Part shown: piece after piece, positions 1 to 64,000 of the stretch
Layout of the letters: every line of letters begins with the position of its first letter
Numbering within the stretch: the first letter of the stretch is position 1
DNA from: Alphaproteobacteria bacterium
GTDB lineage: Bacteria > Pseudomonadota > Alphaproteobacteria > ATCC43930 > CGMCC-115725
Length of the DNA stretch: 64,000 nucleotides
Direction: 5' to 3'
Assembly: GCA_028871055.1 (NCBI GenBank)
Contig: JAGWON010000013.1
Coordinates: 1-64,000, forward strand
Notes under the pieces: generated by a model
The model's database searches: none
The model's input: the letters and a program-made list of their open reading frames with translations, nothing else
What the model was told of the DNA's origin: nothing
Translations under genes and position numbers: made by a program

Positions 1-288
1 CGGTTATGCGCGCGCAATCGCTCAGCGCCATCTCGATACGGCGCAGCTTTTCGTCGCCATGGGCGGCGGATGGTCGGCAGACCGCGCCCTCTGCGGCGAT
101 TGCGAGACAGTCGGTTCGATCGATGGCGCCGCTCCGGCATCGGGCGGCAGGGCTCGCCGCCGAGGCGTCGCTTCCAATCCCATAGGCGAGCGGCAGCCGC
201 CAAGAGGCCGCCAGCGAGAACGGCGGCGGCGGTCCAGTCGATCGATACCGTTGCAAAGCGTGTCGCCAAGCCGACGCTCGCGAGTGGC
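1..288. other. Left edge, no gene assigned
   Basis: No confident gene. On the minus strand one frame stays open from about position 250 to the window edge and ends in a plausible-looking stretch (GDEKLRRIEMALSDCARIT), but I recognise no family. A second minus frame, starting near 299, gives one hydrophobic segment followed by very Arg-rich sequence and looks like a shadow. Sequence to the left is needed to decide. Confidence 0.3.
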
Positions 289-302
289 TTGATCTGCATC
301 AA
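289..302. promoter_or_regulatory. FNR/FixK-type box 1
   Basis: TTGATCTGCATCAA is a perfect match to the palindromic FNR/FixK/Crp-family consensus TTGAT-N4-ATCAA. It lies 150 bp (centre to centre) from a second perfect copy. It could serve a leftward gene crossing the window edge or act with box 2 on the rightward small protein and OsmC genes. The match is seen directly; control by oxygen is inferred from the family. Confidence 0.6.
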
Positions 303-438
303 TGCTGCTCTTTCTGCCTCGCTCTATCGGTTTGCAATGGCTCGGTTCGGAAGACCGTCCGAGACACGGATGTTGGGCTGTTCGGAAACACAAAGGTCGT
401 CGCATGACCGACGCATTCGGTGCTTGGCTACCTCCAGC

Positions 439-452
439 TTGATCTTGATCAA
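439..452 (+). promoter_or_regulatory. FNR/FixK-type box 2
   Basis: TTGATCTTGATCAA is again a perfect TTGAT-N4-ATCAA palindrome. Its centre is about 93 bp upstream of the start of the small membrane protein at 539. If it works as a class II site centred near -41.5, transcription would start near 487 and leave a leader of about 50 nt. This makes the small protein, and probably the OsmC gene, candidates for microaerobic or anaerobic induction. Confidence 0.62.
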
Positions 453-538
453 CGAGCCGCGGCCGACCAGGCGATATTTTATTCGAGGCTTGGACGAATC
501 CCGCTGTGGGCCGGCGGCGCCAAGAGTGGAGAGCTATC

Positions 539-736
539 ATGACAAAAGACGACGCACACCATTCGGAGATGCAGAGCGGCCATTGTGGCAGTCGAGGCAA
601 TCGTTGCCAGCGTATGATCGTCATGGCGTTCGTGCTCGGCGCACTCTCGGCAATCGCCGGCATGCTGAGCTCGCGAAGCGCATCTGCTCCTTTCGCGAAG
701 GCGGGGACGAGGTCCGCTCCACCGCAAGCCGATTAG
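539..736 (+). CDS. Small single-span membrane protein, hypothetical
   Basis: A 65-residue protein of unknown function. A polar, His/Cys-containing N-terminus (residues 1-25) is followed by one hydrophobic segment (about 26-43, MIVMAFVLGALSAIAGML) and an Ala/Ser/Pro-rich tail. The ATG at 539 has a GGAG-like ribosome site just upstream (aGTGGAGAGC). It sits directly downstream of two FNR/FixK boxes and 60 bp before the OsmC gene, so the two may be co-transcribed. No family is recognised and the short length leaves real doubt. Confidence 0.38.
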   Translation: MTKDDAHHSEMQSGHCGSRGNRCQRMIVMAFVLGALSAIAGMLSSRSASAPFAKAGTRSAPPQAD

Positions 737-795
737 CGCAATTTGTCCGGGGCCAATGGCCGCCAATTTCACCAACGTGGAGCCGATTGGGTTCG

Positions 796-1272
796 ATGCT
801 CGAATATAACGTGACGGCCAAGCGGCTCGATTCACACGGCGGCATCGCCAAGTGCAAGGACGCCGAGATCGCCCTCGACACCGATGTGAACGGCCGGCAC
901 GATGCGTTCAACCCGGCCGAGTTGTTCCTCGCGGCGCTCGCCGCCTGCATGATCAAGGGCATCGAGCGGGCGATCCCGATGCTGCAGTTCGCTCTGCGCG
1001 GCGTCGAGGTCAAGGTTCACGGGGTCCGGCAGGACAGCCCGCCGAAGATGGTCGCAGTCGATTACGAGATCGTTGTGGATACCGACGAAAGCAACCGCCG
1101 GCTTGAGCTGCTTCACACCAACGTGCGCAAGTTCGGCACGATTTCGAATACCGTTGCGGCCGCCACCAGCCTCGGGGGACGGATCATCCGTGCGGCAGCA
1201 AGCGCGTCTCGAGGACAACAGTCCGTAACCGACGCGATATCTCAGAAGCCCGACACCACCCCTGCATCATAG
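796..1272 (+). CDS. OsmC/OhrA family protein
   Basis: A 158-residue OsmC-fold protein; such proteins are usually thiol-dependent peroxidases that remove organic hydroperoxides. The match runs from the N-terminal strand (YNVTAKRLDSHGG) through NPAELFLAALAACMIKGIERA, where the Cys of AAC sits at the start of the central helix as in the family, to a C-terminal portion rich in strands. The reading frame is open far upstream, but the ATG at 796 gives the normal family length. The ribosome site is weak. Together with the FNR/FixK boxes upstream, this fits the low-oxygen stress loci of alphaproteobacteria that often hold an OsmC gene. Substrate unknown. Confidence 0.8.
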   Translation: MLEYNVTAKRLDSHGGIAKCKDAEIALDTDVNGRHDAFNPAELFLAALAACMIKGIERAIPMLQFALRGVEVKVHGVRQDSPPKMVAVDYEIVVDTDESNRRLELLHTNVRKFGTISNTVAAATSLGGRIIRAAASASRGQQSVTDAISQKPDTTPAS

Positions 1273-1282
1273 CGAGCCGAAC

Positions 1283-1426
1283 ATGCGGCACCGCACCGTT
1301 GTTCTCGCCGCTCCGGTTCGCACCGCGATCGGCACTTTTGGCGGCAGCCTGACGGCGACGCCGGCGACGGTCCTTGGAGCGGCCGGTAATCCACGGCGTG
1401 GATGTCCGGAACAAGTCCGGGCATGA
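1283..1426 (+). pseudogene. Truncated acetyl-CoA acetyltransferase (thiolase) N-terminus
   Basis: From the ATG at 1283 the translation VVLAAPVRTAIGTFGGSL matches the very conserved N-terminus of thiolases such as PhaA. Similarity stops after about 34 codons, where the frame runs into a GC palindrome and ends at a TGA. The active-site Cys and the rest of the roughly 390-residue enzyme are absent, so this is a gene remnant. It starts 10 bp after the OsmC stop, suggesting an operon later cut by deletion or repeat insertion. Confidence 0.7.
1401..1425. repeat. REP-like intergenic palindrome
   Basis: Imperfect palindrome with arms ATGTCCGGA (1402-1410) and TCCGGGCAT (1416-1424). The type, a genomic spacer built on tggatgtCCGGaacaagtCCGGgcatgacg, is common between genes of rhizobial-type alphaproteobacteria. 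It lies exactly at the break point of the thiolase remnant. The rest of the spacer to 1658 shows nothing I recognise. Confidence 0.5.
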
Positions 1427-1658
1427 CGAAAAATTGAACGGCGCACGAGAGGCGAAGCAATCCAGCACGAACATCGGTTGGACCGCCGCGACGCGGAGCC
1501 TGTCCGCGGGTCGGCCAATGAGCCAGACCCGGGGGCATTCTCGCAAATGACGCAGAACCGATCTACGGCCCATAAAACTCCTCGAGCGGCGCACGCCGCT
1601 GTACGGCATGAGGCACATGTCCTAAGGTAAAAGGCCGTTTGGATCGCCTGGGGGGATA

Positions 1659-2675
1659 ATGCGACCCGATCTAACATCATTGCGGTCCCTTCCGCCGCTT
1701 GCCGCCTTGTCCCTGGCCATGATCGCGGCGGCCGCGCCGGCCATGGCCCAGCCGCCGGCGGACCCGGACGGCATCTGGACCCTGCAGGACGAGAACGCCT
1801 CGGTCGCGACCGGATCGGGGCTGAAGGACAAATATTACGTCAACGGCTTGCGCCTCAACTGGACGTCGCCGACCGACACGCTGCCGGCCTCGCTCGCGAA
1901 TTTCGAGAATTGGCTATGGGGCCCGGGGCGGAGCCGGTACTCGATCGAGCTTTCCCAGTCGATGTACACGCCGTCGAACGTCCAGCTCGTTCCGCCCGAT
2001 CCGACCGACCGGCCCTATGCCGGCGTGCTGACCGCGACCGGCTCGCTGCTGCACGACAGCGACTCCTCGCGCAGCATTCTCGGCCTCCAGGCGGGCCTGG
2101 TCGGGCCGGACGCGCAGGGCAAGCAACTGCAAAACGGCTTTCACAGCCTCGTCGGCTACGGCGCCAGCCGCGGCTGGAACTATCAGATTCACGACGAGCC
2201 GGTGGCGGATCTTCTGGCGGAGAAGATCTGGCGCGTGCCGCTGATGCGCGGCGGATTGCAGATGGATGCGCTGCCCGAGGTCGCGGGCGGCGCCGGCAAT
2301 CTGCGGGTCTATGGGCTGGCCGGATCGGTCGTCCGGATCGGCCAGGGGCTCGATTCGGATTACGGCGTGGCGCGCGTCAATCCCGGGCTGAGCGGCAGCG
2401 ACGTGTTCGTGCCGACGCGCAACCTCGTCTGGTATTTTTTCGCCGGCGCGGACGGCCAGGCCGTGGCGCACGACATTACGATCGACGGCAACACCTTCCA
2501 GCCGAGCGCCCACGCCAGACGAGCGCCCTTTGTCGGCGAGATGGAGATTGGTTTCGCCGTCATACTCGAGCGCGTGCGGCTCTCCTACACGCAGGTCATC
2601 CAAACCGAAGAGATCAAGGGCCAGCACGGCGGCCCGCATCAATTCGGGTCGCTGGCGCTTTCATTGCGATACTGA
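1659..2675 (+). CDS. LpxR-like lipid A 3-O-deacylase family (DUF2219) outer-membrane protein
   Basis: A 338-residue predicted outer-membrane beta-barrel. Residues 1-30 form a signal peptide ending in AMA. DUF2219/LpxR hallmarks follow: DENAS (44-48), KYYVNGLRLNW (58-68), DRPYAG (117-122) and FHSLVGYGASRGW (161-173). H162 aligns with the catalytic His region of Salmonella LpxR, and Asn/Asp near residue 46 with its Ca-site region. The protein ends in LSLRY with a terminal aromatic residue, typical of Bam-inserted barrels. LpxR removes the 3'-acyloxyacyl chain of lipid A; activity here is inferred from family membership. A strong GGGGGG ribosome site precedes the ATG. It stands alone. Confidence 0.8.
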   Translation: MRPDLTSLRSLPPLAALSLAMIAAAAPAMAQPPADPDGIWTLQDENASVATGSGLKDKYYVNGLRLNWTSPTDTLPASLANFENWLWGPGRSRYSIELSQSMYTPSNVQLVPPDPTDRPYAGVLTATGSLLHDSDSSRSILGLQAGLVGPDAQGKQLQNGFHSLVGYGASRGWNYQIHDEPVADLLAEKIWRVPLMRGGLQMDALPEVAGGAGNLRVYGLAGSVVRIGQGLDSDYGVARVNPGLSGSDVFVPTRNLVWYFFAGADGQAVAHDITIDGNTFQPSAHARRAPFVGEMEIGFAVILERVRLSYTQVIQTEEIKGQHGGPHQFGSLALSLRY

Positions 2676-2721
2676 GCGTCGGCGAGACCCGTGGGCGGTC
2701 TCGCGATGAGGCGGAACCGAT

Positions 2722-3246
2722 CTACAATCCATAGAGCGCCTGGAGGACGCCGAGCGCGCCGATGAGAATTCCCGACGCGGTTTCGGGCGTGAGCGCGCGG
2801 CCGCTCCAGCCGGCGCGCAGGCTCCACTCCTTGAGCGTCCAGCCGCAGCCGACGACGTGCCAGACGCAGGAGCCGGACGGCGACGCCGGACCGCCCAGAG
2901 CCTTGAGCGCCGTCCACACCTTGCGCCGCGCGTCTTCCGCCCGCGCCGAGACATGCTGCTCGCGCACGCCCTGCCGCACGCGGCGGAGATCGGGCGCGCC
3001 CAGCGGATCGAGATGGGCCAGCGCGAACAGCGCGTGGAAATCGTCGCCGGCCTGGCGCATCTCGGCCGAGATCGTGCCCAGCCGTTGCATGCGCGCGAGC
3101 GTGTCCTCGGCGCGGTAGGGCCGCGACGGCCGGCCGTGCTCGTCGGCGATGGCGCGCGGCAGCGGCGCGAGATCGCCCTTGGCCCAGCGCTCGGGCGTGG
3201 GCGCCAACGCCTCGACCCGCGGCGGGCGGCTTTTCGGTCGGCTCAT
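2722..3246 (-). CDS. DUF6456 domain protein
   Basis: A 174-residue basic protein. The C-terminal third has the DUF6456 pattern (WHVVGCGWTLKEW, then GILIGALGVLQALYG, about residues 127-172). In related proteins this domain is often attached to helix-turn-helix regulators or lies in phage-like and regulatory loci. The N-terminal part is Arg/Pro-rich and includes a segment resembling regulators that act on sporulation or phage genes, but nothing specific. It is the first gene of a cassette that also holds a GcrA-like Cys protein and an S24 repressor. Function unknown; probably DNA-associated. Confidence 0.62.
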   Translation of the reverse strand: MSRPKSRPPRVEALAPTPERWAKGDLAPLPRAIADEHGRPSRPYRAEDTLARMQRLGTISAEMRQAGDDFHALFALAHLDPLGAPDLRRVRQGVREQHVSARAEDARRKVWTALKALGGPASPSGSCVWHVVGCGWTLKEWSLRAGWSGRALTPETASGILIGALGVLQALYGL

Positions 3247-3295
3247 CTCTCCTCCATCAGCGGTGGTGAACGTTCGGCGCGAGCGGTGCGGACCA

Positions 3296-3339
3296 CCCCC
3301 TCCCTAACCCTCCCCCCTCAAGGGGGGAATGGGAGGGGG
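3296..3339. repeat. Strong C/G-rich hairpin
   Basis: Nested perfect arms: outer CCCCCTCCC (3296-3304) with GGGAGGGGG (3331-3339), and inner CCCCCC (3312-3317) with GGGGGG (3322-3327) around a TCAA loop. It lies between two minus-strand genes with no T-tract, so it is a stable RNA or DNA structure rather than a standard intrinsic terminator. It may belong to the same repeat family as the element at 3389. Confidence 0.5.
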
Positions 3340-3388
3340 CGATGTGCGCGGTGCGATCGGCGTTGGGTCTGCGTCCCGCGTTGCACGC

Positions 3389-3480
3389 CCCCTCACCCTT
3401 CCCTCTCCCCCTCACGGGGGAGAGGATTGCTTTGCGGCGGCGAGGCGAAAGCCGAGCCTTACGCAAAGCTGGGTGAGGGG
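3389..3480. repeat. 90-bp dispersed hairpin repeat, copy 1
   Basis: Intergenic element that recurs at 5193. Shared blocks are ACCCTTCCCTCTCCC, a GGGGG stretch, TTGCTTTGCG and GAGCCTTACGCAAAGC. The right half folds through GCTTTGCG with CGCAAAGC; the left half pairs CCCTCTCCCC with GGGGGAGAGG. Copies are similar but not identical, so this is an old family of non-coding palindromic repeats. It sits between the DUF6456 gene and the GcrA-like gene. Confidence 0.65.
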
Positions 3481-3522
3481 ACGTATCGACCCGATCGCAT
3501 TCGACACGGCGCGTCGTCGCGC

Positions 3523-3933
3523 TCACGGCGCGCCGGCGATATCGGCCGGCGGCAGGTCGAGACCGGCGAGGCGTTCGTCGTCGCTTTCGTCGAGCGGCTC
3601 GGGCAGCGACGGCGCCTTGAGCCAGCCGAGCTCGGGCGGCGGCACGGCGAGCGCATCGCCGGCGCGCGCCTGCGCGTCCGCGAGCGCGGCGAAATCCGGG
3701 CTCGCCGGACCGACGGCGCAGCGCGCGTGATGTTCGGCGCAATAGGAGCCGCCGGGCAGCGCCGGCCGATCGCAGAACGGCGCCGCGCCGATGGCGACGA
3801 CATAGCCGCATAAGCCGGCGCGACGGGATGCAGCGGGATCGGCGGTGACTGCGGCCGCGGCCGGCGCTATCGTTGTACTCGATTTGTTCTCAACCTGGGG
3901 CGTGCAATCATGGCTCTGGCCTTCCGCCAACAT
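3523..3933 (-). CDS. GcrA-like Cys-motif protein, hypothetical
   Basis: About 136 residues. The centre holds a Cys/His pattern (CGYVVAIGAAPFCD, then SYCAEHHARC) resembling the C-terminal metal-type motif of the alphaproteobacterial cell-cycle regulator GcrA (C...FCG...PYC..H). The GcrA N-terminal helix-turn-helix is missing, so this is not GcrA itself. The start is placed at the ATG at 3933 because a GTGGAGA ribosome site precedes it; an ATG at 3969 is also possible. It is read from a promoter (3995-4023) that carries the same operator core as the promoter right of the repressor. Function unknown. Confidence 0.55.
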   Translation of the reverse strand: MLAEGQSHDCTPQVENKSSTTIAPAAAAVTADPAASRRAGLCGYVVAIGAAPFCDRPALPGGSYCAEHHARCAVGPASPDFAALADAQARAGDALAVPPPELGWLKAPSLPEPLDESDDERLAGLDLPPADIAGAP

Positions 3934-3994
3934 CGGCCTGTCTCCACCGGAAATGCGCGGCGTCGGCATGGTCCGGCGCGCGCGATAGACAGCA

Positions 3995-4023
3995 GGTGTA
4001 CGCTAAATCCGCCACCATGTCAA
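3995..4023 (-). promoter_or_regulatory. Leftward promoter with S24-repressor operator core
   Basis: On the minus strand there is a -35 TTGACA (4018-4023), a 17-bp spacer and a -10 TACACC (3995-4000). The core ATTTAGCGTAC (plus 3998-4008, reverse) overlaps the -10. The same arrangement occurs at 4805-4833 on the other side of the repressor. A further GCGTACAG lies at 4055-4062 just before the repressor start. This suggests the S24 repressor shuts both flanking promoters and itself. Confidence 0.6.
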
Positions 4024-4071
4024 CGTAAAATGCGTATAGCGGCCGATGCGGCGAGCGTACAGACTCGACGC

Positions 4072-4785
4072 ATGCCCGCCATTTCCGCCGCCTCGCGCAA
4101 ACTGAAGCAGCTTCGCCAACGCGCCGGGCTGTCGATCCGCCAGGTGGCGCAGGCGCTGGGCATGGAATACGGCAGTTCCTATCAGCATTACGAGGACCGC
4201 TACAAAAAGCCGCTGCTGCCGCTCGAAATTGTCCTCAAGCTGGTGCCGATCTTGGCGCCGGCCGGGATCGAGGCGGCCGAACTCTATGCGCTAGCCGGCG
4301 TCGACGCCACCGGCGAGCGGCCGGCCGGCGCGGCGCTCTCCGGCGCCGGCAAAAGCGAGGCAGGCGGCCGCATCCTGCGCATTCCCGAGCTCGACGTGCG
4401 CGTCGCCGCGGGCGACGGGCTGGTCGGCGGCAACGCGAAGGTGGTCGAGGAGTGGCAATTGCCGAGCGGCATGGTGCGGCAGTATTCGACCGCGCCGGCG
4501 AGCGATCTGCGCATCATCACGGTGATGGGCGACAGCATGGAGCCGACGCTCCAGCCCGGCCAGCGCGTGCTGGTCGATACCGGCGATCGCAACCCCAGCC
4601 CGCCCGGAATCTTCGTGGTCTGGGACGGGCTCGGCCTCGTGGTGAAACGCTGCCAGGTGGTGCCGCACAGCGAGCCGGCGCGCGTTCGCATCACCTCGGA
4701 CAACCCGAAATACGACGCGTACGAGCGTACGCTGTCAGAGGCTTATATCCAGGGCCGCGTGATCGGCCAATGGCGCTGGCTGTAA
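4072..4785 (+). CDS. HTH/S24 LexA-like autocleaving repressor
   Basis: A 237-residue phage-type repressor. Residues 5-65 form an XRE-like helix-turn-helix (LKQLRQRAGLSIRQVAQALG). The C-terminal half is a S24 peptidase domain: a candidate Ala-Gly cleavage bond at A113-G114 (VAAGDG), nucleophile Ser at S155 (MGDSMEPTL) and general base Lys at K192 (VVKRCQ). The 37-residue S-K distance equals that of E. coli LexA. The ATG at 4072 gives an N-terminus that begins right before the HTH; the frame is open further upstream. Likely role: repress the two flanking promoters until DNA damage and RecA filaments trigger self-cleavage. Regulation is inferred from the family and the operator repeats. Confidence 0.85.
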   Translation: MPAISAASRKLKQLRQRAGLSIRQVAQALGMEYGSSYQHYEDRYKKPLLPLEIVLKLVPILAPAGIEAAELYALAGVDATGERPAGAALSGAGKSEAGGRILRIPELDVRVAAGDGLVGGNAKVVEEWQLPSGMVRQYSTAPASDLRIITVMGDSMEPTLQPGQRVLVDTGDRNPSPPGIFVVWDGLGLVVKRCQVVPHSEPARVRITSDNPKYDAYERTLSEAYIQGRVIGQWRWL

Positions 4786-4804
4786 TCCGCGAACGCAGCG
4801 CGTC

Positions 4805-4833
4805 TTGACACTTTAACGTATTTAGCGTACATA
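4805..4833 (+). promoter_or_regulatory. Rightward promoter with the same operator core
   Basis: TTGACA (4805-4810), 17-bp spacer, TACATA (4828-4833): a near-consensus housekeeping promoter. ATTTAGCGTAC (4820-4830) overlaps the -10 exactly as in the promoter at 3995-4023. It begins 19 bp after the repressor stop and would start transcription near 4840, in front of the gene at 4863. Confidence 0.68.
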
Positions 4834-4862
4834 TCTTGCCGGGGAGCGCCTGGGAGGTATGG

Positions 4863-5186
4863 GTGCTCGACGACAAGGGCTTGGCGGCGCTTGCGGCCGT
4901 GGAGCGGCGCAGCGATGGAAAGCTGCCGGACGCCGCGTGCCGCGCCGCGCGGTTCGGCGGCTGGGTGCAATTGCGGCGTCTCGAATGCGTCGGCCAGGCG
5001 GCGTTCTTCCGGCGGATGGCGCGCGGACAGATCGTCGCCATCCGCGCGCGGCGCGGCGACGGCAGCTTCTACCCCGCGCTGGTCGATGATCTCGCGTTCT
5101 ACCGCCGCGAGGCGCGACGCTGGGCGGCGTTGGCGCGACAGGCGGGCGATGCGTGCGGCGAGAGTGAAATTCAGCGAATGCGGTGA
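4863..5186 (+). CDS. Hypothetical protein under S24-type promoter
   Basis: A 107-residue soluble, Arg/Ala-rich protein of unknown function with no recognised domain. The start is taken as the GTG at 4863 because GGGAGG (4852-4857) sits five bases before it; an in-frame TTG at 4836 would lie upstream of the predicted transcription start. It follows its own strong promoter, whose -10 is covered by the putative repressor operator, so it would be expressed only when the repressor is inactive. By position it may be the effector of the switch. Confidence 0.6.
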   Translation: MLDDKGLAALAAVERRSDGKLPDAACRAARFGGWVQLRRLECVGQAAFFRRMARGQIVAIRARRGDGSFYPALVDDLAFYRREARRWAALARQAGDACGESEIQRMR

Positions 5187-5192
5187 CGTGCA

Positions 5193-5282
5193 CCCACACC
5201 CTTCCCTCTCCCTTCTCGGGGGAAAGGGTTGCTTTGCGTCGGCGAAGCGAACGCCGAGCCTTACGCAAAGCCGAATGACGGG
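5193..5282. repeat. 90-bp dispersed hairpin repeat, copy 2
   Basis: Second copy of the element at 3389-3480, same orientation. Blocks ACCCTTCCCTCTCCC, TTGCTTTGCG and GAGCCTTACGCAAAGC are kept, with several substitutions and small gaps elsewhere. The GCTTTGCG/CGCAAAGC arms are intact. It lies between the hypothetical gene and the convergent metZ end, where it could also act as a bidirectional barrier to transcription. Confidence 0.65.
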
Positions 5283-5299
5283 AAGTCTTCGTCAGCGAC

Positions 5300-6499
5300 T
5301 CACATCTGCTTCAGCGCCTGACTGAGGTCCTCGATCAAATCGGCCTCGTCCTCGATCCCGGCGGAGACGCGGATCAGCGACTCGGAGATGCCGAGTGCGG
5401 CGCGTTCGGCCGGCGGCACGCGCTGATGCGTCGTCGTCGCCGGATGGGTGGTGAGGCTCTTGGTGTCGCCCAGATTGTTCGAGATGTCGATCAACCGGAG
5501 CGCGTTCATGACGCGAAAGGCGTCGGCCTTGGTGGTACCCGCCTCGAAGCAGACGACGCTGCCGAAGCCGCTCATCTGCCGGGCGGCGAGAGCGTGCTGC
5601 GGATGCGAGGCGAGGCCGGGATAAAGGACGCGCGGGACTTTGGGATGCTTTTCCAGAAAGCGGGCCAGCGCCAGCGCTACCTCGCACTGGCGGCGGACGC
5701 GCAGCTCCATCGTCTCCAGCCCCTTCACCAGCAGCCACGCGTTGAACGGCGACAACGCCGGGCCGGTGTGGCGCAGGAACATCAGCAGATGGTCGTCGAA
5801 GAACTTCTTCGGCCCGAGCACCGCGCCGCCTAGGCTGCGGCCCTGGCCGTCGATGTGCTTGGTGGTCGAATACACCACGATGTCGGCGCCGAGCGCGAGC
5901 GGCTTCTGCAGCAGCGGCGAGGCGAAGACGTTGTCGACGATGAGCAGCGCGCCCTGGGCGTGGGCGAGCGCCGCCACCGCCGGCAGATCGATGATCTCGA
6001 GCGTCGGGTTGGACGGACTCTCGACGAAGACGGCGCGCACGCCTTTCGCCAGCGCCTTCTTCCAGGCGGCGAGGTCGCGGCCGTCGACCAGTTCGGTCGC
6101 AACGCCGAGGCGCGGCAGGATCTGGTTCAGGATGTGGAGGCACGAGCCGAACAACGCGCGCGAGGCGACGACGCGATCGCCGGCCTTGAGGAAACAGGCG
6201 AGCGACGCGAACACTGCGGCCATGCCGCTGGCGGTGGCGCGACACATCGCCGCGCCCTCGATCAGCCGCAGCCGCTCCTCGAACATCGAGACGGTCGGGT
6301 TGGCATAGCGGCTGTAGACGAAGCGCAGGCCATCGCCGGCAAAGGCGGCCTCGGCTTCCTCGGCCGTCCGATAGACGAAGCCGGAGGTCATGAAGAGCGC
6401 TTCGTCAGTTTCGAGGAACTGGCTGCGCTGGAGGCCGCCGCGGGTGGCGACGGTGCGCGGGCGCCACGAGGCGGGCGGCGGCGGCGGTGTCAAAGGCAT
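5300..6499 (-). CDS. metZ: O-succinylhomoserine sulfhydrylase MetZ
   Basis: A 399-residue PLP enzyme of the Cys/Met metabolism family that makes homocysteine from O-succinylhomoserine and sulfide for methionine synthesis in the cytoplasm. Seen: FVYSRYANPTV near residue 60, the PLP-lysine in YSTTKHIDGQGR (K214), and the C-terminal GIE segment (IRVSAGIEDEADLIEDL). The start is the ATG at 6499, preceded by GGGAGAGA; an ATG seven codons earlier lacks this. A SAM-II riboswitch and a terminator hairpin lie upstream, confirming methionine-pathway control. Cystathionine gamma-synthase is the main alternative, but SAM-II plus this N-terminus favours MetZ. Confidence 0.93.
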   Translation of the reverse strand: MPLTPPPPPASWRPRTVATRGGLQRSQFLETDEALFMTSGFVYRTAEEAEAAFAGDGLRFVYSRYANPTVSMFEERLRLIEGAAMCRATASGMAAVFASLACFLKAGDRVVASRALFGSCLHILNQILPRLGVATELVDGRDLAAWKKALAKGVRAVFVESPSNPTLEIIDLPAVAALAHAQGALLIVDNVFASPLLQKPLALGADIVVYSTTKHIDGQGRSLGGAVLGPKKFFDDHLLMFLRHTGPALSPFNAWLLVKGLETMELRVRRQCEVALALARFLEKHPKVPRVLYPGLASHPQHALAARQMSGFGSVVCFEAGTTKADAFRVMNALRLIDISNNLGDTKSLTTHPATTTHQRVPPAERAALGISESLIRVSAGIEDEADLIEDLSQALKQM

Positions 6500-6550
6500 C
6501 AATCTCTCTCCCTCGATCACCGGCGCGGACCGCGTAAAAAATCCGGGCGA

Positions 6551-6583
6551 ACAAAAAGCCCTGTCCCGCGCGGGTCAGGGCTT
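6551..6583 (-). terminator. Intrinsic terminator in the metZ leader
   Basis: On the minus strand, AAGCCCTG pairs with CAGGGCTT around a CCCGCGCGGG inner stem, followed by TTTTTG. It lies 16 bp downstream of the SAM-II aptamer and about 50 bp before the metZ start. Position and U-tract suggest that SAM binding works at least partly through transcription termination. Confidence 0.7.
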
Positions 6584-6598
6584 CAAACGAGCCTCCGA

Positions 6599-6654
6599 CC
6601 TTTTAGCAGGATTTTTTACGTGGCCGCAAGCCGGTCGGCTCAAATCACCACGAC
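6599..6654 (-). promoter_or_regulatory. SAM-II riboswitch
   Basis: On the minus strand the SAM-II core is plainly present: GTGATTTGAGCCGAC, then CGGCTTGCGGCCACGTAAA, then GCTAAAAGG, which forms the pseudoknot with the loop of the first stem. This short H-type pseudoknot aptamer is characteristic of alphaproteobacteria and senses S-adenosylmethionine. It controls metZ just downstream, lowering expression when SAM is plentiful. Confidence 0.93.
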
Positions 6655-6725
6655 AATGCCTATGAACTACCCCTTCCCGACTCCGCTCGTCAAGTGACAT
6701 GCTTGCCTGTAAAGGGGGAGCGCGC

Positions 6726-7181
6726 GTGCGGCATTTCGCGTCGATCGACGAACTCGCCAAGGCGGCGGGCGAGACGCTCGGCACCAGCGACTGGGTGACC
6801 GTGACACAGGAGACGATCGACAAATTCGCCGAGGCGACCGGCGACTTCCAGTGGATCCATGTCGACCGCGAACGCGCCAAGTCTTCGCCCTTCGGCACCA
6901 CGGTGGCGCACGGCTATATGACGCTGGCGCTGGCGCCGCGCCTGATGAACCAGATCTACGCGGTCGACAACGTTCGCCTCAGGATCAATTACGGCCTCAA
7001 CAAGGTTCGCTTCACCGAGCCGGTAAAAAGCGGCGCCCGGGTGCGCATGACGCTCAAGCTGCTCAGCGTTGAGCCCACGCCCAAGGGCGCGCGGGTGACG
7101 AGCGAGATCCGCATCGAGATCGAAGGCGCGAAGCGCCTGGCCTGCGTTGCCGAGCTGGTGGCCGTGCTGGTGCCGGCCTAG
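6726..7181 (+). CDS. MaoC family (R)-specific enoyl-CoA hydratase-like protein
   Basis: A 151-residue single hot-dog domain. The hydratase 2 motif is intact: GDFQWIHVDRERAKSSPFG with D40 and H45 as the catalytic pair, then AHGYMTLAL. Such proteins hydrate short trans-2-enoyl-CoA to (R)-3-hydroxyacyl-CoA, in polyhydroxyalkanoate or fatty acid metabolism. The GTG at 6726 is chosen because AGGGGGAG lies just before it. It stands alone, transcribed away from metZ, and overlaps the convergent permease gene by 4 bp. Exact substrate unknown. Confidence 0.87.
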   Translation: MRHFASIDELAKAAGETLGTSDWVTVTQETIDKFAEATGDFQWIHVDRERAKSSPFGTTVAHGYMTLALAPRLMNQIYAVDNVRLRINYGLNKVRFTEPVKSGARVRMTLKLLSVEPTPKGARVTSEIRIEIEGAKRLACVAELVAVLVPA

Positions 7182-7966
7182 TCGGAAGGTTCGAGCGCGC
7201 TTTCGTGCCAGTGGCGCAGCAGCCGGCGCGAGAGCCACGAAAGCACCGCGAAGATCACGATGCCGGTCAGCGACAGCAGGAACAGCGCCGCGAACATTCG
7301 CGGAATCTCGAGCCGGTAGCCGGCCTCGATGATGCGCGAGGCGAGGCCGGTCTTGGCGCCGCCGGTGCCGGCGACGAATTCGGCCACCACCGCGCCGATC
7401 AGCGCCAGGCCGCCGCTGATGCGCACGCCCGCCAGGAACAGCGGCAACGCCGACGGCAGGCGCAACAGACGCAGCGTTTGCAATCTGCCGGCGCCGTAGA
7501 GCCGGAACAGATCAACCAGGTTGCGATCGGCGCTGTTCAATCCCAACGTCGTGTTGGCCACGATGGGAAAGAAGGCGACGATGGTGGCGCAGACCAGCAG
7601 CGCGGCGAACACGTCGTTGACCCAGATGATGATGAGCGGCGCGATCGACACCACCGGCGTCACCTGCAAGATCACCGCGTAGGGGAAAAAGCTCACCTCG
7701 ACGGTCTTCGACAGCGAGAACAGCACGGCGAGCGCGCCGCCGAGCGCCACGGCCAGCGCCAGCGCCGCGACCGTGATGCGCAGCGTCACCAGCAGCGAAG
7801 CCAACAGGCTCGGCCCGTCAGTCCACAGCGTGCGCGCGATCACCCCCGGTCCCGGCAAGACATAGGGTGGGATGGCGAAAAAACGCACCGCCTCGTGCCA
7901 GCCGGCGACGACCAGCACGCCGACCACGATGGGCCCGATGACGGGGGCGAAACGCGCGCCGTTCAC
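7178..7966 (-). CDS. ABC transporter permease, NitT/TauT type
   Basis: A 262-residue inner-membrane permease of the SsuC/TauC/ThiX kind, with about six hydrophobic segments and the EAA-loop region (SADRNLVDLFRLYGAGRLQTLRLLRLPSALP, about 130-160). Last gene of a three-gene importer; its start overlaps the ATPase stop by 4 bp, indicating translational coupling. It works with the ATPase at 7963 and the binding protein at 8724. Confidence 0.9.
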   Translation of the reverse strand: MNGARFAPVIGPIVVGVLVVAGWHEAVRFFAIPPYVLPGPGVIARTLWTDGPSLLASLLVTLRITVAALALAVALGGALAVLFSLSKTVEVSFFPYAVILQVTPVVSIAPLIIIWVNDVFAALLVCATIVAFFPIVANTTLGLNSADRNLVDLFRLYGAGRLQTLRLLRLPSALPLFLAGVRISGGLALIGAVVAEFVAGTGGAKTGLASRIIEAGYRLEIPRMFAALFLLSLTGIVIFAVLSWLSRRLLRHWHESALEPSD

Positions 7967-8709
7967 ACCATCGCCTCCGCCAGCTTGGCCGAGACCGCGC
8001 GGCAGGCGTCGCTATAGACGGGCGCGAGGCGCAAGCCGGCGTCGCGCGTTTCGGGCAGATTGACCGGCAGATCGGCGACGATCCGGCCCGGCCGCTTGGT
8101 CATCACCACGATCCGGTTGGTCAGGAATACGGATTCGAACACGCTGTGCGTCACGAACACGATGGTGCAGCGCAGATTGCGCCACAACGCGCGCAAATCC
8201 TCGTTGAGCTTGAAGCGGGTGATCTCGTCGAGGGCGGCGAACGGCTCGTCGAGCAGCAGCAGCGCCGGCTCGGTGACGAGCGCGCGGGCAATCGAGACGC
8301 GCATGCGCATGCCGCCCGAGAGCTGGCGCGGATAGGCGCGCGCGAACTCGCCGAGACCCAACGAGTCCAGCATCGCGCCGATGCGCGGCGTGGCGACGTC
8401 GCGCCCGACGCCGCGCAGGCGCAACGGCAGATAGACGTTGGCCCACACCGTGGCCCACGGCATCAGCGTCGGCTCCTGGAAGACGAAGCCGACGCGGCCG
8501 GCGACATCGGTGCCGCGGTCGAGCCGTCCCGCCGTCGGTTCGGCGAGCCCGGCGAGGATGCGCAACAGCGTGCTCTTGCCGCAGCCCGAGGGACCGAGCA
8601 CGCCGACGAACTCGCCGCGCGACACCGTGAGATCGATCCCCGCCAGCGCCGCGACGCCGTTGCGGAACGACTTCGCCAGCGCGGCGGCGGCAACGAGGGT
8701 TTCGGCCAC
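7963..8709 (-). CDS. ABC transporter ATP-binding protein, NitT/TauT type
   Basis: A 248-residue ATPase with Walker A GPSGCGKST (about 39-47), the Q-loop (VFQEPTLMPWATVWANV), signature LSGGMRMRV, Walker B LLLLDEPFAALD and the H-loop FVTHS. The Q-loop LMPW sequence and the overall pattern are typical of SsuB/TauB/ThiZ ATPases. Coupled to the permease by a 4-bp overlap and separated from the binding-protein gene by 14 bp. Confidence 0.92.
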   Translation of the reverse strand: MAETLVAAAALAKSFRNGVAALAGIDLTVSRGEFVGVLGPSGCGKSTLLRILAGLAEPTAGRLDRGTDVAGRVGFVFQEPTLMPWATVWANVYLPLRLRGVGRDVATPRIGAMLDSLGLGEFARAYPRQLSGGMRMRVSIARALVTEPALLLLDEPFAALDEITRFKLNEDLRALWRNLRCTIVFVTHSVFESVFLTNRIVVMTKRPGRIVADLPVNLPETRDAGLRLAPVYSDACRAVSAKLAEAMV

Positions 8710-8723
8710 GCCGCGCGCCTCGC

Positions 8724-9728
8724 CTAGCGTTGCGCTTTCAGCCCGACGCCGTGGTCGACGAAGCGCAGGGTATAGGCCTGCCGATAGTCCAGCGTGGCGG
8801 GATAGAGCCCCTGTTTCGCCATGACCTGGAAGAACGCCCGCCAGCGCGCGTCGGTCATGGCGCCGACGCCCAGCGTCTTGGCGTCGCCGCTGTCGACGAT
8901 GCCATGGCTTTTCATCGTCGCCCGTGCATAGGCGAGCAACGCGTCGGTTTCTTCAGGATTGTCCTTCTTGATGAGCGCGTTGGCCGGCGCGGGATCACGA
9001 TAGAGATAGGCGTACCAGCCCTCGATCGAAGCGTCGACGAAGCGCCGCACTAGCTCGGGATTGTCGTGCACCAGTTTGGCGGAGGTCTCGATAATCGAGC
9101 CGTAGCTCGCGTAGCCTGCATCGGCGAGCAGAAACACCTGCGGATCGCCGCCCGCCTGCTCGATCAAAAACGGCTCGCTGGTGAGATAGCCCTGTTGGAT
9201 CGCCTTCGGATTGGTGAGGAACGGCGCCAGGTTGAAGGTATAGGGCCGAATCTGCGCATCGGTGTAGCCGAACTTCGATTTCAAAAAGAGCCACCAGCCG
9301 ACGCGGGTGTCGCCGCCGATCATGATGGGCTTGCCCTTGAGGCCGGCCAAGTCCCTGTAGCTGGCGCCGCGATGGGCGATCAGCACGGTCGGGTCCTTCT
9401 GGAAGAACGCCGCGACCGCGACGAGCGGGATTCCCTGATTCCGGATGTTGAGCGGCAGAAAGCTGTTGGAGACGATGGCGAAATCGAGACGCCCAGCGGC
9501 CAGAAGCTGTGACTGACTGATCTGCGGTCCGCCCTGGCGCAGGTCGACGGCGATTCCGTGCCGGGCGTAAATACCCGCGGCGATCGCCTCATAATATCCG
9601 CCATGCTCGGCCTCGGCGAGCCAATCGGTGCCGAACACGACACGTTCGAGCGCCCGCGCCGGACCGCCGGCAACCAGTGCCAGCAACACGGCCGGAAAAA
9701 TGCGCAATATGGCGTTCCGCATCCGCAC
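8724..9728 (-). CDS. NMT1/ThiY-like periplasmic substrate-binding protein
   Basis: A 334-residue secreted solute-binding protein. Signal peptide residues 1-26 (ends ARA). The mature N-terminus VVFGTDWLAEAEHGGYYEAI is characteristic of the NMT1/THI5-like group, which binds thiamine pyrimidines, riboflavin or related heterocycles; QGGPQISQSQLLAAGRLDFAI continues the fold. No TPP or FMN riboswitch is seen upstream, so the ligand cannot be named. First gene of the importer operon. Confidence 0.85.
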   Translation of the reverse strand: MRMRNAILRIFPAVLLALVAGGPARALERVVFGTDWLAEAEHGGYYEAIAAGIYARHGIAVDLRQGGPQISQSQLLAAGRLDFAIVSNSFLPLNIRNQGIPLVAVAAFFQKDPTVLIAHRGASYRDLAGLKGKPIMIGGDTRVGWWLFLKSKFGYTDAQIRPYTFNLAPFLTNPKAIQQGYLTSEPFLIEQAGGDPQVFLLADAGYASYGSIIETSAKLVHDNPELVRRFVDASIEGWYAYLYRDPAPANALIKKDNPEETDALLAYARATMKSHGIVDSGDAKTLGVGAMTDARWRAFFQVMAKQGLYPATLDYRQAYTLRFVDHGVGLKAQR

Positions 9729-9882
9729 CTCTCGTCGCGCTTTCTTAGCCCATGCGGACGCACGGCGACAGTGTTGCGTTAATCAAGCCGCGATATAGCT
9801 GGGCAATGCCGACGGCATCGGTTCACCGCCGGCCGCGATGCGCGTTCACACCATGAGGCCCGAACGCCGACCCCGCGGAGAT

Positions 9883-10128
9883 TCAGCGCCGCTTCTTGTC
9901 GTCGATTGGGCGGCCACCCGCCGCGTCGTCGAAGCCCTTGTTGTGCGAATAAAACAGCAAAGCCATCAGGCCGCCGCCGAGACCGAGCGTCGCCAGACCG
10001 CCCAACACCATGGCGATGTAGCCGGCCGCAGACATCTCCACCGCGCCGAGCGATAACCACGCCCAAAGGGCGACCGACGCGGCGGCGAGCGCGAGAATGG
10101 CGGCGACCGCTATGCCCAGCTTGCTCAT
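9883..10128 (-). CDS. Small two-span membrane protein, hypothetical
   Basis: An 81-residue protein with two hydrophobic segments (about 4-27 and 31-58) and a basic C-terminus (GFDDAAGGRPIDDKKRR). The ATG at 10128 (MSKLGIAVAA) removes a poorly supported 12-residue extension. Similar unnamed proteins are common in rhizobial-type alphaproteobacteria. No link to neighbours is visible. Confidence 0.6.
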   Translation of the reverse strand: MSKLGIAVAAILALAAASVALWAWLSLGAVEMSAAGYIAMVLGGLATLGLGGGLMALLFYSHNKGFDDAAGGRPIDDKKRR

Positions 10129-10266
10129 GCAATATCCCGAATTCCGCCCTATCATAGAATGCATGGCGGCCTGAGGTGCAAGGCCATACGCCCGCAGCGT
10201 TCCCGCGCGCGCTCGTTTATCGCGTGGGCGCCTCGATCGGCCGGGGCTTCCGGACCAGACGGAACA

Positions 10267-10452
10267 TCAGCGCGGCCGGCCGGACCGTGACGCGGTGAAG
10301 CTTGGTGGATCACTGGCCGGAAACGAGTCCGCGCTCATTACGTCGACGTTGTCGAGGTGCGACGCCGTCGAATCCGACAGCTGTTCGTATCTCTCCGCGA
10401 GACGCCGCTGCCGCTCGTCGGATGGCAACGGCTTGCGGATGCGTTTGGTCAT
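10267..10452 (-). CDS. Small SFPASDPP-motif protein
   Basis: A 61-residue soluble protein with a charged N-terminus and the motif MSADSFPASDPPSFT (about 39-53). The (E/D)SFPASDPP motif marks a family of small alphaproteobacterial proteins of unknown function often seen near stress or cell-envelope genes. Its ATG overlaps the TGA of the 30-residue ORF upstream by 4 bp, so translation may be coupled. Confidence 0.62.
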   Translation of the reverse strand: MTKRIRKPLPSDERQRRLAERYEQLSDSTASHLDNVDVMSADSFPASDPPSFTASRSGRPR

Positions 10453-10541
10453 GGCGAGCACCGACCATCGCAAATTTGGGTCCGGCAATGATCCGACTTG
10501 TCGGTCCCGGTCAAGCGCACAGCCGGTCGTGATTTCTTCAT
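10449..10541 (-). CDS. Putative 30-residue coupled small protein
   Basis: A 30-residue basic peptide (MKKSRPAVRLTG, with two Cys in the second half) whose ATG at 10541 is preceded by a good GGGAGAAG ribosome site. Its stop overlaps the start of the SFPASDPP-motif gene (ATGA). It could be a leader peptide or a small protein. No family is known to me and the short length keeps confidence low. Confidence 0.33.
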   Translation of the reverse strand: MKKSRPAVRLTGTDKSDHCRTQICDGRCSP

Positions 10542-10788
10542 GTCGCTTCTCCCGCCGGCAATCGACGTTTCCAGCCAAACGGACACGGAACCGCATGGTT
10601 CCACGGCGGGACCTGCCGGCCGCCCGATCGGCAGCAAGGCGCCGAATCAGAACCGCTTTCACCGCTCACCGCGTCCGGCATCGCCGTGCCGGACCAGCGC
10701 GTCGCGATCTCGCGCGCAATTCAGGAATATGCTCTCATGGTCCCGGCCGCTCGGGCGTGATGGGCGGTTCCGGCAACGAGGGGACCTT

Positions 10789-11595
10789 TTGAGCACCGCG
10801 GCAATTTCTCCGACTGATCGGATCATCGCAAAAATCGACGGCCCGATCGGCTGGCTGGTCTTCAATAACCCAGCCAAGCGCAACGCACTGTCGCTCGACA
10901 TGTGGCAGGCGATCCCGGCCGTGCTCGAGCGCTTCGAGCAGGATGCCGGTGTGCGCGCCGTGGTGCTGAGGGGCGCGGGCGATCGCGCCTTCACGTCCGG
11001 CGCCGACGTCTCCGAATTCGAAAAGCTGCGCGGCACGCCCGCAGACCAGGAGCGATACAATGCGATTTCCGAGACTGCCCTGACGCGACTGCAACTCTTC
11101 CCCAAGCCGACAATCGCCATGGTCCAAGGCTACTGCATGAGCATCGGGCTGGGCATCGCGCTTGCCTGCGATCTGCGGTTCGCCGGACGCAGCGCGCGCT
11201 TTGCCAGCCTCGCCGCGCGCCTGGGCCTGACCTACCGTTGGTCCGACATCAAGAAGCTGGTCGACTTGATCGGGCCCGCCCGGGTGAAGGACTTTTTCTA
11301 CAGCGCGCGGCATGTGACTGCCGACGAAGCCGCCGCAATGGGACTGGTCGAGAACGTCAGGGCCGATGCCGAAATCGAAGCGTTCACGCGGGAATATTGC
11401 GCGCGCATCGCCGAGAACGCGCCGCTCAGCATGACCGCGACCAAGCGGATCGTCGCCGAGATCATCAAACCGTTCGCCGAGATCGATCGTGCCTTGTGCA
11501 AGGAGATCGTGGCGGGCTGTTACGCCAGCGAGGATTACGTCGAAGGCCGCCGGGCGTTCATGGAAAAGCGCAAGCCGGTTTTCAAGGGCCGATAG
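10789..11595 (+). CDS. Enoyl-CoA hydratase/isomerase family (crotonase) protein
   Basis: A 268-residue crotonase-fold enzyme. The first oxyanion-hole strand AFTSGADVSEF (about residues 66-76) and the second region GYCMSIGLGIALACDLRFAG (about 113-132) are clear. The usual catalytic Glu positions of classical hydratases near FASLAARLGLTYRW are not Glu, so the reaction may be a different crotonase chemistry. The frame is open upstream, but the TTG at 10789 is preceded by CGAGGGG and gives the family length. It stands alone, divergent from the small-protein pair. Confidence 0.82.
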   Translation: MSTAAISPTDRIIAKIDGPIGWLVFNNPAKRNALSLDMWQAIPAVLERFEQDAGVRAVVLRGAGDRAFTSGADVSEFEKLRGTPADQERYNAISETALTRLQLFPKPTIAMVQGYCMSIGLGIALACDLRFAGRSARFASLAARLGLTYRWSDIKKLVDLIGPARVKDFFYSARHVTADEAAAMGLVENVRADAEIEAFTREYCARIAENAPLSMTATKRIVAEIIKPFAEIDRALCKEIVAGCYASEDYVEGRRAFMEKRKPVFKGR

Positions 11596-11659
11596 CCGCC
11601 ATCGCCGAAGCGCCGACATCGACGGCGTGGCGCACCGGAGCGAGCCCGGATCACGGCAA

Positions 11660-12148
11660 TCACGCGCGATCGTGGGCAAGTGCTGCCATCAGAAACGCCC
11701 GCACTGCGTCGTAAATTCCCGCCTGCCCGCTTTCCCGGTTGCCGGCGACGTTGAGCACGCCAACGTTGTTTTCCGTAAGCCATCGGCGAAAATCCACAAT
11801 CGACTTAACCGGAACGGGTTGGCCCGCATGCCAGGGCAACACGTAGCACGGCTTGCGGTGCTGGGCGCAGAACGCCTTGGTTTGCCGGCTACCGACCGAA
11901 ACCAGATCGCCGAAGATCAGGGTTCCGTCGGCATCGAGAACGTTGGCTTCGGTGCGCGACGCGTAATCCGCCTCGGGATGCTCCCGCATGCCGTAGAGTC
12001 CGGCGAAATCCGGTCGCGGGCCGGCCTCGGTGAGAAAGCCGCGCGGCATCCAGCCGCCCGTCGGGACGCCAAGCTGTTTGGCCGCAGCCAAGGCGCCTTG
12101 ATCGGCGCCAGTTTGACCGCCCGAAACGATACGCATGACGTGCGCCAA
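11660..12148 (-). CDS. cpYpsA / putative molybdenum cofactor carrier-like protein
   Basis: A 162-residue protein with the Rossmann-like nucleotide-binding opening MRIVSGGQTGADQGALAAA and GWMPRGFLTEAGPRPDFAGLYGM, the signature of the putative Moco carrier / circularly permuted YpsA family. Members bind Moco or nucleotides; the role is unproven. The start is the TTG at 12148 with AGGAG upstream, although an ATG four codons in is also possible. The presence of two Mo-hydroxylases 15 kb away makes a Moco link attractive but indirect. Confidence 0.8.
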   Translation of the reverse strand: MAHVMRIVSGGQTGADQGALAAAKQLGVPTGGWMPRGFLTEAGPRPDFAGLYGMREHPEADYASRTEANVLDADGTLIFGDLVSVGSRQTKAFCAQHRKPCYVLPWHAGQPVPVKSIVDFRRWLTENNVGVLNVAGNRESGQAGIYDAVRAFLMAALAHDRA

Positions 12149-12353
12149 CGGCTCTCCTGCGCGGGCCTGTCGAGCCTACGTTATGCGCGGGAACCCTTTT
12201 GCAGAAGTGCGAAATCGAGCGGATGAGTGGGCGCGTTCGGCCGCGGGGCGTTTCCGCCACCGAATTCCTCGGTATAGGACGGCGCCCGATGAATGAAACC
12301 TTCTATCGCTCCGCGGCGAATTTGCGTATGGGTTAGTCACGGACCGCGCACGC
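12149..12353. other. Divergent intergenic region before the radical-SAM operon
   Basis: About 205 bp between the leftward cpYpsA-like gene and the rightward fusion gene. It must hold the operon promoter. I see no clean sigma-70 pair, no known riboswitch and no clear palindrome. Confidence 0.35.
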
Positions 12354-14195
12354 ATGGACACGATAAACCCCGCCGCTGAAACCAACCAGCCGGTCGAGCT
12401 CGTGGTCGACGGTCCGCTGCTTGTCTTCGGCGGCTGTTACAGCAACCTCGAAGCCACGTTGGCGTTGCGCGTCGAGGCCGAACGGCTCGGTATCCCGCCC
12501 CAACGCACGATTTGCACGGGTGACGTTGTCGCCTATGGCGCAGATCCGGTTGAAACCGTCGCCCTCGTTCGTGACTGGGGTATCCACGTGGTCATGGGCA
12601 ACTGCGAAGAATCCTTGGGATCTGCTGGTACGGATTGCGGCTGCGGATTTGCCGAGGGCAGCGTCTGCGCCGACCTGGCCGCCGCCTGGTACACCTATGC
12701 CGATCAGCGGCTCGGCGAGGCCGATCGCGCCTGGATGCGCGCGCGACCGCGGCGCCTCTATGTCCGGCTCGGCGGTCGTCGCCTGGCGATCGTCCATGGC
12801 TCGGTCGAGCGCATTAACGGGTTCATCTTCGCGTCGACATCCTGGACGGAAAAATCGCGCCAGATCGTTCTCGCTGCTTGCGACGGCATCATCGGCGGTC
12901 ACGCGGGTGTTCCGTTTACGGAGTTACGCGAGGGCAAGCTCTGGCACAACGCCGGCTCGATCGGCATGCCGGCGAACGACGGAACGCGACGCGTTTGGTA
13001 TAGCCTCCTCATATCGACCCCGGCCGGCGTTGAAATCCGCTCGATTCCGTTCGATTACGACGCCGTTGCTGCAACGTGCAAAATACGCGCAGCCGGATTG
13101 CCCGAGGGGTATGCGGCGGCCCTCGAGACCGGGTTGTGGCCGAGCTGCGACATCCTGCCAAATAAAGAGCGGGCGGCGACTGGACAAGCCCTTCAGCCCC
13201 ATCGCTGCCTCTGGAACAGCGCGTCCGGTGCCGACGCCGTAACCTTGTCTGTACCGCCGTCAGCGCACGCGAAATTCAGCGATCCCGATCACACCGCGAA
13301 CGGCGAACGCCGCGCCGGTGTAGGTCTCAAGACGCTCGAAACGGTGTGGTTCAACACCGGAACGCTGTGCAACATTACCTGCGATAATTGCTACATCGAA
13401 TCGAGCCCGCGCAACGATCGGCTCGTCTACCTGAGTCGAACGGAAGTGCGCCGTTTCCTCGACGAGGCGTCCGCGCGCGACCCGCGCCCGATGGAAATCG
13501 GCTTTACCGGCGGCGAGCCGTTCATGAATCCCGGATTTCTTGGCATGCTGGAGGACAGCCTGATAGCCGGATTCCGGGTCCTGGTCTTGACCAATGCGAT
13601 GAAGCCGATGCAGCGGGCGCGGACACGACTCGCGGCGATCAACCGGCGTTTTGCCGAGCGCCTCACCGTTCGCGTGTCGCTTGACCATTATGCCCGCGAA
13701 CGCCACGAGCGGCTGCGCGGTCCGCGAAGCTGGCAACCGGCACTCGACGGCATGCTCTGGCTTGCGCGCAACGGCTTCAACGTCGCGGTGGCGGGGCGCA
13801 CGGTTTGGAGCGAAAGTGAAGCCGCGCTGCGCGCCGGTTATGGCGCGCTCTTCGCCGAACTGGGCGTGGCGATCGACGCCGACGATCCGGCGCGGCTCGT
13901 GCTGTTCCCGGAAATGGATTCGGACGAAGGCGTGCCGGAGATTACCGAACGGTGCTGGAACGTCCTGGGCAAAAGCCCGGATTCGGTGATGTGCGCCAGC
14001 GCGCGCATGGTGATCAAGCGCAAGGGCGCAGAGCGGCCAACGGTCGTCGCTTGCACGCTGCTGCCCTACGATCGCGCGTTCGAGCTTGGCGCGACACTGG
14101 CCGAGGCGGCGCGGCCGGTGAAGCTTAACCATCGTCACTGTGCACAGTTTTGTGTCCTCGGAGGTGCGTCCTGTAGCGCGCAGGCGGTCCGCTAA
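12354..14195 (+). CDS. Metallophosphoesterase-like / radical SAM fusion protein
   Basis: A 613-residue two-domain protein. Residues about 18-245 resemble calcineurin-type phosphoesterases of the YfcE/MJ0936 kind, but metal motifs are altered: FGGCYSN in place of the D-x-H motif, GDVVAYGADP kept, GNCE instead of GNHE, and GGHAG instead of GHTH. A Cys-rich DCGCGFAEGSVC follows. Residues about 325-560 are a radical SAM domain with C339-C343-C346 (CNITCDNCYIESS) and GGEP at 386-389. The tail has CAQFCVLGGASC (C596, C600, C607), possible ligands of an auxiliary cluster. First gene of a five-gene operon; the flavoprotein starts 1 bp after its stop. The reaction is unknown. Confidence 0.82.
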   Translation: MDTINPAAETNQPVELVVDGPLLVFGGCYSNLEATLALRVEAERLGIPPQRTICTGDVVAYGADPVETVALVRDWGIHVVMGNCEESLGSAGTDCGCGFAEGSVCADLAAAWYTYADQRLGEADRAWMRARPRRLYVRLGGRRLAIVHGSVERINGFIFASTSWTEKSRQIVLAACDGIIGGHAGVPFTELREGKLWHNAGSIGMPANDGTRRVWYSLLISTPAGVEIRSIPFDYDAVAATCKIRAAGLPEGYAAALETGLWPSCDILPNKERAATGQALQPHRCLWNSASGADAVTLSVPPSAHAKFSDPDHTANGERRAGVGLKTLETVWFNTGTLCNITCDNCYIESSPRNDRLVYLSRTEVRRFLDEASARDPRPMEIGFTGGEPFMNPGFLGMLEDSLIAGFRVLVLTNAMKPMQRARTRLAAINRRFAERLTVRVSLDHYARERHERLRGPRSWQPALDGMLWLARNGFNVAVAGRTVWSESEAALRAGYGALFAELGVAIDADDPARLVLFPEMDSDEGVPEITERCWNVLGKSPDSVMCASARMVIKRKGAERPTVVACTLLPYDRAFELGATLAEAARPVKLNHRHCAQFCVLGGASCSAQAVR

Positions 14196-14196
14196 C

Positions 14197-15627
14197 ATGG
14201 CGGCCTCTCTGATCAAGGCGGATATCTGCGTCATCGGCGCCGGATCGGCGGGCCTGTCGGTCGCCGCCGGCGCGGCGCAGCTCGGCGCACGCACCGTGCT
14301 AATCGAGGCCGCCCGCATGGGCGGCGACTGCCTCAACACCGGTTGCATTCCGTCAAAATCCCTGCTGGCCGCCGCCAGGACGGCGCACACGATCAAGGAG
14401 GCGGCCAAGTTCGGCGTCCGCGCGGACGCGCTGCGGGTCGATTTCGCAGCCGTCCACGACTATGTGCACAGCGTCATCGCCGCCATCGCGCCGCATGACT
14501 CCGTGGAGCGGTTCACGCGGTTGGGTTGTACCGTTGTGCAGGCGCGCGCCAAATTCATCGACGAGCGTACCCTCGAGGCGGGCGGACAGCGTATCCGCGC
14601 CCGCCGCTTCGTGGTCGCCACCGGCAGCCGAGCCGCGGTGCCGCCGATCCGGGGGCTCGACGGCGTGCCGTACTTCACCAATGAGACTCTGTTCGACAAC
14701 GTCACGCTCCCAGATCACCTCGTGATCGTAGGCGCCGGGCCGATCGGTTGCGAAATGGCCCAAGCACATCGGCGGCTCGGGTCGCGGGTCACTGTGCTCG
14801 ACCTTGGATCAATGCTGCCGAAGGACGATCCCGAGGCGGTCGCGATCATCCGTCACGCCTTCGCCGCAGAAGGAATCGCGGTCGTTGAATCCGTGTTGGT
14901 CCGCCGCGTTGAACGCAACGCAACCGGTATCGTGGCGACCGTGGCTGAAGCGGGAACCGAGCGGCAAATCGACGGCACTCATCTGCTGATCGCGACCGGC
15001 CGCAAGCCGAACGTCGAAGACCTCGGCCTCGACGCCGCGGGCGTGCGCTTCAGTGCGACGGGTATCGAGATCGATGCGCGACTGCGCACCAGCAATCCGC
15101 ACATCTATGCGATCGGCGATGTCGCGGGTGGCTATCAATTCACCCATCTCGCCGGTTATCACGCCGGCATCGTGCTGCGTAACGCGCTGTTCCGGCTTCC
15201 CGCCAAGGTGGACCTGCGAGCCTTCCAGTGGGTGACCTATACCGATCCGGAGCTGGTGCAGGTGGGTATGACCGAGACGCAGGCGCGCACCGCGCACGGC
15301 GACGCGGTTCGCGTGTCGCGCGCCACGTTTGCCGACAACGATCGCGCCCAAACCGAGGGCGCAACACAAGGATTCATCAAAGTGATGACCTCGGCGCGCG
15401 GCCGCATCCTGGGCGTGACCCTCGTCGGTTGCCACGCCGGTGAATTGGCGCTGCCCTGGATACTGGCGATTGCACGCGAGTTGCGGATTGGCACGCTGGC
15501 GACGGCAATCGCGCCCTATCCGACGCTCAGCGAAATCAGCAAGCGCGCAACGGGCGCGTTCTACGCGCCGAAGCTCTTCAGCCGGCGCACCCGTGCGCTC
15601 GTTCGCCTGCTGGGATGGCTCGGTTGA
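14197..15627 (+). CDS. Mercuric-reductase-like FAD/NAD(P)H disulfide oxidoreductase
   Basis: A 476-residue class I pyridine nucleotide-disulfide oxidoreductase. FAD-binding GAGSAGLSVA near residue 16, redox-active GGDCLNTGCIPSKSLL (CX4C), NAD-binding VGAGPIGCEMAQ and the ATGRKP segment are all present. The C-terminal Cys pair that MerA uses for Hg(II) is absent, so it is a MerA relative and not a mercury reductase. Paralogues of this type regularly sit beside TVP38 membrane proteins and TIGR0428x glycosyltransferases. It overlaps the next gene by 13 bp. Electron acceptor unknown. Confidence 0.9.
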   Translation: MAASLIKADICVIGAGSAGLSVAAGAAQLGARTVLIEAARMGGDCLNTGCIPSKSLLAAARTAHTIKEAAKFGVRADALRVDFAAVHDYVHSVIAAIAPHDSVERFTRLGCTVVQARAKFIDERTLEAGGQRIRARRFVVATGSRAAVPPIRGLDGVPYFTNETLFDNVTLPDHLVIVGAGPIGCEMAQAHRRLGSRVTVLDLGSMLPKDDPEAVAIIRHAFAAEGIAVVESVLVRRVERNATGIVATVAEAGTERQIDGTHLLIATGRKPNVEDLGLDAAGVRFSATGIEIDARLRTSNPHIYAIGDVAGGYQFTHLAGYHAGIVLRNALFRLPAKVDLRAFQWVTYTDPELVQVGMTETQARTAHGDAVRVSRATFADNDRAQTEGATQGFIKVMTSARGRILGVTLVGCHAGELALPWILAIARELRIGTLATAIAPYPTLSEISKRATGAFYAPKLFSRRTRALVRLLGWLG

Positions 15628-16331
15628 CCCGAGCCAACACCGTCAAACGCCTGCTGCCGGTGATCGTGCTGGCGGGACTCGCCATCGCGTTCTTCGCCTC
15701 GGGCCTCAATCGGTATTTGACCTGGGCGGCGCTGCATGACAACGACCTCGCGTTGCACGCCTTTGTTGGGCGGCATCCCATTCTAGCGCCGGTGGCCTTC
15801 GTCGTGGCCTATGCCCTGGTTATTGCGCTGTCAGTCCCCGGCGGCGCGGTGATGACCGTCAGCGGCGGATTCCTTTTCGGCCTTTGGTTTGGAGCGCTGC
15901 TCACCATCATCGGAGCGACGAGCGGCGCCATCATCGTCTTTCTTCTGGCCCGCTTCGTCGTCAGCGATCTCGTACGCCAGCGCGCCGGCCCGCTCCTCAA
16001 GCGCATGGCGGACGGGTTCGCGCGCAACGCCTTCTCCTATTTGCTGTTCCTGCGGCTGGTGCCTCTCTTCCCTTTTTGGGCGGTCAACCTCGTACCAGCC
16101 TTCGCCGGAATCGGAGTGTCCACCTTCGCCGTGGCAACGTTGATCGGCATCATTCCGGGAACGCTCGCATATGCCTCGATCGGCAGTGATCTCGGAGCAT
16201 ACTTTGCCGCCAACGCCGGCGTGCCGTTGGGTCAGGTGTTCAGCCCAAAAATGCTCGCACTCCGGATCGGCTTGGCGGCGATCGCGTTACTGCCGATCAT
16301 CGTCAAATGGGCAAAAAAGCGGATGCAATGA
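15615..16331 (+). CDS. TVP38/TMEM64 family membrane protein
   Basis: A 238-residue inner-membrane protein of the DedA/VTT superfamily, with about five hydrophobic segments. The conserved region VPGGAVMTVSGGFLFG, then GATSGAIIVFLLAR and FLRLVPLFPFWAVNLVPAFAGI matches the VTT domain. Members move or scramble lipids or act as small-molecule transporters. Its stop overlaps the start of the glycosyltransferase (ATGA). It may carry the pathway intermediate or product across the membrane. Confidence 0.9.
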   Translation: MARLTRANTVKRLLPVIVLAGLAIAFFASGLNRYLTWAALHDNDLALHAFVGRHPILAPVAFVVAYALVIALSVPGGAVMTVSGGFLFGLWFGALLTIIGATSGAIIVFLLARFVVSDLVRQRAGPLLKRMADGFARNAFSYLLFLRLVPLFPFWAVNLVPAFAGIGVSTFAVATLIGIIPGTLAYASIGSDLGAYFAANAGVPLGQVFSPKMLALRIGLAAIALLPIIVKWAKKRMQ

Positions 16332-16993
16332 ACCTGTCGGTGGTCATTCCGACCCTCAATGCAGCGTCGCGTCTGCCAGCGACGCTGGCTGCGCTTGCCG
16401 ACGCCGACGAAATCGTCATCGCCGACAGCGGTTCGAACGACGGCACTGTCACGCTCGCGGCTGCGTGCGGCGCGCGTGTCGTTGCGGCGCCGTCGGGCCG
16501 TGGCCCCCAGTTGATCGCGGGCGCACGGGCTGCCTGTAACGCGTGGTTACTGTTCCTGCACGCCGATACCGTGCTCGAGCCTGGCTGGCGTAACGAAGTC
16601 GATCGATTCATGGCGCTGCCCGAACACGCCAAGGTGGCGGCAACGTTTCGCTTTGCGCTCGACGATGACTCGCCCTTTGCGCGGCAGCTCGAGGCCGTTG
16701 TCGCCCGGCGTAGTCGTTGGTTCGGATTGGCCTATGGCGACCAGGGTCTCTTGATCCACCGCGATTTCTATGCCGGCCTCGGCGGCTTTCGGCCGTGGCC
16801 GCTGATGGAAGACGTCGATTTCGTGCGACGGATCGGCAGGGGCCGGCTGCTCGTCTTCCGGACTGCGGCGCGAACTTCGGCCGAACGGTGGCGGCGCGAC
16901 GGCTGGCGCCGGCGGAGCGCGCGCAATCTCGGCTGCCTGGCGCTCTACTTCGCCGGCGTGCCGCCGCACATCATCCAGCGCCTTTACGGCTGA
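16328..16993 (+). CDS. Family 2 glycosyltransferase, TIGR04283 type
   Basis: A 221-residue soluble GT-A glycosyltransferase. Seen: LSVVIPTLNAASRL at the N-terminus, IVIADSGSNDGT, FLHADT (the DXD-like metal site) and the acceptor-side GDQGLLIHRDFYAGLGGF then LMEDVDF. This short form belongs to the TIGR04283 group, annotated as arsenosugar-biosynthesis-associated because of gene neighbourhood. The ATG at 16328, overlapping the previous stop, is preferred to one seven codons upstream. The sugar donor is unknown. Confidence 0.88.
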   Translation: MNLSVVIPTLNAASRLPATLAALADADEIVIADSGSNDGTVTLAAACGARVVAAPSGRGPQLIAGARAACNAWLLFLHADTVLEPGWRNEVDRFMALPEHAKVAATFRFALDDDSPFARQLEAVVARRSRWFGLAYGDQGLLIHRDFYAGLGGFRPWPLMEDVDFVRRIGRGRLLVFRTAARTSAERWRRDGWRRRSARNLGCLALYFAGVPPHIIQRLYG

Positions 16994-16995
16994 CC

Positions 16996-17598
16996 GTGGT
17001 TTTGCGGCGTCACCTTGTGATCTTCGCGCGCTATCCGATCTTGGGCGCAGGCAAACGACGCCTGGCGCACGACGTCGGTGCGGTCCAGGCGTTGCGCGTC
17101 CAGCGCGTGATGCTCGGACATGCGCTGCGCCGTCTTGCCGACCGTCGCTGGCTTCTGTGGCTAGCAGTGACGCCCGACCGCTCCGGCCCCTGGCGGGCAC
17201 GGCATCGCCTGGTCGCGCAAGGATCGGGCAATCTCGGCGACCGCATGACAGCGGTCGCGCGCCGACTTCCGCCGGGACCGGTGGTCATCGTCGGCAGCGA
17301 TGTTCCGGGCATCATGGGTGACGACGTCGCGCGCGCGTTTCGGGCGCTGGGAAATTGCGATGCCGTGTTCGGCCCGGCGCACGACGGCGGCTATTGGCTC
17401 ATCGGCCTGCGGCGGCGGCCGCGATTTGTCGATCCCTTTCGCAATGTCCGCTGGTCGAGTCCACACGCCCTCGCCGATACACGGCGCAATCTGAGCGGCA
17501 ATGCGATCGCCTTGCTGAACAGCCGCCGTGACGTCGACGACGGCGCCTCGCTCGCCTGGCATCGGCGGTGGGATCGGCTCAATGACCGCGTGTGTTAA
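16996..17598 (+). CDS. TIGR04282/DUF2064 glycosyltransferase-like protein
   Basis: A 200-residue nucleotidyl/glycosyltransferase-fold protein. HLVIFARYPILGAGKRRLA at the N-terminus, GNLGDRM, VIVGSDVPGI and FGPAHDGGYWLIGL are the marks of DUF2064, the TIGR04282 group that travels with TIGR04283. The start is a GTG at 16996, two bases after the previous stop; the frame is open further upstream inside the preceding gene. It closes the operon and overlaps the convergent methyltransferase by 4 bp. Confidence 0.88.
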   Translation: MVLRRHLVIFARYPILGAGKRRLAHDVGAVQALRVQRVMLGHALRRLADRRWLLWLAVTPDRSGPWRARHRLVAQGSGNLGDRMTAVARRLPPGPVVIVGSDVPGIMGDDVARAFRALGNCDAVFGPAHDGGYWLIGLRRRPRFVDPFRNVRWSSPHALADTRRNLSGNAIALLNSRRDVDDGASLAWHRRWDRLNDRVC

Positions 17599-18221
17599 GG
17601 CGCTGCACGCACCTCAATGAGCTTGATGAGATCGGGCACAACATAACGGCTCGATGCAATGGCGAGGCCGGCCTCGCGAATATGCGCCTCCGTCCGCCGG
17701 TCGAAGCGGGCGCCATAGGCCCAGGCGATCCAGGGCGCCCAGAGCTGCGAGATGAATCGTCGGACCGCACCGCGTGGCCGCACGTATTCGAGCAGCCGGA
17801 TCGGCCCGCCGGGTTTCACCACTCGCACCAGCTCACGCAGCGCGGCCGGCTGCAACTCATCAGCCAGGACACAAAACAGAAACGTCGCCGCAGCGGCGTC
17901 GAACGACGCGGTGGGAAAATCGAGCCGCGTTACGTCCATCACGCAGAGATCAACCGACGCCGCGCGTGACGAAGCCCGGCGCCGCGCGGCGCGTGCCAGC
18001 ATCGTCGGACTGAGGTCGATGCCGACGACAACAGCGCCCGGCGGGTAAAATGGAAGATTGCGGCCAGTGCCAACACCGGCATCCAGGATGCGACCGGAGA
18101 GGCCGACGAACAGCTGGGGCCGAAGCGCGCGATAGCGACCGTATTCGAAGGGCAGATCGAGCAGATCATAAAACGGCGCAATCCGCTGATAGCGTTCGAA
18201 ATTTGGCCGGTGGGAAGTCAC
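17595..18221 (-). CDS. Class I SAM-dependent methyltransferase
   Basis: A 208-residue UbiE/PmtA-like methyltransferase. IAPFYDLLDLPFEYGRYRAL precedes motif I LDAGVGTGRNLPFYP (about 44-58), then motif II VGIDLSPTMLARA and the later FCVLADELQPAALRELVRVVKPGG. I take the GTG at 18221 as start because the homology begins there; the frame is open for another 36 codons. Phospholipid or quinone methylation is possible. It faces the glycosyltransferase operon, so membership of that pathway is uncertain. Confidence 0.8.
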   Translation of the reverse strand: MTSHRPNFERYQRIAPFYDLLDLPFEYGRYRALRPQLFVGLSGRILDAGVGTGRNLPFYPPGAVVVGIDLSPTMLARAARRRASSRAASVDLCVMDVTRLDFPTASFDAAAATFLFCVLADELQPAALRELVRVVKPGGPIRLLEYVRPRGAVRRFISQLWAPWIAWAYGARFDRRTEAHIREAGLAIASSRYVVPDLIKLIEVRAAP

Positions 18222-18249
18222 TCGGGTTGCGAACTTTGAAGACGGCCGC

Positions 18250-18843
18250 TCACGGCGCCGTTTGCTTAAGAAAATAGCCGAGGAATTTCGTTGCTTTCGG
18301 CGAATCCCACTTTGCGGCACCGGTAACATAGCCGATGACGCCGCCTTCTTTGTCGATGACGTAGGTGATCGGCAAACCCCACAACGGCAATGCTCCGGCG
18401 GCGACGTGGTCGGCGTTCAATGAACCTAGGCCCTGGTTAGGATCAAGATAGACCGCTAAATGTGTGAGATGATGGGCCGTGATGAAGGGCGTGGCGGCTG
18501 TGGCGCTGTCCCGGTCAATCGACACAGCGATCACCGCCAATTGGTTCGGGTTACTTTCGGCGGCCAGCCGATCCAGGGCTGGCATCTCAGATTTGCAAGG
18601 ACGGCACCATGTTGCCCAGAAATTGACGACGATCACCTTGCCGCGGAATCGACTTAGACGGGTTGTCGTGCCATCGAGCGCGTAGATCACAGTGCCGGGT
18701 GCGGGATCGATCGGCCTCAAAAGCGTGAATTGGCCGATGGCACTGCGAAACGCCGGCGGCGATAGTGCAACAGCGAGGGGCCCCGCCGCCACTGACAGGA
18801 TAAAAATAAGACTCAGGAACAACCTTTTCCTTCCGCGTATCAA
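18250..18843 (-). CDS. TlpA-like periplasmic thioredoxin
   Basis: A 197-residue protein with an N-terminal signal/anchor (residues 7-27) and a thioredoxin domain: VVNFWATWCRPCKSEMPAL with the WCRPC active site near residue 80, and a cis-Pro in GLPITYVID. TlpA/ResA-type proteins reduce disulfides in the periplasm, for example during cytochrome c or CuA maturation. It lies 29 bp upstream of the methyltransferase on the same strand, so the two may share a transcript. Confidence 0.88.
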   Translation of the reverse strand: MIRGRKRLFLSLIFILSVAAGPLAVALSPPAFRSAIGQFTLLRPIDPAPGTVIYALDGTTTRLSRFRGKVIVVNFWATWCRPCKSEMPALDRLAAESNPNQLAVIAVSIDRDSATAATPFITAHHLTHLAVYLDPNQGLGSLNADHVAAGALPLWGLPITYVIDKEGGVIGYVTGAAKWDSPKATKFLGYFLKQTAP

Positions 18844-19060
18844 CGTTCACGACTCCAAAAATTCAATCACCGAGCAACATGAAACATGGTGCTAGTCAGG
18901 AATAAATCCTCCGACCGGACGTATTGGCGAATCCGTGCAGCCTCTAAGTCAGTGTCCGCGCACTGGGTGCCGCACAGCGGGTCGGCGGGAATTGATCGAG
19001 ACGAGGTATCATAATCCAGTGTCGCCGTTCCAAGGCAGAGATAACTTTCGGAGAGTCTTT
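18844..19060. other. Intergenic region upstream of tlpA-like gene
   Basis: About 217 bp between the leftward TlpA gene and a doubtful rightward small gene. AT content is higher than in the surroundings (for example aaaaattcaatcacc and ggtatcataatcc), as expected of a promoter region, but no regulatory motif is clear. Confidence 0.3.
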
Positions 19061-19234
19061 ATGGCGCAGTACCTTGCCACCTCGAATCGCAAGCGCCTGC
19101 CGACGCAACCTGACGAACGAAAAACGCGCCGGTTGCGTAACCTTTTCCGAAACTTCTCCGAACCTCCTACCGGGGCAAGAAGTCGCAATCACGATTCCGA
19201 CCGGGTCGACGCGGCGACAAGAGTACAAGAGTAG
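19061..19234 (+). CDS. Hypothetical small basic protein
   Basis: A 57-residue very basic peptide (MAQYLATSNRKRLPTQPDERK) starting at an ATG with a GGAGAG ribosome site eight bases upstream. It ends 9 bp before the haloacid dehalogenase. No family recognised; it could be chance. Confidence 0.28.
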   Translation: MAQYLATSNRKRLPTQPDERKTRRLRNLFRNFSEPPTGARSRNHDSDRVDAATRVQE

Positions 19235-19243
19235 AGGCAGCCA

Positions 19244-19927
19244 ATGATCGCGGCAATTTCCGGCATTCGCGCCTGTGTCTTCGACGCCTACGGGACGTTG
19301 TTCAATTACGCGGCGGCGGCGGCCGGTTGCCGCGACACGCTTGGAGACAAACACGGGCCACTCACGGTGCTGTGGCGCGATAAGCAGTTACAATACACAT
19401 GGCTGCGCGCGGTCCAGGGGCGGCACGCGGACTTCTGGCAAGTGACCGGCGACGCCCTTGATTTCGCGCTGGCAACGCTTGGCATCAGAGACGCTGCGCT
19501 GCGCAGCCGGCTGATGGATCTCTATATGACGCTCGACGCCTTTCCGGAAGTGCCCGACATGTTGAAGCGGTTGAAGGCCGGAGGATTGAAAACCGCGATC
19601 CTCTCAAACGGATCGCCCGACATGCTTCGGGCCGCAGTCGCAAGTGCGAAAATCGGCCCTCTGCTCGATGCGGTGCTGTCGGTCGAGGACGTGGGCGTCT
19701 ACAAACCGCACCCGAGAGTCTACCAGCTTGCGGTGGATCGCCTCGGGATCGAGCGCAATGCGATCTCGTTCCAATCGTCCAATGCCTGGGACGCCTACGC
19801 CGCATCGGCCTTTGGCATGCGCGTGGTGTGGTGCAATCGGTACGGCCAACGCCCCGAACGCCTTCCCGGCAAGCCCGATCGCGAGATCAAATCGCTCGCC
19901 GAGCTGCCGCAACTGCTCGGCGTGTGA
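19244..19927 (+). CDS. Haloacid dehalogenase, type II
   Basis: A 227-residue HAD enzyme that hydrolyses (S)-2-haloacids. All signature motifs are in place: nucleophile Asp in FDAYGTLFNY (about 13-22), LSNGSPDML, YKPHPRVYQ with the catalytic Lys, and FQSSNAWDAYAA, which is specific to L-2-haloacid dehalogenases. It stands alone on the plus strand upstream of nrtS. Confidence 0.92.
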   Translation: MIAAISGIRACVFDAYGTLFNYAAAAAGCRDTLGDKHGPLTVLWRDKQLQYTWLRAVQGRHADFWQVTGDALDFALATLGIRDAALRSRLMDLYMTLDAFPEVPDMLKRLKAGGLKTAILSNGSPDMLRAAVASAKIGPLLDAVLSVEDVGVYKPHPRVYQLAVDRLGIERNAISFQSSNAWDAYAASAFGMRVVWCNRYGQRPERLPGKPDREIKSLAELPQLLGV

Positions 19928-20030
19928 GGCCTGCGGCGGCTGGCTGTTCGCGGTTATCTGACGCTGATTGAATTGTCGAGCCGCTGGAGGCGAAGATATC
20001 GACCGCCATCCGTCGATCGAGCCGAAACCC

Positions 20031-20282
20031 ATGTCACCACTTTCACAAATTTGCGTCTGTTGCGTTTCCGATGGCGTCCCGCGCCGATCCTTCGTTGTGG
20101 CGCTGATCGTAGGAACGATCCTCAACGTGATCAATCAGGGAAACACCCTTCTTAATGATGGGAATATCAACCTCACCAAAATTCTCCTGACGTACGCGGT
20201 TCCCTATTGCGTCGCAACTTACGGCGCGGTGTCGTTCCGCTGGGCGACGATAAAAAAGGGCGCTGCGGAACACCACGGCTGA
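20031..20282 (+). CDS. nrtS: NrtS nitrate/nitrite transporter small subunit
   Basis: An 83-residue protein with two transmembrane segments. VALIVGTILNVINQGNTLL and the second segment ILLTYAVPYCVATYGAVS follow the NrtS pattern known from cyanobacterial two-component nitrate transporters. The ATG at 20031 is preferred; a longer frame upstream is not supported. No partner subunit is adjacent, so transport of nitrate or nitrite is inferred by family only. Confidence 0.72.
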   Translation: MSPLSQICVCCVSDGVPRRSFVVALIVGTILNVINQGNTLLNDGNINLTKILLTYAVPYCVATYGAVSFRWATIKKGAAEHHG

Positions 20283-20481
20283 TGAATCCATCATCGCTGA
20301 CGATGCTGTGCAGCTTCATTTGACTGCTGGCCCGGTGGCACGGAATTCCGATACCGCCTCGCCAGCAATAACCTAATGACGATTGCGTGCCATCACGTCA
20401 TCGGCAACACCGCGACAACACACGGTAATATTCCAAAGCAAATCCTTTTTTCCGCGTGATTGCTCGCATGCTCGCGTTCCG

Positions 20482-21213
20482 TCACGTCGCGAAGGGAACG
20501 GGTGAAACCAAACCCCAAAATGCTGCGCTTTGATAGAGAAAGAACACGGCAGCGGTGAGTAGCAGGACGCCACCGGCACGCTCGATCGTTGGCACCCAAA
20601 GTGTGAAGCGCGGTACCCCTTTGATTGCTTGTGCCGCGGCACCGACCAACAGAAGCGGCAAGCCGCGCGCAACGCCAAAGACGAAGAGCAGCAGGCCGCC
20701 AAGCCAGGGCGAACCGGTTGCCGCGGCGGCGCCAAGCACGGGCAAGACCATCGGCGTGCAAGCCGGGCACGTGGTCAGCCCAAACGGAATGCCGAGCGCG
20801 TAGGCCGCTGCAAATGTGTCGACGCGACGCACCTCGGAACGTAGCCGCGGCACCACGATGTGGATCTTCCGCAAGAGCGCAAGACCGAGTGCGACCAGGA
20901 TCACGGCAATGAGCAGATTGGTCAGTGCCAAATAGCGCGCGATCGTGATGATCACCGTCAACCCGATGAAGCCGAAGAGGATGCCGATCGCGGCATCGAT
21001 CGTCGCTTGGCCGAGAACGAACCCTGCCGAGAGAAAAATCCCCCTTGCCCGTCCGGCGGCCTGGCCGCCGACATACCCACCCACGACCGAATAGAGCGGC
21101 AGCGAGCTCGGCGCCACGCCGACCAAAAGGCCGGCGAGCCCGACCGCCGTCACCACCAGAGCCGACATGCCCGATGTCTGGTTGAGCCAGGCCGCGAGAT
21201 GGTCTGCATTCAT
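20482..21213 (-). CDS. CcdA-like membrane thiol transporter in metal island
   Basis: A 243-residue integral membrane protein of the CcdA/DsbD-beta family, with six predicted spans. A Cys pair sits in GLTTCPACTPMVLP (about 146-159). The usual partner Cys of the first span is missing (VGVAPSSLPLYS), so classical electron relay through a Cys pair across helices is doubtful. It is divergent from a merR-like gene, and its promoter (21257-21287) has the 19-bp spacer and palindrome of MerR targets. This points to a metal-linked role rather than cytochrome c maturation. Confidence 0.75.
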   Translation of the reverse strand: MNADHLAAWLNQTSGMSALVVTAVGLAGLLVGVAPSSLPLYSVVGGYVGGQAAGRARGIFLSAGFVLGQATIDAAIGILFGFIGLTVIITIARYLALTNLLIAVILVALGLALLRKIHIVVPRLRSEVRRVDTFAAAYALGIPFGLTTCPACTPMVLPVLGAAAATGSPWLGGLLLFVFGVARGLPLLLVGAAAQAIKGVPRFTLWVPTIERAGGVLLLTAAVFFLYQSAAFWGLVSPVPFAT

Positions 21214-21256
21214 GTCCGATTTCCGATACGCGCGACGAGCCGGCAGAGCCGGTTGA

Positions 21257-21287
21257 TCCTACGTTCCGTACCACGGTCCGGGGTCAA
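21257..21287 (-). promoter_or_regulatory. mer-type promoter/operator for the CcdA-like gene
   Basis: Minus strand: -35 TTGACC (21282-21287), 19-bp spacer, -10 GTAGGA (21257-21262). The spacer holds CCGGACCGTGGTACGG (21266-21281), a near-palindrome with one mismatch. A 19-bp spacer is the hallmark of promoters untwisted by MerR-family activators. Confidence 0.68.
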
Positions 21288-21320
21288 GGTCGCCGTATCC
21301 GCGAAATTTTCGATTGGGTC

Positions 21321-21351
21321 TTGATTCCGTACCATAGTACGGACCCTATGT
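21321..21351 (+). promoter_or_regulatory. mer-type promoter/operator for merR-like operon
   Basis: Plus strand: -35 TTGATT (21321-21326), 19-bp spacer, -10 CTATGT (21346-21351). The spacer contains the perfect palindrome CCGTACCATAGTACGG (21327-21342), very close to the Tn21/Tn501 mer operator. It controls the merR-like, HMA protein and P-type ATPase genes, which would be autoregulated. Confidence 0.78.
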
Positions 21352-21375
21352 TGCGCTCATAGATGAGGTGGCGAC

Positions 21376-21912
21376 ATGCGGGAACTGACCATCGGCGAAG
21401 CTGCGCGCCAAGCGGGCGTCGGCGTCGAGACGATCCGGTTCTACGAGCGGCGGGGCCTGATCGATCGGCCGCTGAAGCCGCACGGTTCGGGCTTCCGGAT
21501 CTACCCGGCGGAGCAGATTAAGCGCATCAAGTTCATACGTCAGGCGCAGCAGATCGGCTTCTCACTCAAGGAGATTCACGAGCTTTTGGCGCTGCGGGCC
21601 GATCCGAAGGCTGATTGCTCGATGGTCCGAGAGCAGGCCGTCGCCAAGCTCGAAGAGGTGCGGCGTAAGATCGAGCAGCTTCGCCAGATCGACTCGGCGT
21701 TGGAAGCGCTCATCGCGGTATGTCCGGGCTGCGGCGCATTGCAAGCGTGCTCTATCCTCGACACGTTAGTCGAGCCCAGCCGTGGCCCTGTGCCGCGGAT
21801 CGAAGCCGAAGGTCCGTTGCCAACCGCCTCGCCCCAGCGGACCCGTCAGCGGAATGGGCGCTTCGGCGGCAACAACCGAGGCACTATCAACAAGCGAAGT
21901 GGACCGCCGTGA
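21376..21912 (+). CDS. MerR family metal-responsive regulator
   Basis: A 178-residue MerR activator. The HTH ELTIGEAARQAGVGVETIRFYERRGL starts at residue 3. Metal-site Cys are C81, C116 and C125, spaced 35 and 9 as in Hg(II)-sensing MerR (82, 117, 126), with an extra C119 in CPGCGALQAC. A 35-residue basic C-terminal extension is unusual. A good ribosome site (GAGGTGGCG) precedes the ATG. Its GTGA stop overlaps the start of the HMA gene. Hg(II) is the best guess, but Pb, Cd or Zn sensing by related regulators cannot be excluded. Confidence 0.85.
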   Translation: MRELTIGEAARQAGVGVETIRFYERRGLIDRPLKPHGSGFRIYPAEQIKRIKFIRQAQQIGFSLKEIHELLALRADPKADCSMVREQAVAKLEEVRRKIEQLRQIDSALEALIAVCPGCGALQACSILDTLVEPSRGPVPRIEAEGPLPTASPQRTRQRNGRFGGNNRGTINKRSGPP

Positions 21913-22127
21913 AATCCCTGACGTTGAAGATCGAGGGCATGCATTGCGACGGCTGCGCGGCGACCGTCAAGGCGCTGGTCGAGCGCGCGGACGGCGTGCG
22001 GACGGCGTCCGTGGCATTTGCGACCGGCGAGGCCCGCATCCTCTATGATCCGGCAACCACGAACGAGGACCGCTTGGTGGCGATCGTCGAAAAGTCCGGC
22101 TATCGCGTCGTGGGCCGCACGCCATGA
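21909..22127 (+). CDS. Heavy-metal-associated (HMA) domain protein
   Basis: A 72-residue cytoplasmic metal carrier. LTLKIEGMHCDGCAATVKALV carries the CXXC metal site at about residues 13-16. There is no signal peptide, so unlike MerP it works inside the cell, probably handing metal to the ATPase encoded next. The start is a GTG overlapping the regulator stop. Confidence 0.87.
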   Translation: MKSLTLKIEGMHCDGCAATVKALVERADGVRTASVAFATGEARILYDPATTNEDRLVAIVEKSGYRVVGRTP

Positions 22128-22172
22128 TTCTTGCGGCGGCGAACAGCGGGCCCTCGGCATAGGCGTTTCGGA

Positions 22173-24632
22173 ATGAGCATCGCGACGACATCGGCAACCG
22201 CAGGACTTTGGACCGAGGAGTCCTCGACGAGACCCGATCGCCGGAAAATCCGCGCGCGCATCGGCGGCCTGCATTGTTCGCTCTGCACCGGAACCATCGA
22301 GAAGGCGCTCGGCCGGCTGCCGGGCGTCGACAAGGTCGCCGTCAGCCTGACCCACGAACAAGCGCTGGTCGAATATGATCCGGCAGTTACGCGGCCCGAA
22401 GAGCTGCTGCAGACGCTCAAGGACATCGGCTACACGATCTCCGATCCGCGCAAGCTGCGGCCCTTCGAAGAAGAGGAGCGTGAGCTCGTCCGCGAGGGCC
22501 GGCGTTTCGTCGCCGCCGTGGGTTTGAGCCTTGCCGCCATCGCGCTCATCGCGCATCCGGCGGGCATCTGGGCCGGGCTGCTTCCCGCTTCCGTCGCCGC
22601 CAGCCTCCTCGCCTTCGTCTTCCTGGTTTTACGGCCGACCGGGCTTGGCGCGGCGATCGGCGGCGCGGGCGGTCTCGCCGTCGTGGCTTCGGTCCTGCTT
22701 TACCTCCAGTTCGCCGGACGGCTGGCGGCGGCAACGCCGTGGATCGTGGCCGCCTTGGCCTTCGCCCTCGTGTTCGGCGTCGGCCGCCATATCCTCCATA
22801 TGGCGGTGCAGGCGCTTCGCCGCGGCATCCTCAATCAGCATGTGCTGCTGGAGATCGGCGCCTTCGCCGGTATCCTTGGCGGCATCGTCGGCCTTGCGAT
22901 GCATCCGCCGGGCTATCCCACGGCGCCGTTCTTCGCTGTGGCGGTGATGGTCGCGACCTATCACATCTTCTCGGAATGGCTGTCGTTGATCGTCAAGACG
23001 CGCAGCTCGCAAGCCGTCAAGCGCTTGCTCGATCTGCAGCCGGACATGGCCCGGGTCGTGCGCGACGGCCGCGACGTCGACATTCTGCTCGCCGAGGTGG
23101 CGATCGGCGATCTTGTCCGCATCCGGCCCGGCGAACGCGTGCCGGTAGACGGCACGGTCGCGGCCGGCCATTCCGGGATTGACCAGTCCTTCGTCACCGG
23201 CGAGCCGATCCCCGTGGAGAAGCGCGAGGGCGATTCCGTTGTCGGCGGCTCGATCAACGGGACCGGCAGCCTGCTGATCCGCGTGACCGCGATCGGCGAC
23301 GAGAGTTTCTTGCCGCGGGTGGTCCGTCAGGTCGAAGACGCGCGGGCGCTCAAACCCGGCATCCTGCATCTGGTCGATCACATCCTGCGCGTCTATACGC
23401 CGGTCGTGCTGGCGATCGCGGCTATTGCCTTCGTCGGCTGGATGGTGGGACCGCTCGTCACCACCGGTCATTCCGATCTTGGCCGCGCCGCATTCGCGGC
23501 GTTGAGCGTGCTGGTGATGGGTTACCCCTGTGCCGTCGGCATATCGGCGCCGCTCTCGATCGTGCGCGGCGCGGGCGAAGCGGCGGATCGCGGAATCCTG
23601 ATGCGCACGGGCGAGGCGTTCCAGACTTATCGGCTGGTGAAGCAAATTGCCTTGGACAAAACTGGGACGCTCACCGAAGGCAAGCCGACGGTGCGCGCGA
23701 TCGCAGCGACCGGCGCCGACGAAGGCGAGCTGTTGGCGATCGCCGCGGCCGTCGAATCCTCCTCCGAGCATCCGCTTGCAGCCGCCATCGTGCAGGCTGC
23801 CTTCGCGTGCGCGGTCGTGCCGCCTGCGGTCGAGGCCTTCGAAGGGTTTCCTGGCCAGGGCGCCGTTGCGCGCGTCGCCGGTCGGGATTCCGTGGTCGGC
23901 AATCCGCGCTTCGTCGGCGCACGGGGCGTCGATTTGAAGCCAGTCGCCGACCGGATCGCCGCCCTGGAAGAACAAGGCGGCACGGTGATCGTCGTCGCCC
24001 GGGATGGCGTGGTGCTCGGTGTCGTGTCGCTCGATGACCCGCTCAAGGCGGATGCGCGCGAATTCGTTGCCGCCCTGCGCCAGGCCGGGATCAGGACGAT
24101 CATGGTCACCGGCGACAATGAACGCGCGGCGCGACGGGTGGCGCGCGATCTCGGCATCGACGAGGTCCATGCCGCGATGTTGCCGGACGCAAAGGCAGAC
24201 ATCGTTCGCGACCTCCAGAAACGCGGCAAAGTGGCGATGGTCGGCGACGGGATCAACGATGCGCCGGCCTTGATGCAAGCGGATGTCGGCATCGCCATGG
24301 GCGGCGGCACGGACATCGCCATCGAGTCCGCCGACATCATAATCCTCGGCCGCAGACTCGCCGCAATCCTGCGCGCGCGCGAGATCAGTCGCCGCAGCTA
24401 TCGCAAGATGGTGCAGAACGTGGCGCTCGCATTCTGCTTCAACGGCGTCGGCATACCCGTCGCCGCCACGGGGTTGATCGATCCCGTGTGGGCGATGGCG
24501 GCGATGGCGGTGAGCGTCACCGCGATCTTCTTCAACTCGCTCTGGGGCCGGCCGTCGCTGTTTATCGATGCGATCCTCAGCGTCGGCCGTATGCCAGTAG
24601 CGTCCGCGACGCCAGCAGCGGCCCATCCGTGA
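22173..24632 (+). CDS. Heavy-metal translocating P1B-type ATPase with YPC motif
   Basis: An 819-residue metal pump. An N-terminal HMA domain (GLHCSLCTGT, C35 and C38) is followed by about eight spans, the TGEP loop (FVTGEPIPVEK), phosphorylation motif DKTGTLTEG (D495), the HP motif SSSEHPLAAAIV and GDGINDAPALMQ (about 691). The ion-binding motif in the sixth span is Y451-P452-C453 (GYPCAVGISAP), not the CPC, SPC or TPC of standard P1B classes. The start is the ATG at 22173; the frame is open 14 codons further up. It is the last gene of the merR-like operon. It probably exports a soft metal; which one is open. Confidence 0.9.
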   Translation: MSIATTSATAGLWTEESSTRPDRRKIRARIGGLHCSLCTGTIEKALGRLPGVDKVAVSLTHEQALVEYDPAVTRPEELLQTLKDIGYTISDPRKLRPFEEEERELVREGRRFVAAVGLSLAAIALIAHPAGIWAGLLPASVAASLLAFVFLVLRPTGLGAAIGGAGGLAVVASVLLYLQFAGRLAAATPWIVAALAFALVFGVGRHILHMAVQALRRGILNQHVLLEIGAFAGILGGIVGLAMHPPGYPTAPFFAVAVMVATYHIFSEWLSLIVKTRSSQAVKRLLDLQPDMARVVRDGRDVDILLAEVAIGDLVRIRPGERVPVDGTVAAGHSGIDQSFVTGEPIPVEKREGDSVVGGSINGTGSLLIRVTAIGDESFLPRVVRQVEDARALKPGILHLVDHILRVYTPVVLAIAAIAFVGWMVGPLVTTGHSDLGRAAFAALSVLVMGYPCAVGISAPLSIVRGAGEAADRGILMRTGEAFQTYRLVKQIALDKTGTLTEGKPTVRAIAATGADEGELLAIAAAVESSSEHPLAAAIVQAAFACAVVPPAVEAFEGFPGQGAVARVAGRDSVVGNPRFVGARGVDLKPVADRIAALEEQGGTVIVVARDGVVLGVVSLDDPLKADAREFVAALRQAGIRTIMVTGDNERAARRVARDLGIDEVHAAMLPDAKADIVRDLQKRGKVAMVGDGINDAPALMQADVGIAMGGGTDIAIESADIIILGRRLAAILRAREISRRSYRKMVQNVALAFCFNGVGIPVAATGLIDPVWAMAAMAVSVTAIFFNSLWGRPSLFIDAILSVGRMPVASATPAAAHP

Positions 24633-24664
24633 CGTCGCCGTCGACACGCGCCAGCGGGCGGTGA

Positions 24665-25120
24665 TCAGCGGCGAGGGCGTGAATCGGCCGGTAACCGCGT
24701 CTCGAACAGCGCGTCGATGATCGGGCACTCCGGAACCGTGCCGCCGCCGCATTGCGCAGCCATGGTTTCGAGCACGCGCTCGTATTTCTTGAGGTCGGCG
24801 ATCTTGCGCCGGATCTCATGGACATGGTCCCGCGCCAACTTCTCGACCTGGGCGCAGGTGAATTTGCGACCGTCGACGAGGCGGAGCAAGCCGCGGATTT
24901 CCGCCAGCGTGAATCCGAGTTCGCGGCTGCGCCGGATGAAATTGAGCCGCTTGAGCAGGTCCGCGCCATAGAGCCGATAGCCGGCGGCGCTGCGCGGCGG
25001 CGACGGCAACAGACCAATCCGCTCGTAATACCGGATGGTCTCGAGGTTGCAGCCGGTGCACGCCGCAAGCGCGCCACGCGTCACGAGTTCGCCGCGCGCG
25101 CCGTTCGTAATGGCCGGCAT
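24665..25120 (-). CDS. merR: Mercuric resistance regulator MerR
   Basis: A 151-residue MerR regulator. HTH RGALAACTGCNLETIRYYERIGLL near residues 16-39; metal Cys in KFTCAQVEKLARDH and in QCGGGTVPECPIIDAL, the alphaproteobacterial MerR pattern. An AGGAGC-like site (GGAG) lies 7 bases before the ATG. It is divergent from merT-merP-merA with a mer-type promoter between. It represses without Hg(II) and activates with it, by family. Sequence differs clearly from the merR-like regulator at 21376, so the island has two independent sensors. Confidence 0.9.
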   Translation of the reverse strand: MPAITNGARGELVTRGALAACTGCNLETIRYYERIGLLPSPPRSAAGYRLYGADLLKRLNFIRRSRELGFTLAEIRGLLRLVDGRKFTCAQVEKLARDHVHEIRRKIADLKKYERVLETMAAQCGGGTVPECPIIDALFETRLPADSRPRR

Positions 25121-25240
25121 CGTGCCGCTCCAAAATGTGTAGTCGATACAGGCTATATCCAGCAGCCCGGAATCGGCAAGAACCCCTCGCCGTGAGCGAT
25201 GGTTCCTTTCAGTATCTTAATGTGCCGGCTGATTTTCCGC

Positions 25241-25271
25241 TTGAGCCTGTACGTCATACAGGCCTTAGCGT
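25241..25271 (+). promoter_or_regulatory. mer promoter/operator for merTPA
   Basis: -35 TTGAGC (25241-25246), 19-bp spacer, -10 TAGCGT (25266-25271). A perfect palindrome GCCTGTACGTCATACAGGC (25245-25263) overlaps the -35 and spacer. A related half site, TGTA-N5-TACAGGC at 25138-25153, lies close to the merR start and may give autoregulation. The arm sequence differs from the CCGTAC arms of the other module. Confidence 0.78.
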
Positions 25272-25315
25272 TCCGCCGAATGACAAGAGCGAATGCGGGC
25301 GTTCGGGAACCAGCT

Positions 25316-25726
25316 ATGAACAACATTGCGGATAGTGCTATCGCGACGGGACGGGACGGGAGCCCAGCTACGCCGGCTAGCCGCACGGCGGGACTGGCCG
25401 CCGCAGGCGGCGTTCTCGGCGCGCTGGTCGCGTCGACATGCTGCATCGTGCCCCTGGTGCTGTTCACGCTCGGCATCAGCGGAGCTTGGATCAGCAACGT
25501 GACCGCGCTCGAGCCGTATCAGCCGATCTTCTTCGCGACCACCGCCGGCTTCCTCGGCGTCGGCTATTCCCTCGTCTATCGACGGCAAAAGGTGGCTTGT
25601 GCCAACGGGACCTGTGCCCAGCCGTTGCCGACCCGCGTCGTGAAGGCGGCACTGTGGGTCGCAACCGCCTTGGTGATCGCGGCGGCCGCATTCCGCTATC
25701 TCGCCTCACTTTTGCTCGGCGCGTGA
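25316..25726 (+). CDS. merT: Mercuric ion transporter MerT
   Basis: A 136-residue inner-membrane Hg(II) importer with three spans. The first span holds the Cys pair STCCIVPLV, and the cytoplasmic loop after the second carries the other two Cys (CANGTCA), as in MerT. The ATG at 25316 follows the mer promoter by 45 bp; a longer upstream reading would overlap the promoter. Accepts Hg(II) from MerP and passes it to MerA. Confidence 0.92.
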   Translation: MNNIADSAIATGRDGSPATPASRTAGLAAAGGVLGALVASTCCIVPLVLFTLGISGAWISNVTALEPYQPIFFATTAGFLGVGYSLVYRRQKVACANGTCAQPLPTRVVKAALWVATALVIAAAAFRYLASLLLGA

Positions 25727-25751
25727 GCGTGACCAACGCTTGGAGGATTCC

Positions 25752-26036
25752 ATGAGACGTCTGTTTTTCGCGCTCAGCCTCGGTGCTGCTCTGCTCACCG
25801 CCGGCGCCGTAATGGCGGCCGAGAGAAGCGTGAGGCTCGCTGTCGACAACATGTACTGCGCGAGTTGTCCCTACATCGTCAAACACAGCCTCGCTAAAGT
25901 GGCCGGCGTCGGTGCCGTGAGCGTCTCGTTCGCGAAGAAAACTGCGACGGTCACCTACGACGACCAGCAGACGACACTGGCCGCGCTCATCGCCGCGACG
26001 ACGCAAGCCGGCTATCCCTCTCATGTGATCCAATGA
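25752..26036 (+). CDS. merP: Periplasmic mercury-binding protein MerP
   Basis: A 94-residue protein: signal peptide 1-22 (ends VMA), then a single HMA fold with MYCASCPYIVK. The two Cys are kept, but the usual GMTC is DNMYC here. The ATG at 25752 has a GGAGG ribosome site six bases upstream. Its stop overlaps the merA start (ATGA). Confidence 0.92.
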   Translation: MRRLFFALSLGAALLTAGAVMAAERSVRLAVDNMYCASCPYIVKHSLAKVAGVGAVSVSFAKKTATVTYDDQQTTLAALIAATTQAGYPSHVIQ

Positions 26037-27466
26037 ACCCGCTGTGGCCGGCGGGCGCCAAGGCGCCGAACGGCCGCTACGACCTCGCGGTCGTCGGCGC
26101 CGGTTCGGCCGGCTTCGCGGCCGCCATCGCGGCGGCTGATCTCGGCGCCCGTGTCGCGCTCATTGGCCACGGCGTGATCGGCGGCACCTGCGTCAACACC
26201 GGCTGCGTGCCATCGAAGACCCTGATCCGGGCGATGGAATCGCTCCATCACGCCAAAATCGCCGGTCGCTTCGCCGGCATTCGGGCGGACGGGTGCATCG
26301 AGGACTGGGCCGCCGTGGTGCGCCATAAGGATGAGTTGGTAGCGTCGCTCCGCCAGGCGAAGTACGCGGCGCTGCTGCCGAACTACAACACCATTGCCTA
26401 TCTGGAGGGCTGGGCGCGGCTGGCAGAGGGCGGCGTCGCCATCGATGGAAACCGATTGACGGCCGGCAGGGTGATCATTGCGACGGGCGCGTCACCGGCG
26501 CTGCCGCCCATCCCAGGCATCGACGGCGTGCCGCATCTGACGAGCACGACTGCGCTCGAGCTCAAGCGACTGCCGAAGTCGCTGCTCGTGATCGGCGGCG
26601 GCTACATCGGCTGCGAACTCGGTCAGCTGTTCGCCCGCGCCGGCGTCGCGGTGACGATCGTCGACATTATGCCGATCCTGTCGACCGCCGAGCCGGAGAT
26701 CGCGAAAGCTCTGGGCCGCTATCTGCGTGACGAAGGACTCGTCATCCGCGACGGCGTCCGGACGAAGGCCGTCCGGAAGACCGAGCGCGGGATCGTCCTC
26801 GACATCTCAGACGACAGCAGAGACGAGATGCTCGAGGCCGAGCAGGTGCTAATTGCGACCGGACGCCGGCCCAACACGGCCGGGATGGATCTCGAGGATG
26901 CCGGCATCGAGATCCTTCCGAACGGCGGCATCAAGATGGACGACCACATGCGCACCACAAAAGCCGGTATCTATGCAGCGGGCGACGTCACCGGCCGCGA
27001 CCCATTCGTCTATATGGCCGCTTATGGCGCGAAGATCGCGGCAGAGAACGCGCTTAACGACGACAGCCGACGTTACGATCCGACGGCGATGCCGTCCGTC
27101 GTCTTCACCGATCCGCAACTCGCGAGCGTCGGACTGACGGAGGAGCAGGCTCGGAAGCGGCGCCTGCACGTGAAAACCACGGTGATGCCGCTTGATTATG
27201 TTTCCCGGGCCCTTGCCGCCCGCGACACGCGTGGGATGATCAAGCTGGTCGCGGATTCCGACAGCGACAAATTGCTCGGCGCACACATCCTGGCGCCGGA
27301 GGGCGCCGACAGCATCCAAACCGCGGCAATCGCCATCAAATGCGGAATGACGGTCCAGGATCTCGCCGACATGATCTTTCCCTATCTCACCACGGTCGAG
27401 GGGCTCAAGCTCGCGGCCCAGAGCTTCACGCGGAACGTGGCGCAGCTTTCGTGTTGCGCAGGCTAG
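26033..27466 (+). CDS. merA: Mercuric reductase MerA
   Basis: A 477-residue flavoenzyme reducing Hg(II) to volatile Hg(0) with NADPH in the cytoplasm. FAD site VVGAGSAGFAAA near residue 20, redox pair C53/C58 in GGTCVNTGCVPSKTL, NAD(P) site VIGGGYIGCELGQ, and the decisive C-terminal Cys pair C474-C475 (LSCCAG) that takes Hg(II) from the transporter. No N-terminal HMA (NmerA) domain, a compact form seen in many alphaproteobacteria. Last gene of the mer operon. Confidence 0.95.
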   Translation: MNPLWPAGAKAPNGRYDLAVVGAGSAGFAAAIAAADLGARVALIGHGVIGGTCVNTGCVPSKTLIRAMESLHHAKIAGRFAGIRADGCIEDWAAVVRHKDELVASLRQAKYAALLPNYNTIAYLEGWARLAEGGVAIDGNRLTAGRVIIATGASPALPPIPGIDGVPHLTSTTALELKRLPKSLLVIGGGYIGCELGQLFARAGVAVTIVDIMPILSTAEPEIAKALGRYLRDEGLVIRDGVRTKAVRKTERGIVLDISDDSRDEMLEAEQVLIATGRRPNTAGMDLEDAGIEILPNGGIKMDDHMRTTKAGIYAAGDVTGRDPFVYMAAYGAKIAAENALNDDSRRYDPTAMPSVVFTDPQLASVGLTEEQARKRRLHVKTTVMPLDYVSRALAARDTRGMIKLVADSDSDKLLGAHILAPEGADSIQTAAIAIKCGMTVQDLADMIFPYLTTVEGLKLAAQSFTRNVAQLSCCAG

Positions 27467-27600
27467 ATCGGTTGCGATTGCCTCGACCCGATCCGCTGCA
27501 GCCAAAGCCAATCGCGAACGACCTTGGCCGTCATTACCGGTCCGTTGTCGGATCGAATATGCTCGGGGATGCCGCGGACAGGAGCGCGCTCATCGCCGTT
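27463..27600 (-). pseudogene. IS3-family transposase remnant
   Basis: Minus-strand reading gives RGIPEHIRSDNGP, the highly conserved segment around the second Asp of the IS3/rve integrase core, followed by TAKVVRDWL. Upstream and downstream transposase parts (first Asp, catalytic Glu) are missing and the frame ends at 27463 next to the merA stop. It is a fragment of an insertion sequence at the right edge of the mercury module and a sign of past transfer or rearrangement. Confidence 0.72.
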
Positions 27601-29938
27601 TTGAGTCCTGGATCGTCCGCCAGATGGCATGGGGCGTTGCCGGCATCCTAATGTCGCGGACGCCGAACGGCGCAAGCGCGTCGATGATCGCGTTGATGAC
27701 GGCGGCGGGGGCGGGAGTCGTTCCGCCCTCGCCGCCCGCCTTAATGCCGAGCGGATTAGTCGACGACAGCACTTCGACGATTTCGGTGGCAAGTTCCGGC
27801 AGAGTGTCCGCGCGTGGCATGGTGTAATCCATCAACGAGCCGCACAGAGGCTGGCCCGAGCGTGGATCGATGTAGCACCGCTCCGACATCGCCTGGCCGA
27901 CACCCTGGGCGATTCCGCCATGTGTCTGGCCATCGACAATCAAAGGGTTGATGCAGCGTCCGACGTCATCCACCGCGGCATAGCGGGTGATCGAAACGAC
28001 GCCAGTCTCGGGATCGACTTCGCATTCGCACACGGCACAACCATTCGGGAACACCGGATCGTGCATCTCGTTATCGGCGGCTGCGAAGAGGCCATTCCGG
28101 AATTCCGGCACGAGCCGCGCGGCCGCGAGCGCGAGCTCGAAGAAATCGAAGCTCCGATTGCTGGGCGGCGCGCTGAAGCGGCCCTCGTTGAATGCCACGC
28201 GGTCGACCGAGGCGCCAAGGAGCACCGCCGCCGCGGCTTTGCCCTTCGCGATGAGATCCGGCGCCACCTTGGCTAACACTGTGCCAGCGTGGCGCATCGA
28301 ACGCCCGGAATGCGAGCCGCCGCCGACGCTGACCACGTCGGTATCGCCGGTGACGATGTCCACGGCCTCGACCGGCACGGCGATGAGGTCGGCGACCACT
28401 TGCGCAAAGCTGGTCTCGTGGCCCTGGCCGCTCGGCTGGGTACCGATGACGACGCGGACGCGACCCTCCGGGGTGACGGTCATCTCGGCGCGCTCCTTGG
28501 GCGCGCCGATCGAGGATTCGACGTAATTGGCGAGGCCCAAACCCAGGAGCTTGCCGCGCGCCTCGGCCGCGCGTCGCCGCGCCGGGAATCCCGGCCAGTC
28601 GGCGATACGCCGGGCGAGATCCATGTTGGCCTCGTATGTGCCGCTATCGTAACGCGCCCCGACGGCGTTGGCGTAAGGCATGGCATCGGGACGCACCAGG
28701 TTCTTGCGGCGCAATTCGATGCGGTCGAAGCCGAGCTCGCGCGCTGCGGTGTCGATCAGACGCTCGATTGCGAAGGTCACCTCCGGCCGGCCGGAGCTTC
28801 GGTAGGCCTGGGTCGGCATGGTGTTGGTGAAAGCAGCCCGCGCGATCAGGCAGGCGGCTGGGATGTCGTAGGAGCCGGTGATCAGGGCCGCGCCCTTGCC
28901 GAGCGGTGAAAGAGACACGCAGCGTGCGCCGACATTGCTGATATTGGTCGCGCGCATCGCTCGAAAAAGGCCATCCTTGCCGAGCGCGAGCTCGACCTTG
29001 CTCACCAGATCGCGGCCTTGGTAGTCGCTGAGGAACGATTCGGAACGCGTCGCGGTGAACTTGACCGGCCGGCCGAGCTTGCGGGCCGCCCACAACACCA
29101 GGCCGTATTCAACGTAGACGCGGTTCTTCGAGCCGAAATTACCGCCCACGTCGGCGCACAGGACGCGCAGGCTGTCAGGCGCAATGCCGAGCACTTGCGC
29201 GAGTTCGCGCTTGTGGCGCACGGCTCCGCCGCTGCCCTCATAGAGCGTGTATCGGCCGGAGTCCGCGTCGTGGATTCCGAGCGCCGCGCGCGGCTCGAGC
29301 GGCGCGGCGGTCACCCGACCGACATGGAAATCCATCCTGACGACGTGATCGGCGGCGGCGAAGGCGCGGTCAGTCGCCGAGGCGTCGCCGAACACAGTCT
29401 CGACCGGCAAATTGCCCGGCACTTCATCCCATACCGCGGGCGCGCCAGGCGCGAGCGCGTCCTCGGAATGAGCGACCCAGGGCAGTTCCTCGTATTCGAC
29501 CGCAACCGCCTCGGCGGCGTCGAGCGCCTGCTCGCGGGTTGCGGCGACGACCATGGCGACGGCCTCACCGACATGCCGTGCCTTGTCGGTCGGCAGCAGC
29601 AGATGGGGTCCGGCGAAGATCGCGCCGCCGCCCGGTGCGGTCAGCTTCAGGTCGTATCTGGTGGACGGCACCGGACTGTGCGAGATGGGCTTGAGGCCGT
29701 CGGCGCGGCAATCGGCGCCCGTGAATACGCCGAGCACGCCCGGCATGGCGCGCGCCGCCGCGCTCGTAATGCGCCCGATGCGCGCATGAGGATGGGGCGA
29801 GCGCACCATCACGGCATGGACCTGCCCCGCGACATTGAAGTCGTCGCTGAACCGGCCCTTGCCGGTCAGGAGCCGGAAATCCTCCTTGCGCCGGAGCGGC
29901 TGACCGATTGTGGCGGTTCTGGTCCCATCCGCGTTCAT
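27590..29938 (-). CDS. Xanthine dehydrogenase/CoxL family molybdopterin subunit
   Basis: A 782-residue large subunit of a molybdenum hydroxylase. N-terminal RRKEDFRLLTGKGRFSDD, the substrate-channel GGNFGSKN region, AYRSSGRPE, Moco-binding QPSGQGHE and VGGGSHSGRSMRH, and the catalytic Glu motif KAGGEGGTTPAPAA near the C-terminus. VGGGSHSGRS lacks the Cys of CO dehydrogenase, so it hydroxylates an organic ring or aldehyde. No FAD or 2Fe-2S subunit is beside it on this strand; those at 30408-31799 are divergent. Its C-terminus touches the IS3 remnant. Confidence 0.9.
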   Translation of the reverse strand: MNADGTRTATIGQPLRRKEDFRLLTGKGRFSDDFNVAGQVHAVMVRSPHPHARIGRITSAAARAMPGVLGVFTGADCRADGLKPISHSPVPSTRYDLKLTAPGGGAIFAGPHLLLPTDKARHVGEAVAMVVAATREQALDAAEAVAVEYEELPWVAHSEDALAPGAPAVWDEVPGNLPVETVFGDASATDRAFAAADHVVRMDFHVGRVTAAPLEPRAALGIHDADSGRYTLYEGSGGAVRHKRELAQVLGIAPDSLRVLCADVGGNFGSKNRVYVEYGLVLWAARKLGRPVKFTATRSESFLSDYQGRDLVSKVELALGKDGLFRAMRATNISNVGARCVSLSPLGKGAALITGSYDIPAACLIARAAFTNTMPTQAYRSSGRPEVTFAIERLIDTAARELGFDRIELRRKNLVRPDAMPYANAVGARYDSGTYEANMDLARRIADWPGFPARRRAAEARGKLLGLGLANYVESSIGAPKERAEMTVTPEGRVRVVIGTQPSGQGHETSFAQVVADLIAVPVEAVDIVTGDTDVVSVGGGSHSGRSMRHAGTVLAKVAPDLIAKGKAAAAVLLGASVDRVAFNEGRFSAPPSNRSFDFFELALAAARLVPEFRNGLFAAADNEMHDPVFPNGCAVCECEVDPETGVVSITRYAAVDDVGRCINPLIVDGQTHGGIAQGVGQAMSERCYIDPRSGQPLCGSLMDYTMPRADTLPELATEIVEVLSSTNPLGIKAGGEGGTTPAPAAVINAIIDALAPFGVRDIRMPATPHAIWRTIQDSKRR

Positions 29939-30407
29939 CGGTCAATGCGGCGATTCATGTGCGCGCCCGTCCCGGCTGGGAAGCCGTCGAGCACAGAAGC
30001 GAGTGCAGAATCTCATTATTGTCCCGATGATTAGGTGGCTGAAGAACGCGGCATAATAGCCGCAAATAAACTAGTTGTTGCCTGCGAATCAAACTCAACG
30101 CGCTTACCTCGATCAAGGCGTTTGCGCGGCCGAATCGGACCTACGGCCGATACTGCAGGACAGCTCTGCAGCGGCGGTGGCGCGCTCGGCAATCATCCAA
30201 GGCTCAACGAAAGCAATTGGTTAGCTCGCTGAAACGCGGGCCCCTTCCAACCCTGCGTTTGGAAGCTCAAAATTTTTCGTTGCCCACTAGAAAAGCGATC
30301 GCGTCCGCGCTGGAGCCATTATCCGAAGGGGCGCGCATCTGGTCGCAATGCCGCAGCCCATGCGCCGCCGCTAGGCCAGCCATCCGCCTGCGTCTATAGT
30401 GGCCGCG
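29939..30407. other. Divergent region between two Mo-hydroxylase units
   Basis: About 470 bp with promoters expected in both directions. AT-richer than flanks (aataaactagttgttg; gctcaaaatttttcg). A minus frame at 30267-30384 would give 38 residues of no known family and is not called. No riboswitch or clear palindrome recognised. Confidence 0.35.
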
Positions 30408-31283
30408 ATGAAAGCAGTCGATTTCGATTACGAGCAGCCGCGCAGCGTGGCAGAGACCTGCCGCCTGCTCGGCGAAACCGGACGCGAGGCGCGGCTTCTC
30501 GCCGGCGGCCAGACGCTGGCGCCGCTGCTCGCGATGCGGCTGGCGCGGCCGGCCGTGGTGATCGACATCAATCGGATCGAGGAATTTCAGGGGATCGATG
30601 CAGAAGCCGAAAGCGTCGTGATCCGCGCCTGCACCCGCCAGTCCCGCGCGCTCGCCGACCCGATCGTGCAATCGCGTCTGCCGCTGCTCGCCAAGGCGCT
30701 GTCCTTTGTCGGCCACGTGCAAACGCGCAACCGCGGCACGATTGGCGGCAGCCTCGCCAACGCCGATCCCTCGGCCGAGATCGGCCTCGCGGCGCTCGCG
30801 CTCGATGCCGAGATCGAGGCGCGCTCGGCGACGGCCAGCCGGAGGATCCCCATCGGCGACTTCTTCATCTCGCCAATGGTCACCGCGCTGGCCCCCGACG
30901 AATGTCTGACCGTGGTGCGCTTTCCGCTCCCGCAAGGCGCCGTCGGTACCGGATTCCGGGAAGCCAGCATTCGGCGTAGCGATTTCGCGCTGGCGGCGGT
31001 TGCGGTTCAGCTCGTCCTCGAACGGGGCGTATGTCGCAGCCTCGCGGTGAGTCTTGGCGGCGCTGGTGCCACGCCGGTCAAGTTGACAGCGATCGAACAC
31101 AAGCTGCTCGATACCAGGCTCGGCGACGCCGAACTGGCGGAAGCCGGGCGTCTTGCGCACGACGCGATCGACGCCGTTTCGGACATCCATGCCTCGGCGG
31201 CGCATCGACGGCGGATTGCCGGCGCCCTTACGATGCGTGCGATCGCCGAGGCGCGCGACGAGGCGCTTGCCGGGCGAGCGTGA
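30408..31283 (+). CDS. Molybdenum hydroxylase FAD subunit (CoxM-like)
   Basis: A 291-residue medium subunit. FAD-binding motifs LLAGGQTLAPLLAMRLARP (about 32-50) and RNRGTIGGSLANADPSAE (about 107-124) are intact. It passes electrons from the 2Fe-2S subunit to the outer acceptor. The ATG at 30408 is used; an in-frame GTG three codons earlier is weaker. Co-transcribed with the 2Fe-2S (31287) and Moco (31796) subunits. Confidence 0.92.
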   Translation: MKAVDFDYEQPRSVAETCRLLGETGREARLLAGGQTLAPLLAMRLARPAVVIDINRIEEFQGIDAEAESVVIRACTRQSRALADPIVQSRLPLLAKALSFVGHVQTRNRGTIGGSLANADPSAEIGLAALALDAEIEARSATASRRIPIGDFFISPMVTALAPDECLTVVRFPLPQGAVGTGFREASIRRSDFALAAVAVQLVLERGVCRSLAVSLGGAGATPVKLTAIEHKLLDTRLGDAELAEAGRLAHDAIDAVSDIHASAAHRRRIAGALTMRAIAEARDEALAGRA

Positions 31284-31286
31284 ATC

Positions 31287-31799
31287 ATGTCGCAGCATGA
31301 AATCGCCTTGAAGATCAATGGCGAGACGTGCACGGCGCGCGTGCCCGCGCGGCTCACGCTGGTCGACTTCCTGCGCGAGACGCTGAATCTCACCGGCACC
31401 CATACCGGCTGCGAGCACGGCGTTTGCGGCGCCTGCACCGTGCTGCTCGACGGTCAACCGGTCCGATCCTGCCTGATTTTCGCCGTCCAAGCCGCGGGGT
31501 GCGAGGTCGTCACGGTCGAAGGCTTGGCGCCGGATGCTGTCGGAATGAGTGTGTTGCAGGATTCGTTCTGCGAGGAGCATGCGTTGCAGTGCGGCTTTTG
31601 CACGCCCGGCATGCTGCTGTCGGCGCATGCCCTGTTGCAGAACAATTCGGCACCATCCGAAGAGGATATCCGCGAGGCCATCGGCGGCAATCTGTGCCGC
31701 TGCACCGGCTACAAGCAGATCGTCCAGGCAATCGCGCTGGCCGCGCAACGGCTGAGCGTTGCGAACGCACCGACGGCAGATCTGCCGAAACGGCCATGA
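31287..31799 (+). CDS. Molybdenum hydroxylase 2Fe-2S subunit (CoxS-like)
   Basis: A 170-residue small subunit with a plant-type 2Fe-2S cluster (GCEHGVCGACTVLLDG, then SCL) and a second helical 2Fe-2S domain (CGFCTPGMLL and NLCRCTGYKQI). Starts 4 bp after the FAD subunit; the stop overlaps the large-subunit start (ATGA). Confidence 0.95.
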   Translation: MSQHEIALKINGETCTARVPARLTLVDFLRETLNLTGTHTGCEHGVCGACTVLLDGQPVRSCLIFAVQAAGCEVVTVEGLAPDAVGMSVLQDSFCEEHALQCGFCTPGMLLSAHALLQNNSAPSEEDIREAIGGNLCRCTGYKQIVQAIALAAQRLSVANAPTADLPKRP

Positions 31800-34198
31800 C
31801 CGCGGACGCACCGACAGGGTTCCGCTACATCGGGCGGCGGCGTCGACCGAAAGAGGATCGCCGCTTCGTCGTCGGTGCTGGCCGGTATGCCGCCGATGTC
31901 ATGCTGCCTGGCATGCTTCACGTCGCGCTGGTGATCAGCCCGCATCCCGCCGCGCGCATCACACGGATCGATGCCACGGCGGCGCTGAAACTGCCCGGCG
32001 TGCGTGCGGTGGTCGCCGGCGACGAGCTGGCGCAGGCAACTGAGCCGGTCTTCACTGGTCTGGACCTGCCCAAGATGAAGCGGTATCCGCTGGCGCCTGG
32101 CGTCGTGCGCTATGTCGGCGAGTGGGTCGCCGTCGTCGTGGCCAAGACGCGCGCCCTGGCAGAAGACGCGGCCGAGCTCGTCGAGGTCGAATACGAGCCG
32201 CTGCCACACGTTATCGATCCGGAAGCGGCCATGGCGCCGAATGCGCCGCCGGTGCACGCCGATCACGGCAGCAACGTCTTCTATCGCCGGCGCTTTGTCT
32301 GGGGGGCGGTCGATGCGGATTTTGGCGCCGCACCGCACACGATCGCGTACCGTGCGCGATGGCACCGCAGCGCCACCGTGCCGATCGAGACTTTCGGCGT
32401 TCTGGCGCGCTGGAACCCGGCGACGCAGCTGCTCGACGTCTGGGCGTCGATCCAGATGCCGAAATTCCCGGACAACCTGGCGCGCGCCTTGCGCCTGCCG
32501 GGAAGTGCGGTGCGGGTGCATTTCGACGTCGATGTCGGCGGCAGCTACGGCGTCAAGCGTGGACTCAAACACAGCATCGTTGTCGGCTATTTGACGCGCA
32601 AGCTGGGCGCGCCGGTGCGCCTAATCGAGGATCGGCTCGACAACATGCGCGGCGGCGATGCCCATGGCCCCGACCGCATCTTCGATGTCGAGATGGCGTT
32701 CGGCGACGGTGGCCTTGTGCGCGCGATGAAGATGCGGGCCATCGACGACGTCGGCGCCTATGCGGGCCGCGCGCCGCTGCAACTCGGCAAGCCGGTCGGC
32801 GCCATCGTCGGCCCCTATCGCATCAGGAGCGTCGCCTACGAGCCGATCAGCGTCTCCACCAACAAGACGCCCGAAGAGGCGGTGCGCGGCTTCGGCCAGT
32901 CGCCGACCAACTTCGCGATCGAGACCGGCATGGATTTGATCGCGCGGAAATTGGGCGTCGATCGTGTGGAGTTGCGCCGCCGCAACCTCATCCGCAAGGA
33001 CGAATTTCCCTACACGATCCCGAGTGGCAGCACCTACGACAGCGGCGACTACCACGCCGTGCTCGACAAGGTGTTGGTGGCGGCCGACTGGAATGCCCTG
33101 ATGCGGCGACGCGATGCCGCACGCGCCGCGGGCAGGCTCGCCGGCGTTGGTCTGTCGTGCTGCCTCGAGCCGAGCGGTGGCAATGCCGCGTTTGAGCCGC
33201 TGCTCAATCCGAAGAACGAGACCACCACTTGGATGGAAGGCTGCCACGTGAAGATCGATTTGACCGGCGCAGTGGTTGCCGCTATGGGCACATCGTCGTC
33301 GGGCCAGGGACACGAGACGCTGGTCTCGACAGTGGTCGGCGAAATGCTCGAGCGCGACCCCGAAACGATCCGCGTGGTGCATGCGGATTCGCTGGGTGCG
33401 CTGCCGAGCAACAGCCCGGTCGGCAGCCGCATGGCAATCATGCTCGGCGGTGCCGCGGCCGGTGCGGCGCGAAAGGTCAAGTCGCAGCTCATTGCCATCG
33501 GCGCACACAACTTGGACGCGGCACCCGAAGCCTGCGTCTATGCGGACGGCGCGGTGGCGCTTGCCACCGATCCGGCGAGGCGGTTGTCCTGGACGCAGTT
33601 GGTCGAGATCGCGCACCGCAAGTTCCACCTGCTGCCGCCGGGCATGGAGCCCGGGCTACAGGCCACCCACGTCTGGGAGGTGCCGACAGGCGGCGCACTG
33701 CCAACGGCGGACGGCCGCGTGCAGATGTATCCGTGCTACGCGTTCGAGGCGCATGTGGTCTATGCCGAGGTCGATCGCGTCACCGGTCAGACCGCGCTGC
33801 GCGCCTATTTCGTAGGGCACGATTGCGGCGTGATGATCAACCCCGACATCGTCCATGGCATGACTTATGGCGGAATTGCGCACGGCATCGGCGCCGCGCT
33901 GTACGAGCGGTTCCACTACGACGGCAATGGCCAGCTGTTGGGCGGCTCGTTCATGGACTACCTCATCCCGAGCTCGCACGAAGTGCCCGACATCACCATC
34001 GTCGATCACTGCACGCCATCGCCGCTCACCACCTTCGGCCAGAAGGGTTCGGGCGAGGCCGGTTATCTGGGTGCGCCGGCGGCGATCGCCAGCGCCGTGA
34101 ACGATGCGCTAGCGCCGCTCGGGCTCCACATTGCCAGCCTGCCAATGACGGTCGCAGCGTTGGGCGATTTGCTCGCGACCAAGGATCGTGCGAAATAA
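31796..34198 (+). CDS. Molybdenum hydroxylase large subunit (CoxL/XDH-like)
   Basis: An 800-residue Moco subunit. RPKEDRRFVVGAGRYAAD at the N-terminus, DVGGSYGVKRGL, VRGFGQSPTNFAIE, SSSGQGHETLVS and catalytic Glu in GQKGSGEAGYLGAPAAI. The sequence differs from the enzyme at 27590. No active-site Cys of CO dehydrogenase is apparent, so an organic substrate is expected. It forms a complete three-subunit hydroxylase with 30408 and 31287, followed by an ABC importer 24 bp downstream that may bring in its substrate. Confidence 0.92.
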   Translation: MTADAPTGFRYIGRRRRPKEDRRFVVGAGRYAADVMLPGMLHVALVISPHPAARITRIDATAALKLPGVRAVVAGDELAQATEPVFTGLDLPKMKRYPLAPGVVRYVGEWVAVVVAKTRALAEDAAELVEVEYEPLPHVIDPEAAMAPNAPPVHADHGSNVFYRRRFVWGAVDADFGAAPHTIAYRARWHRSATVPIETFGVLARWNPATQLLDVWASIQMPKFPDNLARALRLPGSAVRVHFDVDVGGSYGVKRGLKHSIVVGYLTRKLGAPVRLIEDRLDNMRGGDAHGPDRIFDVEMAFGDGGLVRAMKMRAIDDVGAYAGRAPLQLGKPVGAIVGPYRIRSVAYEPISVSTNKTPEEAVRGFGQSPTNFAIETGMDLIARKLGVDRVELRRRNLIRKDEFPYTIPSGSTYDSGDYHAVLDKVLVAADWNALMRRRDAARAAGRLAGVGLSCCLEPSGGNAAFEPLLNPKNETTTWMEGCHVKIDLTGAVVAAMGTSSSGQGHETLVSTVVGEMLERDPETIRVVHADSLGALPSNSPVGSRMAIMLGGAAAGAARKVKSQLIAIGAHNLDAAPEACVYADGAVALATDPARRLSWTQLVEIAHRKFHLLPPGMEPGLQATHVWEVPTGGALPTADGRVQMYPCYAFEAHVVYAEVDRVTGQTALRAYFVGHDCGVMINPDIVHGMTYGGIAHGIGAALYERFHYDGNGQLLGGSFMDYLIPSSHEVPDITIVDHCTPSPLTTFGQKGSGEAGYLGAPAAIASAVNDALAPLGLHIASLPMTVAALGDLLATKDRAK

Positions 34199-34222
34199 GG
34201 CTCGAAACGGGGGGAGATATTC

Positions 34223-35197
34223 ATGAAATGGCTTGGCTTTTTGATCGGCCTCGCGGCGATGGCGCAAATCTTCGGTGCGGCGCCCGCATCGGCGGCGACG
34301 CCACTCACCATCGTCATCTTTAATGCGCCCTCTCTGGGGGCTTTTTTGCCGCCGGTGATCAAGGCGAAACACCTGGATGAGGCCAACGGTCTGGACATCA
34401 GCTTTCCGGAACGGACGCCGGATGCCTACGCCATCGAGTTCAACACCGGTGAGTTTGAATTGGGCGGCAGTGGCGCCGTGCTGACGATCGGTTTGGCCGA
34501 TACGCGCGGGGTCAAGACGGCCTATCTCTTCAACCTGTTCGATTATTGGGGCGCGGTGGTCACCCAGCGTCCCGACATCAAGACGCTCGCCGATCTCAAG
34601 GGCAAGCAGCTTGCCGCCGCACGCGGTACCACCAATTACTCGATGTTCGCTTGGTTCGCTCAGCAGAAGGGCCTTTCGCCGGATAGCTTCACCGTTGTCA
34701 ATACGGCAACGCCGGGCCTCGTCGGCTATGCGCTGGCTGACCGCGCCGACGCCGTTCAGTTGTGGGAGCCGGCTTATTCCGTCCTCATCTCCAAGAAGCC
34801 GACGATCCGGACGCTCGATCTCGGCATCGCCTCAGCGTGGCAGCGCTTCGCACATACCAAGTCGATACCCTATCTCGGCGTCGCCGCACAGCAATCGTGG
34901 ATCGACAAGCATGCGGACCTCATTCCGCCGCTCTATCACACCTACAAGGCTGCCGCGGCGTGGGTTATGGCGCACCCTGCCGAGGCGGCGGCAATCATCG
35001 GCGGCGCCAAGGCCGACGACCAACAGCGCAAGTCGCTCGAGAACCTCATACGCCACAACACCCGGCTCGGCATGAATGTCACGCCTGCTGCGGAACTCAA
35101 GACCGGCATCGAAGCGGTCTATCGCGCCGGCCTTGCAGTCGGCGCGCTGCCGTCGATGCCCTCGGATGCATCAATCTATTCCAAGGACATCCACTGA
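34223..35197 (+). CDS. NMT1/TauA-type substrate-binding protein
   Basis: A 324-residue periplasmic binding protein with signal peptide 1-26 (ends ASA). IEFNTGEFELGGSGAVLTIGLADTRG and LKGKQLAAARGTTNYS are the ligand-domain patterns of the nitrate/sulfonate/aromatic type. A strong GGGGGGAG ribosome site precedes the ATG. Ligand unknown; likely the substrate of the hydroxylase or of the decarboxylases downstream. The stop overlaps the permease start (TGATG). Confidence 0.87.
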   Translation: MKWLGFLIGLAAMAQIFGAAPASAATPLTIVIFNAPSLGAFLPPVIKAKHLDEANGLDISFPERTPDAYAIEFNTGEFELGGSGAVLTIGLADTRGVKTAYLFNLFDYWGAVVTQRPDIKTLADLKGKQLAAARGTTNYSMFAWFAQQKGLSPDSFTVVNTATPGLVGYALADRADAVQLWEPAYSVLISKKPTIRTLDLGIASAWQRFAHTKSIPYLGVAAQQSWIDKHADLIPPLYHTYKAAAAWVMAHPAEAAAIIGGAKADDQQRKSLENLIRHNTRLGMNVTPAAELKTGIEAVYRAGLAVGALPSMPSDASIYSKDIH

Positions 35198-35988
35198 TGG
35201 CGGAAGCGCCGGTGCGGCCGACCACGTTCCGGCCGCGCCTTCGCTACGAGGGCTGGGTCTCGATCGCGGGACTGGCAATCGCGTGGCAGGTCGCCTCGCT
35301 ATTCTTTCCGCATTTCTTGTTCCCATCGCTCGTGGAAATTGCACGCCATTTCGTCGCGATCTTCGGCGCCTGGGATTCGGTCGCTGACGTGGTCGAGACC
35401 TCGGCACGCATCCTCGCCGGCCTGGTCGGCGCCTTCGTATTCGGCAGCGTGCTAGCCTTCCTGATGGGCCGGTCGGAAAGCTTCGCGCGCTATGTCTATC
35501 CGCTCCTGAACTTCAACCAGGGCATCCCGGCGCTATCCTGGGTGGTGATCTCGATCATCTGGTTCAAGGGCATCGAGTTCCGCATCTTTTTCATCATGGT
35601 AATGACGATGCTGCCGGCGTTCAGTTTTCAGATTCTCGACGCCTATCGCTCGATGTCGAAAGATCTCCTCGAAATGACACTGTCGTTTCGGCCGTCGCGC
35701 TACGACCTCATACGCATGCTGATTGTGCCCACGGTCCTGCCCGGTATCCTGACGGCCTGGAAGGTCAATCTCGGCAATGCCGCGCGCGTCGTCGTGGTTG
35801 CCGAGCTGGTCGGCGCCACAGGCGGTATCGGCTACGCGCTGCTGCAACAGCAGCAGATTTTCGATATGGCCGGCGCGATTGCCTGGACGCTGATCCTGGT
35901 GGTTTTCGTGCTTGCAGTGCAGCGCACGATTACCGTCATCGAAAATTGGACGCTGCGCTACCGCCCGGCAGCCGAACGCACCGTATGA
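35197..35988 (+). CDS. ABC permease, NitT/TauT type
   Basis: A 263-residue permease with six predicted spans and the EAA-like loop YRSMSKDLLEMTLSFRPSRYDLI. Start codon shares one base with the preceding stop; the end overlaps the ATPase start by 4 bp. Second gene of the importer unit. Confidence 0.9.
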   Translation: MAEAPVRPTTFRPRLRYEGWVSIAGLAIAWQVASLFFPHFLFPSLVEIARHFVAIFGAWDSVADVVETSARILAGLVGAFVFGSVLAFLMGRSESFARYVYPLLNFNQGIPALSWVVISIIWFKGIEFRIFFIMVMTMLPAFSFQILDAYRSMSKDLLEMTLSFRPSRYDLIRMLIVPTVLPGILTAWKVNLGNAARVVVVAELVGATGGIGYALLQQQQIFDMAGAIAWTLILVVFVLAVQRTITVIENWTLRYRPAAERTV

Positions 35989-36770
35989 GCGCAACGGACT
36001 TGGAGATCGTCTTCGATCGCGTGAACAAGAGCTTCGAGCGGCCGGGCGGCAGCGCATTCGAGGCGGTGCGCGACCTGAGCTTTACCGTCGCACGTGGTGA
36101 TCTGGTGGCGGTGTTGGGCAAGACCGGCTGCGGTAAGTCGACCATGTTCAATTTGCTGGCCGGCCTCATCCAGCCTTCGGCGGGCACGGTCCGCGTCCAG
36201 GGACGCAACCCCTATCGCGATTTCGACTGGTTCCGGAGCAAGGTCGGCATCGTCTTTCAGAACGACCGGTTGATGCCGTGGCGCAGCGCACTCGAGAACA
36301 TCGCACTGGGCCTTGAGATCAACAAGATGCCGCGCGCCGAGCGTGAGGCGATCGCCGCGCGCTGGCTCGATCGCCTCGGCCTTTCGGGCCACGCGCAGGA
36401 CTATCCGCATGCGCTCTCGGGCGGGATGCGCCAACGCGTCTCGATCGCGCGCGCCTTCGCGGTGAAGCCCGACATTCTCCTGGCCGACGAGCCGTTTTCG
36501 GCTCTGGACGAGGTCACGGGCAACGCCCTGCGCGCCGAATTCCTCGATCTGGTGCGCGATACCGGCGCGACCAGCATCTTCATCACCCATTCGATCGACG
36601 AGGCGCTCCAACTCGGCCGGCGGATTCTGGTCTTCCGCCGCCCGGCGCGGCTTGTCTATACGGCGGCGGGCGGCAACGATGTTGCCAGCGCGGCGCGCGC
36701 GAAGATACGCGCGGAAATCCTGCGCGCCCTCGCCGATGAGGCCTTAGAAGAAAGGGAAACCATACCGTGA
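35985..36770 (+). CDS. ABC ATPase, NitT/TauT type
   Basis: A 261-residue ATPase: Walker A GKTGCGKST (about 42-50), Q-loop VFQNDRLMPW, signature LSGGMRQRVS, Walker B ILLADEPFSALDEVT and H-loop FITHS. The end overlaps the amidohydrolase start by 4 bp, tying transport to hydrolysis or decarboxylation in one operon. Confidence 0.92.
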   Translation: MSATDLEIVFDRVNKSFERPGGSAFEAVRDLSFTVARGDLVAVLGKTGCGKSTMFNLLAGLIQPSAGTVRVQGRNPYRDFDWFRSKVGIVFQNDRLMPWRSALENIALGLEINKMPRAEREAIAARWLDRLGLSGHAQDYPHALSGGMRQRVSIARAFAVKPDILLADEPFSALDEVTGNALRAEFLDLVRDTGATSIFITHSIDEALQLGRRILVFRRPARLVYTAAGGNDVASAARAKIRAEILRALADEALEERETIP

Positions 36771-37741
36771 TCGTCGACACGCATGCGCACTTCGTGCCAG
36801 GCGCCTTACTCGAAGCGCTGAAGGCCGAGCGCCGCCTCTTTCCCTCGATTGCCGTGACCGGCGAAGGCGGCGTCAAGCTCGCCTTTGCCGGCGGTGCGCC
36901 GACCCGGCCGGTCTCGCCCAAGCTGGTCGATTTCGGCCTGCGCCAGGATTGGCTCGCCAAGCAGAAAATCGATTGCCAGCTCGCCGGTGGCTGGCTCGAC
37001 ATGTTCGGCTATGAGCTGCCGCCGGAGGAGGGCGCGGATTGGTGCCGCTTCGTCAACGAGCACATGCTGAAGGCGGCAGCGACGCTCCCGGCGTTGAGGC
37101 CCCTGGCCTGCGTGCCGCTGCAACGCGGGATGCTTGCCGCGCGGGTGCTGGAAGAGGCGCTCGGCCACGGCTTTAAAGGCATCATGATCGGGACCCAGCC
37201 CAAGGGCATGGGCGGGACGCTCGATGATCCCGACCTCAATCCGTTCTGGGAGACGGCTTCGGCGAAACAAGCCGCGGTGTTCGTCCACCCGATGTTCGTC
37301 TGTGGCGACGATCGGCTCGACGCCTATGACATGGTCAACGCGATTGGCCGGCTTGCAGACACCAGCATCGCGATGACACGTCTCCTCTATTCCGGCCACC
37401 TGCAGAAGTACCCGGGCGTCAAGCTCGTCATCTCGCATGGCGGCGGCGCCTTGCCCTATGCGCTCGGCCGGCTGCGGCGCAATAACGCGATTCATCCGAA
37501 CCAATACGCCGACGCGGTCGATGGTTTTCGCCGGCTCTATTTCGACACGGTTCTGTTCGATCCGCGCGCATTGCGCTTTCTGTGCGATCTCGCCGGCACT
37601 GATAAGGTCGTGCTGGGCTCCGATCACCCGTTTCCGATCGGCGACGACGATCCGACCAAAATCGTTGCGCAAACGGCGCTGAGCGACGCCGAGCAACGCC
37701 AAATTCTCGGCGAGACGGCGAAGGCGCTTTTCCATCTCTAG
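36767..37741 (+). CDS. Amidohydrolase 2 family, ACMSD-like decarboxylase/hydrolase
   Basis: A 324-residue TIM-barrel metalloenzyme. The first metal motif is IVDTHAHFVP (H-x-H), later FVHPMF, LVISHGGGALPYALGR and metal Asp in LGSDHPFPIG. The fold is that of aminocarboxymuconate-semialdehyde decarboxylase and of non-oxidative benzoate-type decarboxylases. Start GTG at 36767 overlaps the ATPase stop. With the UbiD enzyme next door it suggests decarboxylation of a ring-type acid. Confidence 0.85.
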   Translation: MIVDTHAHFVPGALLEALKAERRLFPSIAVTGEGGVKLAFAGGAPTRPVSPKLVDFGLRQDWLAKQKIDCQLAGGWLDMFGYELPPEEGADWCRFVNEHMLKAAATLPALRPLACVPLQRGMLAARVLEEALGHGFKGIMIGTQPKGMGGTLDDPDLNPFWETASAKQAAVFVHPMFVCGDDRLDAYDMVNAIGRLADTSIAMTRLLYSGHLQKYPGVKLVISHGGGALPYALGRLRRNNAIHPNQYADAVDGFRRLYFDTVLFDPRALRFLCDLAGTDKVVLGSDHPFPIGDDDPTKIVAQTALSDAEQRQILGETAKALFHL

Positions 37742-37781
37742 CGCGGCGCTGATATAGTCGACGGCCAGGAGGAAGCTTGCC

Positions 37782-39446
37782 ATGGATGACGTCGCCGACC
37801 GCCGCGCGCGCGGCCAGGGCACGGGGCCCAAATCCGACTTCCAGACGCATCTGCGGGAGCTCGAAGCGCGGGGCTTGCTGGTCCGGGTCGACCGGCCGAT
37901 CAACAAGGACACCGAGCTGCATCCGCTCGTGCGCTGGCAGTTCCAAGGACGCGTGTCGGACGAAAAGCGCCGGGCTTTCCTTTTCACCAACGTCGTCGAT
38001 TCGAAGGGTCGCAAATACGACATCCCGGTTGCGGTGGGGGCACTGGCCTCGTCGCGGCAGATCTACGCCGTCGGCATGGGGCGCCGGGAGAGCGAGATCG
38101 GCGCCGCGTGGATGCACGCCATCGCCAATCCGATTCCGCCAGTGACGGTCAGGAAGGCGCCTTGCCAGGAGGTCGTGGTCACCGGCGATGCGCTCAAAGT
38201 TTCGGGCGGCGGGCTCAGCGCGCTGCCGGTGCCGATCTCGACGCCGGGCTTCGACGCCGCGCCCTATTTCACCATGACGCTGTGCATCACCAAGGATCCG
38301 GAAACCGGAATCCGCAACGCCGGAACCTATCGCGCCCAGCTCAAGGCGACCGACCGCCTTGGGGTCCGCATGGCGACGCGCATCGGCGGCGCCGGCGGCT
38401 ACCAGCACTGGTTGAAATACCGCGCGCGCAAGCAGTCGATGCCCTGCGCCATTGTGCTCGGCGCAGCACCCGTCGTCGTCTTCACCGGGCCGCAGAAGCT
38501 GCCACTCGATATGGACGAGATGGCCGTTGCCGGTGGTCTCGCCGGCGAGGCGATCCGCATGGTCAAATGCATCTCGATCGACCTCGACGTGCCCGCCGAC
38601 GCCGAGATCGTCGTCGAGGGCGTGATCGATCCCGAGCTGCTCGAACCCGAAGGCCCGTTTGGCGAGAGCCATGGCCATGTCGCGCTCGAAGACTTCAACA
38701 TGTCGATGCAGGTGACAGCGATCACCCATAAGAAATCGCCAGTGCTCGTGTCGATCATCAGTCAGGTGACGCCGAGCGAATCAAGCACCATCAAGAAGGT
38801 CGCGTACGAACCGTTGTTCCTTGCGCATCTGCGCGACGTGCTCGGCATCAAGCAGGTCAGGCAGACGGTGATGCACGAGCCGCTGAGCGACCTTCGCCCG
38901 ATGATTTTCGTGCAGCTCGGCAATAACACGCCGCACACAGAAGTATGGCGCGCGCTGCAAGGCGCGGCCGCGCTCAAGGGCGACTGGGGCAAGATCGTCG
39001 TCGCGGTGAGCGAGGACATCGATCCGTTGAGCACCGACGCCGTGCTGTGGTCGATCGCTTATCGCTGCAATCCGATCGAAGATGTCCACATCATGCCATA
39101 TCGTTCGCGCGGCCATGCGCCGAAGTCGGGGCCGCGCAACGAGGAATCGACCATGCTGATCGACGCCACGCTGAAGCACCCGATGCCGCCGCTGGCCCTG
39201 CCGGCCAAGGAATACATGGAAAGCGCGCGCAAGATCTGGGAGGAACTCGGCCTGCCCGCGCTCAATCCCGCACCGCCGTGGCACGGCTATTCGCTTGGCG
39301 ATTGGAACGAGGCATGGGAACGTTATGCCCGCCGCGCGGTGGCCGGCGATTGGGAAGAAAGCGGCCGCGAGACCTACGCGCGCCGCCGCGGCGGCCTCAC
39401 GCCTGAGACGCCGGTGCGCAACGTCGAAGCGGCACCGAAAAAGTGA
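37782..39446 (+). CDS. UbiD family decarboxylase
   Basis: A 554-residue prenylated-FMN-dependent (de)carboxylase. Core motifs: KSDFQTHLRELEARGLL, TPGFDAAPYFTMTLCITKDPETG, the EGPFGESHGHVALED segment with active-site Glu and LGNNTPHTEVWRAL. UbiD proteins need the cofactor made by UbiX, which is encoded at 42778 in this window. A GGAGGAAG ribosome site lies 7 bases before the ATG. Substrate not predictable from sequence; aromatic or alpha-beta-unsaturated acids are typical. Last gene of the rightward operon, 3 bp from a convergent gene. Confidence 0.92.
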   Translation: MDDVADRRARGQGTGPKSDFQTHLRELEARGLLVRVDRPINKDTELHPLVRWQFQGRVSDEKRRAFLFTNVVDSKGRKYDIPVAVGALASSRQIYAVGMGRRESEIGAAWMHAIANPIPPVTVRKAPCQEVVVTGDALKVSGGGLSALPVPISTPGFDAAPYFTMTLCITKDPETGIRNAGTYRAQLKATDRLGVRMATRIGGAGGYQHWLKYRARKQSMPCAIVLGAAPVVVFTGPQKLPLDMDEMAVAGGLAGEAIRMVKCISIDLDVPADAEIVVEGVIDPELLEPEGPFGESHGHVALEDFNMSMQVTAITHKKSPVLVSIISQVTPSESSTIKKVAYEPLFLAHLRDVLGIKQVRQTVMHEPLSDLRPMIFVQLGNNTPHTEVWRALQGAAALKGDWGKIVVAVSEDIDPLSTDAVLWSIAYRCNPIEDVHIMPYRSRGHAPKSGPRNEESTMLIDATLKHPMPPLALPAKEYMESARKIWEELGLPALNPAPPWHGYSLGDWNEAWERYARRAVAGDWEESGRETYARRRGGLTPETPVRNVEAAPKK

Positions 39447-39449
39447 CGC

Positions 39450-40517
39450 TCAGCTTTTTGCCGCCTTGGCCAGCGCGATCACCTTCGCGCGGTCGAAGTC
39501 GTTGATTTCGTCGATCAGCGCATTGGTGAAGAGCGGCTTCAGGTCGGCGAGCTTGAGGCCGATGAAGTTGGCTTCAGCGCGCCATTCGGAGTTCTGGATC
39601 GAGCCTAGCTTGGCGCCTTTGTAGGGCGGGCGGTAAAGCGTCAGTCGGCGTTTGACAACCTTGAGAGTGCGCTGGACCGCTGCTTCGGGCGTGATACCGC
39701 GTGGCGCGGTGCCCGGGAACATGGCGAGAAAAGCGCGCGCGCCAGCCGCGGGATTGGTCAGGATATATTCGGTCGACATCGCGATCGACCGGCCAAAGGC
39801 GACGCAGGTGGCGCGGTTCTTCTCGATATAATCGCGCCGTGCACCGATGAAGAAGCCGCCGATGAATGGGATGCGATGGGGCCGCGGCAGGTATCGGAGC
39901 TGCATGCCCGCGGCTTCGATGGCGCCGAAGCCGGTATCGAAATAGGCGAGAGCATCGATCACGCCGCGCTCGAGCGCGACGCCGGCGCTGACACCTTCAC
40001 CGACCACCACCCAGGACACATCCGTGTCCGGATCAACATGGATATTCTTCAGCACTTCGCGAGTCACCGGATAATCGGTGGCGCCCAAATTCGATACGCC
40101 GATCTTCTTGCCCTTGAGGCCGGCATAGCTCTTGATCGGCGAGCCCGGCTTGACCACCACATCCCATTTGTAGGGATAGGTGTACTCGTAGAAGGCCGTG
40201 ATCGGCGGCAACTGGCCCTTGGCATAGAGCGGCAAAGCGATAGAGGGGCTGATGACGCCGAATTGGATGTCGCTCTTGTCGAGGCCGATGAAGACGCCGC
40301 TCAGCGAACCGAGGGCGAGTCCCTCGAGGTGATATCCCTGCTCGCGCATGAAACCCAGGCGCTCGCCGATCATGACGTTCATGAACGTGGCGTTGAGGAT
40401 CTTGAGCCCAACGCCGAATTTCAGCGTCTGTAGATTCTGAGTTTGCGCCCAGGCTGTCGGCCCGAACGTCGCGGCAGCCAAGCCCGAGACAATCGCCTCG
40501 CGTCGCGTCAATCGCAT
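39450..40517 (-). CDS. NMT1-type substrate-binding protein
   Basis: A 355-residue periplasmic binding protein. N-terminus MRLTRREAIVSGLAAATFG looks like a twin-Arg type signal (TRRE) with a short hydrophobic stretch ending AWA. LKFGVGLKILNATFMNVMIGERLGF and GLDKSDIQFGVISPS follow the NMT1/SsuA fold. Part of a leftward importer operon with 40543 and 41382. The ligand is unknown and it is only distantly like the protein at 34223. Confidence 0.85.
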   Translation of the reverse strand: MRLTRREAIVSGLAAATFGPTAWAQTQNLQTLKFGVGLKILNATFMNVMIGERLGFMREQGYHLEGLALGSLSGVFIGLDKSDIQFGVISPSIALPLYAKGQLPPITAFYEYTYPYKWDVVVKPGSPIKSYAGLKGKKIGVSNLGATDYPVTREVLKNIHVDPDTDVSWVVVGEGVSAGVALERGVIDALAYFDTGFGAIEAAGMQLRYLPRPHRIPFIGGFFIGARRDYIEKNRATCVAFGRSIAMSTEYILTNPAAGARAFLAMFPGTAPRGITPEAAVQRTLKVVKRRLTLYRPPYKGAKLGSIQNSEWRAEANFIGLKLADLKPLFTNALIDEINDFDRAKVIALAKAAKS

Positions 40518-40542
40518 CGTGCCCTCCCCGCCCCCAATCGCC

Positions 40543-41385
40543 TCAGGTCTTGTGCCTGACGGTCCAATGGATAATACGACGTTCGCACAGGCGAATCACC
40601 ATATGCAGTACGATGCCGATCACGCCGAGCAAGATCAGCGCGGCGAATACGCTGGCGACATCGGTGGCCGCCTGCGCCTGCACGATGGTGACTCCGATAC
40701 CCTGCTGCGCACCGAGGAACTCCGCCACGATCGTGCCGAGCAGCGCATAGACCATACCCATGTCGAGGCCCGCGAAGATGTACGGTGCGGCCGACGGCAG
40801 CTTGACCACGCGATAGGTCTCGAGCCGCGAAGCTGACAGCGCCTGCATCAGTTCGAGGCGTTCGGGTTCGGTCGTGCGGAGTCCGGTGAACGCATTGACC
40901 ATCAGCGGAAAGAACGCGAGTAACGCCGCCATGGCGATCTTCGAGCCGTTGCCGAAGCCGAACCAGATGACGATGAGCGGCGCGATCGCCACCTTGGGAA
41001 GAACTTGCAAGGCGAAGGCATAGGGCATCAGCACGATCTCGACCACTCGGGATTCCGCCATGAGCGAGCCGACGGCGATTCCAAGCAGCGCGCCGATCGC
41101 AAAGCCGCTGACAGAATTCGACAACGTGCTGGCAATCGGGAGATAGAAACCCATCGGGCTGTCGAGCGGGACATCGAGCCCTGACCACAGCGCCCGCAGC
41201 ACCGACACCGGAGTTGGCAGGATATATGGCGGGACGTTGAGCCAATCGACGCAACCTTCCCAAACCAGCAACAGTGCGACGCCGCCGCCGATCGTCAGCA
41301 CGATCCGGGCGAAAGCACCAAGGCTTGCGTTCGCGCTAGTGCCCGCGCCTTGGAACGACAGGTCTTCTGCGTCGAGCCGGCTCAT
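40543..41385 (-). CDS. ABC permease, NitT/TauT type
   Basis: A 280-residue permease with about six spans and the loop TTEPERLELMQALSASRLETYRVVKLPSAAP. Its start overlaps the ATPase stop by 4 bp; the binding-protein gene follows 25 bp downstream. Same importer unit. Confidence 0.9.
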   Translation of the reverse strand: MSRLDAEDLSFQGAGTSANASLGAFARIVLTIGGGVALLLVWEGCVDWLNVPPYILPTPVSVLRALWSGLDVPLDSPMGFYLPIASTLSNSVSGFAIGALLGIAVGSLMAESRVVEIVLMPYAFALQVLPKVAIAPLIVIWFGFGNGSKIAMAALLAFFPLMVNAFTGLRTTEPERLELMQALSASRLETYRVVKLPSAAPYIFAGLDMGMVYALLGTIVAEFLGAQQGIGVTIVQAQAATDVASVFAALILLGVIGIVLHMVIRLCERRIIHWTVRHKT

Positions 41386-42191
41386 TGGGTTGGCGCCGAC
41401 GCGCCGCGGTCGAGCAATGCGCGGATTTCACGCGTCAGCCGCACATAGGCGGGTTCACCCGGCGTCGTTTCGAAGCGGCGCGGCCGCGGCAGAGCGATGG
41501 GTAAATCACCCACAATGCGGCCGGGTCGCGTCGACATGACCACCACGCGGTCGCCGAGAAAGACGGATTCGGCGATGCTATGCGTGATGAGAATTACCGT
41601 CTTGCGGCTCATCGACCAGAGTTGCTGCAGCTCGGTGTTCATCCGCTCGCGCGTCAAGGCGTCGAGAGCTCCGAACGGCTCGTCCATCAGCAAGACCTTC
41701 GGGTCGCGCGCCAGGGCGCGGCAGATGGCGACACGTTGCTGCATGCCGCCGGATAGCTCGTAGGGGTACTTGTTCTCGAAGCCGGCGAGTCCGGTCATGC
41801 CGAGGAGCTCGCGTACCCGGTCGTCGTTGCTGACGCGCCAGCTGCCGACCCGCAGCGGCAACCGTACGTTATCGATCACCGTGAGCCAAGGCAGCAACGT
41901 AGCGTTTTGGAACACGATCCCGACCTCGCGCGACGCGCCCGCGATCCGCTTGCCGCTGAGCGTGAGCCGGCCGACGCTCGGCTCGATCAGGCCGGCAATC
42001 AACCGCAACAGCGTGCTCTTGCCACAACCGGTGGGCCCGACGACGCAGACGAATTCCCCGTCTTCGACCGTCAGATCGAACGGCGCCAATGCCTCGATCG
42101 CGCCGCCATCGACCGTCCGATAGGTCTTGGCGACACGTGCCGCTGATATGAGCGGCACCGGCACTGTCGTCGGGGATGCCGCCGTTTCCAT
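41382..42191 (-). CDS. ABC ATPase, NitT/TauT type
   Basis: A 269-residue ATPase: Walker A GPTGCGKST, Q-loop IVFQNATLLPWLTV, signature LSGGMQQRVA, Walker B VLLMDEPFGALDALT, H-loop LITHS. The frame runs 125 codons further upstream into low-quality sequence over the TIGR02444 gene; the ATG at 42191 (METAAS) gives the family length. The ribosome site is weak. Confidence 0.9.
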   Translation of the reverse strand: METAASPTTVPVPLISAARVAKTYRTVDGGAIEALAPFDLTVEDGEFVCVVGPTGCGKSTLLRLIAGLIEPSVGRLTLSGKRIAGASREVGIVFQNATLLPWLTVIDNVRLPLRVGSWRVSNDDRVRELLGMTGLAGFENKYPYELSGGMQQRVAICRALARDPKVLLMDEPFGALDALTRERMNTELQQLWSMSRKTVILITHSIAESVFLGDRVVVMSTRPGRIVGDLPIALPRPRRFETTPGEPAYVRLTREIRALLDRGASAPTQ

Positions 42192-42308
42192 CGACGGACC
42201 ATAGGTTTGCCGAAGCAAAACCGTCAATCTCCTCAAAAACCCGGCTGGATGATTTCCCGACGATCCGTTAGTCTCCCGGCTGCGTCCATTTTGCCGATCC
42301 GCGCGCCG

Positions 42309-42806
42309 ATGACAGTCCTCGCCGCCGCTGATTTCTGGCAGTTCTCGCTCGCGTTCTATGCGCAATCGGGCGTGGCGCCTGCGTGCCTCGCGCTCCAGGA
42401 CCGGCACGGGCTCGACGTCAACCTCGCGCTCTATTGCTGCTGGCTCGGCCTGAGCGGGCGGGGCCGGATCGACGCCTCTCGGCTGATCGCGGCGGATACC
42501 GCGATCGCATCCTGGCGCCGCGAGATCATCGAACCGTTGCGAGCGGTGCATCGCGGGCTCAGGCAAGCCGCCGAGGTCGATCCGGATTCAAAGGCGCTGC
42601 ACGAACGGGTCAAAGCTCTCGAACTCGAAGCCGAGTGTATTTGCCAGACGCGCTTGGCCGCACTCGCGCCGCCGGCTGTTGCGAGCAATGCGGCTCGGTG
42701 CCTCGATGATGCATGCGCCAGTCTCGGGACCTATCTTGGGTCCGCGTCGGCCGACGGTGCGCCACTGTTCGGCGCACTCAAGACTTTTGCCGGCCGTGCG
42801 GCTTGA
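42309..42806 (+). CDS. TIGR02444 family protein
   Basis: A 165-residue protein with the TIGR02444 pattern: FWQFSLAFYAQSGVAPACLALQDRHGLDVNLALYCCWLGLSGRG at residues 9-52. Function unknown; found across proteobacteria. The ATG at 42309 is used. It lies between two leftward genes, and its end overlaps the UbiX-type gene by 29 bp (convergent). Confidence 0.85.
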   Translation: MTVLAAADFWQFSLAFYAQSGVAPACLALQDRHGLDVNLALYCCWLGLSGRGRIDASRLIAADTAIASWRREIIEPLRAVHRGLRQAAEVDPDSKALHERVKALELEAECICQTRLAALAPPAVASNAARCLDDACASLGTYLGSASADGAPLFGALKTFAGRAA

Positions 42807-43452
42807 CAGGGGTTCCGGCGCTTACGGCGATCACGCCAGCCTTGTCCGATTCCGATGGTGCGGGCGATCCCTTTTCTCTCATGCCGCGCCAGCGGGTGAC
42901 CATGCGGGTTTCGATGTCGAAGAGATCGAGCACGCGCCCGACGGTGTGACTGACGAGATCGTCGATCTGAACCGGGCGCGAATAGAACGCGGGCACCGGC
43001 GGATAGACAATCGCGCCCATCTCGGTCACCGCCGTCATGGCACGCAAATGGCCAAGATGGAGCGGTGTTTCGCGCACCAGTAGCACGAGCATTCGGCGTT
43101 CCTTGAGAATCACATCGGCCGCACGCGCCACGAGGTTGGTCGTCACTCCCGTCGCGATCGCCGATAGCGTTTGGACGGAACACGGCGCGATGATCATGCC
43201 GTTTGTCCTGAACGAACCGCTCGAGATCGCGGCCCCGATGTCCTGGTCGCTATAAACATAATTTGCCAAAGCAGCAAGATCGGTAAGCTTGAGCTGCGGT
43301 TCTTCATGCGCCAGCGTCATTTGTCCGGCGCGGCTCACGACAAGGTGCGTTTCAACGCTCGCCTCGCGCAGCGCCTGCAACAGACGAACGCCATAGATCA
43401 CGCCGGAGGCGCCGGTGATCCCAATGACGAGCCGTCGCGTGTATTCAGACAT
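42778..43452 (-). CDS. UbiX family flavin prenyltransferase
   Basis: A 224-residue flavoprotein that prenylates FMN to make the UbiD cofactor. VIGITGASGVIYGVRLLQAL (FMN loop), SSGSFRTNGMIIAPCSVQTLSAIATG and LLVRETPLHLGHLRAM are family hallmarks. The start is the ATG at 43452; a longer frame is open but outside homology. Its presence in the same locus as the UbiD gene strongly links the two. A 25-residue basic C-terminal tail is extra. Confidence 0.92.
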   Translation of the reverse strand: MSEYTRRLVIGITGASGVIYGVRLLQALREASVETHLVVSRAGQMTLAHEEPQLKLTDLAALANYVYSDQDIGAAISSGSFRTNGMIIAPCSVQTLSAIATGVTTNLVARAADVILKERRMLVLLVRETPLHLGHLRAMTAVTEMGAIVYPPVPAFYSRPVQIDDLVSHTVGRVLDLFDIETRMVTRWRGMREKGSPAPSESDKAGVIAVSAGTPVKPHGRQKS

Positions 43453-43748
43453 GTAACATTGTTGCACAAGGCAGCCGCGACGTTCCACGCTGAAAAAGCG
43501 GAAAGACGGATCGCGATCAACATCGTCCTTGCAGGCCTTTCGACCCGCTTCCGCGGCGTCATATGGCACGTGCAAAAGCGTTTGCTGGCTTCACGGGAGG
43601 CTTCCGGTTTTATTGCCACCATATCGTGAAATGACGGCACGATAGGCAAACCAATTTATTCCGGCCTATGCTGTATGAATCGCCCACCGGTTCGGGCGGA
43701 AGTAACGAAATAAAAATCGACAACCGCGAGAACGAAGGGAGGCGCGTC
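43453..43748. other. Intergenic region between UbiX and orphan binding protein
   Basis: Divergent promoters expected. AT-rich patch near 43655-43720 (accaatttattcc; gaaataaaaatcg). No recognised motif or RNA gene. Confidence 0.3.
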
Positions 43749-44771
43749 ATGTATTCCCGTCGATTCATCCTTGGCTCTCTCGCGATGTCGGCGCTCGCCA
43801 TGAGGATCAAGCCCGCGCGTGGCGCGGAACCCCTGCGCATCCGCGTCGGTTGGGTGGTCGTACCCAATGACATGATGCCGATTTTGCCCGAAGCAACGCA
43901 CGTCACCAAGTATCTGGGCAAGACCTACGTTCTTGATATGCAGCATTTTGCGGGCACGACGCCGATCATTACGGCGCTGGCTTCGGGCGCTATCGATACT
44001 TCGGCGCTCGCCTTCTCGTCCCTGCCTCTCGCCATCGAGAATGCCAAACTCGACGATCTGCGCGTTATCGCCGACGCCTTCCAGGACGGCGCCGAAGGCT
44101 ACCGCACCAATACCTTCCGCGTGCTGAAGGACAGCCCGATCCGGCGAGTCGAAGAGCTGAAAGGCAAGGTCCTCGCTACCAATACGCAAGGTAGCGCCGT
44201 CGACATCGCCATGCGCGCAATGCTGCGAAAGCACGGCCTCGACGATCGCACCGACGTCAGTATCATCGAGGCCCGGTTCCCCGCTATGCGGTCATTGCTG
44301 CAAGAGGCGAAGGTGGCCCTCATCCCGGCCGTAGAGCCCTTCGCGGCCGATCCGGAGCTGGAGAAAATCTCGCGCCCGTTGTTCACTCAGAAAGAGGCCA
44401 TCGGGCAAACCCAGATGATTATCCACGCGGCCCGCGAAGGCTTCCTCAAGAAGCACCGCGCGGCGATGACCGACATGCTGGAGGACATGCTGCGCGTCCT
44501 CCATTTCTACACTGATCCGGCCCATCACGAGCAAGCAGTGCAAGTCGTGGCGAAGATCACGAAGCAGCCCACCGCGCGCTTTGAAAGCTGGCTCTTCACC
44601 AAGCGAGACTACTACCGCAACCCCGACGGTCTTCCGAACCTCAAAGCCCTTCAAGCCAATATCACGACCGAGAGGGATCTAGGCTTTCTCAAGACGGCGA
44701 TCGACATCAACAAATACGCCGATCTCAGCCTGGTCAGGACCGCTGCGAAGCGTCTCGCAAGCAAGACATAA
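43749..44771 (+). CDS. NMT1/TauA-type substrate-binding protein without transporter partner
   Basis: A 340-residue binding protein with a signal MYSRRFILGSLAMSALAM that resembles a weak twin-Arg type. IRVGWVVVPNDMMPI and LASGAIDTSALAFSSLPLAIENAK are typical of the fold. The ATG at 43749 has GGGAGGCG just before it. No permease or ATPase adjoins; it may use one of the two NitT/TauT transporters nearby. It heads an operon with the DapA-like and DUF1445 genes. Confidence 0.85.
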   Translation: MYSRRFILGSLAMSALAMRIKPARGAEPLRIRVGWVVVPNDMMPILPEATHVTKYLGKTYVLDMQHFAGTTPIITALASGAIDTSALAFSSLPLAIENAKLDDLRVIADAFQDGAEGYRTNTFRVLKDSPIRRVEELKGKVLATNTQGSAVDIAMRAMLRKHGLDDRTDVSIIEARFPAMRSLLQEAKVALIPAVEPFAADPELEKISRPLFTQKEAIGQTQMIIHAAREGFLKKHRAAMTDMLEDMLRVLHFYTDPAHHEQAVQVVAKITKQPTARFESWLFTKRDYYRNPDGLPNLKALQANITTERDLGFLKTAIDINKYADLSLVRTAAKRLASKT

Positions 44772-44879
44772 CGCGACGCGCGGCATGCCGCAGGCATGGA
44801 AAGACCTGCCCGCTTCCTCTTATTGCACGCTGGCCCGCGCGCGCCGATAATTGGGCGCCGTACCAGCACGGAGCGTTCG

Positions 44880-45833
44880 ATGCCGCGCCACGCAGATTAC
44901 ATACCGCACGGGGTGATTCCCGCCTGCATCTTGCCATTCGACGACGACTTTGCGATCGACGAGCAGGCATTTCGCCAGCACCTGCGCGACGTGGTTGCGG
45001 TTCCGGGCCTTTCGGCGATCACCGTCAACGCCCATTCGACCGAGGTTGCGTCGTGCAGTTTCGATGAGCAACGCCGCGTGCTCGCCATCGCCGGCGACGA
45101 GGTCGGCGATAAGCTTCCGATCATCAACGGCGTCTATGCCGAAGGCAGTCTCGAGGCGGCGCGCATTGCCCGCATGGCGCAGGATGGGGGCGCCTCAGCA
45201 CTGCTGGTGTTCCCGCCCGGACCGTTCGCGCTTGGCCAGCGGTCGGCGATGGTGATCGACCACTTTCGTCGTATCGCCGACGTTTCTGACTTGCCGCTCA
45301 TCGCATTTCAATACCCGCTGCGCTCCGGCCAAGGCTATCCGCTCGATACACTACTGCAACTCGTCGCTGCGGTGCCGACGGTCCGCGCGATCAAGGACTG
45401 GACGCCGAACGTGCCGCTGCACGAGCGCCAGATTCGCACGCTCCAGACGCTCGATCCACCGGTCAATGTCCTATCGACCAACAGTGCATGGCTGATGAGC
45501 TCGCTGGTGCTGGGCTGCAAGGGTTTGCTGTCGGGCTCGGGCAGCGTGATCGCCAATCTGCAGGCGCGGCTCTGGCGGGCGGTGCAAGACAACGATCTGG
45601 CCGAGGCGCGCCGGCTCAACGACAGCATCTGGCCTCTCGCCGAAGCGTTCTATGCCGATCCCTTCGTCGACATGCACAATCGCATGAAAGAGGCGCTGGT
45701 CCTGCTCGGCCGGCAGATACGCGCGGTTGTGCGGCCGCCGCTGGTCAAGCTCGGCGCCAGCGAGATCGCGCGCCTCAAGGTGGCGCTGATCGCCGCGGGC
45801 CTGTTGCAACCCGGAACGCGTGATGCCGCCTGA
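44880..45833 (+). CDS. Dihydrodipicolinate synthase family aldolase/lyase
   Basis: A 317-residue class I Schiff-base lyase. [25 protein letters not shown] at the start, pyruvate-site [24 protein letters not shown], and the Schiff-base Lys in AIKDWTPN (K172). Not necessarily lysine biosynthesis: in catabolic clusters such proteins split or dehydrate pyruvate-containing intermediates. The ATG at 44880 is preferred over one 28 codons upstream. It overlaps the next gene by 11 bp. Confidence 0.87.
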
Positions 45834-46776
45834 CGCCGACACACAGACACCCATAACACGCGAGGGCGGGCCGCAAGCCAAGCTGCGTACTGGCGTTGAC
45901 GTAAGGCGCGCGGCGCGCCGCGGTTTCCTGCGCGGCACGACCGCGGGCCTGGCGTCCGGTTACATCCAAGGCAATCTTGCCATCCTGCCAGAGCGCGATG
46001 CCGATGATTTCCATCGCTTCTGCGCGCTCAATCCCAAGCCATGCCCCGTCATTGGCGTCGGCGCGCGCGGCGCACCCACCGTACCGGCGCTCGGCGCCGA
46101 CCTTGATTTGCGCACCGATCTGCCGGGCTATCGCGTCTGGCGCGATGGCGAACTCGTCGATGAGCCGGACGATGTTCGCCGTTGGTGGCGCGACGATCTC
46201 GTCGCGTTCGTCATCGGCTGCTCGTTCTCGTTCGAGGAAGCCCTGCTCGCTGCCGGGATACCGCTGCGGCACATCGCGCTCGGCTGCAACGTCGCGATGT
46301 ACCGCACGAACATCGCCTGCGTTCCGGCCGGTCGGTTTGCCGGACCGATGGTGGTGTCGATGCGACCAATGCGGCCGGACGATGCGGCCCGCGCGATCGA
46401 GATCACGGGCCAGGTGCCCGGCGCCCACGGCGCACCCGTTCACATTGGCGCGCCGGAAGCGATCGGCATTTCCGAACTGGCGAAGCCCGATTACGGCGAC
46501 GCGATTGAGCCCGGTCCGGGTGAGGTGCCCGTGTTCTGGGCCTGCGGCGTGACACCGCAAGTTGCGATTGGCGCCGCCCGGCCCGACCTCGCCATCACCC
46601 ATGCGCCGGGCAAGATGCTGGTCACCGACCTGGTCAGGGACCCGCTCGCGTCGACTCGAATCGCGACGCAAAGGGTTGGCAGCGCCAATCGCGTCCTAGC
46701 GGTTGAGCCACCGCCGCGCGAAGCCGAGCAATCCTTGCGGCATGAAGATCACCATGGCGATAAAAATGACCCCTAG
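45823..46776 (+). CDS. DUF1445 putative hydro-lyase (D-glutamate cyclase-like)
   Basis: A 317-residue protein of the UPF0317/DUF1445 family. The chain [88 protein letters not shown] and [14 protein letters not shown] is diagnostic. Annotated as hydro-lyase; related to mitochondrial D-glutamate cyclase. True role here unknown. Its last 81 bp overlap the convergent livM gene, an unusually long overlap. Confidence 0.9.
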
Positions 46777-47649
46777 CGGAATCAGGTAGTATTCCGTGAA
46801 GAAGCGCGACAGGGCCTCGCGCAGCAGCAGGAAGAATGCGGCACCGACGATCGGCCCGACCAGCGTGCCGATCCCGCCCATGACGTTGTAGATGACGGTC
46901 TCGCCGGAAACCAGGAAGAAGACGAAATCCGCCGCGGCGAACTCGTTCTGCAGCGCATAGAGAACGCCGGCCAGGCCAGCGAACACGCCGGAAAGCATCA
47001 CGGCCACTATCTTGTAGTGCTCGACGTGGTAGCCGATTGCCCGCGTGCGGCCCTCGTTCTCGCGGATGGCCTGCAGCACCATGCCGAACGGCGATCGCGT
47101 GATGCGCCGCAGCACGAGATACGACAGGGCGACCACCGCCAGGACGAACCAATGCATCGTGGTCGGCGTGAAGCGCACGACATAGAGCCCGGGAACGCCG
47201 AGCCCCGGCCGAGTGAAGGTAAGGCCGTTCTCGCCGCCCGTCACGCTCGTCCAGGTGAAGATGATGACGTAGAAGATTTGCGAGAAAATCAGGGTCGTGA
47301 TCGCGAAGTAGATATCGCGCAGCCGTGTCGAGAAAAAGGCGACGAACCCTGCGACGAGGGCGGCGGCGGCGAGGCCGAGCGCGATCGCCAAGAAAAGATT
47401 GGGCGGCGCGACCAAGAGCAGCGCGGCCGCCGCGCCGTAGACGCCAAGACCGAAAAACGCCGAGTGGCCGAACGAGATCAGGCCGGTGTAGCCGATCAGG
47501 AGATCCGACGACATCGCGAGCAAGCCCCAGATTAGGATTTCCGTCACGAAGTGCCGCCAGAAAGGCGGCAGCACGAGGGGCGCCGCGGCGAGCAGCGCCA
47601 CAATCACCGCAAACCCGATCCAGAATGACCGCGTGTCACGCTTGGTCAT
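46696..47649 (-). CDS. livM: Branched-chain-type ABC permease LivM
   Basis: A 317-residue inner-membrane permease with about eight to nine spans. [27 protein letters not shown] and GENGLTF, then [16 protein letters not shown] are LivM patterns. Start at 47649 overlaps the LivH stop by 4 bp. Confidence 0.93.
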
Positions 47650-48518
47650 CTTGACGCCGATCCGAAGAGGCCCGTAGGCCGGAACAACAGGGTGAGGATC
47701 AACACGACGAACGAGACGATAATCGCCTGCGACGGGCTCACCCAGATCGAGGCGTAGGATTCGAGCAGGCTGACGAAAATCGCGGCGGCGATCGATCCGC
47801 CGAAGCTGCCCATGCCGCCGACGACGACGACAATGAAGGCCTTGAGGACCCAGGGGAGCCCCATATACGGCTCCACGCCGACCAAAGGACCGAACAGCAC
47901 GCCGCTCGCCGCGGCCATGGCCGCGCCGATTGCGAACACGCCCGTGTGCACCCAGGGCACGGGAATCCCCATGGCCTGCGCCATCACACGGTCCTGCGTC
48001 GTGGCGCGGATCCAGATCCCGTACCGGCCGAATTTGAGGAACAGCCAGAAGGCGCCGATGATCGCGGCCGACGCCACGGCGATCACCAGCCGGTACCAGG
48101 GGTATTCGAGATACAAGAGATGGAACTGGCCGGAGACCGGCTCGGCGATCTTGCGCGAGATCGGGCCGAACTGCCACAACGCGTAATTCTGCAGCACCAG
48201 CGAGGCGCCGAAGGTCGCAAGGATCGTGGTGAGCGGATCGCGCCCGATCAGCGGGCGGAGGGTGACGATCTGCAGCGCGGCGCCGATCAGCGCGACGACG
48301 AGCGAGGCGGTCGTCAGCGCCAGCAGGAAGCTGCCGGTCGACGCCAGCACGAGCACGCCGATATAGGCGCCCAGCATGAATAGCTCGCCATGCGCGAAGT
48401 TCACCACGTCCATGATGCCGAAGATCAGCGTGAGACCCGACGCCACCAGCGCCAGGATCATCCCGGTGACGATGCCGTTGACCGTCTGGACGACGATGAG
48501 GTCCCAGGGAATCGCCAC
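47646..48518 (-). CDS. livH: Branched-chain-type ABC permease LivH
   Basis: A 290-residue permease. VNGIVTGMILALVASGLTLIFGIMDVVNFAHGELFMLG at the N-terminus is the LivH signature; VVVGGMGSFGGSIAAAIF lies near residue 225. Pairs with LivM. Starts 3 bp after the LivF stop. Confidence 0.93.
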   Translation of the reverse strand: MAIPWDLIVVQTVNGIVTGMILALVASGLTLIFGIMDVVNFAHGELFMLGAYIGVLVLASTGSFLLALTTASLVVALIGAALQIVTLRPLIGRDPLTTILATFGASLVLQNYALWQFGPISRKIAEPVSGQFHLLYLEYPWYRLVIAVASAAIIGAFWLFLKFGRYGIWIRATTQDRVMAQAMGIPVPWVHTGVFAIGAAMAAASGVLFGPLVGVEPYMGLPWVLKAFIVVVVGGMGSFGGSIAAAIFVSLLESYASIWVSPSQAIIVSFVVLILTLLFRPTGLFGSASR

Positions 48519-48521
48519 GGT

Positions 48522-49255
<734 letters not shown>

Positions 49256-49259
<4 letters not shown>

Positions 49260-50047
49260 ATCTTGAGATAGACTTCCTGGACCCTCGGATTGCGCTGGAT
49301 TTCGGCAGGCGCGCCTTCAGCCAGCACCTGGCCGTAGTGCAGTACCGTGATGCGGTCGGCGAGCCCCATCACCACCTGCATGTCGTGCTCGACGATCAGG
49401 ATGGTGAGGTCCTTGGCGATGCGGCGCACCAGCTCCATCGTGTCGCGGGTCTCGGCCGCGCTCATGCCGGCTGTCGGCTCGTCGAGGCACAGGACCGTGG
49501 GTTTGGTGGCGAGCGCGATGCCGATCTCGAGATTGCGCTGCTCGCCATGCGACAGATTCGCGGCCAGTTCGTTCGCCTTCATCAGCAGTCCGACCGCGTC
49601 GAGGACCGCCTCCGCCTCTGCGATGAGATCGTGGTACGCGCGGTAGTGCCTGAGCATGCTCCAGCGGTGGCGGCGCGACTGGGCGGCGATGCGGACGTTC
49701 TCGAGGGTGGTCACGTTCGGGAGGATGTTGGTGATCTGGTAGGACCGCGCGATACCCTTTTGCGAGATACGGTCAGGACCCAGGTCGGTGATGTCGTCGC
49801 CGCCGAACAGGATCCGTCCCGCGGTTGGCCGCAGGACGCCCGTCAGGCAATTGAAGAACGTGCTCTTGCCGGCGCCATTCGGTCCGATGACGGCGCGCAG
49901 CTCGCCGCGCTGCAACTCGAAATTGACGCCGTTCAAGGCCGTCAGGCCGTCGAAGCGGACGGTCAGGTCCTCCGTGCGGAGAACAGACGTTGCTGCCGCC
50001 CCTCGGCCGCCAACGGCCGAGGGGCGCACGTCCGGTAAAGGGCCCAC
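49256..50047 (-). CDS. livG: ABC ATPase LivG
   Basis: A 263-residue ATPase: LTVRFDGLTALNGVNFEL, Walker A GPNGAGKSTFFNCLTG, ARSYQITNILPNVTTLENV, LSHGEQRNLEIGIALA, LCLDEPTAGMS and C-terminal EGAPAEIQRNPRVQEVYL. The start codon is a GTG at 50047, 13 bp after the binding-protein stop. Confidence 0.92.
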
Positions 50048-50060
50048 GATCGACGACGAC

Positions 50061-51350
50061 TTAGGCGGGCATCGTGCACATCGACGGATACACGGTCTTG
50101 TCGGCCGGCACCGCCTCGATGAGGTGATACTTGCCGCCTTTGATCTGGTAGATGAACTCGGTCAAGAAGGCCTGGTGGTCTTCCTTGCGCAGGAATTTGT
50201 CGCCCTGCGGGAAGTCGTCGCTCAGTTTCATGTGCAAGCCTTCGAGCGCCGCGATCAGCTTGTTCGAGTCCTTGCGACCGGTGAAGCCGGACTTCTCCAT
50301 GCCCAGCTTGAGGCAATTCATCGCCTCGTAGTTGGACTGCACGTAACGGTCGGGGACCGGCGCCTGCGGCGCAACCGTCTTGAGCCGCTTGGCCGCTTCC
50401 GCGAAGAAGCGCCGGTTATAGGGATTGTCGAGGGGCCCCTGGAAAACCGGAATGTAACGGTCGATGCCGTAGAAGCCCTCGATCTTGTTGCCGAGCGCGG
50501 GCAGGTTGCTCGGCACGGCGATCGCACCGTCGCCCGCGAACTTGTACTTCTTGGTAAGGCCCAGATCGTAGGCCTGGTTGCCGAGCGTCACGCCGTCTTT
50601 GCCGAAGAAGATGCCGAACAGGCCGTCGAAATTGCCCGTGATCTTGGACAGGAATGGCGTCATGTCGGCGGTGCCGATCGGAATGCCCGTGGCGCCGACG
50701 ACCTCGCCGCCGTGCTTCTTGATCCCCTCGGCATAGGCGTCGCGCGTCGACTGGCCCCACGAATAGTCTGCGTAGACGATGTGCCATTTCTTCCCGAGCT
50801 TGACCAGCTCCGGGCCGAAGGCCACGGCTTGCGCCGGCGCGGCGTCGAACGGACGGAACGTATACTTGTTGCAGGCGCTGCCGGTGATCGTGGTGTCGAG
50901 GCAAACGCTGATCATGTTGACGATCTTGTTTTGCGCCCACACCGGCATGCAGGCGAGGCAGACGTTGGACAGGAATCCGCCGCACGAGACGTCGACCTCG
51001 TCCTCCTCCACCAGCTTCTGCGCCTTGCGGCGGCCGACATCGGGTTTCGATTCGTCGTCCTCGATGATCAGTTGGACCGGCCGGCCATGGATGCCGCCCG
51101 TCTTGTTGATCCGATCCACGGCCATCTGCAGGCCGACGATGGATGTCTTGCCGCCGGGCGCCGCCGGCCCTGTCAACGGCTGCAGCGAGCCGACCTTGAA
51201 CGGCTTCTCCGCCCCGAACGCCGCGCGCCACGGCGCCGGCACCAGCATGGTCGCGCCCAAAATACCACCACCCCATCCGACCAGGCGCCGGCGCGTCACC
51301 TTGCCGCTGTACCAGAAGTCTTCATTATCGTCGTTCCATGTTTTGGTCAT
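50061..51350 (-). CDS. Liv-type (periplasmic type I) substrate-binding protein
   Basis: A 429-residue binding protein with a twin-Arg export signal (VTRRRLVGWGGGILGATML), so it is probably exported folded. VGSLQPLTGPAAPGGKTSIVGLQMAVDRIN is the Peripla_BP_6 opening. It has several Cys (SCGGFLSNVCLACMP) unusual for this fold. It delivers the substrate to LivHMGF; the substrate is more likely an aromatic or organic acid than leucine, judging by context. Confidence 0.88.
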   Translation of the reverse strand: MTKTWNDDNEDFWYSGKVTRRRLVGWGGGILGATMLVPAPWRAAFGAEKPFKVGSLQPLTGPAAPGGKTSIVGLQMAVDRINKTGGIHGRPVQLIIEDDESKPDVGRRKAQKLVEEDEVDVSCGGFLSNVCLACMPVWAQNKIVNMISVCLDTTITGSACNKYTFRPFDAAPAQAVAFGPELVKLGKKWHIVYADYSWGQSTRDAYAEGIKKHGGEVVGATGIPIGTADMTPFLSKITGNFDGLFGIFFGKDGVTLGNQAYDLGLTKKYKFAGDGAIAVPSNLPALGNKIEGFYGIDRYIPVFQGPLDNPYNRRFFAEAAKRLKTVAPQAPVPDRYVQSNYEAMNCLKLGMEKSGFTGRKDSNKLIAALEGLHMKLSDDFPQGDKFLRKEDHQAFLTEFIYQIKGGKYHLIEAVPADKTVYPSMCTMPA

Positions 51351-51421
51351 TGTGACCTCCCTCCCAAGACGTTTTCGTCATCGTTGTCATCCGGTTCGCA
51401 CCGGCCGTCACGTTGCTCGAT

Positions 51422-52300
51422 TCATCCCGCAACCTTGACATGGGTATCGCGCTCGCTCTTGTGCCCGAACTCTTCGGAAAGCCGGTCGGCAGCCGCGCGA
51501 ACCGCGCGGGCATGATTGTGCAACGCGTGATTCGACAGGCGCCAGACCGGGCCGGACATGCCGATGGCGCCAACGACCTGGCCGGTGAAGTCGCTCACCG
51601 ACAGCGCCACGCACCGGACTTCGGCGTCGAATTCGCCGTTGTCGAACGCGATGCCGGTTCGGCGCGCCTCGGCGATTTCGCGCCGGAGCAGGCCGGCATC
51701 GGTGATCGATTTCGGCGTGTAGGCCTTGAGCTCGGCGCGCGCGAGGAAGCGATCGACTTGGTCCGGCGGCAAGCCCGCGAGAATCGCCTTGCCGAGCGCC
51801 GTGCAATGAGCCGGCCGCACCACCCCCGCCCGATCGATCAACTGGAACGCGCCCGAGCCGGCGGTGCGCGCAAGCACCATCACCGAGTCGCCCATACGCA
51901 CCGCGAAATGCGCGCTCTCGCCGGTTGCGCGCGACAGATCTTCGAGCACCGGAGTCGCCAGGCTCGTCATCTCGATTTCGTCGAGCGCACCGGCCGCCAG
52001 GGCGAACAGCGGGCGGCCGATGCGATAGCGCTTGCTGTCCTTGAGCTGCCGCACGTAGCCGAGCGAGACCAGAGTCCTGACCAAGTGGAACGTCGTACTG
52101 CTGTGCAGGGCGACGCGCCGGCTCAGCTCCGCGAGGCCGACACCCTCGCGATTCCGGGCAATCTCTTCCAGGATCGCGAACGCGCGGCCGATCGACTGCA
52201 CGCCGCCGCGCTGGCGGTCTTCGGCATCCTGATCGGCGGCATCGGCATCAACCGCGGCATGCGGCTGGGTCGCGGCGGCCGTCTTGGTTCGCGGCTTCAC
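51422..52300 (-). CDS. IclR family transcriptional regulator
   Basis: A 292-residue regulator. Winged HTH: VQSIGRAFAILEEIARNREGVGLAELSRRVALHSSTTFHLVRTLVSLGYV (about 34-83); ligand domain with GESAHFAVRMGDSVMVLARTAGSGAFQL and CTALGKAILAGLPPDQV. GTG start at 52300 follows GGAGG by seven bases; the frame is open 23 codons more. IclR proteins usually bind an aromatic or organic acid, so it is the likely local controller of the Liv importer and the ThDP enzyme. Confidence 0.9.
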   Translation of the reverse strand: MKPRTKTAAATQPHAAVDADAADQDAEDRQRGGVQSIGRAFAILEEIARNREGVGLAELSRRVALHSSTTFHLVRTLVSLGYVRQLKDSKRYRIGRPLFALAAGALDEIEMTSLATPVLEDLSRATGESAHFAVRMGDSVMVLARTAGSGAFQLIDRAGVVRPAHCTALGKAILAGLPPDQVDRFLARAELKAYTPKSITDAGLLRREIAEARRTGIAFDNGEFDAEVRCVALSVSDFTGQVVGAIGMSGPVWRLSNHALHNHARAVRAAADRLSEEFGHKSERDTHVKVAG

Positions 52301-52328
52301 GGTCGTGCCTCCGCTTCGAACATCGGCC

Positions 52329-52772
52329 TCACGATCGAGTCTCTCCAGTCGGCGGTGGCCGCTCATCATCGCTGGCCGGCGCCGTTACGACAATGAACAC
52401 CAGATCGGTGAGCCCGGAATTGTATATCGCGTGCTCGACGCCCGGCGGAATGAAGATCACATCATGGCGGCGGACGACGCGCCGCTTGCCGTCGATCTCC
52501 ATCGTGCCCTCGCCCTCGAGCACGTGATAGACCTGCTCCTGGATCTTGTGCTTATGCGGCGCGACATAGGCCATCGGCTGATAGCACGAGATCCGATGGT
52601 CGACGTGGATCGAGCCCTTGTTCTCGGGCATGACCAAGGGCTTCGACAGCGCGCCGCCGAAATGGTCCGGAAATTGGCGCCATGGCACGTCGGCGACGTT
52701 CTCGATGCTGGCCCGGCGTGGCCGCGACTTCCGCGCCGGCTTTCCCGTCGTCTTGGCCTTTCGCGCGGGCAT
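52329..52772 (-). CDS. Cupin domain protein
   Basis: A 147-residue single cupin with a very basic first 20 residues. Metal motif 1 is HKHKIQEQVYHVLEGEG (about 74-90) and motif 2 PPGVEHAIYNSG. It could be a small dioxygenase, isomerase or sensor. It lies 3 bp downstream of the ThDP enzyme gene on the same strand, hence one transcription unit. Confidence 0.87.
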   Translation of the reverse strand: MPARKAKTTGKPARKSRPRRASIENVADVPWRQFPDHFGGALSKPLVMPENKGSIHVDHRISCYQPMAYVAPHKHKIQEQVYHVLEGEGTMEIDGKRRVVRRHDVIFIPPGVEHAIYNSGLTDLVFIVVTAPASDDERPPPTGETRS

Positions 52773-52775
52773 CGA

Positions 52776-54575
52776 TCAATCCTCCCCGGCGGGAACGGGA
52801 GCCACGAACGGCCTACCGAAGACCGGTTCCTTGTGTGGGATCGGCGGAAGCGCCCAGGTCCCGATTGCCGGCGGCCGAACATTGGCGTCGACGTGCACGT
52901 CGATCAAATATGGCTTGTTCAACTTGATCGCGTGCTCGAGCGCGCCCTTGAAATCCTGCGACTTGGTGATGGTCGCCGCCTCGACGCCGCACGCGCGCGC
53001 CCAGGCGGCGAAGTCGGGGTTGTACGGCCGGTTGTTGGCGCCGCGATAGAACGCCGTGCCGAGCTCGCGGCCGTCGAACAAACCGTACTGGATGTCGCGG
53101 ATCGCCGCCCAGGCGAAGTTGTTCCACACCACCCAGACGCAGGGAATGTCATACTCGACCGCTGTGCACAGCACATGCGGCACCATGGTGAAGCCGCCGT
53201 CGCCGCACACCGCGATGCACGGCCGGTCGGGCGCCGCGAGTTTGGCGCCAAGAATGGCGCTCGGCCCGAAGCCCATGCCCGAGAAACCCCAGGTGTTGAG
53301 CATGGTCCGCGACTGCCGCGCCTCCCAAAACTGCATGTACCAGTTGTGATGCACGCCGGAATCGAGCGACAGAATGGCTTCGTCGGGCAGCACGGCGCGG
53401 CAATCGGCGACGATGCGCTCGGGCCGGATCGGCGTTGCGTGGATGTCGAAGGTCGGCCGGATATAGGCCTCCCACTCGCTCTTCCACCGTGCGATCTCCG
53501 ATTGCCACGGCTTGAGACGGCCGCCCTTCGGCACCTTGCGCCGAACGAGCTCGGCTATGAGCTGACCGAGGAACGTGCGCGCGTCCGCCAAGATGGCAAG
53601 ATCGGGCGTGTAATTGCGGCCCAGCTCCGCATGGTCGACATCGATGTGTATCAACTTGGCCGCCGGGAAGTTCCAGGAATATCCCGGCAGCCACGACGAT
53701 GCCGATCGGTCGTCGAAGCGCGCGCCGATCGCGAGCACGAGGTCGGCGTGCCGGCCGGCTTGATTCGCCGGGAAGGTGCCGTTGCGACCAATGAATCCCA
53801 GCGACAGCGGATCGCGCATGTCGAGGCAGCCCATGCCGTTGGGCGAGCTCAGCACTGGAATGCAGAGCCAATGGACGAACTCGGTCAGTTCGGTGCCCGC
53901 CTCCGCCAGGGTGACGCCGTGACCGATGAAGATGACCGGCTTGGCCGCCGCGAGGATCATATCGGCAGTGCGTGCAACGTCCTCGGGCGCCGCGCCGCTG
54001 CGGCGAACGTTGAAGCCTCCGCTTGCGGGCTCGAGCGCGACCTCGGCCTCCTCCTGAAAGAGATTGAACGGAACATCGACGTTCACTGGCCCCGGCCGAC
54101 CGGTGTTCATGGTGAGAGCCGCCTGGCGCAGCGCCAGCGGCAGCATCTCGACGCGCGTCGGCTGGAAGCTGCGCTTCACCACCGGCCGGACGACGTTGGG
54201 AAAATCGGCCTGGTTGTGCCGATTCAGTTCCTGGAAAGGTCCCCGATTGAACTGCGAGGTCGGCACGTTGGCGGTAATCGCCAGCAACGCCGAAGAATCC
54301 GTCTGCGCGACGGCCAGCGACATGATCAGATTGGACGAGCCCGGCCCGCACGACGTCAGCGTCGCAACCGCCTGGTGTTTGACCCGAAAATATCCGTCCG
54401 CCATGTGGCCGGCGGTCTGCTCGTGGCGGGGCGACACCAACTTGATTTTGTCGCGCACGTCGTAGAGCGCGTCGAGCATGCCGACGTTGCCGTGACCGCA
54501 GATGCCAAAGAGATAGGGAATCTTTTCGCTGATCAGAAACTCCGCGATGAGTTCCCCTCCTTTCATGCGGATCAT
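52776..54575 (-). CDS. Thiamine diphosphate-dependent enzyme, acetolactate synthase-like
   Basis: A 599-residue three-domain ThDP enzyme. Catalytic Glu E52 in SPRHEQTAGHMADGY, central FAD/NAD-like domain (VIFIGHGVTLAEAGTEL), ThDP-binding GDGGFTMVPHVLCTAVEYDIP then VWNN near 440-470. The protein is diverged from IlvB, so a carboligase or 2-oxo acid decarboxylase for a special substrate is likely (glyoxylate carboligase, oxalyl-CoA, sulfoacetaldehyde and benzoylformate enzymes are all in this family). GAGGGAGGG precedes the ATG at 54575; a second ATG lies three codons in. Confidence 0.88.
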   Translation of the reverse strand: MIRMKGGELIAEFLISEKIPYLFGICGHGNVGMLDALYDVRDKIKLVSPRHEQTAGHMADGYFRVKHQAVATLTSCGPGSSNLIMSLAVAQTDSSALLAITANVPTSQFNRGPFQELNRHNQADFPNVVRPVVKRSFQPTRVEMLPLALRQAALTMNTGRPGPVNVDVPFNLFQEEAEVALEPASGGFNVRRSGAAPEDVARTADMILAAAKPVIFIGHGVTLAEAGTELTEFVHWLCIPVLSSPNGMGCLDMRDPLSLGFIGRNGTFPANQAGRHADLVLAIGARFDDRSASSWLPGYSWNFPAAKLIHIDVDHAELGRNYTPDLAILADARTFLGQLIAELVRRKVPKGGRLKPWQSEIARWKSEWEAYIRPTFDIHATPIRPERIVADCRAVLPDEAILSLDSGVHHNWYMQFWEARQSRTMLNTWGFSGMGFGPSAILGAKLAAPDRPCIAVCGDGGFTMVPHVLCTAVEYDIPCVWVVWNNFAWAAIRDIQYGLFDGRELGTAFYRGANNRPYNPDFAAWARACGVEAATITKSQDFKGALEHAIKLNKPYLIDVHVDANVRPPAIGTWALPPIPHKEPVFGRPFVAPVPAGED

Positions 54576-54977
54576 CGGCCTGCGCCCTCCCTCGGATCGT
54601 GCGCCGGCGCCCACGCAAAGTGCCCAATGCGCCGCCGGCATCATCCAGCTTGTCACGCGATCCGCCGCTTGTTGGTATTCTATAATATGGCATGTCAACC
54701 GACAATGCCGCATGTTACGCGCGGCGGCCGACGACCGAAAACCACGGCCGGCCGCTATGGCCGGGTTATCGGTTCTTGATGCTCACCGTGGTTGGGTCTT
54801 CTGCGACCCCGTAGCCGGCCATGTCGATCGGGGCGCAATCGCGTGTCATGTCCGGATGTCCGGCCGGTTAGCACGATGACGAAGGCGGCTATTGCGAAAT
54901 TGATCGAGCACCGGCACTCGACTCATGGACGTTCACGGAAAAATCCGTGACCTACAGCCGTGGCTATCCCGGAAAGA
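54576..54977. other. Promoter-containing region between ThDP gene and tRNA-Lys
   Basis: About 400 bp. An AT-rich stretch around 54667-54700 (tattctataatatgg flanked by tgtcaa) looks like a promoter or IclR/GntR-type operator for the ThDP operon. A perfect hairpin TCACGG-N6-CCGTGA lies at 54933-54950, downstream of the tRNA on its strand; no T-tract follows. No gene seen. Confidence 0.45.
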
Positions 54978-55053
<76 letters not shown>

Positions 55054-55109
55054 GCGCGGGAAGGCGCCGTATATAACAACCCGTCGGCGGCTTGTCGAGC
55101 CCGCATGGC

Positions 55110-56258
55110 TCAACTCTCGGCCTCGCCGTGGCGGCTGATGCGGACGTCGCGGTGGACGTAGACGCTCATCAGCAGCCCGAAGCCGAACATCACCGTGAGC
55201 ATCGAAGTGCCGCCGTAGGAGACCAACGGCAACGGCACGCCGACCACCGGGAGCAGGCCGATCACCATGGCGACATTGATGAAGACGTAGAGAAACAGGT
55301 TGGTGGTGATGCCGAAGGCGAGAAGGCGGCCGAAATGGCTGCGCGAGCGGAAGGCGATGGCGTAGCCGTAGACGAAGACCACGGCGTAAAGCACGAGCAG
55401 CATCAATCCGCCGACCATCCCGAATTCCTCGCCCAGGATAGTGAAGATGAAATCGGTCTGGCGCTCCGGCAGGAACGAGAGATGCGCCTGAGTCCCGGAC
55501 AGGAACCCTTTGCCGGAAATCCCGCCCGAACCGACCGCTATCTTGGCTTGCAGGCTGTGATAGCCCGCGCCGAGAGGATCGCTCTCGGGGTTGAGGAAGG
55601 TCAGGATCCGTTTCTTCTGGTAATCGCGCAGATGGTGCCAGGCGAAGGGCACCACGGCGGCGGCGGCGGCCAGGACGACGCCGAACGTCCATAGCCTCAC
55701 CCCGGCCAGGAAGAACATCGCCGCACCGCTGATCACCAGCATCGTGGCGGTTCCGAGATCGGGCTGCTTCAGCACCATGGCGGCGGGCGCCAGGATCAGC
55801 AGCGCCGGTACGACGAGTTTCCACGGCTTACCGATGTCCTCCGACGGCAGTCCGTTGAAATAGCGCGCGAGCACCATGACCAGGGCGATCTTCATGAACT
55901 CCGACGGCTGGATCTGGATCACGCCGAGATCGATCCAACGCTGGGCGCCCATGCCGATCGCGCCGCGCAACTCGACCGCGATCAGCAGCAGGATGGTAAC
56001 GGCATAGAAGCCATAGGCGACGCGCAGCCACAACCGTATATCGACCACCGCCACCGCCAGCATGACCAGCACGGCGACGAGAAAACGCACGGCCTGACGC
56101 GACGCCCACGGATACCAGTTGCCGTTGCCGGCGGAATACAGCAGGGCGAACCCGATGCAAGCAACAGTCGTGATCAGCGCAACCAGCGGCCAGTTGATGC
56201 TGAGCAGCTTGACGGACAGCGTCTGCTGCGGGCGGGAAGGGTCATACAACCAGCGCAT
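55110..56258 (-). CDS. rodA: Rod shape-determining peptidoglycan glycosyltransferase RodA
   Basis: A 382-residue SEDS membrane enzyme that polymerises glycan strands for elongation. About ten spans; WIDLGVIQIQPSEFMKIALVMVLARYF, KQPDLGTATML, GKGFLSGTQAHLSFLPERQTDFIFTILGEEFG and VPLPLVSYGGTSMLT are diagnostic. The ATG at 56258 follows the mrdA stop by 8 bp. Confidence 0.96.
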   Translation of the reverse strand: MRWLYDPSRPQQTLSVKLLSINWPLVALITTVACIGFALLYSAGNGNWYPWASRQAVRFLVAVLVMLAVAVVDIRLWLRVAYGFYAVTILLLIAVELRGAIGMGAQRWIDLGVIQIQPSEFMKIALVMVLARYFNGLPSEDIGKPWKLVVPALLILAPAAMVLKQPDLGTATMLVISGAAMFFLAGVRLWTFGVVLAAAAAVVPFAWHHLRDYQKKRILTFLNPESDPLGAGYHSLQAKIAVGSGGISGKGFLSGTQAHLSFLPERQTDFIFTILGEEFGMVGGLMLLVLYAVVFVYGYAIAFRSRSHFGRLLAFGITTNLFLYVFINVAMVIGLLPVVGVPLPLVSYGGTSMLTVMFGFGLLMSVYVHRDVRISRHGEAES

Positions 56259-56266
56259 GGTTTTGC

Positions 56267-58168
56267 TCAGCCCTGCGCCAAGTCCGGAGCGTCGAACGGC
56301 TCGTTCGGCACTCGGCGCGCGGGATCCCGTTTCTGCGCCTCGAGCAGAAGATCGCGGGCGATCGGCGCGGCGACGGCGCCGCCCTCGCCGCCGGTCGTGC
56401 CGCCATGCTCGACGACGACGGAGCACACGTAACGCGGCGCGTTCGTCGGCGCGAAGGCCATGAATAGCGCGTGGTCGCGATCTTTCCACGGTATCTTCGT
56501 ACCGGTAACCACGCCACGGTCGCGCACGTCCTTGGCGATGTGATGAATCTGGGACGTGCCGGTCTTGCCGGCCATCGCCATCGCCGGCTCGGCGATGCGC
56601 GCGCCGTAAGCGGTGCCGTGCGGCTCGTTGACAACGCCGTACATGGCGTCGCGGATCACGTCGAGATTCTTTTCCTGAACGCCGACTGGCGCAAAAGCGC
56701 GGCTGATTTCGTTCGCGACTACGCTCGTCGGCGTCATCACCCCTTGCTCGCGCGACAGCACAGGCTTGACCAGATGGCCGGTGGCGAGGCCGGCGACGTA
56801 GATCACCAGCTGGAGCGGCGTCAGGGAGACGAAGCTCTGGCCGATGCCGCAGCTGATCGTTTCGCCGCGCTGCCAGGGCACGCCGGTTGTCGCCAGTTTC
56901 CACGCCCGCGTCGGAATGAGGCCGCTCTTGGCGCCGGGAATGTCGATATCGACCTTGACGCCGAGACCAAAGCGGTTGGCCATCTGCGCGATCCGGTCGA
57001 TGCCGAGCAGATCGGCGGTGTGATAGAAGAAGACGTCGCACGATTCCTTGATAGCGCGGCGCAACGCCAGGGTGCCGTGGCCGCCTTTCTTCCAGCAATG
57101 CCATACAGCGTTGCCGAGGTGGAACTCGCCGGGACAGAAGAATTCGGTCTCCGGCGTGATCACGCCGGCCTCGAGCGCGGCCATCGCCACTACCGGCTTG
57201 AACGTCGAGCCCGGCGCGTAAATTCCGGCAATCGCCTTGTCGGTCAGCGGATTATACGGATTCTCGATCAGCGCCTTCCATTGCGCCGGGGTCAAGCCGG
57301 AAGCAAAAACGCTTGGATCGAAGCCGGGCGCCGAGGCGAGCGCGAGCACCTCGCCGGTCCAGGAATCGAGGACGACGGCGGACGCCGAGCCTTGCGCGGT
57401 ACAGCGGCGCATCGCCAGGTCCTGCAGCGCCATGTCGAGACCAACGACGATTTGCTCGCCCGAAATGCCGTCTTCGCGCGCCAGCTCGCGCACCACCTTG
57501 CCGAAGGCGTTGACCTCGACCTCGCTGGTGCCAGCGGTGCCGCGGAGCTCGAGATCGTACTGCTTCTCGATGCCGCTCTTGCCGACGCGGAAATCGGGCA
57601 ACTCGACAAGCGGGTCGTCACTATCCAACTCCTGCTCGGAAACCGGGGCGACGTAGCCGACCACGTGCGCGGTCTCGACGCCGAACGGATAATGCCGGAT
57701 GAGGCCCTGGTCGATCGACACGCCCGCCAAATCGACGGCGTTGATGTCGATGCGTGCCATCTCATTCCAGTTCATGTCCTCGCGCAGGGCAATCGGAACG
57801 AAGCTGTGCCGGTTGTGCATGTCGCGCAGGACGCGCCGGCGATCGGCTTCGGTGAGGGGCACGAGACGAGCCACAGCATCGAAGGTCGCGTCGATGTTGC
57901 CGGCCTGTTCCGGAATCACCACGGCGCGATAAGTCGGTCGGTTGACCGCCAGAGGCACGCCGAAGCGATCGACGATGTGGCCGCGCGGCGGCGCCAAAAC
58001 ACGAATGTTGATGCGGTTCTCGTCGGCCAGCATGGCGAATTTCGGCGCCTGGACGACCTGGAGGTAATAGAGCCGGCCGGCGAGCGCGGCCAGCAGCGCT
58101 GCCTTGCCGCCGGCCAACACCAGCGCACGGCGCGTCAGGATCTTGCCACGGCCTCCGTCATGTTTCAT
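56267..58168 (-). CDS. mrdA: Penicillin-binding protein 2 (MrdA)
   Basis: A 633-residue class B PBP, the elongasome transpeptidase. One N-terminal span (about 14-36), dimerisation domain, active-site S321 in GSTFKP, SCD motif (KESCDVFFYH) and KTGTSQ. Stands between mreD and rodA in the usual order. The very short gaps (1 bp to mreD, 8 bp to rodA) indicate one operon. Confidence 0.97.
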   Translation of the reverse strand: MKHDGGRGKILTRRALVLAGGKAALLAALAGRLYYLQVVQAPKFAMLADENRINIRVLAPPRGHIVDRFGVPLAVNRPTYRAVVIPEQAGNIDATFDAVARLVPLTEADRRRVLRDMHNRHSFVPIALREDMNWNEMARIDINAVDLAGVSIDQGLIRHYPFGVETAHVVGYVAPVSEQELDSDDPLVELPDFRVGKSGIEKQYDLELRGTAGTSEVEVNAFGKVVRELAREDGISGEQIVVGLDMALQDLAMRRCTAQGSASAVVLDSWTGEVLALASAPGFDPSVFASGLTPAQWKALIENPYNPLTDKAIAGIYAPGSTFKPVVAMAALEAGVITPETEFFCPGEFHLGNAVWHCWKKGGHGTLALRRAIKESCDVFFYHTADLLGIDRIAQMANRFGLGVKVDIDIPGAKSGLIPTRAWKLATTGVPWQRGETISCGIGQSFVSLTPLQLVIYVAGLATGHLVKPVLSREQGVMTPTSVVANEISRAFAPVGVQEKNLDVIRDAMYGVVNEPHGTAYGARIAEPAMAMAGKTGTSQIHHIAKDVRDRGVVTGTKIPWKDRDHALFMAFAPTNAPRYVCSVVVEHGGTTGGEGGAVAAPIARDLLLEAQKRDPARRVPNEPFDAPDLAQG

Positions 58169-58169
58169 G

Positions 58170-58691
58170 TCAGGCGCTCAGAGCCGGCATGGCGCGGTGC
58201 GCCAGTGCCAAGACATAGCTTCCGATCGGGAAGCAGGCAGCGGTGACGAGCGTCTGGAAGACGAACGACCGCGGCACCATGAAATGTACCTGCATCAGGC
58301 TGACGAATGCCCATTCGAACACAAAGGCGCCGATCGCAACGCCGAGAAATCCGAGCCACAGCACCGAAAACGGGCGGCGGCTGAACACGCGACGCTGGCT
58401 CAACACGCCGGTGCGCACCAACAGCAGCACCAGCGCAGAGAGACCGACATAGGGCGTGCCGTTGAGCAGATCGAGCAGCAAACCGGCGAGAAAGACGACG
58501 CCGAGCGGCAACAGATCGGGTCGGTAGACGGTCCAGTGGAAGACCGCCATCAGCGCGAAGCTCGGCGCGATCGAGCCGAAACTGGGCACGTGGAACGGCA
58601 GCAGCGACATCAGCGTGAACAGGATAGTCGTCGTACCGGGCACCATTCGGGCGACGAAGCCGAAATAATCACGATGCCACGAATAGGACAT
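58170..58691 (-). CDS. mreD: Rod shape-determining protein MreD
   Basis: A 173-residue inner-membrane protein with about five spans. PSFALMAVFHWTVYRPDLLPLGVVFLAGLLLDLLNGTPYVG is the MreD core. Two bp after mreC. Confidence 0.93.
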   Translation of the reverse strand: MSYSWHRDYFGFVARMVPGTTTILFTLMSLLPFHVPSFGSIAPSFALMAVFHWTVYRPDLLPLGVVFLAGLLLDLLNGTPYVGLSALVLLLVRTGVLSQRRVFSRRPFSVLWLGFLGVAIGAFVFEWAFVSLMQVHFMVPRSFVFQTLVTAACFPIGSYVLALAHRAMPALSA

Positions 58692-58693
58692 GG

Positions 58694-59566
58694 CTACCGC
58701 GCCGGATCGGTCCTGGCGCGCGCGGCGCGCGATCCCGGTATCGCGGTTTCAGGCAACACGCCATCGAGGCCATAGTTCACGATCCGCACCATTTCGAGCC
58801 GCGCCAGGTCAGCATAGAGCTCAACGCGGATCATGCCCTTCACGGAAGCGACGACGCCGACCGGCAGACCGGGCGGGAAGACGCCGCCGCTGCCGCTGGT
58901 GACGATGCGGTCACCGGGTTTCACCGGCGTCTTGGGCTGAACGTAAACCAGCCGCGGCTGATCGGAATTGTCGCCGTCGAGCATCGCCCGCTCATGCGTG
59001 CCTTCGACCACGACCGGGATGTGCGAATTGATGTCGGTCAGTAGCAGGATGCGTGCGGTGCGATCGCCGAGCTCAATAACGCGCCCGACGAGCCCGTCGC
59101 CCGTCATCGCCGGCTGGCCGCGGGCCACGCCGTCGCGCCTTCCGACATCGACCAGCACGTTGCGCAGGAATGCGCCACCCGAATCGGCGATCACTTGCGC
59201 CGCAACCGAGGAGACAGCGCCCTGCGGCGCGAACCTAACCAGGTTACGAAGCTCCTCGTTCTCAGATTCGAGGCGGCGCGCCACCTGCTGCCACTGAAGC
59301 AGACGTTGGTTCTCGATCTCAAGCTCCTGATTCTGGCGATAGACCGTCACCACGTCCTCGACGACGCCGATCGCGTTGGATACCGAGGCGATGGGTTCGC
59401 CAGCAACCTGAAGAACCGGCGCCAGCGTATCGGCAAGCAGGACGCGGACGCGGTCGAAGAGCAACACGTCGGCTTTGCCGAGCACCGCAAGCAGTGCAGA
59501 AATGAAAATCAAGATGGGAAGCGTCAGCCGTTGGACTGTCGCACGAACGGGGGCAGAGACTCTCAT
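58694..59566 (-). CDS. mreC: Cell shape-determining protein MreC
   Basis: A 290-residue bitopic protein: one span near 14-33, a coiled coil (about 66-102: YRQNQELEIENQRLLQWQQVARRLE), then the periplasmic beta domain with VIADSGGAFLRNVLVDVGRRDGVARGQPAMTGDGLVGRV. Links MreB to the periplasmic synthases. The 133 bp before it, up to the mreB stop, hold no gene. Confidence 0.95.
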   Translation of the reverse strand: MRVSAPVRATVQRLTLPILIFISALLAVLGKADVLLFDRVRVLLADTLAPVLQVAGEPIASVSNAIGVVEDVVTVYRQNQELEIENQRLLQWQQVARRLESENEELRNLVRFAPQGAVSSVAAQVIADSGGAFLRNVLVDVGRRDGVARGQPAMTGDGLVGRVIELGDRTARILLLTDINSHIPVVVEGTHERAMLDGDNSDQPRLVYVQPKTPVKPGDRIVTSGSGGVFPPGLPVGVVASVKGMIRVELYADLARLEMVRIVNYGLDGVLPETAIPGSRAARARTDPAR

Positions 59567-59699
59567 CGGCGCCGACCGTTGGTCATGGTCTCAATCGCTT
59601 CCGCCAGATGCCGGCACTGTCCCCCTTCAACGCCGGCCTTGGGGCATTTTTTACGCGGAATTCGGTGTTTCGTACACGGCTCCGGTTGAAAAAACGCGG

Positions 59700-62365
<2,666 letters not shown>

Positions 62366-62449
62366 GGCGCGAATCCTCATGTCTCGGGGAAATAACCTGA
62401 GCCGTGGCCGATGCCCCTCGAACGCGAGCGGGCCCAATCGCGCCCGCGT

Positions 62450-62569
62450 TCAGGGGCAGCTAAGTCGCAACGCGCCGCCGTTCCCCCGCGCCGGGCGGTC
62501 CAGACGGCAGGCGCAGCCGATCCGGCGCGACAGCGCCCGGTTGCCTTTGCCTGCGAACGTCATGACCAT
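62450..62569 (-). CDS. Possible leader peptide upstream of leuA
   Basis: A 39-residue reading (MVMTFAGKGNRALSRRIGCA, later LSCP) ending about 85 bp before leuA. GCGGGC/GCCCGC arms (62429-62449, minus strand order) follow it. Leu codons are few (four), so classical leucine attenuation is doubtful. The ribosome site is weak. Could be chance; recorded because the 347-bp leader is otherwise empty. Confidence 0.25.
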   Translation of the reverse strand: MVMTFAGKGNRALSRRIGCACRLDRPARGNGGALRLSCP

Positions 62570-62712
62570 TTGCCCGCTTTCTATCGGTCGGCGTCGTTTC
62601 CCCACCACCGACCGAACCCTGATTAGGCGAAAAAATCAAGGCCTGTCCTATATTTAGCCCGGCTTCTCCCGGAACCGCAAGCTTTCTGTGGATTAACCCG
62701 CGCGCCGAATCC

Positions 62713-63765
<1,053 letters not shown>

Positions 63766-64000
63766 TCAGAATTTGTCGGCGCCCCGCGAGATCGCAGCGA
63801 CGCCGGTACGGGAGATGTCGACCACGCCCAACGGCTCCATCAGATTGATGAAGGCGTCGAGCTTCTCGGTCGAACCGGTCATCTCGAAAACATAGCTTTC
63901 GGGCGTGGTGTCGACCACTCGAGCGTGAAAGATGTCGGCGAGGCGCAGGGTCTCGGCGCGGCTCTCGGCGCCGCCAGTGACCTTGATCAGCGCCAGCTCA
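63766..64000 (-). CDS. ilvN: Acetolactate synthase small subunit IlvN (C-terminal part)
   Basis: The last 77 residues of IlvN, cut by the window end. ELALIKVTGGAESRAETLRLADIFHARVVD, then FEMTGSTEKLDAFINLMEPLGVVDISRTGVAAISRG, are the C-terminal domain pattern. The N-terminal ACT domain and ilvB should lie beyond 64000. Confidence 0.93.
   Translation of the reverse strand, partial: ELALIKVTGGAESRAETLRLADIFHARVVDTTPESYVFEMTGSTEKLDAFINLMEPLGVVDISRTGVAAISRGADKF

Follow-up and report, generated by a model that had tools for sequence, protein, structure and literature searches.

Conservation of the five-gene operon

Two of the genes in an operon within the 64,000-nucleotide stretch of alphaproteobacterial DNA analyzed here (the window) encode glycosyltransferases (GTs) of families named after arsenosugar biosynthesis, and a third encodes a radical SAM domain (RS) fused to a metallophosphoesterase-like domain (PE). 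The initial annotation set this operon apart from arsenosugar operons and proposed a different small molecule as its product, which is possible. In the known arsenosugar pathway, the key radical enzyme is ArsS. The five genes are packed as had been described: reading positions 12354-17598 base for base, we found a 1-bp gap between the fusion and flavoprotein genes, a 13-bp overlap of the flavoprotein and VTT genes, an ATGA overlap of the VTT and TIGR04283 genes at 16328, and a 2-bp gap between the TIGR04283 and TIGR04282 genes (Table 1). Both GTs scored above the cut-offs of their families (TIGR04283, 204.9 bits against 182; TIGR04282, 137 bits against 134).

Table 1. Features of the five-gene operon, with positions in the window
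Feature	Position	Strand	Remarks
PE-RS fusion gene	12354-14195	+	ATG 12354 to TAA 14195; 613 aa; putative degenerate metallophosphoesterase plus radical SAM protein
PE domain of fusion	12405-13193	+	Metallophosphoesterase fold
PE cysteine cluster C95-x-C97...C105	12636-12668	+	Invariant in 48/48 PE sequences
RS domain of fusion	13269-14177	+	Radical SAM core and Cys-rich C-terminus (C534, C547, C567, C596, C600, C607)
Radical SAM motif CNITCDNC (CX3CX2C)	13368-13391	+	Fusion residues 339-346
MerA-like FAD disulphide oxidoreductase gene	14197-15627	+	ATG 14197 to TGA 15627; 476 aa
VTT/TVP38 membrane protein gene	15615-16331	+	ATG 15615 to TGA 16331; 238 aa; VTT_dom match
TIGR04283 family-2 glycosyltransferase gene	16328-16993	+	Ends TGA 16993; alternative in-frame ATG at 16307 possible
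TIGR04282/DUF2064 CofC-like nucleotidyl/glycosyltransferase gene	16996-17598	+	GTG start 16996; TAA 17598

The flavoprotein has MerA as its closest solved match (5x1y; 260 bits), shares the redox CX4C pair (CLNTGC) with it, and carries APYPTLSE close to its C-terminus, the APYPT of which aligns with APYLT of MerA. However, it reached only 360 bits with the MerA model TIGR02053 (cut-off 454) and has no C-terminal Cys pair (CC), as the initial annotation had recognized. A separate true MerA is encoded in the window at 26033-27466, and a mer operon lies 7 to 10 kb downstream of the five-gene operon.

Conservation was analyzed in 79 loci, many of them cut by contig ends, and in samples of 289 genomes of the class (Alphaproteobacteria, judging by the nearest named relatives) and 219 of the phylum, many of them incomplete. 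Three loci (L031, L032, and L034) had the fused operon in the same gene order, and four more (L049, L050, L052, and L060) had this order but lacked PE. Genes in the loci were predicted by a simple codon-usage caller that misses or misplaces some of them (e.g., DUF2064 of L115 and GT2 of some of the loci L134 to L145). Neighbor counts are lower bounds. RS was present in 83 of the 289 class genomes (86 matching at E 1e-30, minus the three PE-only matches G054, G186, and G093). TIGR04283 (counted at 1e-35; 102 genomes, 92 over the cut-off) was found in 78 of these 83 genomes versus 24 of the 206 without RS, and TIGR04282 (counted at 1e-20; 104 genomes, 76 over the cut-off) in 78/83 versus 26/206. 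RS and TIGR04283 co-occurred even when their genes were far apart on the chromosome. Furthermore, RS or ArsS was present in 19 of the 20 class genomes with PE, versus 66 of the 269 without it. These tests of co-occurrence take no account of shared ancestry; only a small within-family contrast does, which gave 8 cases for, 1 against, and 6 ties (P = 0.04; among the genomes listed). There were also 20 class genomes with both GT families but neither RS nor ArsS, and four RS genomes with neither GT family. Overall, the five families are conserved as a unit, beyond chance.

Relationship of RS to ArsS

The fusion protein matched Radical_SAM with 47.5 bits (cut-off 29.5), and the CX3CX2C motif was invariant in 29/29 aligned RS sequences. 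The AlphaFold2 model of the fusion had a mean pLDDT of 90.0 and a pTM of 0.63. RS reached no NCBIfam family at its cut-off; the best match was the Rv1681 family (NF049973; 92.9 bits against a cut-off of 380, residues 329 to 506). We know of no function for the Rv1681 radical SAM protein, which presumably adjoins Rv1680, a PhnD-like gene. In the literature searched, neither the RS nor the PE family was described. The initial annotation had named a non-conserved neighborhood and an RS domain inside a characterized family as outcomes that would speak against it; the neighborhood proved conserved, and RS fell in no characterized family.

Excerpts of two papers name ArsS and the arsinothricin enzyme as the makers of carbon-arsenic bonds among radical SAM enzymes (PMC12159101, PMC8552651). 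With 52.9 to 54.8 bits against a cut-off of 300, RS is not a member of the ArsS family TIGR04167, and in this respect its earlier separation from ArsS stands. Nevertheless, the RS and ArsS cores aligned at 98.2% probability over 145 columns, in a profile alignment that ends before the C-terminus. Both proteins also have a Cys-rich C-terminus with, by eye, an MC...C...HC-like layout. RS ends with HxxCAxFCVLGGASC, whereas ArsS ends with HCxGCTAGxGSSCGGA, of which GCTAGxGSSCGGA is (nearly) invariant in 14 aligned ArsS sequences and absent from RS. RS further differs by an additional invariant cysteine (ITxxCW) and by its fusion to PE in 15 of the 79 loci (among them L045, which is truncated at a contig end). 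All 14 of the 14 ArsS sequences have C102 and C132; in RS, the first of these cysteines is opposite a gap and the second opposite a His, and therefore the acceptor may differ. Judged by these alignments, RS is a remote homologue of ArsS.

Exchange of ArsS and RS between equal clusters

True ArsS was found in 2 of the 289 class genomes (G054 and G186). The ArsS cluster of G054 (L114) comprises genes for DUF2064, a TVP-FAD fusion, ArsS, a phosphorylase, GT2, PE, PhnD, PhnE, PhnC, and a second flavoprotein (FAD2), and that of G186 (L115) has the same contents, with DUF2064 at G186:C207:6169. In Ancylobacter, the RS cluster (L042) contains the phosphorylase, PE-RS, GT2, DUF2064, PhnD, PhnE, PhnC, TVP, FAD, and FAD2. 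Thus, ten partner families (phosphoesterase, TIGR04283, TIGR04282, VTT, flavoprotein, phosphorylase, PhnD, PhnE, PhnC, and second flavoprotein) surround both the ArsS of the two genomes and the RS of Ancylobacter. PhnD of L042 and PhnD of L114 are 74% identical; the least secure partner is FAD2 of L042 (138 bits). The RS version of the cluster also occurs on a Roseomonas plasmid. These data show that ArsS and RS are exchanged inside otherwise equal clusters, while the remaining partners are kept. The contrast with arsenosugar operons drawn in the initial annotation was therefore too strong, because RS is homologous to ArsS, and the two ArsS clusters have the same partners including PE and share the PhnDEC transporter and the second flavoprotein with an RS cluster.

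No genome contained both RS and ArsS, either in the class sample (83 and 2 of 289) or in the phylum sample (14 and 95 of 219), but this mutual exclusion follows taxonomy. All 12 genomes found via a lone PE (Gammaproteobacteria, Sedimenticola or Proteobacteria) contained true ArsS; they are partly close relatives, and the base rate of ArsS is 95/219 in the phylum sample. In a quick RS tree (built without rows covering less than 250 aa of the domain and without the window's own copy, L001; G005 present twice as identical rows), the window gene belonged to a 22-row clade (SH-aLRT 99), in which 20 rows had FAD and VTT neighbors, while many rows of the tree were from loci of at most 4 kb, unable to show neighbors.

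ArsM and phosphorylase genes

In agreement with the initial annotation, the five-gene operon contains neither ArsS nor ArsM. In the window genome (99.05% complete), nothing exceeded the ArsS cut-off and no match to the ArsM model NF008823 was detected at E 1e-20, so that the ArsM and ArsS pair of the arsenosugar pathway was not found. The ArsS partner genes, in contrast, were found: both GTs are in the operon, and elsewhere the genome encodes a phosphorylase homologue with 63% identity to the phosphorylase linked to the L046 operon. The methyltransferase gene at 17595-18329 of the window was rejected as ArsM (best score 44.6 bits of 510, NF041537; NF008823, 23.4 bits).

A less likely reading than an arsenical product is that RS, TIGR04282, and TIGR04283 make an arsenic-free glycosylated ribose-type metabolite with a P, Se, S or C acceptor. 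The "arsenosugar" names would then reflect nothing but the ArsS version, with arsenic as a late specialization of the FAD/VTT operon clade. In line with this, ArsM (for which no more than 8 first-look candidates were scored in each genome) was not detected at 1e-30 in 62 of the 83 RS genomes, passed its cut-off in only five of the 83, and was found in neither class ArsS genome. The two missing core cysteines, the many genomes in which RS has no GT neighbor, the housekeeping-like context of the GT2-DUF2064 pair, and the PhnDEC-type phosphonate/phosphite transporters of some clusters point in the same direction. However, ArsM was enriched in RS genomes (21/83 versus 4/206 without RS), and nine ArsM-like proteins from RS loci all had Cys in alignment columns 72, 174, and 226. 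Moreover, genome-wide absence of ArsM does not prove a non-arsenic product, because ArsS genomes often lack ArsM too: of the 12 lone-PE genomes, three had it over the cut-off, one at 248 bits, three at 78 to 83 bits, and five not at all. Methylated arsenicals might also be imported, so its absence is weak evidence.

ArsM-like and phosphorylase-superfamily genes were also present in or near RS clusters of relatives, a further point against the sharp contrast with arsenosugar operons. Among loci of at least 12 kb, 9 of the 22 that are FAD-linked RS loci had one or the other at a distance of up to 6 kb, versus 1 of 34 others. The 9/12 obtained in the ArsM search of RS-operon genomes is no fair sample, since these genomes were hand-picked, five of them (L042, L046, L047, L049, and L050) after an ArsM-like or phosphorylase neighbor had been noticed.

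The degenerate phosphoesterase domain

PE matched Metallophos_2 with 29.3 bits (cut-off 27) and resembles SapH-type metallophosphoesterases (3qfm), 3rqz, and 1nnw in fold and overall alignment. D57, N83, H148, and H183, ligands that we assign to the second metal site, are kept in 48/48 PE sequences. In contrast, what we take to be the ligands of metal site 1 are replaced in all 48 (G26 G27 x Y29, and G185): the motif-I Asp and His of SapH and 3rqz correspond to Gly and Tyr in PE (pairing with 3rqz and 3qfm), and the final His of the SapH GHxH motif corresponds to G185 (pairing with 3qfm). In the alignment, 1nnw and 2gju themselves have neither this Asp nor this His of motif I. By this comparison with SapH and 3rqz, one metal site should therefore be missing, and PE is probably a degenerate metallophosphoesterase that has lost metal site 1 and gained the three invariant cysteines of its family, C-x-C...C. 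That PE is instead an ordinary active, Ap4A-hydrolase-like phosphoesterase, with the fusion coupling dephosphorylation to the radical SAM step, would fit its four kept ligands and the Ap4A hydrolase/phosphodiesterase SapH (3qfm/3qfn) among its closest solved structures, and is compatible with any role of RS. It is unlikely in view of the Gly/Tyr and G185 replacements.

RS was rejected as a QueE substitute or pterin enzyme, since QueC (L040, L041, and L043) or ApaG-FolE (L062, L066, L070, L077, L078, L105, L118, L125, and L130; ApaG alone in L112) adjoins it in some loci only, which we read as local synteny. A separate job of RS and PE, e.g., in cofactor or nucleotide biosynthesis, with GT adjacency by co-transfer in a metal-resistance region, would suit these neighbors and the mer operon of the window, but is very improbable given the partners kept across the ArsS/RS swap and the co-occurrence of RS and TIGR04283 at a distance.

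A putative ArsS-less pathway

We somewhat favor the view that the operon is an ArsS-less variant of an arsenosugar-type pathway, in which RS would do an ArsS-like step. This view is based on the partner set kept across the swap, the co-occurrence of RS with the GT families and of PE with RS or ArsS, the alignable cores of two proteins never found in one genome, the true ArsS of all lone-PE genomes, the enrichment of ArsM with RS and the ArsM-like or phosphorylase genes near FAD-linked RS loci, and the position of the window gene in the FAD/VTT-neighbored clade. Against it count the failed ArsS cut-off, the missing C102 and C132, the RS genomes (the majority) in which ArsM was not found, the genomes with both GTs but neither RS nor ArsS and those with RS but no GT, the shared ancestry that most of the co-occurrence tests leave aside, the taxonomic pattern of the exclusion, the partial kinship among lone-PE genomes, and the frequency of ArsS in the phylum sample.

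From these data we infer each catalytic step and the acceptor of this ArsS-less variant. After cleaving SAM, RS would transfer the 5'-deoxyadenosyl moiety onto a small acceptor, the likeliest being an arsenical, for example dimethylarsenite. Adenine would then be taken off by an enzyme of the nucleoside phosphorylase type (PF01048, which we read as MTAP-like), yielding a 5-substituted ribose-1-phosphate; the gene for this enzyme is near RS in several relatives and elsewhere in the window genome. The CofC-like TIGR04282 protein would activate this sugar, and TIGR04283 would move it onto either glycerol or the head group of a lipid. Functions at the membrane and in maintaining the acceptor in a reduced state may fall to the VTT protein and the MerA-like flavoprotein, while PE, presumably not an ordinary two-metal phosphoesterase, may bind a phosphorylated or thiol-reactive intermediate.

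More speculatively, and with considerable doubt, RS could represent a second radical SAM route, itself widespread, by which glycosylated ribosides of a phosphate-like element are made from imported material instead of ArsM products. A transporter of the PhnD type would take up methylarsonate, dimethylarsinate or a phosphorus analogue for adenosylation by RS, and the RS-fused PE, with one metal and three cysteines, would hold the trivalent or phosphorylated intermediate. If so, approximately 29% of the sampled class genomes would make compounds that have perhaps never been looked for, and the TIGR04282 and TIGR04283 names would be too narrow.

RS is common in related bacteria, and a widespread pathway may thus carry the name of only one of its versions. 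The genomic swap of ArsS for RS with ten partner families kept provides a concrete further candidate for carbon-arsenic bond formation and a means of testing the purpose of the pathway as a whole. Should RS not perform the ArsS step, the names that NCBI gives to two families, and that many genomes carry in their annotation, mislead; if it does, arsenosugar-like chemistry would occur in a large part of the class, including methanotrophs such as Methylocystis and Methylocapsa.

Conservation of the operon

The initial annotation of the operon (five genes with their junctions and domains) agreed with a direct reading of the sequence and with domain scans. The genes encode a fusion protein of 613 aa (PE-RS; metallophosphoesterase half PE, radical SAM half RS), a MerA-like flavoprotein (FAD), a TVP38-type membrane protein (VTT or TVP), and the glycosyltransferases GT2 (TIGR04283) and DUF2064 (TIGR04282). 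Its contig, C8, belongs to a genome of 3.07 Mb with a completeness of 99.05%. By sequence count, the operon has a G+C content of 0.656 (window, 0.648). In a profile scan, the methyltransferase downstream scored at most 44.6 bits against any model of the ArsM type (arsenite methyltransferase).

Operon, other features of the window, and one gene of a related plasmid cluster
Feature	Location	Positions	Strand	Remarks
Five-gene operon	window	12354-17598	+	PE-RS, FAD, VTT, GT2, DUF2064
Class I methyltransferase	window	17595-18329	opposite to operon	nearest downstream
TlpA-like thiol-disulphide protein	window		opposite to operon	among nearest downstream genes
Metal-related genes	window	21376-24632		upstream of mer operon; second MerR-family regulator, small metal-binding protein, heavy-metal P-type ATPase
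Mercury resistance (mer) operon	window	24665-27466		divergent MerR-like regulator, MerT-like, MerP-like, true MerA (525 bits; cut-off, 454)
Second radical SAM gene	L178, Roseomonas haemaphysalidis plasmid p546-1	7619-8998		4-bp overlap with RS start

The five-gene operon is real and conserved. With the fusion protein as the query, 79 loci were retrieved from public genomes. PE and RS formed a single protein in 15 of them (one, L045, is cut by a contig end); in the others, they were adjacent genes or just one of them was there. The window order PE-RS, FAD, VTT, GT2, DUF2064 was kept in L031, L032, and L034 and, minus PE, in L049, L050, L052, and L060, while additional loci had the identical gene set in a rearranged order.

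In a rapidly built tree with 100 RS domains, the window RS fell into a 22-row clade (SH-aLRT, 99). FAD and VTT genes were present within 6 kb of RS in 20/22 rows of this clade, compared to 3/78 other rows, many of which are short loci; FAD alone was found at this distance in 5/78 rows outside the clade. Members of the clade come from Hyphomicrobiales, Rhodospirillales, an Acidiphilium, and an Acidobacteriaceae MAG; transfer of the operon between lineages is therefore probable. A related RS cluster is located on a Roseomonas plasmid.

The second radical SAM gene of L178 had TrsS as its nearest model (100 bits; cut-off, 490), and a search of the genes called in the remaining loci returned no relatives with E 1e-15. 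Afipia sp. 1NLS2 harbors two RS operon copies on one contig (L047 and L052), one with ArsM-like and AhpD-like neighbors and the other with a phosphorylase gene (PF01048 nucleoside-phosphorylase type) within 6 kb. A PiT-like phosphate permease gene, named by its N-terminal sequence, is near RS in L046, L047, and L049 and adjoins the ArsM-like gene in the first two. In L040, L041, and L043, a QueC-type gene preceded by an ABC ATPase gene lies immediately 5' of PE-RS. Divergent RS relatives (32 to 36% identity, ~300 residues) were detected in five genomes of other classes of the phylum (G406, G434, G468, G502, and G353), which were without a match in the phylum-sample search for ArsS (TIGR04167, the radical SAM enzyme of the arsenosugar pathway), and on a Marinobacter adhaerens plasmid (L179), where the relative adjoins a sodium:solute symporter gene and none of the listed genes was found.

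Properties of PE and RS

Among the papers listed by literature searches, none was found with a description of RS, PE, or the PE-RS fusion. In 48/48 PE members, G26, G27, Y29, and N31 stand opposite the S-D-x-H-x-N of 3rqz and SapH (3qfm), and G185 (48/48) stands opposite the last His of the SapH GHxH. Judged from the sequence, this ligand loss should remove one metal site. The motif-I Asp and His are likewise missing from 1nnw, the best fold match of PE, and from a second solved relative, 2gju; therefore, such a loss is not unique to PE. D57, N83, H148, and H183 are retained, and C95, C97, and C105 are invariant. PE is therefore unlikely to be an ordinary two-metal phosphoesterase; we infer that it may bind phosphate or a thiol-reactive metalloid.

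Profile alignment of RS with ArsS (98.2% probability; 145 columns) covered the radical SAM core and stopped short of the C terminus, where RS has, by eye, a layout of a similar sort. ArsS C102 was paired with a gap and C132 with a His. Nine Cys residues are invariant in 29 aligned RS sequences, three in the radical SAM motif and six others. The AlphaFold2 model of the fusion protein (mean pLDDT, 90.0; pTM, 0.63) is therefore good for the domains but unsure for their relative placement. The nearest solved radical SAM folds (BlsE, SkfB, SuiB, DesII, and EpeE, with viperin lower in the list) leave the function of RS unfixed.

Co-occurrence across genomes

In the class sample (n = 289), TIGR04283 was present in 78/83 genomes with RS versus 24/206 without it, and TIGR04282 in 78/83 versus 26/206. 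RS or ArsS was present in 19/20 genomes with PE versus 66/269 without PE. RS and the glycosyltransferase pair were often distant from each other in genomes carrying both. In families holding both states, a contrast limited to the genomes listed, RS and TIGR04283 changed together in 8 cases and oppositely in 1, with 6 ties. Counting against the link, 20 class genomes, including the PE genome G093, had both glycosyltransferases but neither RS nor ArsS, and four had RS but neither glycosyltransferase. In many of the TIGR04283/TIGR04282 loci L149 to L165, the pair lies within a recurring block of genes resembling, by N-terminal sequences only, CcrM-type methyltransferase, RNase HII, MutY, PA0069-like radical SAM protein, and MoaB.

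All 12 genomes found via a lone PE carried ArsS, and in 7 of them ArsS, GT2, and DUF2064 were consecutive, as called. Because ArsS was detected in 95/219 phylum-sample genomes (93 above the cut-off) and most of the 12 have flanking genes in common, this link is support, not proof. RS and ArsS were not found together in any genome of the class (n = 289) or phylum (n = 219) sample, a mutual absence that follows taxonomy.

Relation to arsenic

Passages of PMC8552651 describe Synechocystis ArsS as a partner of ArsM in the initial steps. TIGR04167 is entered among the radical SAM selenoprotein families in tables of PMC13188914 and PMC9312934. In favor of arsenic, an ArsM-like methyltransferase was detected at E 1e-30 in 21/83 RS genomes versus 4/206 others of the class sample; 5 of the 21 were above the curated cut-off, and several others were partial, near 110 bits. 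Within 6 kb of RS, 9/22 FAD-linked loci had ArsM-like or phosphorylase genes, versus 1/34 others (at least 12 kb each). Nine ArsM-like proteins of RS loci (9/9) have Cys in alignment columns 72, 174, and 226; that of L010, whose genome belongs to the same family as the window's, is encoded next to RS. Of 12 hand-picked genomes with a FAD-linked RS cluster (L031 to L034, L042, L046, L047, L049, L050, L060, G000, and G134), 9 had an ArsM-like match at 1e-20 or better, 5 of the 12 having been chosen after an ArsM-like or phosphorylase neighbor was noticed. Against arsenic, ArsM was not found by profile search in 62/83 RS genomes, in the window's genome, or in either of the two class genomes with ArsS. 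Because the ArsS genomes show the same gap, this absence does not separate arsenic from non-arsenic readings.

Several clusters contain PhnDEC-type transporter genes. The cluster PhnD scored 170 bits with the PhnD model (below the cut-off of 261) and 147.9 with TIGR01098 (above the cut-off of 112). The transporter might bring in a putative substrate, either a methylated arsenical or a phosphorus compound; passages of PMC12608789 describe the uptake of small organoarsenicals as largely unknown.

Proposed position of RS in place of ArsS

True ArsS (>300 bits) was present in 2/289 class genomes (G054 and G186) and RS in 83/289, neither of these two among them. The gene order in the ArsS locus L114 is DUF2064, TVP-FAD fusion, ArsS, phosphorylase, GT2, PE (other strand), PhnD, PhnE, PhnC, and a second flavoprotein; L115 matches it from the TVP-FAD fusion onward and has a TIGR04282 match just upstream. 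In the Ancylobacter RS locus L042, the order is phosphorylase, PE-RS, GT2, DUF2064, PhnD, PhnE, PhnC, TVP, FAD, and a second flavoprotein, and its PhnD is 74% identical to that of L114. The ArsS and RS clusters have all ten partner families in common, and the radical SAM protein alone differs. This swap is the strongest single evidence for RS standing where ArsS stands. The operon is best read as an ArsS-less variant of the known (arsenosugar) pathway type, and RS represents a widespread, uncharacterized family of radical SAM proteins, for which the genomic evidence in favor of the ArsS position is strong.
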